Origin: Phycisphaerae bacterium
GTDB taxonomy: Bacteria > Planctomycetota > Phycisphaerae > UBA1845 > PWPN01
Assembly: GCA_012729395.1 (NCBI GenBank)
Contig: JAAYDF010000129.1
Span: 1-34,885 of the forward strand
Length of the DNA: 34,885 bases
Reading direction: 5' to 3'
Under the pieces are notes generated by a model, which saw only the letters and a program-made list of their open reading frames with translations, searched no databases and was not told the origin of the DNA. This document shows, piece by piece, positions 1-34,885 of the stretch; within the stretch, counting starts at the first letter, position 1, and every line of letters begins with the position of its first letter. A program made the translations under genes and the position numbers.

Positions 1-990
1 CAGATCGCCCAAGACTTGAACACCGCGATCAACGACGTTCGCCAGAGCCGGCTCGACGTGCCCTGGGGCCAGTTGGTGTTTGACTACTTCACCGCGTTGC
101 CGCTGGAGGAGCTGGTCCGGCTGTACAACCTGAAGACGATGGGCTTCGACGACCTCCCCACGGCGGCCAGAATGGTCAATCTGAGCGACGAGAACTACCG
201 CCGAGTCTACGAGGCGATCTTCCTGTATTACCCGCGTATGTCGCCGGTGGCTGAGGCGCCATCGCCGCTGGGGGCGCGGGTGGACGGGCGGATCAACGTC
301 AACGCCGCCCCGTGGTGGGTGTTGGACGGCCTGCCCGTCCTGCCGGATAAGCAAAGCTGGACCGGCGCCGCGACTTGGCCACCCGACTGGCACCCACTGG
401 CCGACCTGCCTGTTCGCGAGCTGGAATCCGGACGCATGGACCCGCAGGATACGCTGTACGACCCGGTCGGCAGCATGTTCCTCGACCTGCTGATCGACCC
501 GCTCGAGCTGCCCAACGCCTCGCCGACGCTGGCCAAGTACATGGTCTCCTACCGCGAGAACCGCGAGGTCGACGACTTCAACGCCAACCATAACAAGCCC
601 GGCTTCGTCACCGCGGGTGCGCTGTGCGACCTCATGGCCCGCGTCACGATTCCGACGGTCAAAACCAAGGGGGGCAACAATCTGACCGACCAGTCCTTAC
701 GCGATCTGCGAGACCACTTGGTCGAGGCCACCGGCGGCAACCAGGCCACCGCCGACAAGCCCTACAGCTACCTGGGTTATCTGCAGATCCTCGCCCCGGT
801 GGTGCGGATGCAGGATTGGGTAACGGTCCGCAACCACGTGTACACCATCTACTCGGTGGTGGGCGACGGCTCGCTGTGGCTGCGGAGCCAGGTGACGGTG
901 GATCGCACACGCTGCCTGTACACGCAGGATCTGCCGTTGCGGATCACCGAGACCCCGCCGACGGGCTACTACAACGCGATCAGTGATTAG
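1..990 (+). CDS. GspK-like type II secretion / pseudopilus protein, 5'-truncated
   Basis: The frame is open to the first base of the window, so the start lies upstream; the TTG at 16 is only an internal codon. About 329 residues are visible. The segment DGRINVNAAPWWVLDGL is the 'I-N-V-N-(T/A)-A-P..VL' signature of the helix-hairpin-helix (SAM-like) region of GspK minor pseudopilins. A second helical segment (LAKYMVSYRENREVDDF) and a C-terminal strand region (YTIYSVVGDGSLWLRSQVTVDR) match the GspK order, in which the last part folds back on the pilin domain. In this family the protein caps the type II pseudopilus in the periplasm. The prepilin leader would be upstream and is not seen. No downstream gene is close (634-base gap), so this is probably the end of its operon. 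It could instead be a planctomycete-specific GspK relative with another role. Confidence 0.6.
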   Translation, partial: QIAQDLNTAINDVRQSRLDVPWGQLVFDYFTALPLEELVRLYNLKTMGFDDLPTAARMVNLSDENYRRVYEAIFLYYPRMSPVAEAPSPLGARVDGRINVNAAPWWVLDGLPVLPDKQSWTGAATWPPDWHPLADLPVRELESGRMDPQDTLYDPVGSMFLDLLIDPLELPNASPTLAKYMVSYRENREVDDFNANHNKPGFVTAGALCDLMARVTIPTVKTKGGNNLTDQSLRDLRDHLVEATGGNQATADKPYSYLGYLQILAPVVRMQDWVTVRNHVYTIYSVVGDGSLWLRSQVTVDRTRCLYTQDLPLRITETPPTGYYNAISD

Positions 991-1036
991 GCTGAAGGCG
1001 GGAGTGCTGAGCGCTGAGGACCGCGTGAGCAGCGAG

Positions 1037-1056
1037 CCGGGGACGCAAGTCCCCGG
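1037..1056. repeat. GC-rich hairpin with GCAA loop
   Basis: CCGGGGAC (1037-1044), loop GCAA (1045-1048), GTCCCCGG (1049-1056): a perfect 8-bp stem with a GNRA-type tetraloop, 47 bases after the GspK-like stop codon. No T-run follows, so it is not a classical intrinsic terminator, though it could protect or end the upstream transcript. From memory, 'gccGGGG..GCAA/GTAA..CCCCgg' hairpins are common interspersed elements in planctomycete genomes; this needs a genome-wide count. Confidence 0.55.
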
Positions 1057-1158
1057 GTAGTCGGCGCCAACGAGCCTGGCCGCCGCAAAGATGTGCGGTC
1101 GCACTGGAAATAGGCAGAGGAAAGGGCGTCCTTTCTGCTCGTTTCGGCGCCCCCCTTG

Positions 1159-1187
1159 TTGCAGAAAAGCCACCAAGTCTCTATAGT
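1159..1187 (+). promoter_or_regulatory. Candidate sigma-70-type promoter upstream of the ExbB-like cassette
   Basis: TTGCAG (1159-1164), a 17-base spacer and TATAGT (1182-1187) make a good -35/-10 pair in an AT-richer patch of otherwise GC-rich sequence. It points towards the gene at 1625 but lies about 440 bases upstream, so it would give a long leader. Sequence match only. Confidence 0.4.
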
Positions 1188-1624
1188 AAAGGTAGACGGA
1201 AGCGGTGTTTCTCGGTCCTCTCGAACGAGTGATGCGGTCGCGACGTGGGGAAAGGCCATTGCGCCTGGGTTTGTCGCGATCCCATCCGGCGGTGCGAGTA
1301 TGTAGTCTGATTTCGCGGAGCGTTTTCAGTATTCGAGCTGGCACGCCTTGAGGACTGAACAAGGGGCAATCCGCGGCCGGCCGCACCCAGAGGGTAGCCG
1401 GACCGTGGAGGAGAGTCGCGCGGGCCGAAGATTCACCTCTCGTCATCAGTGCTGTCGGTCGTCATAAGTGGTTTGTCTGCGCCGTCCCCGATGGCCTTGA
1501 AGCCTTCGGCCGAAGCGCTGCACTGGCTGTGGTCGGGTGTCAACACATCAGTCCCGCACCGATCTGCAACAGCCTGGAATTAAAGGGTTTGGAGCTCCTT
1601 TCACGCGGAGAAGAGGATCAAGCG

Positions 1625-4600
1625 ATGGCAGAGGAAAAAGTGATCGCGGCTGCGGCTCAGGCGTCCCCCAAGGGGCCGACTTCAGGACCGGGCAAGGCCA
1701 GGGCCAAGGCACCGGAGGCGTCCAACAGGGTCGACGGCACGAACCCAAGCATAGCCCTGACGGTGCTGATTGCCGTGGGACTGACGGCGGCCTTTTACGC
1801 CCTGTTGGTCTACCCGTTCGGTGCCGGCGACAAGGGAGGCGCGGCACACAAGTGGTATGAGCTGCTGGCCGAGCGCACCTGGGTCGTGCACGGCACCATC
1901 CTGCTATTCTTCTGGTCGCAGGCGATTCTGTTCGTGAAATACCGCAAGCTGACCCGCCAGCGTCGCGCCCTGGACCTGGACATTCTGCCGGAGCGACTAC
2001 CGAAGCGCATCAACGCGGAGAACGTGGATGTATTTCGTCAACAGGTAGCCGGCCTGTCGGTTCGCCCAGGGACGAGTTTCCTGGTGGACCGCATCCAGCG
2101 GGCGCTGGACCACTTCAAGGCCCGGGGCAACGTGCAAGAGGCGGCCACCATGGTCACCGTGCAGGGCGACTTAGACTCCGCCATGGTGCAATCGAGTTAC
2201 TCGATGCTCGGCGTTCTAAGCTGGGCCGTGCCGATCCTGGGCTTCATCGGGACTGTGTACGGTATTGGAGACGCGGTCGGCGGCTTCCGTCTGGCGTTGG
2301 ACGCTGCCGCGGATCTGACGCTCATCAAGGACGCCCTGGGCCAAGTGACCTTGGGTCTGGCGGTGGCGTTCGACACGACGTTGATCGCCCTGGTGCTGAG
2401 TCTGTTCATCGTCTTCCCCGCCCGCGGCTTGCAGAAGGTCGAAGAGGATCTGCTGTCGGAGGTCGATGACTACTGCGTGGAGAATCTGCTGCCTCGGCTG
2501 GAAGATGGTACGGGGCAGAACAACCAGATGCTCAACGCGGTCAAGGAGGCGGTTCAGGCGGCCCTTCCGAGCAAGGACTGGGTGAAGGACGCGGTCCGGG
2601 CGGCGATGGCGGCCCAGGAAGGCGAGTTCAAGAACTGGACGCTTCACTTGCAGAAGGCCGGGGCCGCTGTCAGCCAGCAGGTGGTCGAGGGCTGGGACAA
2701 CGTCAACCAGCAGTTGAAGGAAAGCCAGCAGGAGCAGTTGACGGGCATTCGCGGCTTGGCCGAGGAGATCGCCCGTGAACGGCAAACGTTCATTCAGCAG
2801 GTCCAGCAGGTCCAGGAGACGCAGGGCAAGCAGTTAACGACCACGGCGGCGACGATGAACGAGATGACCACGCGGGTCTCCAAGGAGATCGTCGGGCTGC
2901 AGGAGGCTCAGGTTCGTAGCTTCCAGGACGTGGTGGCGAAGCTGTCGGGCGACCTGCGAACGATCCAGACGCAGTCGAAGGAACAGCATGCCGCGGATGC
3001 GCAGGCCCTGCAGGGCATGAGCAACGCGTTTCTGCAGACGCTGCGTGAGATGCGTGAGCAGGCCGGCGCCACCCAGGCCGGCTGGAGCAAGCAAATCGCC
3101 GAGTTCGGCAGTGCCGTCACGCAGAAGGTCGTCGAGGGCTGGGAGTCGATTAACGCCCAACTTCGCGAGAGCCACGGCCAGCAGATCAAGGACGTTCAGG
3201 GCGTGCTGAACTCGGTGGCCACCGAGCGACGCGAGTTCATGGAACAGGTCAAGCAGGTGCAGGCATCGCAGCTCGCACAAGCGGCCGCGGCGACCAAGAC
3301 CATGGAGGAGACCGCCGGGCGCATCCAGCAGCAGATCACCCAGTTGCAGGAAAGCCAGGTGCGAAGCATGAAGGAATCGGTGACGGCGATCTCGCAGGAT
3401 TTGCAGAGCATGCAGAAGCAGACGGGCGTGGCCCAGGCGGAGGCGGGCAAGCACTTCGAGCAGCTTAGCGCCACCGTGACCCAGCAGGTGATGCAGGGCT
3501 GGGAGAAGATCGACGCCAAGCTGCGGGAACGGACCGAGGCCGAGGTGCGGGAGCTGTCCGGCGTGGTCAAGCAGATGGAAGAGACGGCCACACGGGTGCA
3601 GCGTCAGATCGCCGAAGCCCAGGAGGGTCAGGTGCGTGGGCTGCGTGAAGCGGTAGGCGGGATCGGTGGCGAGCTCCGCTCGGTCCGCGAGCAGGCGACG
3701 CAGCAGCAGCAGGCGGACGTGGAGAATCTGCAACGGATGGTCGGCTCGTTTTCGGAATCGTTGCGGGCGTTGCGTGAGCAGGCGACGGCGACGCAGCGTG
3801 ACATGGCCGAGAGCCTCAAGGGCAGCGGCACGACGGTGCGTGATGAGTTGCGGCGGATGAGCGGGGAGCTGGCTGAGGCGTTCCGGTCGCAGCTTCAGTC
3901 GGCGGAGCAGGTCCGCCGATCCGCGGAGGAGGGCGCGGAGAAGTTTGCCGCGAATCTGGAGCGGATGCGGTCCGCACACGCGGAAGGGATGAAGGAGGCA
4001 GCGGAGGTTCTGCGTGAGATGGCCCGGGCCAGCCAACAGGAGTTTTCGTCCTCGCAGACCGATTCGGCGCACAAGCTGCAGGAGATCGCCGCAGCCGTGG
4101 CCGAGCAAGGCCGAACCGCGCAGCGTGACATGGAGAGCACGCGTCAGGCGTTAACCGAGCTGGTCAAGCAGATGAGCCAGCAGGCGGACAAGACTCGCGA
4201 GATCGCCGAGCGGGCGGCCAAGGAGCAGTTGGCCGAGCTGTCGAACACGGCTCGCGGTCTGGTGACATCCGTGGGCGAGGGTCTCAGGGGTGTGCAGGAG
4301 AAAGCCGCGGCGGCGGATATGTCGCGGTTCGAGCAGACTCGCGAGCTGTTGGCTGAGCTGAAGCGCGAACGCGAGGAGATGCAGCGTGCGACGGCCGACC
4401 AACTGGGCCAGGTAGCGGCCATGGGCAAGGACTTAGTGGCCTCGCTGACCGAGGGCGAGCGGAAGCTGGCCGATCAGCTTACCCGCATGGCCGAGCTGAT
4501 GAAGGGAGGCGACAAGCTCGGCGAGATGCAGCGAACGCTATCGAGCAATCTGGAGATTCTCGCGACGGCGGACGCATTCAAGGAAACGTTGTCGGGCATC

Positions 4601-4738
4601 GACCGCGGGTTGAATCATCTGCACCCGGTGCTCAAGGATCTGAGCGAGCGGGCGGGTATTCCGTACAACGAGGGCTCCAGCGACGGTCGGCGAAGCGGAG
4701 CGGTGTCTCGCATCTGGCGACGGGTGAAGGGTACCTGA
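1625..4738 (+). CDS. MotA/TolQ/ExbB proton-channel protein with giant coiled-coil tail
   Basis: This 1037-residue protein starts at ATG 1625, preceded by an AGAGGA-type ribosome site; an in-frame GTG at 1529 would add 32 unlikely residues. Hydrophobic segments lie near residues 43-65, 86-105, 194-218 and 243-270. The last two carry the channel signature: SWAVPILGFIGTVYGIGDAV, then LGLAVAFDTTLIALVLSL. Family members form the ion channel of Tol, Ton, Mot and Zorya motors in the inner membrane. Family channels are usually 210-300 residues; here about 730 residues of Gln/Glu/Ala-rich coiled coil follow, with an internal repeat marked by (V/M)xxGW at about residues 353, 502 and 622. The tail follows the last membrane span and is probably cytoplasmic. 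Two ExbD-like genes follow at 59 and 33 bases, so the three likely form one operon and one complex. What it drives is unknown. ZorA also has a long tail, but no Zorya effector gene is nearby. Confidence 0.85.
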   Translation: MAEEKVIAAAAQASPKGPTSGPGKARAKAPEASNRVDGTNPSIALTVLIAVGLTAAFYALLVYPFGAGDKGGAAHKWYELLAERTWVVHGTILLFFWSQAILFVKYRKLTRQRRALDLDILPERLPKRINAENVDVFRQQVAGLSVRPGTSFLVDRIQRALDHFKARGNVQEAATMVTVQGDLDSAMVQSSYSMLGVLSWAVPILGFIGTVYGIGDAVGGFRLALDAAADLTLIKDALGQVTLGLAVAFDTTLIALVLSLFIVFPARGLQKVEEDLLSEVDDYCVENLLPRLEDGTGQNNQMLNAVKEAVQAALPSKDWVKDAVRAAMAAQEGEFKNWTLHLQKAGAAVSQQVVEGWDNVNQQLKESQQEQLTGIRGLAEEIARERQTFIQQVQQVQETQGKQLTTTAATMNEMTTRVSKEIVGLQEAQVRSFQDVVAKLSGDLRTIQTQSKEQHAADAQALQGMSNAFLQTLREMREQAGATQAGWSKQIAEFGSAVTQKVVEGWESINAQLRESHGQQIKDVQGVLNSVATERREFMEQVKQVQASQLAQAAAATKTMEETAGRIQQQITQLQESQVRSMKESVTAISQDLQSMQKQTGVAQAEAGKHFEQLSATVTQQVMQGWEKIDAKLRERTEAEVRELSGVVKQMEETATRVQRQIAEAQEGQVRGLREAVGGIGGELRSVREQATQQQQADVENLQRMVGSFSESLRALREQATATQRDMAESLKGSGTTVRDELRRMSGELAEAFRSQLQSAEQVRRSAEEGAEKFAANLERMRSAHAEGMKEAAEVLREMARASQQEFSSSQTDSAHKLQEIAAAVAEQGRTAQRDMESTRQALTELVKQMSQQADKTREIAERAAKEQLAELSNTARGLVTSVGEGLRGVQEKAAAADMSRFEQTRELLAELKREREEMQRATADQLGQVAAMGKDLVASLTEGERKLADQLTRMAELMKGGDKLGEMQRTLSSNLEILATADAFKETLSGIDRGLNHLHPVLKDLSERAGIPYNEGSSDGRRSGAVSRIWRRVKGT
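2641..3800 (+). repeat. Internal repeats in the coiled-coil tail of the ExbB-like gene
   Basis: Three diverged units share an opening 'Q(Q/K)V(V/M)(E/Q)GW..(I/V)(N/D).(Q/K)L(K/R)E', at nucleotides 2681, 3128 and 3488 (spacing 149 and 120 codons). Each continues with a 'Q.QE.QVR(S/G)(F/M/L)..' block, and the first and third close with 'LREMREQ/LREQAT.TQ'. This points to tandem duplication within the tail, lengthening a rod. Confidence 0.65.
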
Positions 4739-4797
4739 GGAGGCGAGCGGGAGAGGTGTTTCGGGTGACCGCGTGACCTGAGCCCAGAGGATCGACG

Positions 4798-5538
4798 ATG
4801 GCCAGACGGCAAACCGAAGGCATGAGTGTCTCGCTCTTTCCGTTTCTCAGCGTGCTGGCGTGCATCATGGCCACGCTGACGCTGATGATCGCGGGGATGA
4901 CGGCGGGCACGTACAGCATTGCCAAGGGGGAAGAGGAAGACTCGGCCTTGCGTTTGCAGGAGCTGGTAGCCAAAGCCATGTTCATCCAGAATCTGTTGGC
5001 GATTCGGACGGACCAGCCTGACCCCGCCCGGCGTCTGGAGGCTCTCAAGGCGGAATACCAAAGCCTCAGCGAGCAGAGCCGGCAGCTCGATGAGTTGTTG
5101 CAGGGCATTGAGTTGCCCACAGGTGCGATGGCGGAGGTGAGGCCGGCCGGAGGTGGGCGTCATGTCACCGCCACTTTCATTGACTGCACGCAGCATGCTC
5201 TTGTTCTGCATTCTGAGCTGGCTCGGATCGGTGATGTGCAAGAGGATGAGCCGCCGCCATTCCTCACGGAACTCGAGAAGCTGGTGCACATCCACAAGAA
5301 GTCGGCACGGGTTCGGCGAGATGACATTCCGACCAGCCAGGTATTCCGGCAGTTTCTGGAGAAGACCAGGGACCGAGCCTCGGGATCCGTGGTGTTTTTG
5401 ATCCGACCGGACGGGGTAGCCACCTTTCGGCTGGCGGAGAAGGTTGCGAAATCCATGAATATCTCGTTCGGTTTCCTGCCCGTACCGGGCTATGGGGAGA
5501 TTGATTTCAGCAGTTTCCGCGAGGGAGGCGAGGGGTAA
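4798..5538 (+). CDS. ExbD/TolR-like single-span protein, variant lacking the membrane Asp
   Basis: The 246-residue protein starts at ATG 4798 with AGAGG 7 bases upstream. A short basic N-terminus leads into one membrane span, SLFPFLSVLACIMATLTLMI (residues about 12-31), then a helical stretch (about 45-100) and a periplasmic domain. The C-terminus (SVVFLIRPDGVATF... FGFLPVPGYGEIDF) resembles the ExbD/TolR periplasmic fold. ExbD, TolR and MotB carry an essential Asp in this span; here the span has no acidic residue, with Cys and polar residues instead. From memory, 'FPFL.VL.C' proteins occur beside MotA/ExbB genes in planctomycetes. It follows the channel gene by 59 bases and precedes a second ExbD-like gene by 33, so a mixed stator is plausible. 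The family link is weak in sequence and rests on topology, C-terminal motif and context. Confidence 0.6.
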   Translation: MARRQTEGMSVSLFPFLSVLACIMATLTLMIAGMTAGTYSIAKGEEEDSALRLQELVAKAMFIQNLLAIRTDQPDPARRLEALKAEYQSLSEQSRQLDELLQGIELPTGAMAEVRPAGGGRHVTATFIDCTQHALVLHSELARIGDVQEDEPPPFLTELEKLVHIHKKSARVRRDDIPTSQVFRQFLEKTRDRASGSVVFLIRPDGVATFRLAEKVAKSMNISFGFLPVPGYGEIDFSSFREGGEG

Positions 5539-5571
5539 CTCGGACAAGGAGCGACTCGCGGGGAGACCGGC

Positions 5572-6594
5572 ATGCGAAAGAGACGACCAGAAGCTATGGG
5601 CAGCCTTGACTCGCTGTTGGACACGATGACCAACGCGGTGGGCATCCTGATCGTGGTAGTGGCGGTGACCCAACTCAACGTCGCGGATACGGTGCGGCAA
5701 ATCCAGGCTCTGGCGAACCTGAAGAGCCTGCAGGTTGAGGCGGCCAAGGAAGCGCTCAAGGAACGACACCGCATGGAGAAACTGATTGACCGGATCAGCA
5801 TGTACTGGGGTTCGCTGGACACGTACATGGTTTTGCCCGAAGGGGTCACGGTGGAGGATATCAAGCGGCTGATTCCGGATCTGGAGATGGTGGCGGAGGA
5901 TCCGAGCGTATTGCCGCCGCGTAACGATGTTCCCCTGCTGACGGAGGTCATGCAAGCGGAGATACAGGTTGCGGAGGCCCAGAAGAAGCTGGACGAGCAG
6001 AAGGCGGCGATGGACTATCGGGAACGGCAGTCCAAACCGATCCGCGACCTGTCGCTGCCGGTGGTCCGATCGGTCAACAACCTTCGGCCGCTGATCTTCT
6101 TTTGCCGGAACGGGAACATCTACCCGTTTGACGCGGATGGCTTGGTGAAGATCTTCAACAACGCGGTGCGTGAGCATTTGGAGATCACCACACCGAGGCT
6201 GGAGATTCAGACGGCGGACTTTCCTCGTCTGGAGTTGCACTTTGCCACGAACGTCATCGGCAACGACTACATTCGGATCCGGCTGCGGAACATGAAGGAT
6301 TCGCTGCTGCTGACATTTGAGCCTTTGTCGTCTCGGCAGGGTGAGACGGAGGAGCGGATCGGGGAGGCGAATTCGCTATACACCCGGATGATTCGCGGGG
6401 CGGACGCCAAGCGGGTGTTCATCCAGTACCACGTGTGGGGTGACAGTTTTCTGACCTACATGCGGGCCCGCGACATGGCGGAGGAGGCCGGCCTGCGAGC
6501 GAGATGGATCCCTTACGCGACAGGGGAGCCCATGCAGATTCAGGTACGAGGCGAAGGGATGGACGCCGGCCGAGGCGGTGAGACCGTGGACTAG
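5572..6594 (+). CDS. Second ExbD/MotB-like single-span protein, with membrane-proximal Asp
   Basis: The 340-residue protein starts at ATG 5572 after a GGGGAGA ribosome site. One N-terminal span, SLLDTMTNAVGILIVVVAVT (residues about 13-32), carries an Asp at its start, the position expected for the proton-binding Asp of ExbD/TolR/MotB. A coiled-coil-prone stretch (about 40-70 and 120-155) leads to a periplasmic domain. Near the C-terminus, 'RVFIQYHVWGDSFLTYMRARDMAEEAGL' (quoted in part: VWGDSF..YMRAR) resembles the last helix-strand unit of ExbD. I see no OmpA-like peptidoglycan-binding motif, so it does not look like MotB or ZorB at its C-terminus. It is the third gene of the cassette. Inference: it supplies the ion-conducting Asp, while the gene before it supplies a second, non-conducting subunit. 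Confidence 0.6.
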   Translation: MRKRRPEAMGSLDSLLDTMTNAVGILIVVVAVTQLNVADTVRQIQALANLKSLQVEAAKEALKERHRMEKLIDRISMYWGSLDTYMVLPEGVTVEDIKRLIPDLEMVAEDPSVLPPRNDVPLLTEVMQAEIQVAEAQKKLDEQKAAMDYRERQSKPIRDLSLPVVRSVNNLRPLIFFCRNGNIYPFDADGLVKIFNNAVREHLEITTPRLEIQTADFPRLELHFATNVIGNDYIRIRLRNMKDSLLLTFEPLSSRQGETEERIGEANSLYTRMIRGADAKRVFIQYHVWGDSFLTYMRARDMAEEAGLRARWIPYATGEPMQIQVRGEGMDAGRGGETVD

Positions 6595-6750
6595 GGTGTG
6601 CAGCGTGACGCCGCGGTGTCCGCTTCGCGAGAAACGGCATGGTTCGGCGGCGTGATCGGCGGCTGAGAGACAACGTACTCCGGCGATGTCCGATCGGCGT
6701 GTGTTTGGGAAGTGAGCTTGCACGCGCCGTCTTTGAGAGGGTATCAAACG

Positions 6751-8535
6751 ATGAATCGATCTGACGAGCAGCAATCAACGGAGTCGCGTCTGGGCGAAAC
6801 GAGCTCCGAGACTGAAGCCGCGATCGAGTACTCGGGCCCGGCTTCACGGGACGAGGAGACCGCACAAGACGAGGGCACGCATTCCTTGTCCCTTGGCGAG
6901 GCTGCGTCGGATGCCGATACAGCAGATGATAGCCGCGAGGCCTCCGACGAGGAACTCACCAACCGGACGGACGCCGAAAGAGCAATCGATCCGGCCGAGG
7001 AGGAGGTAGAGGCGCTCTTCGAGTCGCTCGAGCCGGGCGCCTCCACAGATCAAGAAGGCGACGCTGAGGACAGCCCGGAGATCGAGGAGGAGGGATCGGG
7101 GAACGGCAACGGGAAGGCCACGGAGACTCTTCCGCCGGCCGTTCTTGAAGCAAAGAAAGACGAGGAGGAGCCGCAGGTGCAGGCTGCGCCGGCGGCGGCT
7201 GAGAGCGGGTACTTCTACGAACGCCGTCGCAACCCTGGGCGACGATGGGCGGACAACATCCGGCGGCTGGCGGTTGTGTGCGCGACGGTGGCCGGTTTGC
7301 TGCTGACCGTGGCGGTCCTTCGCTACCTGTCTTGGGTGTTGATGCCCTTCGCCGTGGCTTTCGTACTGGCGTACCTGCTGAATCCTGTGGCCAACGCGTT
7401 TCACCAAGCCACCAAACGGCGAGGGCTGGCGGTCGCGCTCACGGTGATTGTGGTACTGGGGCTTGGCACAGCTTTTTCATGGCATGTTCTGCCTCTGATC
7501 GGCTCACAGTTCAAGACCTTCGCGGACAACCTGAACACCACCTGGCTCAACGTCCACAGATCCATCGCCTATACCCGCCTCGACCGGAATTACATGCCGG
7601 ACTCTATTGAGCAGGCGGTCATCCCCGACAGCCGGGAGGCGGCAACCTCAAAGACCCGCTCCGAAGTCGGCTGGCGGGAGTTTATGGCCGCGTGGCAGGA
7701 CTACATCAAGAACGCGGACACCGACAAGGCTGAGGCCATCGCCAAGGTGCGGGAGAATACCCAGAAGACTTACTTGGGCGGCATTTTCGACAACGCCATT
7801 GTCTTCATCCGAAACCGGCCGCTCGAAGGCATGATCAACGCGGCCATGCAGGATATGCTCATCAGCGGCCCGACGGCTCTGGCGTCGATCATCATCGGGC
7901 TGACGATGGTGGGTGTGCTGATTGTGGCGCTCGTCTACTTTGTGATGTTGTTGACGGACTTCCCGGCGTACGCCGAGGTCTGGAAATCGTTCCTGCCGGC
8001 GAATTATCACGGACTGGTGGTTGAGCTGGCCACGGAGTTCCACGGGGCGATGAGCCAGTATTTTGTGAGACAGGCGATCACCGCCATTTTGACCGCGGCG
8101 TTGTTTACGATGGGTTTCACCTACACCGGGCTGCCGCTGGCGATCCCCTTTGGTGCCTTCGTCGGGCTGCTGAGCATGATCCCCTACCTGCAACTGGCGG
8201 GCATCGCGCCGGCCATCATGCTGGCGGCATTCCAGGCCCTGGATGCCCGCGTTCCCTTCACCCCCTTGCTGCTGGGTGTACTGATTACCTTTGTGGTCGT
8301 GCAACTCGTTCAAGAGTTGATCTTCAAGCCCTTCATCGTGAGGCGAGGCAGCGGGTTCGAGCGTATGGGCCTCCTTCTGGGCGCCTTCGTCTGGCCGTTG
8401 CTGTTGTACTGGCCGCTGGGAATCGTGATGGCCATTCCGTTTACCTGCCTCATCATTGCCGTCTACCGGCTCAAGGCCCGGCAGCTCGAGGCGGAGGCGG
8501 AGCAATACGCGGCCGCCGAAACCTGGGAGACCTGA
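6751..8535 (+). CDS. AI-2E family transporter (permease) with long acidic N-terminus
   Basis: The 594-residue protein starts at ATG 6751, with GAGAGG about 10 bases upstream; an in-frame GTG at 6712 is less likely. The first 150 residues or so are very rich in Glu, Asp and Ser and look disordered. From about residue 170 come the membrane helices of the AI-2E family (PF01594): a first pair (LRYLSWVLMPFAVAFVLAYL), a long soluble region, and the typical 'LLSMIPYLQLAGIAPAIMLA' and 'QLVQELIFKPFIVRRGSG' blocks near the end. Family members export or exchange small molecules or ions; some are Na+/H+ antiporters, and substrates are mostly unknown. It follows the ExbD-like gene by 156 bases on the same strand, so co-transcription is possible but not shown. 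The acidic extension is unusual in length and presumably cytoplasmic. Confidence 0.85.
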   Translation: MNRSDEQQSTESRLGETSSETEAAIEYSGPASRDEETAQDEGTHSLSLGEAASDADTADDSREASDEELTNRTDAERAIDPAEEEVEALFESLEPGASTDQEGDAEDSPEIEEEGSGNGNGKATETLPPAVLEAKKDEEEPQVQAAPAAAESGYFYERRRNPGRRWADNIRRLAVVCATVAGLLLTVAVLRYLSWVLMPFAVAFVLAYLLNPVANAFHQATKRRGLAVALTVIVVLGLGTAFSWHVLPLIGSQFKTFADNLNTTWLNVHRSIAYTRLDRNYMPDSIEQAVIPDSREAATSKTRSEVGWREFMAAWQDYIKNADTDKAEAIAKVRENTQKTYLGGIFDNAIVFIRNRPLEGMINAAMQDMLISGPTALASIIIGLTMVGVLIVALVYFVMLLTDFPAYAEVWKSFLPANYHGLVVELATEFHGAMSQYFVRQAITAILTAALFTMGFTYTGLPLAIPFGAFVGLLSMIPYLQLAGIAPAIMLAAFQALDARVPFTPLLLGVLITFVVVQLVQELIFKPFIVRRGSGFERMGLLLGAFVWPLLLYWPLGIVMAIPFTCLIIAVYRLKARQLEAEAEQYAAAETWET

Positions 8536-8553
8536 TATCGGGTACCCTATATC
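8534..8553. repeat. Near-perfect 20-bp palindrome at the end of the AI-2E gene
   Basis: GATATCGGGTACCCTATATC reads almost the same on both strands (one mismatched pair). It begins inside the stop codon of the AI-2E gene. It could be a dimeric-regulator operator for the dihydrouridine synthase gene 127 bases downstream, or a chance palindrome. No T-run follows. Confidence 0.35.
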
Positions 8554-8679
8554 GCCGCTGACCGATTTCGCCCAAGCAACAGACCGCAAGCACACCAAGG
8601 CCCCACGCAGCGAGAGCCCGGTTGCCGATTCCGTCGTAGGCCGGATGCTTCCCGCTGGGCGGGGCGGGGGGCTGGGGCT

Positions 8680-9741
8680 ATGCTGGAGTGGATGTTGGCG
8701 ATTGGCGGACTCCAGTTGGATGTGCCTGTGGTTCAGGCGGCGTTGAGCGGCTACAGCGACTTGCCGATGCGGCGGGTGGCCCGGCGGCATGGGGCGGCGT
8801 ACACGCTGAACGAGGTGGTGCTCGACCAGCTCGTGCTGACCCGCGGCAAGAAGCAGCGGGCGATCACGCGGGTGGCGGCGGACGATCACCCGGTAGGCGG
8901 GCAGTTGATGGGGGCCGAGCCGGAGGCCTTCGCCCGGGCGGCGGACGCCCTGGTCGAGGCGGGCTACGACTGCATCGATATCAACTTCGGCTGCCCGGTG
9001 CGCAAGGTGCTGGGCCGATGCCGGGGCGGCTTTCTGCTCAGTCGGCCGGACGACGCACTGGCCATCGTGCGATCGGTGTACGGGGCCGTGGCCGGCCGCC
9101 GGCCCGTGACCGTCAAGATGCGTCGCGGGATGGACGACTCGCCGGCCAGCGAGCGGGCGTTCTTCACGATTCTGGACGCGGCCTTCGATCTGGGCGTGGC
9201 CGCGGTGACCATCCACGGGCGGACCGTCAAGCAGCGATACCAAGGACACAGCGACTGGTCGTTCCTCGCCCGGGTCAAGACCCACGTCGGCGACCGCGTG
9301 GTGCTCGGCAGCGGCGACCTGTTCGCTGCCGAGGATTGCGTACGCATGCTCGATACCACCGGGGTCAACGGGGTGGCCGTCGCCCGTGGGTGTATCGGTA
9401 ACCCGTGGATCTTTTCGGAGGCTCGGGCCCTTCTTGCCGGGCTACCCCTGCCGCCGCCGCCCACGGTCGCCCAGCAAGGTGAGACCATCGCCCAGCACTT
9501 CGGCTGGTCGGTCGAGACGCATGGCGAAGCCCGGGCCGGCCGGATCATGCGCAAGTTCGGCATCAAGTACAGCGAGCTACACCCCTTCGCGGGCGAGGTG
9601 CGTGCCGCGTTCATTGCCGTCAAGACCACTGCCGACTGGCAGGCGGTCCTGGCTCGGTGGTATGATCCCACACGCGATTGGCCGCCCGGCATTCGCCGCA
9701 CCGGGCCCGGCCATTTGATCGCCGCCGGCGCGACTTTGTGA
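8680..9741 (+). CDS. dus: tRNA-dihydrouridine synthase, DusB-like
   Basis: The 353-residue protein starts at ATG 8680 after a G-rich ribosome site; ATG 8692 is an alternative. It is an FMN TIM-barrel enzyme reducing uridine in tRNA D-loops with NADPH. Seen motifs: the N-terminal 'VVQAALSGYSDLPMRRVARRHGA' strand-helix (given in part), 'DINFGCPVRKV' with the catalytic Cys at residue 105, 'VTVKMRRGMD', 'TIHGRTVKQRYQGHSDW' and 'VLGSGDLF...GVAVARGCIGNPWIF', which form the FMN phosphate site. The C-terminal helical domain follows. One oddity is the sequence after the catalytic loop, 'GRCRGGFLL' rather than the usual G-G-(G/A)-(S/A)-x-LL. Length is normal for the DusB group (about 320-350). Which uridine it modifies cannot be read from the sequence. 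Confidence 0.9.
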   Translation: MLEWMLAIGGLQLDVPVVQAALSGYSDLPMRRVARRHGAAYTLNEVVLDQLVLTRGKKQRAITRVAADDHPVGGQLMGAEPEAFARAADALVEAGYDCIDINFGCPVRKVLGRCRGGFLLSRPDDALAIVRSVYGAVAGRRPVTVKMRRGMDDSPASERAFFTILDAAFDLGVAAVTIHGRTVKQRYQGHSDWSFLARVKTHVGDRVVLGSGDLFAAEDCVRMLDTTGVNGVAVARGCIGNPWIFSEARALLAGLPLPPPPTVAQQGETIAQHFGWSVETHGEARAGRIMRKFGIKYSELHPFAGEVRAAFIAVKTTADWQAVLARWYDPTRDWPPGIRRTGPGHLIAAGATL

Positions 9742-9830
9742 CGTCGCCGCCGGGAGTTCGCCGTGTCACGGTGTAGCATCGGCTTCGTGTGGCCGCACCG
9801 GCGAGACGCCCACCACGGCGGGCAGGCTGA

Positions 9831-9867
9831 TGCCACACTTGGTGAGATGTTGGTGCCACGCTTGGTG
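9831..9867 (+). repeat. Pair of 14-base direct repeats in the dus-downstream gap
   Basis: TGCCACACTTGGTG (9831-9844) and TGCCACGCTTGGTG (9854-9867) differ at one position and start 23 bases apart, about two helical turns. They lie 50-90 bases before the next start codon. They could be operator half-sites or part of an interspersed repeat; the GC-rich flanks with partial hairpins favour the latter. Confidence 0.4.
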
Positions 9868-9918
9868 GGGCGCCGGGGCCACGGCCGGCGACGGAACGTC
9901 GGTGCAGATGGGGCGACC

Positions 9919-10494
9919 ATGGATTTGCTGGTCCGCGTATTCTTCGAGGATCTGGTTCTTCTGCTACTGGTGCTGGCGGTGGGCCTGGCTGTGACACTGG
10001 CCGTCCGTCGGCGGCTGATGACCTCGCTGCGCACGCATCTGCTGTGGATCTTTCCCGTGGTGTGCGTCGGGCTGCTCGCCGTGCAGTCCTGGGTGGTGAC
10101 CGATCGCGAGGCTGTCCGTACGCTCCTCAAGACGATGGCCTATCATGCCCAAGAGGGCGACGTGCCGGCTCTGGAACCCGCCTTCGCTGAGAACGCGGTT
10201 ATCCAATTGCCTGCCGGAGACACCACGCGCGGCAAAAGCCGGGTGATGAACGCGATCCACTTGACCCTGCAGCGTTACGACCTCACCGCCGTCCGGCTCA
10301 GCGGCTTCCGCATCGCGGTGACTGGCGACACCGCCGAGGTTGCGTTTCAGGCTCGCTGCGACATCCGGGGTCAGGAGACACTGCCCTACGACAACACCTT
10401 GAGCCAGTGGTCCGTCTCTCTGATCCGCACTGCGGACGGCTGGCAGGTCGAACGAGCCGAGGGGCGACTGGGGCTCGCCGGCCTGGGCGGTTGA
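9919..10494 (+). CDS. Small membrane protein with NTF2-like (SnoaL-type) domain
   Basis: The 191-residue protein starts at ATG 9919; an upstream in-frame start at 9763 would add 52 Arg/Gly/His-rich residues of chance type. Two hydrophobic spans (residues about 7-27 and 40-58) anchor the protein. The remaining 130 residues show the alpha+beta pattern of NTF2-like folds: helices around 'REAVRTLLKTMAYHAQEGDVPALEPAFAEN' (given in part), then strands 'VRLSGFRIAVTGDTAEVAFQA' and 'WSVSLIRTADGWQVERAEG'. NTF2-like domains bind small ligands or act as assembly domains; no catalytic set is recognisable. It stands alone, 177 bases after dus and 257 bases before argD. Function unknown. Confidence 0.7.
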   Translation: MDLLVRVFFEDLVLLLLVLAVGLAVTLAVRRRLMTSLRTHLLWIFPVVCVGLLAVQSWVVTDREAVRTLLKTMAYHAQEGDVPALEPAFAENAVIQLPAGDTTRGKSRVMNAIHLTLQRYDLTAVRLSGFRIAVTGDTAEVAFQARCDIRGQETLPYDNTLSQWSVSLIRTADGWQVERAEGRLGLAGLGG

Positions 10495-10665
10495 CGCGTG
10501 CCCTCGTCGAGGCACACCGGCAACGGGAGTGAGCATGCCAAGGATCGCGGGCGACCGCACCTGCCCTGCCGCGCCGCCCCTGGCGGTCGCGCAAGCATGA
10601 AGCTATGCCACAAGAATTGACCGCAGCCACGATTGCCTCGCCGGGCGCAAGGCGATCGCGGATGG

Positions 10666-10693
10666 TTGCTCCAGAAAGCCGGCGCGGTACAAT
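10666..10693 (+). promoter_or_regulatory. Candidate promoter of argD-argF
   Basis: TTGCTC (10666-10671), a 16-base spacer and TACAAT (10688-10693) lie about 60 bases before the argD start. The predicted leader of about 50 bases and the position between unrelated genes fit a promoter for the argD-argF pair. Sequence match only; no ARG-box-like palindrome was recognised. Confidence 0.5.
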
Positions 10694-10751
10694 AAACCGC
10701 TTCGGCGCCGCGGCTGGGGGTTTCGAAGCCAGCCGGCGCAGGGAGCCCGAT

Positions 10752-11951
10752 ATGACCACCCGCGAAGTGATGGATCTTTACAGCCGTTGCGTGACCGCGA
10801 ATTATTCCCGGTACCCCATCGTCATCACACGAGCCCAAGGTTCACAGATGTGGGACGCGGACGGCAAGCGCTATCTGGATCTGTTCCCGGGCTGGGGATG
10901 CAGCCTGCTGGGGCACTGCCATCCTCGCGTGGTGCGGGCGATCCAGCAGCAGGCGGGACGGCTGATTCACGTAGACAACCTGTTCTACACCGAGGAGGGC
11001 GGCCAGCTGGGTGAGTTGCTCTGCCGGCACGGGTTCGGCGGGCAGAGTTTCTTCTGCAACAGCGGAGCGGAGGCCAACGAAGCGGCGATCAAGCTGGCCC
11101 GACGGCACACGCCCGCAGACCGCTACCAGATCATCACCATGGAGCGTGGGTTCCACGGTCGAACCTACGGGGCCATGTCGGCGACCGCGCAGTCCAAGAT
11201 TCACGTGGGGCATGACCCGCTGGTACCCGGCTTCGTCTACGTTCCGTTCAACGACCTCGACGCGGTTGCCCGGGCGATCACTGGCCAAACAGCGGCGATC
11301 CTGGTCGAGCCCATCCAGGGCGAGGGCGGGGTGAACATCCCCGACGAAGGCTATCTGCCCGGCCTGCGCGAGCTGTGCGACGAGCATGGCATCCTGCTGA
11401 TCCTCGACGAGGTGCAGACCGGGTGCGGGCGGACGGGCAAGTGGTTTGGCTATCAGCATAGCTCCATCGAGCCGGACATCATGACCCTCGCCAAGGCCTT
11501 GGGCGGCGGAGCCCCGATCGGGGCGATGGTTGCCCGTCCGGACGTGGCCGCCTCGCTCAAGCCCGGCTCGCACGCCACCACCTACGGGGCCAACGCCCTG
11601 GTGGTCGCGGCCGCCTTGGCCACCTTCGAGGCGATCGAAGAGGAGAATCTGCTCGAGGCGGCCCAGCGCCAGGGCGAGTACATCTGCGACCGAGCCCGGG
11701 CGTTACAGGGCCAGTTCGGGTTCATCGAGCAGGTCCGCGGCCGGGGAGTGATGATCGCGATTGAGCTGTCAGTGCCCGGCAAGCCGATCGTCGACGCCGC
11801 CCTGCAGCGAGGCTTGCGCATCAACTGCACGCAAGAGACGATCATCCGGCTATTGCCGGCCATGACAATCACGACGGAGGAGGTCGACGAGGCCTTCATG
11901 ATTCTGACCGAGGCATTCAAGGAAGTTGAAAGCAGACTGGTGGCTTCATGA
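10752..11951 (+). CDS. argD: Acetylornithine aminotransferase
   Basis: The 399-residue protein starts at ATG 10752 with AGGGAG about 6 bases upstream; a start at 10605 would add 49 unlikely residues and cross the promoter. It is a class III PLP-dependent aminotransferase converting N-acetylglutamate semialdehyde and glutamate to N-acetylornithine and 2-oxoglutarate, in arginine synthesis. Seen: 'FFCNSGAEANEAAIKLAR' (PLP phosphate loop), 'GFHGRTYGAMSAT', 'LILDEVQTGCGRTG' (Asp contacting the PLP ring) and 'TLAKALGGGAPIGAM' with the Schiff-base Lys at residue 248. Length is normal (about 400). The stop overlaps the argF start (ATGA), so the two are translationally coupled. It might also act on succinyl-diaminopimelate, as many ArgD proteins do; the argF partner favours arginine. 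Confidence 0.92.
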   Translation: MTTREVMDLYSRCVTANYSRYPIVITRAQGSQMWDADGKRYLDLFPGWGCSLLGHCHPRVVRAIQQQAGRLIHVDNLFYTEEGGQLGELLCRHGFGGQSFFCNSGAEANEAAIKLARRHTPADRYQIITMERGFHGRTYGAMSATAQSKIHVGHDPLVPGFVYVPFNDLDAVARAITGQTAAILVEPIQGEGGVNIPDEGYLPGLRELCDEHGILLILDEVQTGCGRTGKWFGYQHSSIEPDIMTLAKALGGGAPIGAMVARPDVAASLKPGSHATTYGANALVVAAALATFEAIEEENLLEAAQRQGEYICDRARALQGQFGFIEQVRGRGVMIAIELSVPGKPIVDAALQRGLRINCTQETIIRLLPAMTITTEEVDEAFMILTEAFKEVESRLVAS

Positions 11952-12898
11952 GCAGCGACATTCCCCAATCCCTGCGGTCGATTCGGCACTTTCTGGCCAT
12001 CCGCGACATCGACGGCGAGGTGCTCAAAACGCTGGTAGACTTCTGCATCCGACGCAAGGCGGAATTCCAGCGAGGGCGACTCAAGCCGATGCTGCAAGGC
12101 AAGGTGCTGGCCATGATTTTCCAGAAGGCCTCGCTGCGGACGCGGTTGGGCTTCGAGTCGGCGATGGCCCAGCTTGGCGGACACGCGATCAACCTCGAAG
12201 ACACGCAGGTCGGCCTGACCAAGCGTGAGGACGTTCGCGACGTGGCCCGGGTGATGGCGTCGATGTCCAACGCGATCATGGCCCGGGTCTACGGGCACCA
12301 ATTGGTGGTCGAGCTGGCGACGTATAGCTCGGTTCCGGTGATCAACGGCCTGAGCGACTGGGCCCATCCCTGCCAGGCCCTGGCGGATCTGATGACGATT
12401 CGTGAGCGGTTCGGCGAACTGGGCGGCCGCACCGTCGCCTACGTCGGCGACGCCAACAACGTGGCCCGTTCGCTGATGACCGCCTGCGTCAAAGTAGGAC
12501 TGCCGTTCCGCATCGCCGCTCCTGAAGGTTACGGGCTGGACCAAGGCATGATCCAGTCGGCCCGAATGATCCGCGGCAAGTCGGGGGCCGGTATCTTCGA
12601 GACCCACGACCCCGCCGAGGCCGTCCGCGGAGCCGACGTCATCTACACCGACATCTGGACGAGCATGGGCCAGGAAGCGCAGCAGAAGGAACGCGACAAA
12701 GCGTTCGTCGGCTTCCAGGTGCACGCCGACCTGGTCAAGCTGGCCCAACCAACGGCGGTCGTGATGCACTGCTTGCCGGCCCACCGGGGACAGGAGATCA
12801 CCGACGAAGTCATCGACGGCCCCCAGTCCATCGTCTTCCAGCAGGCCGAGAATCGAATGCACTCGCAGAGGGCACTGCTCGAGCTGCTGATGAGCTGA
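11948..12898 (+). CDS. argF: Ornithine carbamoyltransferase
   Basis: The 316-residue protein starts at ATG 11948, overlapping the argD stop by 4 bases. It joins carbamoyl phosphate and ornithine to give citrulline. The carbamoyl-phosphate loop reads 'KASLRTRLGFE' (residues about 58-68), where the classical motif is S-T-R-T-R; SLRTR variants occur in other genuine OTCases. 'HPCQALADLMT' and the catalytic 'HCLPAHRG' are intact, and the end 'FQQAENRMHSQRALL' is typical. The HCLP motif argues for ornithine. The N-acetylornithine and N-succinylornithine forms differ in the ornithine loop, and I cannot fully exclude them by eye. argD directly upstream supports arginine synthesis. rph follows after 52 bases. 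Confidence 0.9.
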   Translation: MSSDIPQSLRSIRHFLAIRDIDGEVLKTLVDFCIRRKAEFQRGRLKPMLQGKVLAMIFQKASLRTRLGFESAMAQLGGHAINLEDTQVGLTKREDVRDVARVMASMSNAIMARVYGHQLVVELATYSSVPVINGLSDWAHPCQALADLMTIRERFGELGGRTVAYVGDANNVARSLMTACVKVGLPFRIAAPEGYGLDQGMIQSARMIRGKSGAGIFETHDPAEAVRGADVIYTDIWTSMGQEAQQKERDKAFVGFQVHADLVKLAQPTAVVMHCLPAHRGQEITDEVIDGPQSIVFQQAENRMHSQRALLELLMS

Positions 12899-12950
12899 AG
12901 AACACCAACAAGTTGGCTGGGTCCGGAGCAACGAAGAAGGCCTGACACCT

Positions 12951-13679
12951 ATGAAGCATCAACGGTCGGAAGGTCGGCGAGCGTCGCAGTTGCGCAGCTT
13001 GACGTTTGTTCGCGGATACACGGACCGGGCTCCCGGTTCGGTCCTCGTGCGGCTGGGGAATACGACGCTGCTGTGCACGGCCACGGTCGAAGAGTCTCTG
13101 CCACCGTGGCGGAAAGAAAGCGGGCTGGGTTGGGTGACGGCGGAATACGACATGCTGCCCGGCTCGACCGGAGATCGTCGGCCACGGCGGCGTCATTCTC
13201 CGGACGGCCGCACGGTGGAGATCCAACGGCTGATTGGGCGAGTGATGCGCAGCGTGATTGACTTCACCCGCGTCGGGCCGCGGACCATCTGGCTGGATTG
13301 CGACGTGCTCCAGGCGGATGGGGGCACGCGCACCGCGGCCATCAACGGTGCGTACGTCGCGCTGTGCGATGCCGTCCGCTGGCTGAAGAGCCGCAAGCTT
13401 CTCGACGGCTCGCCGGTGGTCGAGGCTGTCGCGGCGGTGAGCGTCGGCAAGGTCGGTGGTCGAATTCTGCTGGATCTGGACTACGAGGAAGATTCGTCGG
13501 CAGAGGTGGACTTCAATGTAGCCATGACCGCGTCGGGCCGGTTCGTCGAAGTCCAGGGCGCCGGTGAGGGCTGTACCTTCACGCGGGCCGAGCTTGACGG
13601 TATGCTCAAAGCCGCGGCCGGTGGCATCCGCGAGATCATCGCCGCCCAGACCAAAGCCTTGGCCCGCAGACGCGGATGA
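12951..13679 (+). CDS. rph: Ribonuclease PH
   Basis: The 242-residue protein starts at ATG 12951, with GAAGAAGG about 10 bases upstream. It is a phosphate-dependent 3'-5' exoribonuclease that trims tRNA 3' ends and forms a hexameric ring. Seen: the N-terminal strand 'VLVRLGNTTLLCTATVEE', 'GLGWVTAEYDMLPGST', the Arg-rich loop 'RRPRRR' followed by 'EIQRLIGRVMRSVID', and 'LDCDVLQADGGTRTAAING' with the acidic residues and phosphate-binding Gly-Gly-Thr-Arg. The length matches the family (about 238). The usual opening 'R.DGR..' is replaced by 'QRSEGRRASQLR', which keeps the pattern. It lies downstream of argF; rdgB, a frequent partner in rph-rdgB operons, lies two genes further on. Confidence 0.92.
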   Translation: MKHQRSEGRRASQLRSLTFVRGYTDRAPGSVLVRLGNTTLLCTATVEESLPPWRKESGLGWVTAEYDMLPGSTGDRRPRRRHSPDGRTVEIQRLIGRVMRSVIDFTRVGPRTIWLDCDVLQADGGTRTAAINGAYVALCDAVRWLKSRKLLDGSPVVEAVAAVSVGKVGGRILLDLDYEEDSSAEVDFNVAMTASGRFVEVQGAGEGCTFTRAELDGMLKAAAGGIREIIAAQTKALARRRG

Positions 13680-13780
13680 CAAGCCTCGGCCCCAGGACGC
13701 GGATCATCGTGTAGCGAGGCCGTGGCCCGATTCTGGGCTCGGCGAGGACGAACCCGCAAGCAGCGCACCAGGGTGCGGCA

Positions 13781-13795
13781 CCGGCGTCTCGCCGG
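13781..13795. repeat. Short GC hairpin between rph and the SPOR-like lipoprotein
   Basis: CCGGCG (13781-13786), loop TCT, CGCCGG (13790-13795). It sits in a 202-base gap where I see no gene. The surrounding 'GCACCGGC..GCCGG' context resembles hairpin repeats that I recall as frequent in planctomycete and verrucomicrobial intergenic DNA. No T-run follows, so it is not a classical terminator. Confidence 0.4.
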
Positions 13796-13881
13796 AGCGG
13801 GGCGCGGCGGAGGGGGCGGTTGCGGCAAGAGCACGCGATCCAGCGCTGCTCATGGAGTCCGCGAGATTTCGGACTGTGGCT

Positions 13882-14739
13882 ATGAACCACCATGACGCAC
13901 CAACCGCACAAAGAGCAAGCCGACGACCGGTGGCGTGCGCTCGTGGACTGCTTCTGCTCACTGCTTCGCTGAGTCTGTGGGCACTCAGTGTGGTCGGCTG
14001 CGAAGGCTCGGGCTCGCCCAGCGGCGGGCTGCTGGGACTCGGCTCCGATGAGCGGGAGAAATGGACCATCCTGTGCTTGCGGTCCGAAGCCCCCGGACAC
14101 GAAGCCTACGTTCGGCAGTTGGCGGAGATGCTCGACGGTGTCCAGGGCCTTCAGGCGCGCAAGGCGCGCGTTGTCGTGGACCCGACTGGCTCGACGCTCT
14201 ACTACGGCGAGTATGCCAAGGTGACCTCACCCCAGACCGGCCGGCTGGTCTTTTCCCCTCAATATCAGCAGGACATCGTCCAGATCCAGCGACTGACGAT
14301 CAACAACATCCCGGTGTTCCGGTACGCCAAGCCGGAGCTCATCAACGGGCGGCCGCAAGGCGAGCGAGGCGAATGGGACGTCGCCAACGCCAAGGGCAGC
14401 TACACTCTGCAAATCGGCGTGTTCTACAACACCGAAGGCTTCGATCAACGCCGCGAGGTGGCCGAAGAGTACGTTCGTCTGCTGCGGGCCGACGGCTTCT
14501 CCGCCTATTACCTCCATGAGCCTGTGCGCAGCTTCGTCTACGTGGGCGACTTCGAGGGCTCGGACGTAATCAATACTCCCGATGGGCCGCGGTTCGGGCC
14601 GCGAGTCGAGCAGTTGATCGCCCGCCGCGAGGATGAATTCCGCTACGTGCTCGAGAACGGCCACCGCGTCAGGCGAACCGGACCGGATGGGCAGATGATC
14701 GTGCCCTACTCGATGCTTGTCCCCGTCCCGCGGGACTGA
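13882..14739 (+). CDS. Lipoprotein with two SPOR-like repeats
   Basis: The 285-residue protein starts at ATG 13882; ATG 13852 is an alternative, and the longer frame from 13564 overlaps rph and reads as Arg/Pro-rich noise. A signal peptide of the form RRPVACARGLLLL...LSVVGC ends in a lipobox Cys at about residue 37. Two similar segments follow. The first (WTILCLRS...VRQLAEML... YYGEYAKV, residues about 56-115) and the second (YTLQIGVFYNTEGFD... VRLLRADGFSAYYL... FVYVGDF, about 174-225) both have the strand-helix-strand pattern of SPOR domains. SPOR domains bind denuded glycan strands at division sites or act as lytic-enzyme helpers. It sits between rph and rdgB on the same strand, 31 bases before the latter. 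The SPOR link is pattern-based. Confidence 0.65.
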   Translation: MNHHDAPTAQRASRRPVACARGLLLLTASLSLWALSVVGCEGSGSPSGGLLGLGSDEREKWTILCLRSEAPGHEAYVRQLAEMLDGVQGLQARKARVVVDPTGSTLYYGEYAKVTSPQTGRLVFSPQYQQDIVQIQRLTINNIPVFRYAKPELINGRPQGERGEWDVANAKGSYTLQIGVFYNTEGFDQRREVAEEYVRLLRADGFSAYYLHEPVRSFVYVGDFEGSDVINTPDGPRFGPRVEQLIARREDEFRYVLENGHRVRRTGPDGQMIVPYSMLVPVPRD

Positions 14740-14770
14740 TCTTGAACCCCACACTTGGATGAATCCCCTG

Positions 14771-15397
14771 ATGCGAGAGATTCTTCTGGCCACAGGCAAT
14801 CCGGACAAAGCCCGCGAGATGGAGGAGATTCTGTCTTTCGCGTCGGCCCGGGGGGGACTCGCCATCCGCTGGCGTCGGCTGGCGGAGTTTCCGGACGTAC
14901 GCGAACCGGTCGAGGACGGGGCGACCTTCCACGCCAACGCGGAACTCAAAGCTCGATCCTACGCCCTTCAAACGGGGCTGTGGACCATCGCTGACGATTC
15001 CGGGCTGGAGGTCGACGCCCTTGATGGCGAACCCGGGGTGCGATCAGCCCGCTACGCCGGCGACCAATCCGACTACCAAGCCAACAACCGCCTGCTTCTC
15101 GATCGGTTGCGCGGCACGCCCGCCGACCAACGAAGTGCTCGCTTCCGCTGCGCGGTGGTCCTCACCGACGGCCACACACTACTCGCCCGCGCGGAGGGGA
15201 CCGTCGAAGGCCACATCGCAGACACCCCACGCGGAAACCGTGGATTCGGCTATGACCCGCTGTTCTTCGTGCCCGAGTTCGGGCTGACCATGGCGGAACT
15301 GGCACCCGAGCAGAAGCACGCCATCAGCCACCGCGGGCAGGGCCTGCGTCGCCTGCGCGACCAGCTCGAAGCGCTGCTGAGCGAAAATAGTCCTTGA
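14771..15397 (+). CDS. rdgB: Non-canonical purine NTP pyrophosphatase (RdgB/HAM1)
   Basis: The 208-residue protein starts at ATG 14771, giving the canonical opening 'REILLATGNPDKAREM'; ATG 14759 is possible. It hydrolyses dITP, ITP and XTP to monophosphates, keeping deaminated purines out of nucleic acids. Seen: 'TGNPDKAREMEEIL' (triphosphate and metal loop), 'FHANAELKARSYAL', 'IADDSGLEVDALDGEPGVRSARYAG' (given in part; catalytic Asp pair), 'GNRGFGYDPLFF' and 'ISHRGQGLRRL', the base-recognition and closing motifs. Length matches the family (about 200). A weak ribosome site 31 bases after the lipoprotein stop suggests co-transcription with it. Confidence 0.93.
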   Translation: MREILLATGNPDKAREMEEILSFASARGGLAIRWRRLAEFPDVREPVEDGATFHANAELKARSYALQTGLWTIADDSGLEVDALDGEPGVRSARYAGDQSDYQANNRLLLDRLRGTPADQRSARFRCAVVLTDGHTLLARAEGTVEGHIADTPRGNRGFGYDPLFFVPEFGLTMAELAPEQKHAISHRGQGLRRLRDQLEALLSENSP

Positions 15398-15421
15398 CCC
15401 GCAGGCGAAAAAGAGCACAAT
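15394..15421 (+). promoter_or_regulatory. Candidate speA promoter overlapping the rdgB stop
   Basis: TTGACC (15394-15399), a 16-base spacer and CACAAT (15416-15421), in an A-rich patch. The -35 element overlaps the rdgB stop codon at 15395-15397. It would give speA its own transcript with a leader of about 110 bases. Confidence 0.45.
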
Positions 15422-15538
15422 ACATACATTGCGGTAAGGCAGCCTGGCGTGGGCCCGGCCGGTAACAGCGGTCGGCGCTGTTCCCCGTTCTTCTCCAGGC
15501 AACGATTTTTCCAACCCGACATTGCAGGACGTCGCGCC

Positions 15539-17479
<1,941 letters not shown>

Positions 17480-17575
17480 TACGATCGGCCGCGAAGGTCG
17501 AGCCACGCGGGCGAACCGCCGGGCTTGGAGCTTTGCTACGCGCATCGCGGAATCGAGCAGGCCACGAGCGACAGA

Positions 17576-18055
17576 TCAATGAACAAGGGCGGCTGATGCG
17601 CGTCGGTCTGGGACGACAGAGGGATGGGTTAACCGACGCGCATCAGCGTCAGCCGGGCCAGGCTGGGTAGAGGTGAGGTGGGAGGCCCGGTCTGCCCGAG
17701 GCGCCGCCAAGCGGCGCAATCGTTTCGCAAGCTCGTGAGAGTCAAACGGCTTAGCCAGATAATCAGCGGCCCCGAGGTCCAGACAGGTTCTCTTGACCTC
17801 CAGGTCTTCTTCGCCGGAGATCATCAGCACCTTCGCGCAGGGCCAGACGGCTCTGATCTGCCAGAGGCATTCCATGCCGTCCATGCCCGGCATATGCATG
17901 TCCAGGGTCACCATGGGCGGCGACAACTCGCGCATCAGTCGCAGCGCGGTCTTGCCGTCCGAAGCCACGATGGTCTCGAAGTGTTCTCGTCGGGCTGTGT
18001 GCTCGATGAAGGATTGAACGAGCGCGCAGTCATCCACGATCAGCAGGCGTGTCAT
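17576..18055 (-). CDS. Stand-alone response-regulator receiver protein
   Basis: The 159-residue protein starts at the ATG ending at 18055, giving 'TRLLIVDDCALVQSFIE'; a longer frame to 18118 adds 21 residues of no family character. The receiver domain fills residues 1-120: the acidic pair in 'VDD', phosphoacceptor Asp52 in 'TLDMHMPGMDG', the conserved Ser in 'MISGEED' and Lys in 'YLAKPF'. About 35 residues without a recognisable output domain follow, so it probably works by protein contact, as CheY or Spo0F do, or as a relay. No histidine kinase is in the window. It converges on speA with 96 bases between stops. Confidence 0.88.
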   Translation of the reverse strand: MTRLLIVDDCALVQSFIEHTARREHFETIVASDGKTALRLMRELSPPMVTLDMHMPGMDGMECLWQIRAVWPCAKVLMISGEEDLEVKRTCLDLGAADYLAKPFDSHELAKRLRRLAAPRADRASHLTSTQPGPADADARRLTHPSVVPDRRASAALVH

Positions 18056-18515
18056 GGTTCGAGACCCCCGAAACGAACCACACAGCGGCGCGAGTGCACA
18101 ACCACGATGGCTGAGCATCTCCCAGCGCGACAGCGATTCCGTTAACAGCTAAACAAGGTATCAGCCACTAAACGGTAACGATGTCGTATCAGGCTATCCC
18201 CGAGACTGACCAGACAAAGGCATGGCAATCCATGGGGCGTTTGCCCCAGTAGTATCGCATCACCGGCGACACAACTTGAGGTATGAGGAAAAAGGATTGA
18301 GCGGATCCATCGGCTCCGGGGTCTGATAACAGCAAGCAGTGGGCACTGGTCCGATAACGATGGCGGCGGCCGTCGGATACGGCGATCTGGTTCGGGGAGC
18401 CGGCGGCGCGTGTTGACTGCGGAAATCGCGTTACAATGTGCCTGCCCGGAGCGAACCGGCCAGGTCGGCCGGGACGGATCGGGGCGAGCGGAACCGCATA
18501 TACGGAGAACCCTCC
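18056..18515. other. 460-base divergent intergenic region
   Basis: It lies between the receiver gene (minus) and the oxidoreductase gene (plus). It is AT-richer than the genes. It contains a 6-bp hairpin TGGGGC/GCCCCA at 18233-18248. At 18413-18437 lie TTGACT and TACAAT separated by only 13 bases, which is too short for a standard sigma-70 promoter. I see no gene. Confidence 0.4.
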
Positions 18516-19778
18516 ATGCCCACCAGACCATCCCTGTCGCGACGCGAGTTTCTGGCCAGTTCCACGCGGACGGCTGCCGCTGTGGGACTCGGTGCCACAC
18601 TGGCCGGCCAGACCGCCAAGGCCGCTACCCGCAGAATCGGAGCCAACGACCGCATCACTCTCGGACTGATCGGTTGCGGGTCTCGCGGCACCTGGATCTC
18701 CCACTCGGCCCTCACCGCCGACAATGTCGTCTGCACGGCCCTGTGCGACGTCGGCGACTTCCGCATGGACGAAACCACCGCCAAAATCACCAAGCAGATG
18801 GAAGACAAGGGCCATCAGAACATCAAGATCGACCGCTACGAAGATTATCGCCGGCTGCTCGAACGCAAGGACCTCGACGCGGTCATGATCGCTACGCCGG
18901 ACCACTGGCACTTCGCCCCCTTCATGGCCGCCCTCGAAGCTGGCAAGCACATCTACATCGAGAAGCCGATGAGCTACTCCTATCTGCTGGGCATGGAGAT
19001 GGTCGCCGCCGCCCAAAAACATCCTGAGCTGACCATCCAGATCGGCACCCAGCGGCGCAGCGGGCGACAGTACGCCAAGGCCAAGGAGTTCCTCGACTCC
19101 GGCAAGCTCGGCAAGGTCAAACTGATTCACGCCCACGACACGCGCAACTGGTTCTTCGGCGATGACCCGTTCTTCCGCAAGGAGAAGCCCGCCGGCCGGC
19201 TGGACTGGGATCTCTTCGAGCAACCCTGCAAGAATAAACATCCCTTTGATCTCTATCGCTACTTCACGTGGCGATGGTATTGGGATTACGCCGGTGGACT
19301 GGTGACCGACGTCGGCGTGCACGTGATCGACATCGCCCAGTACTTCATGGGCGACGCCCCGCCCAAGTCGGCGGTCTGCAACGGCGGCGTATACACATAC
19401 GACAAATGGGAGACCCCCGATACCGTCCAGGCCGTCCTGGACTACGGAACGCATGCGCTGTCTTTCACCAGCAACTTCACGAATGAGCGGATGCGTGACG
19501 GCCTGTCGCTCTACGGGACCCACGGCACGATCGAGATCCTCGGCAACGACGTCTTCATCTGGGAAGAGGGCAAACGCGACAAGCCCGTCGCCCAGTTCCC
19601 CGCCGAGGACGACAACCATCAACACAACTGGCTCGCGTGCATCCGCAGCGGGGCCAAGCCCAACGCCCCGATCGAACTTGGGCATAGCTCGCTGCTGCCC
19701 AGTCATATGGCCAACCTCGCCTACCGACACGGCAAGAAGGTGACCTGGGATGCGCAGGCACGGAAAGTGGTAATGTGA
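18516..19778 (+). CDS. Tat-exported Gfo/Idh/MocA family oxidoreductase
   Basis: The 420-residue protein starts at ATG 18516 with GGAG upstream; the frame extends to 18438 without support. The N-terminus carries a twin-arginine signal (SLSRREFLASSTRTAAAVGL, ending with A-x-A-like TAKAATRR), so the folded protein is exported, as is common for this family in planctomycetes. The Rossmann fold follows: 'ITLGLIGCGSRG' (nucleotide-binding glycines), 'LDAVMIATPDHWH' and 'GKHIYIEKPMS' with the family's catalytic Lys. 'WYWDYAGGLVTDVGVHVIDIAQYFMG' (in part) carries the conserved 'G..TD.G.H..D' set. Family members oxidise or reduce sugars or cyclitols with NAD(P); the substrate is unknown. Its stop overlaps the next start by 4 bases (GTGA), so it is coupled to the phosphodiesterase gene. 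Confidence 0.9.
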   Translation: MPTRPSLSRREFLASSTRTAAAVGLGATLAGQTAKAATRRIGANDRITLGLIGCGSRGTWISHSALTADNVVCTALCDVGDFRMDETTAKITKQMEDKGHQNIKIDRYEDYRRLLERKDLDAVMIATPDHWHFAPFMAALEAGKHIYIEKPMSYSYLLGMEMVAAAQKHPELTIQIGTQRRSGRQYAKAKEFLDSGKLGKVKLIHAHDTRNWFFGDDPFFRKEKPAGRLDWDLFEQPCKNKHPFDLYRYFTWRWYWDYAGGLVTDVGVHVIDIAQYFMGDAPPKSAVCNGGVYTYDKWETPDTVQAVLDYGTHALSFTSNFTNERMRDGLSLYGTHGTIEILGNDVFIWEEGKRDKPVAQFPAEDDNHQHNWLACIRSGAKPNAPIELGHSSLLPSHMANLAYRHGKKVTWDAQARKVVM

Positions 19779-21664
19779 GCCCCATTCGGCAACCAGCATC
19801 ACATACGACAAGATTCTGGATAGCCCTGGCCGGGGCGATCCTCATGGCGGCTCTGCCGGCCGGCTGCAATGTGGATCGCCTCGGCCCCGCTCTGGCCGAC
19901 GATGTCGAGAAGCCCGAGCGTTCGGTCGTCATCTTCTTCCCCGACGGCATGGACCGCACTCGATTTCAGCAGCTCCTCGATTCAGGCGAGCTGCCCCACA
20001 TCCAAAGCCGCTTCGTCGAGCGAGGCGTCACCGTCCAACGCGCGTTCGACGCCTTGCCTTCGGTCACGTACGCCAACTGCTCGACGATGATCACCGGCTT
20101 GCTGCCGAGCCATCATGAGATCGCCGGCAACCTCTGGCTCGATCGACGCAACCTGACCACCGGCTACTACATGACCTTCGACCGCTACCTCATGGTCAAC
20201 GACCACCTCGACCGCCCCACGCTCTACAGCATGCTGGCCAACCATTTCACGCTCAACATTCAGAACCACACCCACCGCGGCGCGACCTGCTCGCTGCAAG
20301 GCAAGACGATTTTCGTTCTCAACTGGATCATCGCCAACTATGGCGGTGTAGACATTACCATTCCCACGCGTTTTCGTGAGGCCTTCGATCTGGCCAATCG
20401 GGTGAAACGCTGGCCCAGCGTGATCATGACCTACTTCCCCGGCGTCGACGAGATCGGGCACCAGTGGGGTCCCGATTCGCCGGAATACGCTCGGGCCCTG
20501 CGCAGGGTCGATGAGATCATCGGGCAGGTTGAAGGCATGGTCGAGCAAGCCGGCTTGGCCGACCGCACCTCGTACGTGCTGGTATCCGACCACGGCATGC
20601 CGCCCGTCGGGCAAGGCCAGCAGTTCCCGCTGGCCCGCTGGCTTCGGCCACATCGGGGCCTGCGCTTCCGCGACGCTCCCGTGGACCACGCCTCCTACGC
20701 GGATCGACACGCGATCATGGATCGGTACGACTCGTTCCTCGCCATCGGTGCCGACCGCTCCGCCCTGCTCCATCTGCGCGGCCAGCAGGGCTGGCACCAT
20801 CGCCCCACCGTCGAGCAGGTCGAAGCCTTCATCGACGCCGACCCGCCGCTGCACGAACTGCCCGCGGTGGACTGCGTGCTCTATCGCATCGACGCGAACA
20901 CCGTCAAGGTCCGCTCACGCCGCGGCGCCGCGTTGATCGAGCGATACCCTGAACCCGTTCATACATCCGGCACGCTTGATGCTGAGTGCGTAAACGCCAA
21001 GCAAAGCCACGGCCGTCAGGGAGCGGTGGCCCCCGTAGCGGCCGCCCCCCGCGGCGGCCGGGGTCACGAATCGCAGTCCCAAGAATATACAACCTCCCAG
21101 GACAGCCAGACTCCAGGGACCACGCCGCCGTGGCCGGCCGCCACAGCCTGCCCGTCGTGGCGGGGGGACGGCCGCTGCGATACGCAAAGGTCTCTGTACC
21201 GCATGACCATGCTCGAAGGCGACCCGCTGGGCTACCTGGATCTGCCTGAACTGGCGGACTTCATCCGCGCCGGCTGGCAGCCCTCGCGCCAATGGCTGTG
21301 CCGTACGGCCGACACCAACCATCCCGACTTCGTTCCCCAAGCCGCCGCGATGTTCGATTCGCCGCGAACCGGCGACGTGATCATCTTCGCCGCCACCGGC
21401 TGGGATTTCGGCGCCGCCCCACAGCGCGGGGCTCACGGTTCGTGCCTGCACCGCGATATGCACATTCCCCTCTTCTTTGCCGGCCCTGACCTGCCCTCTG
21501 GCGCCAGCATCCCTTGCGCCCGGCTGACCGACCTGACCCCCACCATCCTCGGGCTGCTCAACGAAGCCCACCGCCTCGACCACTTCCCCCCTCTCGACGG
21601 ACTCAATCTTGCCGACGACCTCCGCCAAGCCGGCGCGGCGATCAACCCCACGCCCCGCCCGTGA
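19775..21664 (+). CDS. Lipoprotein phosphodiesterase of the alkaline phosphatase superfamily, with in-frame insertion
   Basis: The 629-residue protein uses GTG 19775, overlapping the previous stop. A signal peptide with lipobox L-P-A-G-Cys31 indicates a membrane-anchored lipoprotein. It looks like a type I phosphodiesterase/nucleotide pyrophosphatase. Two-metal ligands can be followed: Asp57 (FFPDGMD), nucleophile Thr98 (SVTYAN..TMITGL), Asp225 and His229 (VDEIGHQWG), Asp272-His273 (SDHGM) and His554 (GAHGS). Between residues about 391 and 474 lies a low-complexity, Gly/Arg/Pro/Ser-rich stretch that the paralogue at 29774-31279 lacks; there the strand before the break runs almost directly into the shared '(Y)(R/E)..(L/W)EGDPL' block. 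The protein may still fold if this is a surface loop. Substrate unknown. The gene ends 83 bases from a converging hydrolase gene. Confidence 0.83.
   Translation: MSPIRQPASHTTRFWIALAGAILMAALPAGCNVDRLGPALADDVEKPERSVVIFFPDGMDRTRFQQLLDSGELPHIQSRFVERGVTVQRAFDALPSVTYANCSTMITGLLPSHHEIAGNLWLDRRNLTTGYYMTFDRYLMVNDHLDRPTLYSMLANHFTLNIQNHTHRGATCSLQGKTIFVLNWIIANYGGVDITIPTRFREAFDLANRVKRWPSVIMTYFPGVDEIGHQWGPDSPEYARALRRVDEIIGQVEGMVEQAGLADRTSYVLVSDHGMPPVGQGQQFPLARWLRPHRGLRFRDAPVDHASYADRHAIMDRYDSFLAIGADRSALLHLRGQQGWHHRPTVEQVEAFIDADPPLHELPAVDCVLYRIDANTVKVRSRRGAALIERYPEPVHTSGTLDAECVNAKQSHGRQGAVAPVAAAPRGGRGHESQSQEYTTSQDSQTPGTTPPWPAATACPSWRGDGRCDTQRSLYRMTMLEGDPLGYLDLPELADFIRAGWQPSRQWLCRTADTNHPDFVPQAAAMFDSPRTGDVIIFAATGWDFGAAPQRGAHGSCLHRDMHIPLFFAGPDLPSGASIPCARLTDLTPTILGLLNEAHRLDHFPPLDGLNLADDLRQAGAAINPTPRP
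20945..21196. repeat. Repeat-like insertion kept in frame within the phosphodiesterase gene
   Basis: About 252 bases (84 codons) interrupt conserved sequence without breaking the frame. It contains a strong imperfect hairpin at 21026-21067 (GGCCGCC at 21040-21046 pairs with GGCGGCC at 21053-21059, extended by GTGGCCCC/GGGGTCAC). The core CCGTCAGGGAGCGG just upstream is a string I recall, without being able to check, as very frequent in planctomycete intergenic DNA. The encoded peptide has no domain character. The boundaries are estimated from comparison with the paralogue. Confidence 0.5.
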
Positions 21665-21747
21665 ACCCTCGGCTCGCTGGTCGCTGCGATCTGCCGCACA
21701 CACAAATCGCTCTGCGGGAGATCGTCACCTGACAGTGCATCGAGGCT

Positions 21748-23157
21748 TTATGACGGAGACGGGGCTTGCTTGTCGCGATCCGCTCTACCCTGTACCCCGC
21801 GGAGCGGATCGAAGAAGTTGAGAATGAGGCTGTAGGAGTAGGCCTGATTGTAGGGCCAGAAGCCGATGTGCCCGCCGCCACGGAGGATCAGGCCGGCCAC
21901 GTTCGGGTTGTCCGAGGTGGCGAGCAAGTCGGCCACCGCCTGGGCCATGGTGAATGGGTCGTTTACCGCGTGGACAAGCACCACCGGCACGCGGATCGCG
22001 TCCAGCTTGTTGTCCCAGGGCAGATCGCGGTGCGGCACAAATCGCAGATAGCGATAGCCGTCCATGATGGGAAACTCGGCGGTCAGCGATGAGGCGGCAA
22101 ACTCGTACTCGATCAGTCGCCGCAGATTACCGCTGTCCTCCGGATGCTTCTTCAAACGCATGCGGTCCCTGACTACCCGCTGCAAAGCGTGGATGGGCGG
22201 ATTTTTCGACCATCGGGCCGGCTGCTCCGCCTGCTCGATGATCGATTCCCAATCCACCACCGTCGAGAAAGCCAGCACGCCCGCGGTGAAACGCGGTCGA
22301 GGCGTGATCGGCCCCAGATGGCGGGCGACAGTGTCGGCAATCGCGGGATGCCGACCGCCGCACGCATCCAACCAAGTCGCCAACAGGGCAATGTTAGATC
22401 CCCAGCAGAACCCGATCACACCCGTACCGCTAATCTCTGGATAGCTGTCCTCCAGCCAGTCCGCGACGCGCAAGAGATCCAGCGCCTCCAGCACGCCAAA
22501 CGTGTAGTACACGTCGGGGAAGCGTGCCTCGGTCTGCCCGTGCCCGCGGATCTCCAGCGACAGCACATGGAGGCCCTCATCGCGCAGGGCCATCGCCAAA
22601 TCCCGCGAACGCAACACACCGTTGTCGCCCCAGATCCCCGGCAACAGAATGATGCAGTCCGCCCGACGGATGCGCCCCGCCTCCCGGGCAAAGCCCAGCC
22701 GACCGCACAGCTCGACCCCCTCGGCCACGGGGATCCACACGTCCTCGAACCCCGCCCACGGCGGAGCCGGGCTCTCGATCGCGTACCCCGGTGCCGCCGC
22801 TTGCGTCGAATGCACCAAGGCGTTGAAGTTCTTGAACAGCAGCTTGAGATGTTCTTTCGGCTTATCGAGCTGGGCGTAGACGTCCACCGCATGCCCATGC
22901 CCGTCGCCGAGGTCCTCGGTGACCAACGCGGTGCGCCCCTTGGGCGGCAGCAGGCGCTGCAGCTCGCCATGCGCGTGCACCACCCACTGACGAGCGGACA
23001 GATCGTGCCCATCGCCCTCGGCTACCTCGGCCGGCGGAGTGATCCACACCACGTCCTGGTGCCGCAGGGGGAAGGACTTCTCCTCCAGGCAACCCGTAAC
23101 CGCCAACGCGATAGCCGCACCGGCCAGACAACGCGAAAGTGCCATCCGCCCACTCAT
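21748..23157 (-). CDS. Lipoprotein alpha/beta hydrolase with Cys nucleophile
   Basis: The 469-residue protein starts at the ATG ending at 23157 (ATG ending at 23145 is possible); the frame continues upstream across the divergent gene but without sense. A signal peptide ends in a lipobox, ALAVTGC, so it is a lipoprotein. After a variable first third, the alpha/beta-hydrolase core begins: 'CIILLPGIWGDNGVLRSRDLA' (in part; oxyanion region), 'VLSLEIRGHGQTEA', the nucleophile elbow 'GVIGFCWGSNIALL' with Cys251 where Ser is usual, 'PVVLVHAVNDPFT' (acid) and 'GGGHIGFW' (His). Cys at the elbow is the hallmark of dienelactone hydrolases, but overall the protein resembles YheT-like or PHA-synthase-like hydrolases more. 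Substrate unknown. It is divergent from the GT-C gene, with 91 bases between starts. Confidence 0.8.
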   Translation of the reverse strand: MSGRMALSRCLAGAAIALAVTGCLEEKSFPLRHQDVVWITPPAEVAEGDGHDLSARQWVVHAHGELQRLLPPKGRTALVTEDLGDGHGHAVDVYAQLDKPKEHLKLLFKNFNALVHSTQAAAPGYAIESPAPPWAGFEDVWIPVAEGVELCGRLGFAREAGRIRRADCIILLPGIWGDNGVLRSRDLAMALRDEGLHVLSLEIRGHGQTEARFPDVYYTFGVLEALDLLRVADWLEDSYPEISGTGVIGFCWGSNIALLATWLDACGGRHPAIADTVARHLGPITPRPRFTAGVLAFSTVVDWESIIEQAEQPARWSKNPPIHALQRVVRDRMRLKKHPEDSGNLRRLIEYEFAASSLTAEFPIMDGYRYLRFVPHRDLPWDNKLDAIRVPVVLVHAVNDPFTMAQAVADLLATSDNPNVAGLILRGGGHIGFWPYNQAYSYSLILNFFDPLRGVQGRADRDKQAPSPS

Positions 23158-23248
23158 GACAACCGCCCGTTGACCGGGTAGACTACCTCCCTTGGCGAGA
23201 GCCGCCCTCGTCGCCGAAGCAGGGACAAACCGCGTTTGTTTGGTTGAC

Positions 23249-25684
23249 ATGCCCAGCGAATACTCCGAAACAGACACACCCACGCTACCGTCTCGCCCGG
23301 CAACCCCGGTCCGAGCGAACTTGCCCGCAGCCCCTGGGTCGGCCGTCGATACGCCCAGTATCCCGAGCGCCCACTCTCTCGCCTGCACCGTGCTGGTCCT
23401 GGTGATCCTCACCGGCGCAACCCTCGCCGCTCACGGCTGGTCGCTCGCCGACGGGCTCTTCCTCGATGACCACTGGCACCGCCTCCGCCTCGCGGAGAAC
23501 GACTGGTCCTTCTCCGCCCTGCTCGAGGCCGCCACCATCCAACCCGACCGCTTCATCGACACCTGGTGGCAGGAGAAGCCGGTCAGTTGGCATTACCTTC
23601 GCCCGTTCGCCATCCTCGTCGCCAAGTCCGTATACCACCTCTCCGACGGAAGCGTCAAGGCATGGCACGCGGTCAGCATCGTCGCCCACTGGCTCAATAC
23701 GCTGCTGATCTACCAACTGGCCCTGTGGCTCACCCGCCGCCGGCTTTGGTCGCTCGTGGCAGGGCTGCTCTTCGTCGTCTATTCGCACAACGTCTACGCC
23801 GTCGCCTGGCTCGCCGCCCAGAATATCATCCTGCAAACCTTCCTCATGCTCGCCGCCTTGATGTGCTATGTCCGGGCCTCGCGACTGGATCTCTATGCGG
23901 GACCGCGGGCCACGAGTCAGAGTGCGCCCGCCGACACGACTCCGCCGATCCGCCTCGGCCTGCTAACCTGCAGCATGCTCCTGTGGGCCATGGCCCTGTT
24001 CTCCCGAGAAAACGCCGTCGTCCTGCCCGCAATTCTGGCCGCCCTCGACTTGGCCTTCGGCGGACGCCGCCACCTCCGTGCCCGCTGGCCCGTCTATGCT
24101 CTGCTCTTCGCCTTCGCCGCCGCTTTCACCTTGTGGCGCATCTTCATCTTCGACCACCCCATGCCCGACTTCTACATCCGTCGGCCGCACGGCGACTGGC
24201 CCGAGTACCTCGGCTGGTGTCTGGTCAAGCTCATGCACTTCTGCACCGCGGCCATCTGGCTTTCGCCGATGACCGTCGGGCCCAGCGGCCGCTTCAACCC
24301 GCTGATCGAAGTCCCCGGTGACTGCCTGCTCATGGCGGTCATCCTCGGCGTCATGGGCGGCTATTACTACTTCGCGACCCGGCGGGTCCGCGGCTGGTGG
24401 ATCTGGCCGTTGTGGATTCTGCTGTCACTCCTGCCCGTCGTCCCGCTGCTGGCCACGCCGCACTCCGGCTACATGCCCAGCGTCGCCTTCGCCATCGGCA
24501 TGGCCCTGGCCCCCGCCCTGCGTCGCGAGCTACCCGCCGGCCGAGCCAGCCGCTACAGCGCCGGCGTCGCCACCTGGTTCCTCATCGCCACCACGATCTA
24601 CATGCCCATCTACCACCCGATGTGGTACTCGTTCCTCGCGGCCGAGCGCGTGACCATTCAACGCATCCTCAATGATCCGCCACCCGCCACCGCCGCCGAC
24701 CTGTTCTTCATCAACCTGCCGTTCACGAACGTCTACGGCCAACTGCACCTCCGGCACGCGTGGGGCCTTGATCCCTCACCGCCCGGCACGCGCATCGAGG
24801 ACTTCCTCGGCGAGTTGCCGCCCGACTTCGACCCGGCCATCCTGGCCCGTGGGCCGCGAACCGACTTCCGCCTCCACGCCCTCACCTACGCCCCAGATGT
24901 CCTGCACATGGACCAGACGTGTCGCATCGAGCAGCTTGACGATCACAGCTTCTCATTGGCTATTGAGGGCCGTCCGTATTTTGGCGGCACGCTCGGGCGG
25001 TTTCTCGTGGAAGGCATGCGAGCATCCGGACCGTTCACGACCGGGCAGGAGGTGATCGCCCCGCGATACACCGTCAAGATCGCCCAAGCCGACGACCACG
25101 GCGTCTGGAAACTCGTCTTCCGCTTCCGTGAGCCCCTGGCCAGTGAACGCCACGCCTTCTACCTGGCCACCACCGAATGTGCCGCCGTCCGGCTGCGTTT
25201 TCGGCCGCCCGACACCTCACCTCTCAGCGATCCGCCTCCCGCGTCGGTCAGCCCGGCCGAGGTCGAGCAAGCCGCCCAACACTTGGCTCAGGGTGACGCC
25301 AAGGCCGCCGAGGTCCTCTTCGCCGCCGCCGGGGCAACCGATCCTCAGCTCGCCCAACCCGCCCGCGCCGCACTCCGCCAAGTGGGTTCGACCGTCGCCC
25401 GTGCCCTCGCCGCCCCCGCTCTCGATGTGTGGACTGACACGCGCCAGGATGACCCCGCCGCATGGGCCGACGCTCGCGACTGGTGGCTTCAGCACGTCGA
25501 CGACCAGACCCTTCGAGCTGTCCACCAAGACCCCGCCCACTTCGCTACCCTCCGCTGGACCCGCGGCAGCCTCTTCAGAATCCGGCACACCGCCAGCCGG
25601 ATCATCCGGACCGACGCTTACTTGACCGGGCCGCCCTTCCCCGGGCCCCGAGAAAGCATTGGCGAATCGGCCTCTCCGCGATAG
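23249..25684 (+). CDS. Polytopic GT-C-like membrane protein (putative glycosyltransferase)
   Basis: The 811-residue protein starts at ATG 23249; a TTG at 23192 would extend it into the divergent promoter region. After a Pro/Ser/Thr-rich N-terminus, a first span (LACTVLVLVILTGATLAAHG) leads to 'GLFLDDHWHRL' with Asp73-Asp74, the acidic loop after helix 1 that is typical of GT-C enzymes (PMT/ArnT/GT39). About ten more hydrophobic segments reach residue 470. The last 330 residues are soluble: a beta-rich part (about 500-640) and an Ala-rich helical part with a 'QAAQHLAQGDAKAAEVLF' segment that looks like a TPR or HEAT-type helical repeat. GT-C enzymes transfer sugars from lipid-phosphate donors on the outer face of the membrane. 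No partner glycan gene is nearby, so donor and acceptor are unknown. No clear ribosome site is visible. Confidence 0.65.
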   Translation: MPSEYSETDTPTLPSRPATPVRANLPAAPGSAVDTPSIPSAHSLACTVLVLVILTGATLAAHGWSLADGLFLDDHWHRLRLAENDWSFSALLEAATIQPDRFIDTWWQEKPVSWHYLRPFAILVAKSVYHLSDGSVKAWHAVSIVAHWLNTLLIYQLALWLTRRRLWSLVAGLLFVVYSHNVYAVAWLAAQNIILQTFLMLAALMCYVRASRLDLYAGPRATSQSAPADTTPPIRLGLLTCSMLLWAMALFSRENAVVLPAILAALDLAFGGRRHLRARWPVYALLFAFAAAFTLWRIFIFDHPMPDFYIRRPHGDWPEYLGWCLVKLMHFCTAAIWLSPMTVGPSGRFNPLIEVPGDCLLMAVILGVMGGYYYFATRRVRGWWIWPLWILLSLLPVVPLLATPHSGYMPSVAFAIGMALAPALRRELPAGRASRYSAGVATWFLIATTIYMPIYHPMWYSFLAAERVTIQRILNDPPPATAADLFFINLPFTNVYGQLHLRHAWGLDPSPPGTRIEDFLGELPPDFDPAILARGPRTDFRLHALTYAPDVLHMDQTCRIEQLDDHSFSLAIEGRPYFGGTLGRFLVEGMRASGPFTTGQEVIAPRYTVKIAQADDHGVWKLVFRFREPLASERHAFYLATTECAAVRLRFRPPDTSPLSDPPPASVSPAEVEQAAQHLAQGDAKAAEVLFAAAGATDPQLAQPARAALRQVGSTVARALAAPALDVWTDTRQDDPAAWADARDWWLQHVDDQTLRAVHQDPAHFATLRWTRGSLFRIRHTASRIIRTDAYLTGPPFPGPRESIGESASPR

Positions 25685-25883
25685 GATATGAGTATCCGCA
25701 CCCCATTGAGGCCACCGGGGCTGGTCCATAGCCGGGCGTGCGTCGTAAAGATCAGTATGCCGGTTCGCAGGCTCCTTGACACAACCAAGACGCCTTCGCG
25801 TCTCAAGGCCGCCAAACCGCCTGTTGCGTCAAGTGAGCCGCTCCGGTTGGAGCCGCATTCGAGAAAGACCTGTGCAAGAGAAG

Positions 25884-27038
25884 ATGAGTACCGGCAATCC
25901 TCGAACAACCTTCATGACCGGCGCGAGCGGTTTCCTCGGCCACTACGTCTTGCGCGATCTGCTCACCCGACAGCGCCGCGTGGTCGCGGCCCTGCGCCAC
26001 CCGCTCGCCAGGAGTGCCCGGCGACTGGCGTACCTGCTCGAACAGATCGGCTTCGACGCCGCGCCGTGCATCGCGTCAGGACAGCTGACCCTTGTCGAAG
26101 GCGCCCTTCCGGACCACCTGCCCGAACCCACCTGGGGCCACACCGACGACGTGCTCCACAACGCCGCCAGTCTGGAGCTTTTCTCTAACGGCAACGGTGA
26201 CGGCGACCCCTTCCGCACCAACGTGAAGGGAACCCGGGCCCTGATCGAGTGGGCCAACGCCCACGGCGTCAAGACCATCCATGCCGTCAGTACCGCCTAC
26301 ACCTGCGGCTGGAACGACGGGCTCATTCCCGAGGCCTTCCACTCGCCCGCCCCGCGATTCCAGACCGACTACGAGAGAAGCAAGTGGCTCGCCGAGAGCC
26401 TCTTCCGCGACTGGTCGCAGCAGCCCGAAAGCGTGCTCACCATCTTTCGGCCGAGCTTCCTCGTCGGCGATTCCCAGACCGGATACACCACCCAGTTCGC
26501 AGGGTTCTACCAATTCGCTCGCCTCGTCAGCGTGCTCAAGAACCGTTACCAGGACCCCCACAACGGGAAGCTCACCCATATCCCCTTGCGCATCCCAGGG
26601 CGACCCGAGGACGTACAGAACATCGTCCCGGTCGACTTCGTCGCCCGTATCATCACGGAGGTGGTGCTCGACTCCAATCGGCACGGACGGATCTACCACC
26701 TCACCAACCCGCAGCCGCCGACCAACGAGCTGATGAAACGCTGCTACGAGGATTACTTCGGACTGCACGGAGGGTATTTCGCTGACCCAGCCACGGTGCT
26801 CGGCCACTGCACCTCAGCCGAATCCCTGCTCTGGGATGAGTACCACCTGCTCACCCCGCGCGTCGTCCACGCGCCGCACTTTGATACCGCCAACACCCGT
26901 TGCGTCATGGACGAGGTCGGTCTTACTTTCCCCATCCTCGATCGCGAGCGCATCTGCATGCTCATCGACTGGGCGGCTCGCCAGCAATGGGGCCGCAGGT
27001 CGCCCGCTCGCCGACGTGAACGCGAAACCGCCTCCTAG
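25884..27038 (+). CDS. Extended SDR / male-sterility-type NAD(P)-binding reductase
   Basis: The 384-residue protein starts at ATG 25884, preceded by AAGAGAAG; the frame from 25776 adds 36 Arg-rich residues. The Rossmann motif 'FMTGASGFLGHYVLRDLL' is followed by 'DDVLHNAASLELFS', 'NVKGTRALIEWA', 'HAVSTAYTCG', the catalytic 'YERSKWLAESL' (Tyr-x3-Lys) and 'IFRPSFLVGDSQTGYT'. This order is that of the NAD_binding_4 group, which includes fatty acyl-CoA reductases and the reductase domain of aminoadipate and peptide synthetases. No carrier-protein or adenylation domain is attached. It may reduce a thioester or modify a nucleotide sugar. Its stop overlaps the stop of the minus-strand neighbour by 4 bases. 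Confidence 0.85.
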   Translation: MSTGNPRTTFMTGASGFLGHYVLRDLLTRQRRVVAALRHPLARSARRLAYLLEQIGFDAAPCIASGQLTLVEGALPDHLPEPTWGHTDDVLHNAASLELFSNGNGDGDPFRTNVKGTRALIEWANAHGVKTIHAVSTAYTCGWNDGLIPEAFHSPAPRFQTDYERSKWLAESLFRDWSQQPESVLTIFRPSFLVGDSQTGYTTQFAGFYQFARLVSVLKNRYQDPHNGKLTHIPLRIPGRPEDVQNIVPVDFVARIITEVVLDSNRHGRIYHLTNPQPPTNELMKRCYEDYFGLHGGYFADPATVLGHCTSAESLLWDEYHLLTPRVVHAPHFDTANTRCVMDEVGLTFPILDRERICMLIDWAARQQWGRRSPARRRERETAS

Positions 27039-29656
27039 AATATCTCGTGCGGTTGTGTAGCGACCGACGCGGGCTTGCCTGCCCTTCTGGCCGCTTCGAT
27101 GGCCTCGCGGAACGCCTGCCTCTCGGCATCCGGCACCACGAACACCGCGTCGCCACAATCTCGGTGGGCAAGCAGACGCGACATCAGACTCGACGAGGTC
27201 GTCTCCGCTTGGTGAAAGGCCTTCCATCCCTTGTACTGGCTCAACAGATTGCCGTCCCGGTTGGGTGTACTGCCGGCGATGTAGGTTTGCAGCGAGGCAA
27301 CCGGACAGACATACAGGGCCAGCAACTCCTCGACATTGGCGATGCCTACCCCGGCCAGCGACTCGGCCACCGCGGGGTTCCGATCCCAGTCTTTCCGCAA
27401 ACGCTCCACGTCGACGCGGATCGGCCCCGTCGAGGCCATGAGCAGCACTTCCTCCTGCGAAAGCCATACCAACCCATCCGGGAAAACCTCCGCGAAAGCC
27501 GCCAACAGCGACCGAATCCCCTCCTCGTCAATCCCAAAGAGCCCGAACCACTGCATGAAGATGCCACCCTCGACCAGCCTGCTACGGCATAGCTCGTAGT
27601 ACTCCGCTGTATACAGGGCGGCCGACCCCATCCAGTAAGGAGCGATCGGGTCGCTCGACAGTACCCCGAACCGCTCGCGGCTCGTCGCCAACAAGTGTCG
27701 GCCATCCTGAAACAGAATCCGCACCTTCGGGTGCTTGGTAACGCCGTGGTTCACCTCCGCGAAGCAGGCCGCCGCTCGCACAATGTCCGGCTCAATCTCC
27801 GCCACGGTCACGCGCCGCACACGCTCATGCAGCGCGGCCGAACCAGCCGACGCACCAGCCCCCAGACCAACCAGGACAACATCCTCCGGCGACGCACTCA
27901 ACATGGCCGGCAAATGACCCAGCAGCCGCAAATGCTGAAGCGCCATCGGCTCGCTGCCCGCACAAGCCAAACCGTTCACCTTCAGCATCAGAGCGTTCTC
28001 GCCCATGCGCTCCACAACCACCGGGGCCATCGCCCCTTCGCTGAAGAACACCATCTCCTCGTCGCGCGAGCCCAGCAACCCTTCACCGCTGTAGGAGTGC
28101 CCCTGCCTGTAGAGCTGCTTCGGCACCGGCACGTACGCCGCCACCAACACCCCTGTCAACGCGCCTCCCAGAGCCAGACGCCGCGGCACGCGACGAATGA
28201 GAAACAACTCCAAGCCGACAAACGCAGGCACCAACGCGAGTCCCAACAAGTACCATGAACTGGTAAAATGCTTGGCCAACCCCTGCGCCACAAAGCACAA
28301 CCGCAGAGGCGCCGACGTGAACACCGCGACGACCACCCCCAGACCCACAACCAGCCCGACCCACCACGGAGTACGTCGCCCGAGGAGCAGGATCGCCGCC
28401 GCGGCAATCGGCAACCAGACCAGATGCGCCCCCGCTGTCGAACTACCGAACCGCGGAATCAGCACAAAACTCGTCAGCAAGGATCCCGCTACCGCACCCA
28501 GGGTGTTGAACGCGTACAAACGCCCGATGGAGCGGGCCGCATCGTTTCCCTCTTGCCCGAGGCACCCCACCGACAACGGAAACGCCATACCCCAACCGAT
28601 GGCCGCGGGAAACACAACCACAACCACGCGAATCAGATCGCTCGCCGCCGTCCCCGCGAAACCGCCGCCCAAGACCAGCCAAGGCAGGAAATAACGCCAG
28701 CCGGCCACCAGCGGAACCACCAGCGAGATCACACCGATCAAAGCCGCCGTGCCCAGCTGAACATCGATCATCGCTCGACGCGGATCATACCCCCGGCGCA
28801 CCAACTGGCCGCCAATCGCGCTGCCTAACCCCAAACCCGCAAGAAACACCGCCAACAACAGACCGAACGCATACGTCGTCGTTCCCAGCAACACCGAGTA
28901 CAGCCGCCACGCGACAACCTGAAATGACATCGCCGCCAGCCCACTCAACGCGTAAGCCAGCATCACCGACAGATCCGCCCCCCCGGCAGGCGCCGCCAGA
29001 GCTACCCCTGACGCCGCCCCTTCCTCCTTCGCACCCGCCCTGCCGAGACCGCCGGAAACAGCCACCGCAATCAACGCCGCCGCCACGTTCATGCCCACCG
29101 CGAACAGGTTGGCTCCCAAGAGCCCCCACATCGGCAGCAGCAACAAAACGCCCGCCAATACGCCCGCCACCGCCCCAATCAGGTTCGCCGCGTAAAGCCA
29201 GCCGAGCACGTAACCGCGACGCGACTCGTCAAAGCAGCGGGCCAAAACCGGAAAAGTCGCCCCCATCAACAACGTCGGCGGCACCAGTAGAACAACACAC
29301 AACAACGAGCCAAACACCAATGCCTGACCGGGCGAGGCCGCTAATGTGAAGTAGGTCGCTCGCACAAGCATCAGTGCGTGAGGCAACAAGAGGGCCAGCA
29401 GCCCAATCCCCAGCTCCATCAGGGCGTACATGCGGACAGAGTTCAGACGCACGGGCACCAGCCGGCCGCAGACCAGACTACCCAAGAACAACCCGCCCAT
29501 GTAGCAGGCCAGCAACACGCCGATGCTTTGTGAACCCGCCCCAATCGTCAGATGCAGCAGTTGAAACCAGACCAGCTCGTAAACCAGCCCCGCCGCTCCC
29601 GAAAGCAGCAGGGCTGCGCACAAAAGTGGCCAGCGATTGTCACGTGAATTCATCAT
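27035..29656 (-). CDS. Fused membrane (MFS-like) and spermidine-synthase-like protein
   Basis: The 873-residue protein starts at one of two adjacent ATGs ending at 29656 and 29653. About 14 hydrophobic segments fill residues 8-560, starting 'LLCAALLLSGAAGLVYELVW', the typical opening of fused MFS/spermidine synthases. A soluble Rossmann methyltransferase-like domain follows from about residue 585: 'VVLVGLGAGASAGSAAL' (S-adenosyl ligand loop), 'VTVAEIEPDIVRAA', 'ILFQDGRHLL' and 'VLSSDPIAPYWMGSAALYT', where the catalytic 'D.(T/S)DP' region of true spermidine synthases reads SSDP. Whether such fused proteins make polyamines is not established, and the substitutions argue for caution. speA in the same window gives a possible pathway link, but 10 kb away and on the other strand. 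Confidence 0.82.
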   Translation of the reverse strand: MMNSRDNRWPLLCAALLLSGAAGLVYELVWFQLLHLTIGAGSQSIGVLLACYMGGLFLGSLVCGRLVPVRLNSVRMYALMELGIGLLALLLPHALMLVRATYFTLAASPGQALVFGSLLCVVLLVPPTLLMGATFPVLARCFDESRRGYVLGWLYAANLIGAVAGVLAGVLLLLPMWGLLGANLFAVGMNVAAALIAVAVSGGLGRAGAKEEGAASGVALAAPAGGADLSVMLAYALSGLAAMSFQVVAWRLYSVLLGTTTYAFGLLLAVFLAGLGLGSAIGGQLVRRGYDPRRAMIDVQLGTAALIGVISLVVPLVAGWRYFLPWLVLGGGFAGTAASDLIRVVVVVFPAAIGWGMAFPLSVGCLGQEGNDAARSIGRLYAFNTLGAVAGSLLTSFVLIPRFGSSTAGAHLVWLPIAAAAILLLGRRTPWWVGLVVGLGVVVAVFTSAPLRLCFVAQGLAKHFTSSWYLLGLALVPAFVGLELFLIRRVPRRLALGGALTGVLVAAYVPVPKQLYRQGHSYSGEGLLGSRDEEMVFFSEGAMAPVVVERMGENALMLKVNGLACAGSEPMALQHLRLLGHLPAMLSASPEDVVLVGLGAGASAGSAALHERVRRVTVAEIEPDIVRAAACFAEVNHGVTKHPKVRILFQDGRHLLATSRERFGVLSSDPIAPYWMGSAALYTAEYYELCRSRLVEGGIFMQWFGLFGIDEEGIRSLLAAFAEVFPDGLVWLSQEEVLLMASTGPIRVDVERLRKDWDRNPAVAESLAGVGIANVEELLALYVCPVASLQTYIAGSTPNRDGNLLSQYKGWKAFHQAETTSSSLMSRLLAHRDCGDAVFVVPDAERQAFREAIEAARRAGKPASVATQPHEIF

Positions 29657-29773
29657 GCCGCAAAGGTATACCCTGCGACCGCTCCCCGCAATCTCAGATC
29701 CGCCATATCGGGCCGCATCCGCAACGCTCGGCTCGCACAGCCCGCCCAACCGCCGCATGCCCTCGCCGGCACT

Positions 29774-31279
29774 CTACTCGCACAGCGGTACGCCCGCCTC
29801 GCACAGCGCCGCTCGCAGGTCGGCCAGACGCAGCACGCGCGGCAACGCACCGGCCATCGTCATGCCCATCCCGTTCGAGCTCGACGCCCGCAGACTCCCG
29901 TGTGCTGCCTGCAACGAGATCAGCGTCGACTGCAGCGGGCTGCCGAAATGCCAGCCATCCTCGATACTGAGCAAGACATCCGGCGTGTGCGTCACCAAGC
30001 CGTGAAACGCTCGCCACAACCGGGCCACCACGTCCGGGTACACATGATCCGCCGTCGCCTCGAACAGCACGCGATCAGCCACCTCACCCGCGGGCCCGAC
30101 CAGTCCCTCCTGCCGCAAACGCTCCCACACCAACCCCAGTTCCAGCGGATCGCCCTCCCACGGCTCATACCGGAAGCCATCCACGGTGCGGCCAATCCGC
30201 GCCCGGCCCGTCTTGCTCAACACCACCAGCGAGTCCTCGCCATCACGGTACGCCGCCAACTCCACCCCCTCGACGCCAATCACATCTCCCGCCACGCGAG
30301 CCGGCTCATGCGTGTGCAGAGCCACACAGGTCACCATCCCAAACTCCGGCAGCACCACGTCGCCCGGCCGGTCCAGCGATGACCGCACCCGATAGCCCAT
30401 CCGCTCAAGCAGCCGACCCAGCCGAAGCCGCCGACTGGCCACCAGATTATGCCCGTGATCGCTCAAAAGCGTCACCCGCACCCGCCCCCGTGTCGCGTGT
30501 ACCAGCGTGCGGCACAACCGGTCCACCTGGACCAGCGCATCCGCGTGCCCGTTGCGACCCGCCCGGGCCCCTTGTGCCGACGTGCCTACCACATAAACCA
30601 CCGTCAGCTTCTCGCCGCGCTCGTACCGCTCCATGAACAGCCGCTGGATCCGACCCAGCTCGTGATGAAACCACGGGCGATAGTCAAGATAGGCCAGCGA
30701 ATGCATCGTCGGCCGAAGCCCGTAATCGACCCCCGCACGCCACGGCGTGTTGCCGCCTTCGGCATAAACAAAGTATCCCGCGGTCAGCCGCCGACCGTCA
30801 AAGTACTCCGACTCGATACCCGGACACGGGGCCATGCCGAAAAACTCCGTCAGGGCCGTGTCCGTCATCACCGGAAATGGACTGACCACCTGCGAAGGCG
30901 GTGCAAAATATCGCAGCCGACCGTGCCGCCACACCTCGTCGGCGATCGCGATCGGGATGCTGTCCAGGATAATCACCAGGTGCCGCTGTTCCTCCACTGG
31001 AACAGACGCCAGGTCGATCTCCTCATCGACCCGCCCGTCCTCGTTCGTGTCGTAGCCGATCGCAGCAATCCGACCGTCGCTCGCCAGAATCTCGCGGAAG
31101 TCCGCTCGCCCGCTGCCGTCGGTATCGTACCCGTACGCCAGCCGCTCGCCGGGCAGTGTTTCGCTCGCGACCGGCACTGCCGGCACCAGCCGGGCTCCAG
31201 GCCCCGCGCACCCCGCGCCACATGCCGTCGCCACAATCCCACAAGCCGCAATCGCCAGCGCAAGCAACAAGCCCCTCAC
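29774..31279 (-). CDS. Alkaline-phosphatase-like lipoprotein with EF-hand loops and altered metal site
   Basis: The 501-residue protein starts at GTG (ending at 31279), preceded by AGGGG at 7 bases; the frame extends to 31390 without support. The signal peptide contains several Cys (IVATACGAGC), so it is probably a lipoprotein. Two EF-hand-type calcium loops follow: DTDGSGRADF (about 52-61) and DTNEDGRVDEE (about 77-87). The remainder aligns with the phosphodiesterase at 19775-21664. Asp106 (LDS), Thr139 (VMTDT), Asp-His 274-275 (LLSDHGH) and the C-terminal AAHGS His are kept. The segment equal to VDEIGHQWG there reads TSAQGARAG here, so the Asp and His ligands of one metal are lost. It may bind rather than cleave, or use one metal. 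It lies 117 bases upstream of the fused membrane gene on the same strand. Confidence 0.75.
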   Translation of the reverse strand: MRGLLLALAIAACGIVATACGAGCAGPGARLVPAVPVASETLPGERLAYGYDTDGSGRADFREILASDGRIAAIGYDTNEDGRVDEEIDLASVPVEEQRHLVIILDSIPIAIADEVWRHGRLRYFAPPSQVVSPFPVMTDTALTEFFGMAPCPGIESEYFDGRRLTAGYFVYAEGGNTPWRAGVDYGLRPTMHSLAYLDYRPWFHHELGRIQRLFMERYERGEKLTVVYVVGTSAQGARAGRNGHADALVQVDRLCRTLVHATRGRVRVTLLSDHGHNLVASRRLRLGRLLERMGYRVRSSLDRPGDVVLPEFGMVTCVALHTHEPARVAGDVIGVEGVELAAYRDGEDSLVVLSKTGRARIGRTVDGFRYEPWEGDPLELGLVWERLRQEGLVGPAGEVADRVLFEATADHVYPDVVARLWRAFHGLVTHTPDVLLSIEDGWHFGSPLQSTLISLQAAHGSLRASSSNGMGMTMAGALPRVLRLADLRAALCEAGVPLCE

Positions 31280-31493
31280 GCCTTCGCCCCTAACTAACCC
31301 CGCTGACCCACACTTCTCAATTCGCACTGCTGACTTCTCGCTTCTCGCTGACAACGTTTCACATCTCACTTGCAGCGTCGCACGTCCCACGTCTCACGTA
31401 CAACGCCGCACGTCCCCAACCCGCCCACGCCTCCGTGCCTCTACCCCTTCCGCCTCTGTGCCTCCGTGCCTTCTGCCTTTGCGCCTTCTCCCC
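31280..31493. repeat. Degenerate short-unit repeats between two minus-strand genes
   Basis: 31320-31420 is built of 6-9-base units such as ACTTCTC and CACGTCTCACGT. 31425-31490 repeats 'CCTCCGTGCCT/CCTCTGTGCCT', the same word family as the arms of the inverted repeat at 33083-33236. I see no gene; the strand is pyrimidine-rich on plus. Confidence 0.55.
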
Positions 31494-32279
31494 CTACCCC
31501 TCCGGCCCCTCGTACTCCGCGCACGTCCGCGGCGTCTCCCACACGCACACCCGCTTGAGCTCGGCCGGCCCGAAGCGCCCGTGCAGCAGACCCCAAATCA
31601 CCCGCACAATATTCTCCACCGACGGATTCATCGCGGCGAACTCCGGACAGTCCGTGTTCAGATACCGGTGGTCCAACCGGTCGATCACTCGCTCCTTGAC
31701 CACCTGCTCGAATTGCGACACCGGCAATAACACGCCCGTCCGCCCATCCGGCTCGCCCGCCACCGTCACCTCGACGACGTAGTTGTGCCCATGTCCGCTG
31801 GGGTTGCCGCACTTGCCAAACGCCTGGCGATTCTCCTCCTCGCTCAGCGCCGGGCAATGAAGCCGATGAGCCGCCGAGAACTCGAAGACCTGCTTCACCT
31901 CAACCATGTCCAGCTTCTCCGCCTTGACCCCATACCATAGGCAAGGTGTCAGCCCCACCCGCCAATCCACCCATCGACCTCCGGGCGGCACATGGCTCAG
32001 CAGCTCGCCCGCCACCGCGCGGACCAGCCGCTCGCCACCACACGGACCATGAGCGACGAGCCCATTCACCGCCGGGACGGCATGCTCCCGGACGACCCCA
32101 TCAACCCACGAGATGTTGCACACGTACCCCGTCAACGCGTCCGGCTCACCCTCGATTCGCGCCCGCACCACCAAGTAAGGCTGCACGCCGGTCGTCGCCG
32201 GCCCACCGCCCCATGCGTGAGCCTCGGGCAACCCCGACGACGAGCCCACAATGAATCGCACTTCACGGGTTAGGAGCAT
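31494..32279 (-). CDS. Two-domain QueD / 6-pyruvoyl-tetrahydropterin synthase-like protein
   Basis: The 261-residue protein starts at ATG (ending at 32279); a GTG ending at 32324 would add 15 residues. Residues about 125-255 are a complete PTPS/QueD domain: 'FEFSAAHRLH' (zinc His), 'CGNPSGHGHNYVVEV' (catalytic Cys and two zinc His), 'IDRLDHRYLN' and 'VWETPRTCAEY' (Glu for pterin binding). QueD makes 6-carboxy-tetrahydropterin from dihydroneopterin triphosphate in queuosine and deazapurine synthesis. Residues 1-120 repeat the fold weakly ('VRARIEGEPDALTGYV...VVREHAVPAV' against 'VEVTVAGEPDGRTGVL...VVKERVIDRL') but lack the zinc ligands. An internal ATG ending at 31907 would give a normal-sized QueD, so a second start is possible. 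No other queuosine gene is present. Confidence 0.85.
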   Translation of the reverse strand: MLLTREVRFIVGSSSGLPEAHAWGGGPATTGVQPYLVVRARIEGEPDALTGYVCNISWVDGVVREHAVPAVNGLVAHGPCGGERLVRAVAGELLSHVPPGGRWVDWRVGLTPCLWYGVKAEKLDMVEVKQVFEFSAAHRLHCPALSEEENRQAFGKCGNPSGHGHNYVVEVTVAGEPDGRTGVLLPVSQFEQVVKERVIDRLDHRYLNTDCPEFAAMNPSVENIVRVIWGLLHGRFGPAELKRVCVWETPRTCAEYEGPEG

Positions 32280-32329
32280 AGGAATCAATTGTAGACCCGC
32301 CGGTCGCCCACGCAACAGGGACACAATCA

Positions 32330-32405
32330 GGAATGGAGAATGTGGAATGCGGAATAAGGGACGGGGAATGGAGCACGCGGAACGCGGAATGAGGAATGAG
32401 GAATC
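32330..32405. repeat. Array of GGAATG-like hexamers
   Basis: GGAATG or a one-base variant occurs at 32330, 32344, 32351, 32365, 32379, 32386, 32393 and 32400, that is at spacings of 7 or 14 bases. The 7-base register is exact over the whole array, pointing to expansion of a degenerate heptamer (GGAATGN). Confidence 0.75.
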
Positions 32406-32414
32406 ACGAGCACC

Positions 32415-32496
32415 GAGCCTGAAGGGCTCATTCCGTCAGCCCAGGCCGCAGGCCTGGGGACGGGATCACCCAATCCAGGCCGGTCCTGAAGGGACC
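32415..32496. repeat. Cluster of three hairpins with TGAAG and GCA loops
   Basis: GAGCC-TGAAG-GGCTC (32415-32429), CCCAGGCC-GCA-GGCCTGGG (32440-32458) and GGTCC-TGAAG-GGACC (32482-32496) are three perfect stems in 82 bases. The two TGAAG-loop stems differ in sequence but keep pairing, which is compensatory change. I recall similar 'CCTGAAGGG...CCCAGG..CCTGGG' elements as frequent interspersed repeats in planctomycetes and relatives; not checked. Confidence 0.65.
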
Positions 32497-33025
32497 GTTC
32501 ATGCCGTCGCTTCCGTTGGCCCAGCTCGCGTTGTCTTTCGACGCACGATCTCCGTTTGCACCCTTCTCCAGCATCTCAGTGTCCTCCTTGAACCGCTCCG
32601 ATACGGCACAGACATCTTACATGCGTGCCGCCGGCCAATCCGCGCCACCACCGGTCAACCCTGTCCGGACGGAAGGCCGCACAACAAGGCTGTGCGATTC
32701 GACCCTGGCCGGTTTTCCGTCTCCTTCTGTCGTCCCCGTGGCTTGCTTTGATTGCGTGATAATGCAAGTGCTGACCAGTACTTACAGGAGTCCTCCCTCA
32801 GTGGGCATTTTCCATTCTTCGATTTGACACGCTTCGTTTCCTGGTGTAAGCTAAATATACTAGAGACAGGCTCCCGAAGGCGTGCTGTCCATGCCGGAGG
32901 GTCACCCCACTCAGCACGTAGCTGCCTGTAGGACAGTCGAACACCGGATCGCTGCGGGCGTCATGGCGTCGCCTGCGGGCGCTGCCCAGCAATTCTGTGC
33001 TGCCCCTGGTTGCCGGAGGTCGAGC

Positions 33026-34234
33026 ATGAAAACCGGCCCGTCGGCTATACGCACGATGAGTCTTCCCCAGCGATGCAAAATCCATCACCACGAAGGCACG
33101 GTGGACACGGAGAAGACTGGCGATTCTGGCGAAAACCAGGGGATCTCGGAATCTCACGTGAGGTGCGGTCGTGGTTTTGTTGGTCTGTCAGCACAAAACG
33201 CTCTTCTCCGTGCTCTCCGTGCCTCCGTGGTGCCATGTTGTATGCAACTGGGGGGTCTTCTATGGCCTGTGGCGTTCTCGTCCGACCCGGCCGGCGCTCC
33301 GTGTAGTCCCCTCCCGGACGCTGATCGCACGCTCTACAACCAGTTGTCCTCCAGGAAGTATCGAGTACTTCACGCGAAACCCGTATTTCCGTGGGGCTGT
33401 GCTCGTCCGGCTTCGCCCCGGGGCGAGCGAGTTGCCGGCGGCGGGGAAGACCCCTGTGAGTCCGACCCCTGCCTCCCCAAGTGCGACCCCTGCGGGTGCC
33501 CCGAAACGAATGTCTGCCCGGACTGCCCGTGCGATACCGGGGAATGCTGTGACAGCGGGAACTGCGTCGTGGCAACCTGCAATGACCTGAACCCCTGTAC
33601 CGATGACGTGTGCGTTGATGGGGAATGCCAGCACACCAACAATACCGCCACCTGTGACGATGACGGTAACCCCTGCACAACGGATGTATGCTCGGGAGGC
33701 GTCTGCACACATCCGAATAAGACCGATGGAAGCCCCTGCCCGGATGACGGCAAACCCTGCACGAACGATCGATGCCAGTCTGGAAACTGCGTGCATCCTG
33801 ACAAAGTCGTCGGCTCTCCTTGCCCCGACGACGGCAACCCGTGTACGCAAGATCTGTGCGATGGGACTGGCTCATGTGTGCACCCTCCCAGATGCCCAGC
33901 CGGTGATTGCTGCTTCCAGGGAGCCTGTGGGGCCTCAGATTGTACGCCCACGAGAATAACTGGGGGCACGAACTGTTGTGACGGTGGAGTGTGCGGGCGC
34001 TACGAGACCTGGGCAACTCACCTGTGCGGTGCGTCGAACTGTGCCAATGATCCGGAGGGCATCAAAGTCTGTCAAACCATTGGAGTTAATCCAACAGGCG
34101 GAACGAGGTGGAATGGGGCCTGCAGTAGCTATTTTCCCCCAGAGGAGTGCCCAGATAACTGCTATCTTTTTGTGCTGATGCCGCCGTATTTCTTTCCGGC
34201 GGACACGACATGCTGCTGTATTGAAGGTGATTAG
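33026..34234 (+). CDS. Cys-rich protein with four NPCT-type repeats
   Basis: ATG 33026 has a strong GGAGG 6 bases upstream, giving 402 residues; the frame stays open back to a GTG at 32882, and an ATG at 33242 is another option. No signal peptide is evident from any start, and codons about 20-70 are the translation of an inverted-repeat element. The supported part is residues about 140-402. Four units of the form 'D..(N/K)PC(T)..(D/R)C..G.C.H' begin at nucleotides 33590, 33668, 33752 and 33836 (period 26, 28 and 28 residues), each with six or so Cys. Such Dickkopf/EGF-like disulfide repeats occur in secreted proteins of planctomycetes and myxobacteria. A C-terminal, also Cys-rich segment (CCFQGACG...TTCCCIEGD) follows. 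It is probably extracellular and disulfide-bonded, but the present 5' end may be rearranged. Confidence 0.6.
   Translation: MKTGPSAIRTMSLPQRCKIHHHEGTVDTEKTGDSGENQGISESHVRCGRGFVGLSAQNALLRALRASVVPCCMQLGGLLWPVAFSSDPAGAPCSPLPDADRTLYNQLSSRKYRVLHAKPVFPWGCARPASPRGERVAGGGEDPCESDPCLPKCDPCGCPETNVCPDCPCDTGECCDSGNCVVATCNDLNPCTDDVCVDGECQHTNNTATCDDDGNPCTTDVCSGGVCTHPNKTDGSPCPDDGKPCTNDRCQSGNCVHPDKVVGSPCPDDGNPCTQDLCDGTGSCVHPPRCPAGDCCFQGACGASDCTPTRITGGTNCCDGGVCGRYETWATHLCGASNCANDPEGIKVCQTIGVNPTGGTRWNGACSSYFPPEECPDNCYLFVLMPPYFFPADTTCCCIEGD
33083..33236. repeat. Imperfect inverted-repeat element (CACCACGGAGGCACGGAG family)
   Basis: The left arm (33083-33116) and the reverse complement of the right arm (33202-33236) share CAT..CACCACG(A/G)AGGCACGG and (C)ACGGAGAAGA with a few mismatches; about 85 bases separate them. 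An inner TTTTGT/ACAAAA pair near 33175-33198 could extend the stem. The arms' words recur at 31425-31490. I recall this family as a widespread interspersed element in environmental bacteria, often translated into spurious peptides; a genome-wide count would settle it. Confidence 0.65.
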
Positions 34235-34272
34235 GACGAAAAGAATCCGGCGCCGATCATGGAGCATAAGCG

Positions 34273-34767
34273 ATGATTTCCTCTTTTGTTTGGATGACCG
34301 TCTTCTTGTCAGGTCCCTCACAGGTTCCAACGGTTGATGCGATCCGCGATGCGGCTGCCGCCAACCGCGATCACATCGAGTCGTTTGTCCTCAAAGCTCA
34401 TGCGATCGAGACAGAGAGGGGAGAGATTCCCCCCGACCAGGATGACAGCATCATCAACGGCACTGCCGAGCCATTTGCTTCACTCGCGCCGTACGCGACA
34501 ACCCGCCCCGCGCTCGCGCAGTACCAGGAACGCCGTTATCAGGAGGCCCGCGTCATCGGCCAGCAGAATGCGATCGCCGTCCGGGAGAGGTCCAAGCCAG
34601 CACCCATTGAACTCGTCATCTCATGCGACTTCTCAACACCCATTCTGGCTAAGGAAATAACTGACAAGAGGGATATTGCCGGAATCGCGCAATCCCTCGG
34701 GCTGGGCGAGACGGCGACCGCGACGCTCAACAAGACTCATGTCGAAATACTGACCCCGAAGAGGTAG
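34273..34767 (+). CDS. Small, possibly secreted protein of unknown function
   Basis: The 164-residue protein starts at ATG 34273 with GGAG 8 bases upstream. The first 18 residues (SSFVWMTVFLSGPSQV) form a short hydrophobic segment that could be a signal peptide, although the positive N-region is missing. The rest is hydrophilic and mixed, with a helix-prone stretch (DAIRDAAAANRDHIESFVLK) and an Arg/Tyr/Gln-rich middle. No family is recognised. It follows the Cys-rich gene by 38 bases on the same strand and may be co-transcribed. Base composition is lower in GC than the housekeeping genes. Confidence 0.6.
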   Translation: MISSFVWMTVFLSGPSQVPTVDAIRDAAAANRDHIESFVLKAHAIETERGEIPPDQDDSIINGTAEPFASLAPYATTRPALAQYQERRYQEARVIGQQNAIAVRERSKPAPIELVISCDFSTPILAKEITDKRDIAGIAQSLGLGETATATLNKTHVEILTPKR

Positions 34768-34885
34768 TGTCAAGTCCTGTGTAAATTGCCTCGGGGCATC
34801 CTGCCGGTCCAATTCGTTACGCCACTTTCGATTTCTTCTTTGAGGATGAAGAGGGTAGCGGCACCGTCGGGCACAGGTGTGCCGA
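34768..34885. mobile_element. Possible end of an insertion sequence (IS256-like terminus), cut by the window
   Basis: Starting directly after the previous stop codon, TGTCAAGTCCTGTGTAAAT resembles the terminal inverted repeat of IS256-family elements ('..TGTCAAG...TGTGTAAA'). A minus-strand frame ending at 34817 (…PSSSSKKKSKVA) could be the C-terminus of its transposase, but no transposase motif is inside the window. The other end and target duplication cannot be seen. Confidence 0.3.

Follow-up and report, generated by a model that had tools for sequence, protein, structure and literature searches.

A GTAG-tagged REP pair, very probably inserted in frame, in a predicted phosphodiesterase lipoprotein of a Phycisphaerae bacterium

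How does a gene come to contain a palindromic repeat and go on encoding what looks like an intact enzyme? The question is raised by one open reading frame of the window (by which we mean the whole stretch of DNA analysed, 34,885 nucleotides from a Phycisphaerae bacterium), in which the first-pass annotation had seen a hairpin repeat absorbed in frame into an exported phosphodiesterase.

The frame is called as a gene on its coding score (97) and matches the phosphodiesterase family PF01663 with an E-value of 6.3e-36 (Pfam). A hydrophobic N-terminal segment ends, lipobox-like, at Cys31, a residue invariant in 27 aligned members of the family; the product is probably a lipoprotein. From knowledge of the family we take D57, T98, D225, H229, D272, H273 and H554 to be the active site. 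All seven predicted residues are retained in the insert-bearing protein: the first six are present in every one of the 30 aligned rows, and H554 in all but one row, where there is a gap. The earlier comparison rested on a paralogue encoded on the minus strand of the same window (29774–31390). It does have a short spacer at this point; it is a distant relative (28% identical), and orthologues, which agree with it, make the sounder comparison. The translated paralogue contains calcium-repeat-like segments (DTDGSGRADF and DTNEDGRVDE) and, when aligned with the insert-bearing protein, is missing several of the predicted active-site residues; possibly it is a member of the family without activity.

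The orthologues come from a search of 60 relatives, all outside the source genus. Homologues were matched in 42, among which the "EGDPL" block and the strand that precedes it behave as parts of one protein family; 29 loci were fetched and aligned (L032–L060), and the other 13 are represented by match tables only. One fetched locus (L058) is without the region, leaving 28 complete orthologues. Between anchor residues 388 and 479 the protein has 92 residues, as against exactly 16 in 24 of the 28 and 18, 20, 25 and 25 in the other four. None of the 28 has a domain of similar length at this point, and the insertion is, by alignment, missing from orthologues. A scan of named genomes added a single orthologue (L071, Phycisphaerae), whose segment in the alignment is identical to that of G007. 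The insert amounts to a net 76 codons, because 92 residues stand where orthologues have 16; the earlier figure of about 84 codons without a stop was therefore right about the stop and too long. The reading frame of the insert is open throughout, and the other two forward frames contain stops. One predicted tryptic peptide spanning or inside residues 385–480 is GHESQSQEYTTSQDSQTPGTTPPWPAATACPSWR.

Table 1. Features of the phosphodiesterase gene and its insert, in window coordinates.
Feature	Position	Strand	Basis
Host gene, type I phosphodiesterase/nucleotide pyrophosphatase family protein, 629 aa	19775..21664	+	PF01663, gene call
Net in-frame insertion, 228 nt = 76 codons, residues 393–468	20951..21178	+	orthologue alignment; ends good to a few codons
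Left part of insert, without genome match	20951..21006	+	own-genome search
Hairpin of the CCGTNAGGGAGCGG repeat family, exact 14-mer at 21013–21026	21007..21029	+	sequence match
GTAG-tagged REP, short-loop form, stem CGGCCGCC/GGCGGCCG	21035..21061	+	model R1, 47 bits, E 4e-9
Head-to-head REP pair, GTAG ends outside, 144 nt = 48 codons	21035..21178	+	right end = protein-level insertion boundary
Spacer of REP pair, mostly without other genome copies	21062..21133	.	own-genome matches cluster on REP cores and hairpin region
Second REP, long-loop form, inverted, tail GCAG not GTAG	21134..21178	-	model R1, 21.7 bits, E 0.005

The insert is composite (Table 1). Its most conspicuous part is a pair of REPs. 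The first arm consists of GTAG followed by an 8-bp GC stem and a 6-nt loop; the second has the same stem and a longer loop, is of a type also seen at L079, L122 and other loci, and has an 88% match elsewhere in the genome (C26:9242–9292). A BLAST search of the stretch against its own genome yields 69 matching places with E no higher than 1, a count that includes the window itself, and nearly all fall on two short cores, sparing the left part and the central spacer; up to the same E-value no match covers the left part, save for its last few bases. At the edges of the insert the heptamer GCGATAC occurs twice (20941–20947 and 21177–21183). We rejected it as a target-site duplication: the copies lie 236 nt apart, and since that is no multiple of three the heptamer ill fits a simple in-frame insertion with target duplication.

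Counted across the genome, the REP head GTAGCGGYCGCC has 338 occurrences, compared to 29 for a reversed control. Among the 31 genomes searched, G010 has 55 copies (control 8) and 29 others have 0–12. With 338 head matches and 69 BLAST places, other genomic copies are thus many; neither outcome that the first-pass annotation gave as counting against its idea, a shared domain of this length in orthologues or a lack of further copies, is observed. In order to examine the stem we used those REP copies with a readable short-form tail, 52 of 100. The variable stem pair is T-A in 27, C-G in 23 and T-G or C-A in 2. For the covariance model R1 we selected 13 sequences out of 18 distinct copies whose tail could be read. 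Here the varying pair is C-G in six, U-A in five, U-G in one and unpaired in one; 99% of stem cells are paired, compared to 17–69% in slid controls, and the covariation score was reached by 11 of 500 shuffles. Because seven of the eight pairs are invariant, the support from paired changes rests on one stem pair. When adjacent REPs are taken two by two (tandem arrays pair by pair), 14 of 34 pairs are head to head with GTAG outside (+/-), one is -/+ and 19 lie on the same strand. On matches to the head and to R1, the palindromes of the insert belong to this high-copy REP family of their own genome. Two weaker matches to R1 in the window, both on the minus strand and inside called genes (18604–18628, 18.6 bits, E 0.029; 24537–24556, 16.1 bits, E 0.11), are probably due to chance.

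Beside the REP pair lies a hairpin of another kind, without the GTAG tag. Its longer 16-mer form, GACCGTNAGGGAGCGG, has 58 copies in the genome and none in the control, and is present in 18 of the 31 genomes searched, reaching 220 copies in G015. The copy in the insert (21013–21026) has no match in Rfam, and a text search of papers for the repeat sequences showed no bacterial-repeat paper, by title, among the matches listed. The GACCGTNAGGGAGCGG family also flanks a free Y1 gene of G017 on both sides (L157:1361 and 3340), and inverted CCGTNAGGGAGCGG hairpins lie at or just inside the ends of the second Y1 match of an alanyl-tRNA synthetase (AlaRS) in G025 (L155:2453 and 3111). What had been labelled low-complexity, hairpin-forming DNA is better described as a defined GTAG REP pair plus a second hairpin repeat: the case for the hairpin rests on its match to a repeat family, with no folding anomaly apparent. 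The RNA fold of 20945–21196 is no better than that of dinucleotide shuffles (z -1.15), of which 29 in 200 do equally well, and folding energy was dropped as an argument.

Very probably, then, DNA carrying a head-to-head GTAG REP pair and the adjoining second hairpin repeat has been inserted in a turn between two beta-strands of the phosphodiesterase lipoprotein; the gap in orthologues, the matches to the REP model and the open frame bear out the original suggestion of a dispersed palindromic element absorbed in frame. As to how it arrived, published work (PMC3116915, PMC6006769) leads us to infer that a Y1/HUH transposase, RAYT or IS200-like, copies and moves REP pairs by way of single-stranded DNA. 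One copy would then have landed in the phosphodiesterase gene, where the reading frame would have been kept by chance, palindromes being stop-poor, and the cell would have survived with the peptide extruded as a disordered surface loop. On this view the insert would be carried along as a passenger that the protein tolerates, adding about 76 translated residues, with no sign of a function of its own.

Candidate transposases are at hand. The genome has 11 Y1/HUH matches, 10 of them over the Pfam cut-off. One (L062) lies between direct copies of 153 nt, 98% identical, each with a head-to-head REP pair; against NCBIfam it scores 63.3 bits with NF033573 (IS200/IS605; cut-off 55) and 21.1 with REP_Tyr_transpos, for which 80 is needed. 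Only one of the eight Y1-bearing frames scanned (L068, at 94.5) exceeds the RAYT (REP-associated transposase) cut-off, and no clear REP of the GTAGCGGYCGCC family lies beside it. The inserted unit in the phosphodiesterase exceeds the REP pair by 84 nt on the left, 56 of which have no match in the genome; the insert may therefore be more than the product of a single clean transposition event.

The structure model gives some indication of how the extra residues could be accommodated. An AlphaFold model made with three alignment rows is poor overall (mean pLDDT 45.8), so only its local pattern was used: a strand at 384–392, residues 393–471 at pLDDT below 50, and a strand at 473–482. The insert is thus placed between two predicted beta-strands. 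As to the frame, we took 228-nt windows centred on intergenic REPs (n = 78) and found 85 of 468 frames open (18%); for generic non-coding windows of the same length the figure is 26%. No special design has to be invoked for the frame to have survived, because 18% of frames in REP windows are open and one length in three is in frame. Equally, an open frame alone is weak proof, because generic non-coding DNA is open even more often.

These open-frame rates are also what speaks for a different history, in which the insertion inactivated the gene, so that what we see is a recent pseudogene with a frame that merely happens to be open. We think this unlikely: coding scores are 75.7 upstream of the insert and 22.0 downstream, neither flank contains a stop or a frameshift, the predicted active site is retained seven for seven, and in two more genes of this genome variable loops contain in-frame REPs (below). 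A contig misjoined at a repeated REP core is an error to be feared in an assembly of 370 contigs, several of which (C8, C79, C89 and C100) start or end at REPs. The flanks, however, are halves of one protein family that rejoin in frame, and a false join at a repeat of 27 nt would not put the same gene back together; moreover, the left part and the spacer of the insert are unique in the genome, which makes an artefact of this kind highly improbable.

There is very little to recommend the idea that the stretch is a selected functional domain, a linker or tether for example, which resembles the repeats by coincidence. Loop length does vary somewhat among orthologues (16–25 residues), but none approaches the length seen here, the match to the repeat family is at nucleotide level and in both orientations, and the very low model confidence is that of disordered segments. 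Removal after transcription or translation, as an intron or intein, would account for an in-frame position within a conserved gene. It is nonetheless extremely improbable, given that the window has no Rfam match at the gathering threshold, that much of the insert matches REPs and not a ribozyme, and that in the protein Pfam detects phosphodiesterase and sulfatase families alone (E up to 0.001), with no splicing domain. Insertion of REP-bearing DNA, tolerated in frame, is accordingly the reading that we carry forward.

If the phosphodiesterase carries a REP within its coding sequence, then one may ask where other members of the family reside. A first sample comprised the window and 60 stretches round the first listed sites (400 kb), with genes called by a self-trained three-periodic model. 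Of the 71 REP clusters that it contains, 52 fall between genes, 13 overlap the end of a gene and six lie inside gene calls. Five of these six were set aside, three (L107, L108 and L116) because they match by chance within normal coding sequence and two (L086 and L124) because they lie upstream of likely true starts, so that the phosphodiesterase is the remaining inside-gene case. The second sample was taken from the best BLAST matches to the insert and is hence biased; of its 26 clusters, 18 are intergenic, six are at gene ends and two are inside genes. Together the samples hold 90 distinct clusters with 134 sites (by a slightly relaxed pattern), compared to 338 exact head matches genome-wide. 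Most sampled REPs of this genome are intergenic. At gene ends the TAG of the REP's GTAG can double as the stop codon of the adjoining gene; this is so for nine genes in the first sample and for five in the second, with three places shared (loci include L085, L087, L088, L090, L080, L089, L104, L116 and L119).

Two further genes have in-frame REPs where their relatives are shorter. The first, L003, encodes a protein of 808 aa with no Pfam family and has 78 residues at the REP, compared to 20–40 in 11 orthologues; its REP is read in the same frame as that of the phosphodiesterase, VAAAPRGGRG being common to both. In the second, L022, a VKOR-DsbA protein, there are 64 residues compared to 22–54 in nine homologues, and on these alignments it is the weaker of the two cases.

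A search for the Y1 domains themselves led to genes of a different class. One of the matches in the source genome lies inside an 844-aa PurH frame (L164:1814–4345, minus strand, equivalent to G000:C317; also L069). PurH was sought in 31 genomes; G012 has a fragment and G004 and G017 gave no match, leaving 28. In six of these (G000, G022, G018, G028, G015 and G025; loci of this set: L158–L162 and L164) PurH carries extra sequence and measures 844–965 aa, compared to 496–647 aa in the other 22. By alignment, all six extra stretches lie in one and the same loop; they represent two Y1 types, and they retain an HUH motif and a tyrosine. Pfam was run on five of the six: the Y1 score is over the cut-off in G000, G022 and G025 and below it in G015 (16.6 bits), and G028 gave no match, so that for G015, G028 and G018 the Y1 assignment rests on the alignment.

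PurH is not the only host. Pfam places Y1 domains in frame in the leucyl-tRNA synthetase (LeuRS) of G013 (1158 aa), in the IleRS of G050 (1541 aa), in an MmeI-type methyltransferase of G051 (1486 aa) and, as two separate stretches, in the AlaRS of G025 (at least 1574 aa); in the ValRS of G013 (1427 aa) the in-frame match scores 22.7 bits, just below the cut-off of 23 (loci of this set: L152, L153, L155, L195 and L194).

Some of the embedded elements have hairpin-forming ends of their own. The PurH element of the source genome is bounded by 34-nt inverted repeats (L164:2650–2683 and 3354–3387) containing the 16-mer GCGGGCTTCAGCCCGC, which has 45 matches in that genome and none in the control. 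The same 16-mer stands on both sides of the G018 element (G018:C1:459905 and 460591) and also within the PurH of G010, which is without a Y1 domain (G010:C339:2721); it is as if one site held an autonomous element in two genomes and a solo copy in another. No inverted repeats of at least 14 nt were found round the elements of G022 and G028. A comparison of G022 with G018 gives dN 0.106 and dS 0.659 for the embedded core (dN/dS about 0.16), and dN 0.073 and dS 0.652 for the C-terminal part of PurH. The similarity of the two suggests that the core is translated, and constrained, in that frame.

On balance, we lean towards the view that in this order REP-type elements regularly shelter in protein-coding genes: non-autonomous REP pairs in frame in ordinary genes like that of the phosphodiesterase, and HUH transposases, some with their own hairpins, in frame in loops of PurH, LeuRS, ValRS, IleRS and AlaRS, where they would be translated, unspliced and under purifying selection, leading an intein-like life without splicing. 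Were this so, an imprecise deletion of an embedded element would cost the cell an essential enzyme. If the transposase genes are translated with their hosts, then they can persist in essential proteins without splicing, which would provide one answer to how REP/transposase systems endure in genomes over the long term. Literature searches, which covered few subscription journals, showed no title on transposases in frame inside housekeeping enzymes among the matches listed, and the available text of PMC3733652 concerns REPs, not transposases, inside genes; to the extent of that text, the in-frame HUH transposases in essential enzymes go beyond reports of REPs inside genes.

The REP in the phosphodiesterase, by contrast, is a known type of event. 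As far as the available text of Di Nocera, De Gregorio and Rocco (2013, PMC3733652) goes, GTAG and CGTC REPs occur in more than 80 species of eight phyla, Planctomycetes included. In-frame intragenic REPs are reported there from several species, most of the GTAG ones from Opitutus terrae, a relative in the PVC group; in some other species in-frame clusters encode 43–82 aa. The same text describes REPs whose TAG is the stop codon of neighbouring genes, and GYAG variants of the tag in some GTAG families. It also draws the analogy between in-frame GTAG REPs and the Rickettsia elements, and does so for other phyla; the first-pass annotation, in likening the insert to those elements, was correct that this is another phylum, and the likeness itself dates from 2013.

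The repeat shares with the GTAG superfamily, as that source presents it, the GTAG tail, the 8-bp GC-rich stem, variants of loop length, a head-to-head dimer in the case of the insert, a mostly intergenic location, the TAG used as a neighbour's stop codon and the existence of in-frame copies. It differs in its extra non-GTAG hairpin and unique left part, in its host (a lipoprotein phosphodiesterase), in having one arm tagged GCAG and in the commonness of same-strand pairs. In the other features tested, the insert fits the superfamily, of which that source distinguishes 24 families.

Other systems resemble it in part. With REPINs and RAYTs, as set out in the available text of Bertels and Rainey (2011, PMC3116915), it shares dispersed inverted REP doublets and the presence of Y1 genes, one of them bracketed here by REP pairs; the bracketed transposase, however, scores as IS200-like and not as a RAYT, and the doublets are mixed with tandem arrays. 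In tnpA-REP subclass 2.4, on the portion of PMC6006769 available, REPs likewise sit non-disruptively and in frame in a peripheral protein extension, but there the host is the transposase itself and here it is an unrelated enzyme. The palindromic elements of Rickettsia (RPEs) have in common with the insert that they are in-frame palindromic repeats within functional genes. RPE-4 and RPE-6 belong to the CGTC superfamily according to PMC3733652, whereas the repeat here is tagged GTAG or GCAG; set apart by the tag as described in that text, the REP of the insert is closer to the GTAG REPs than to RPE-4 and RPE-6. The phosphodiesterase thus adds one more orthologue-calibrated case of a REP turned protein, for which the loop, the reading frame and the repeat composition are all given.
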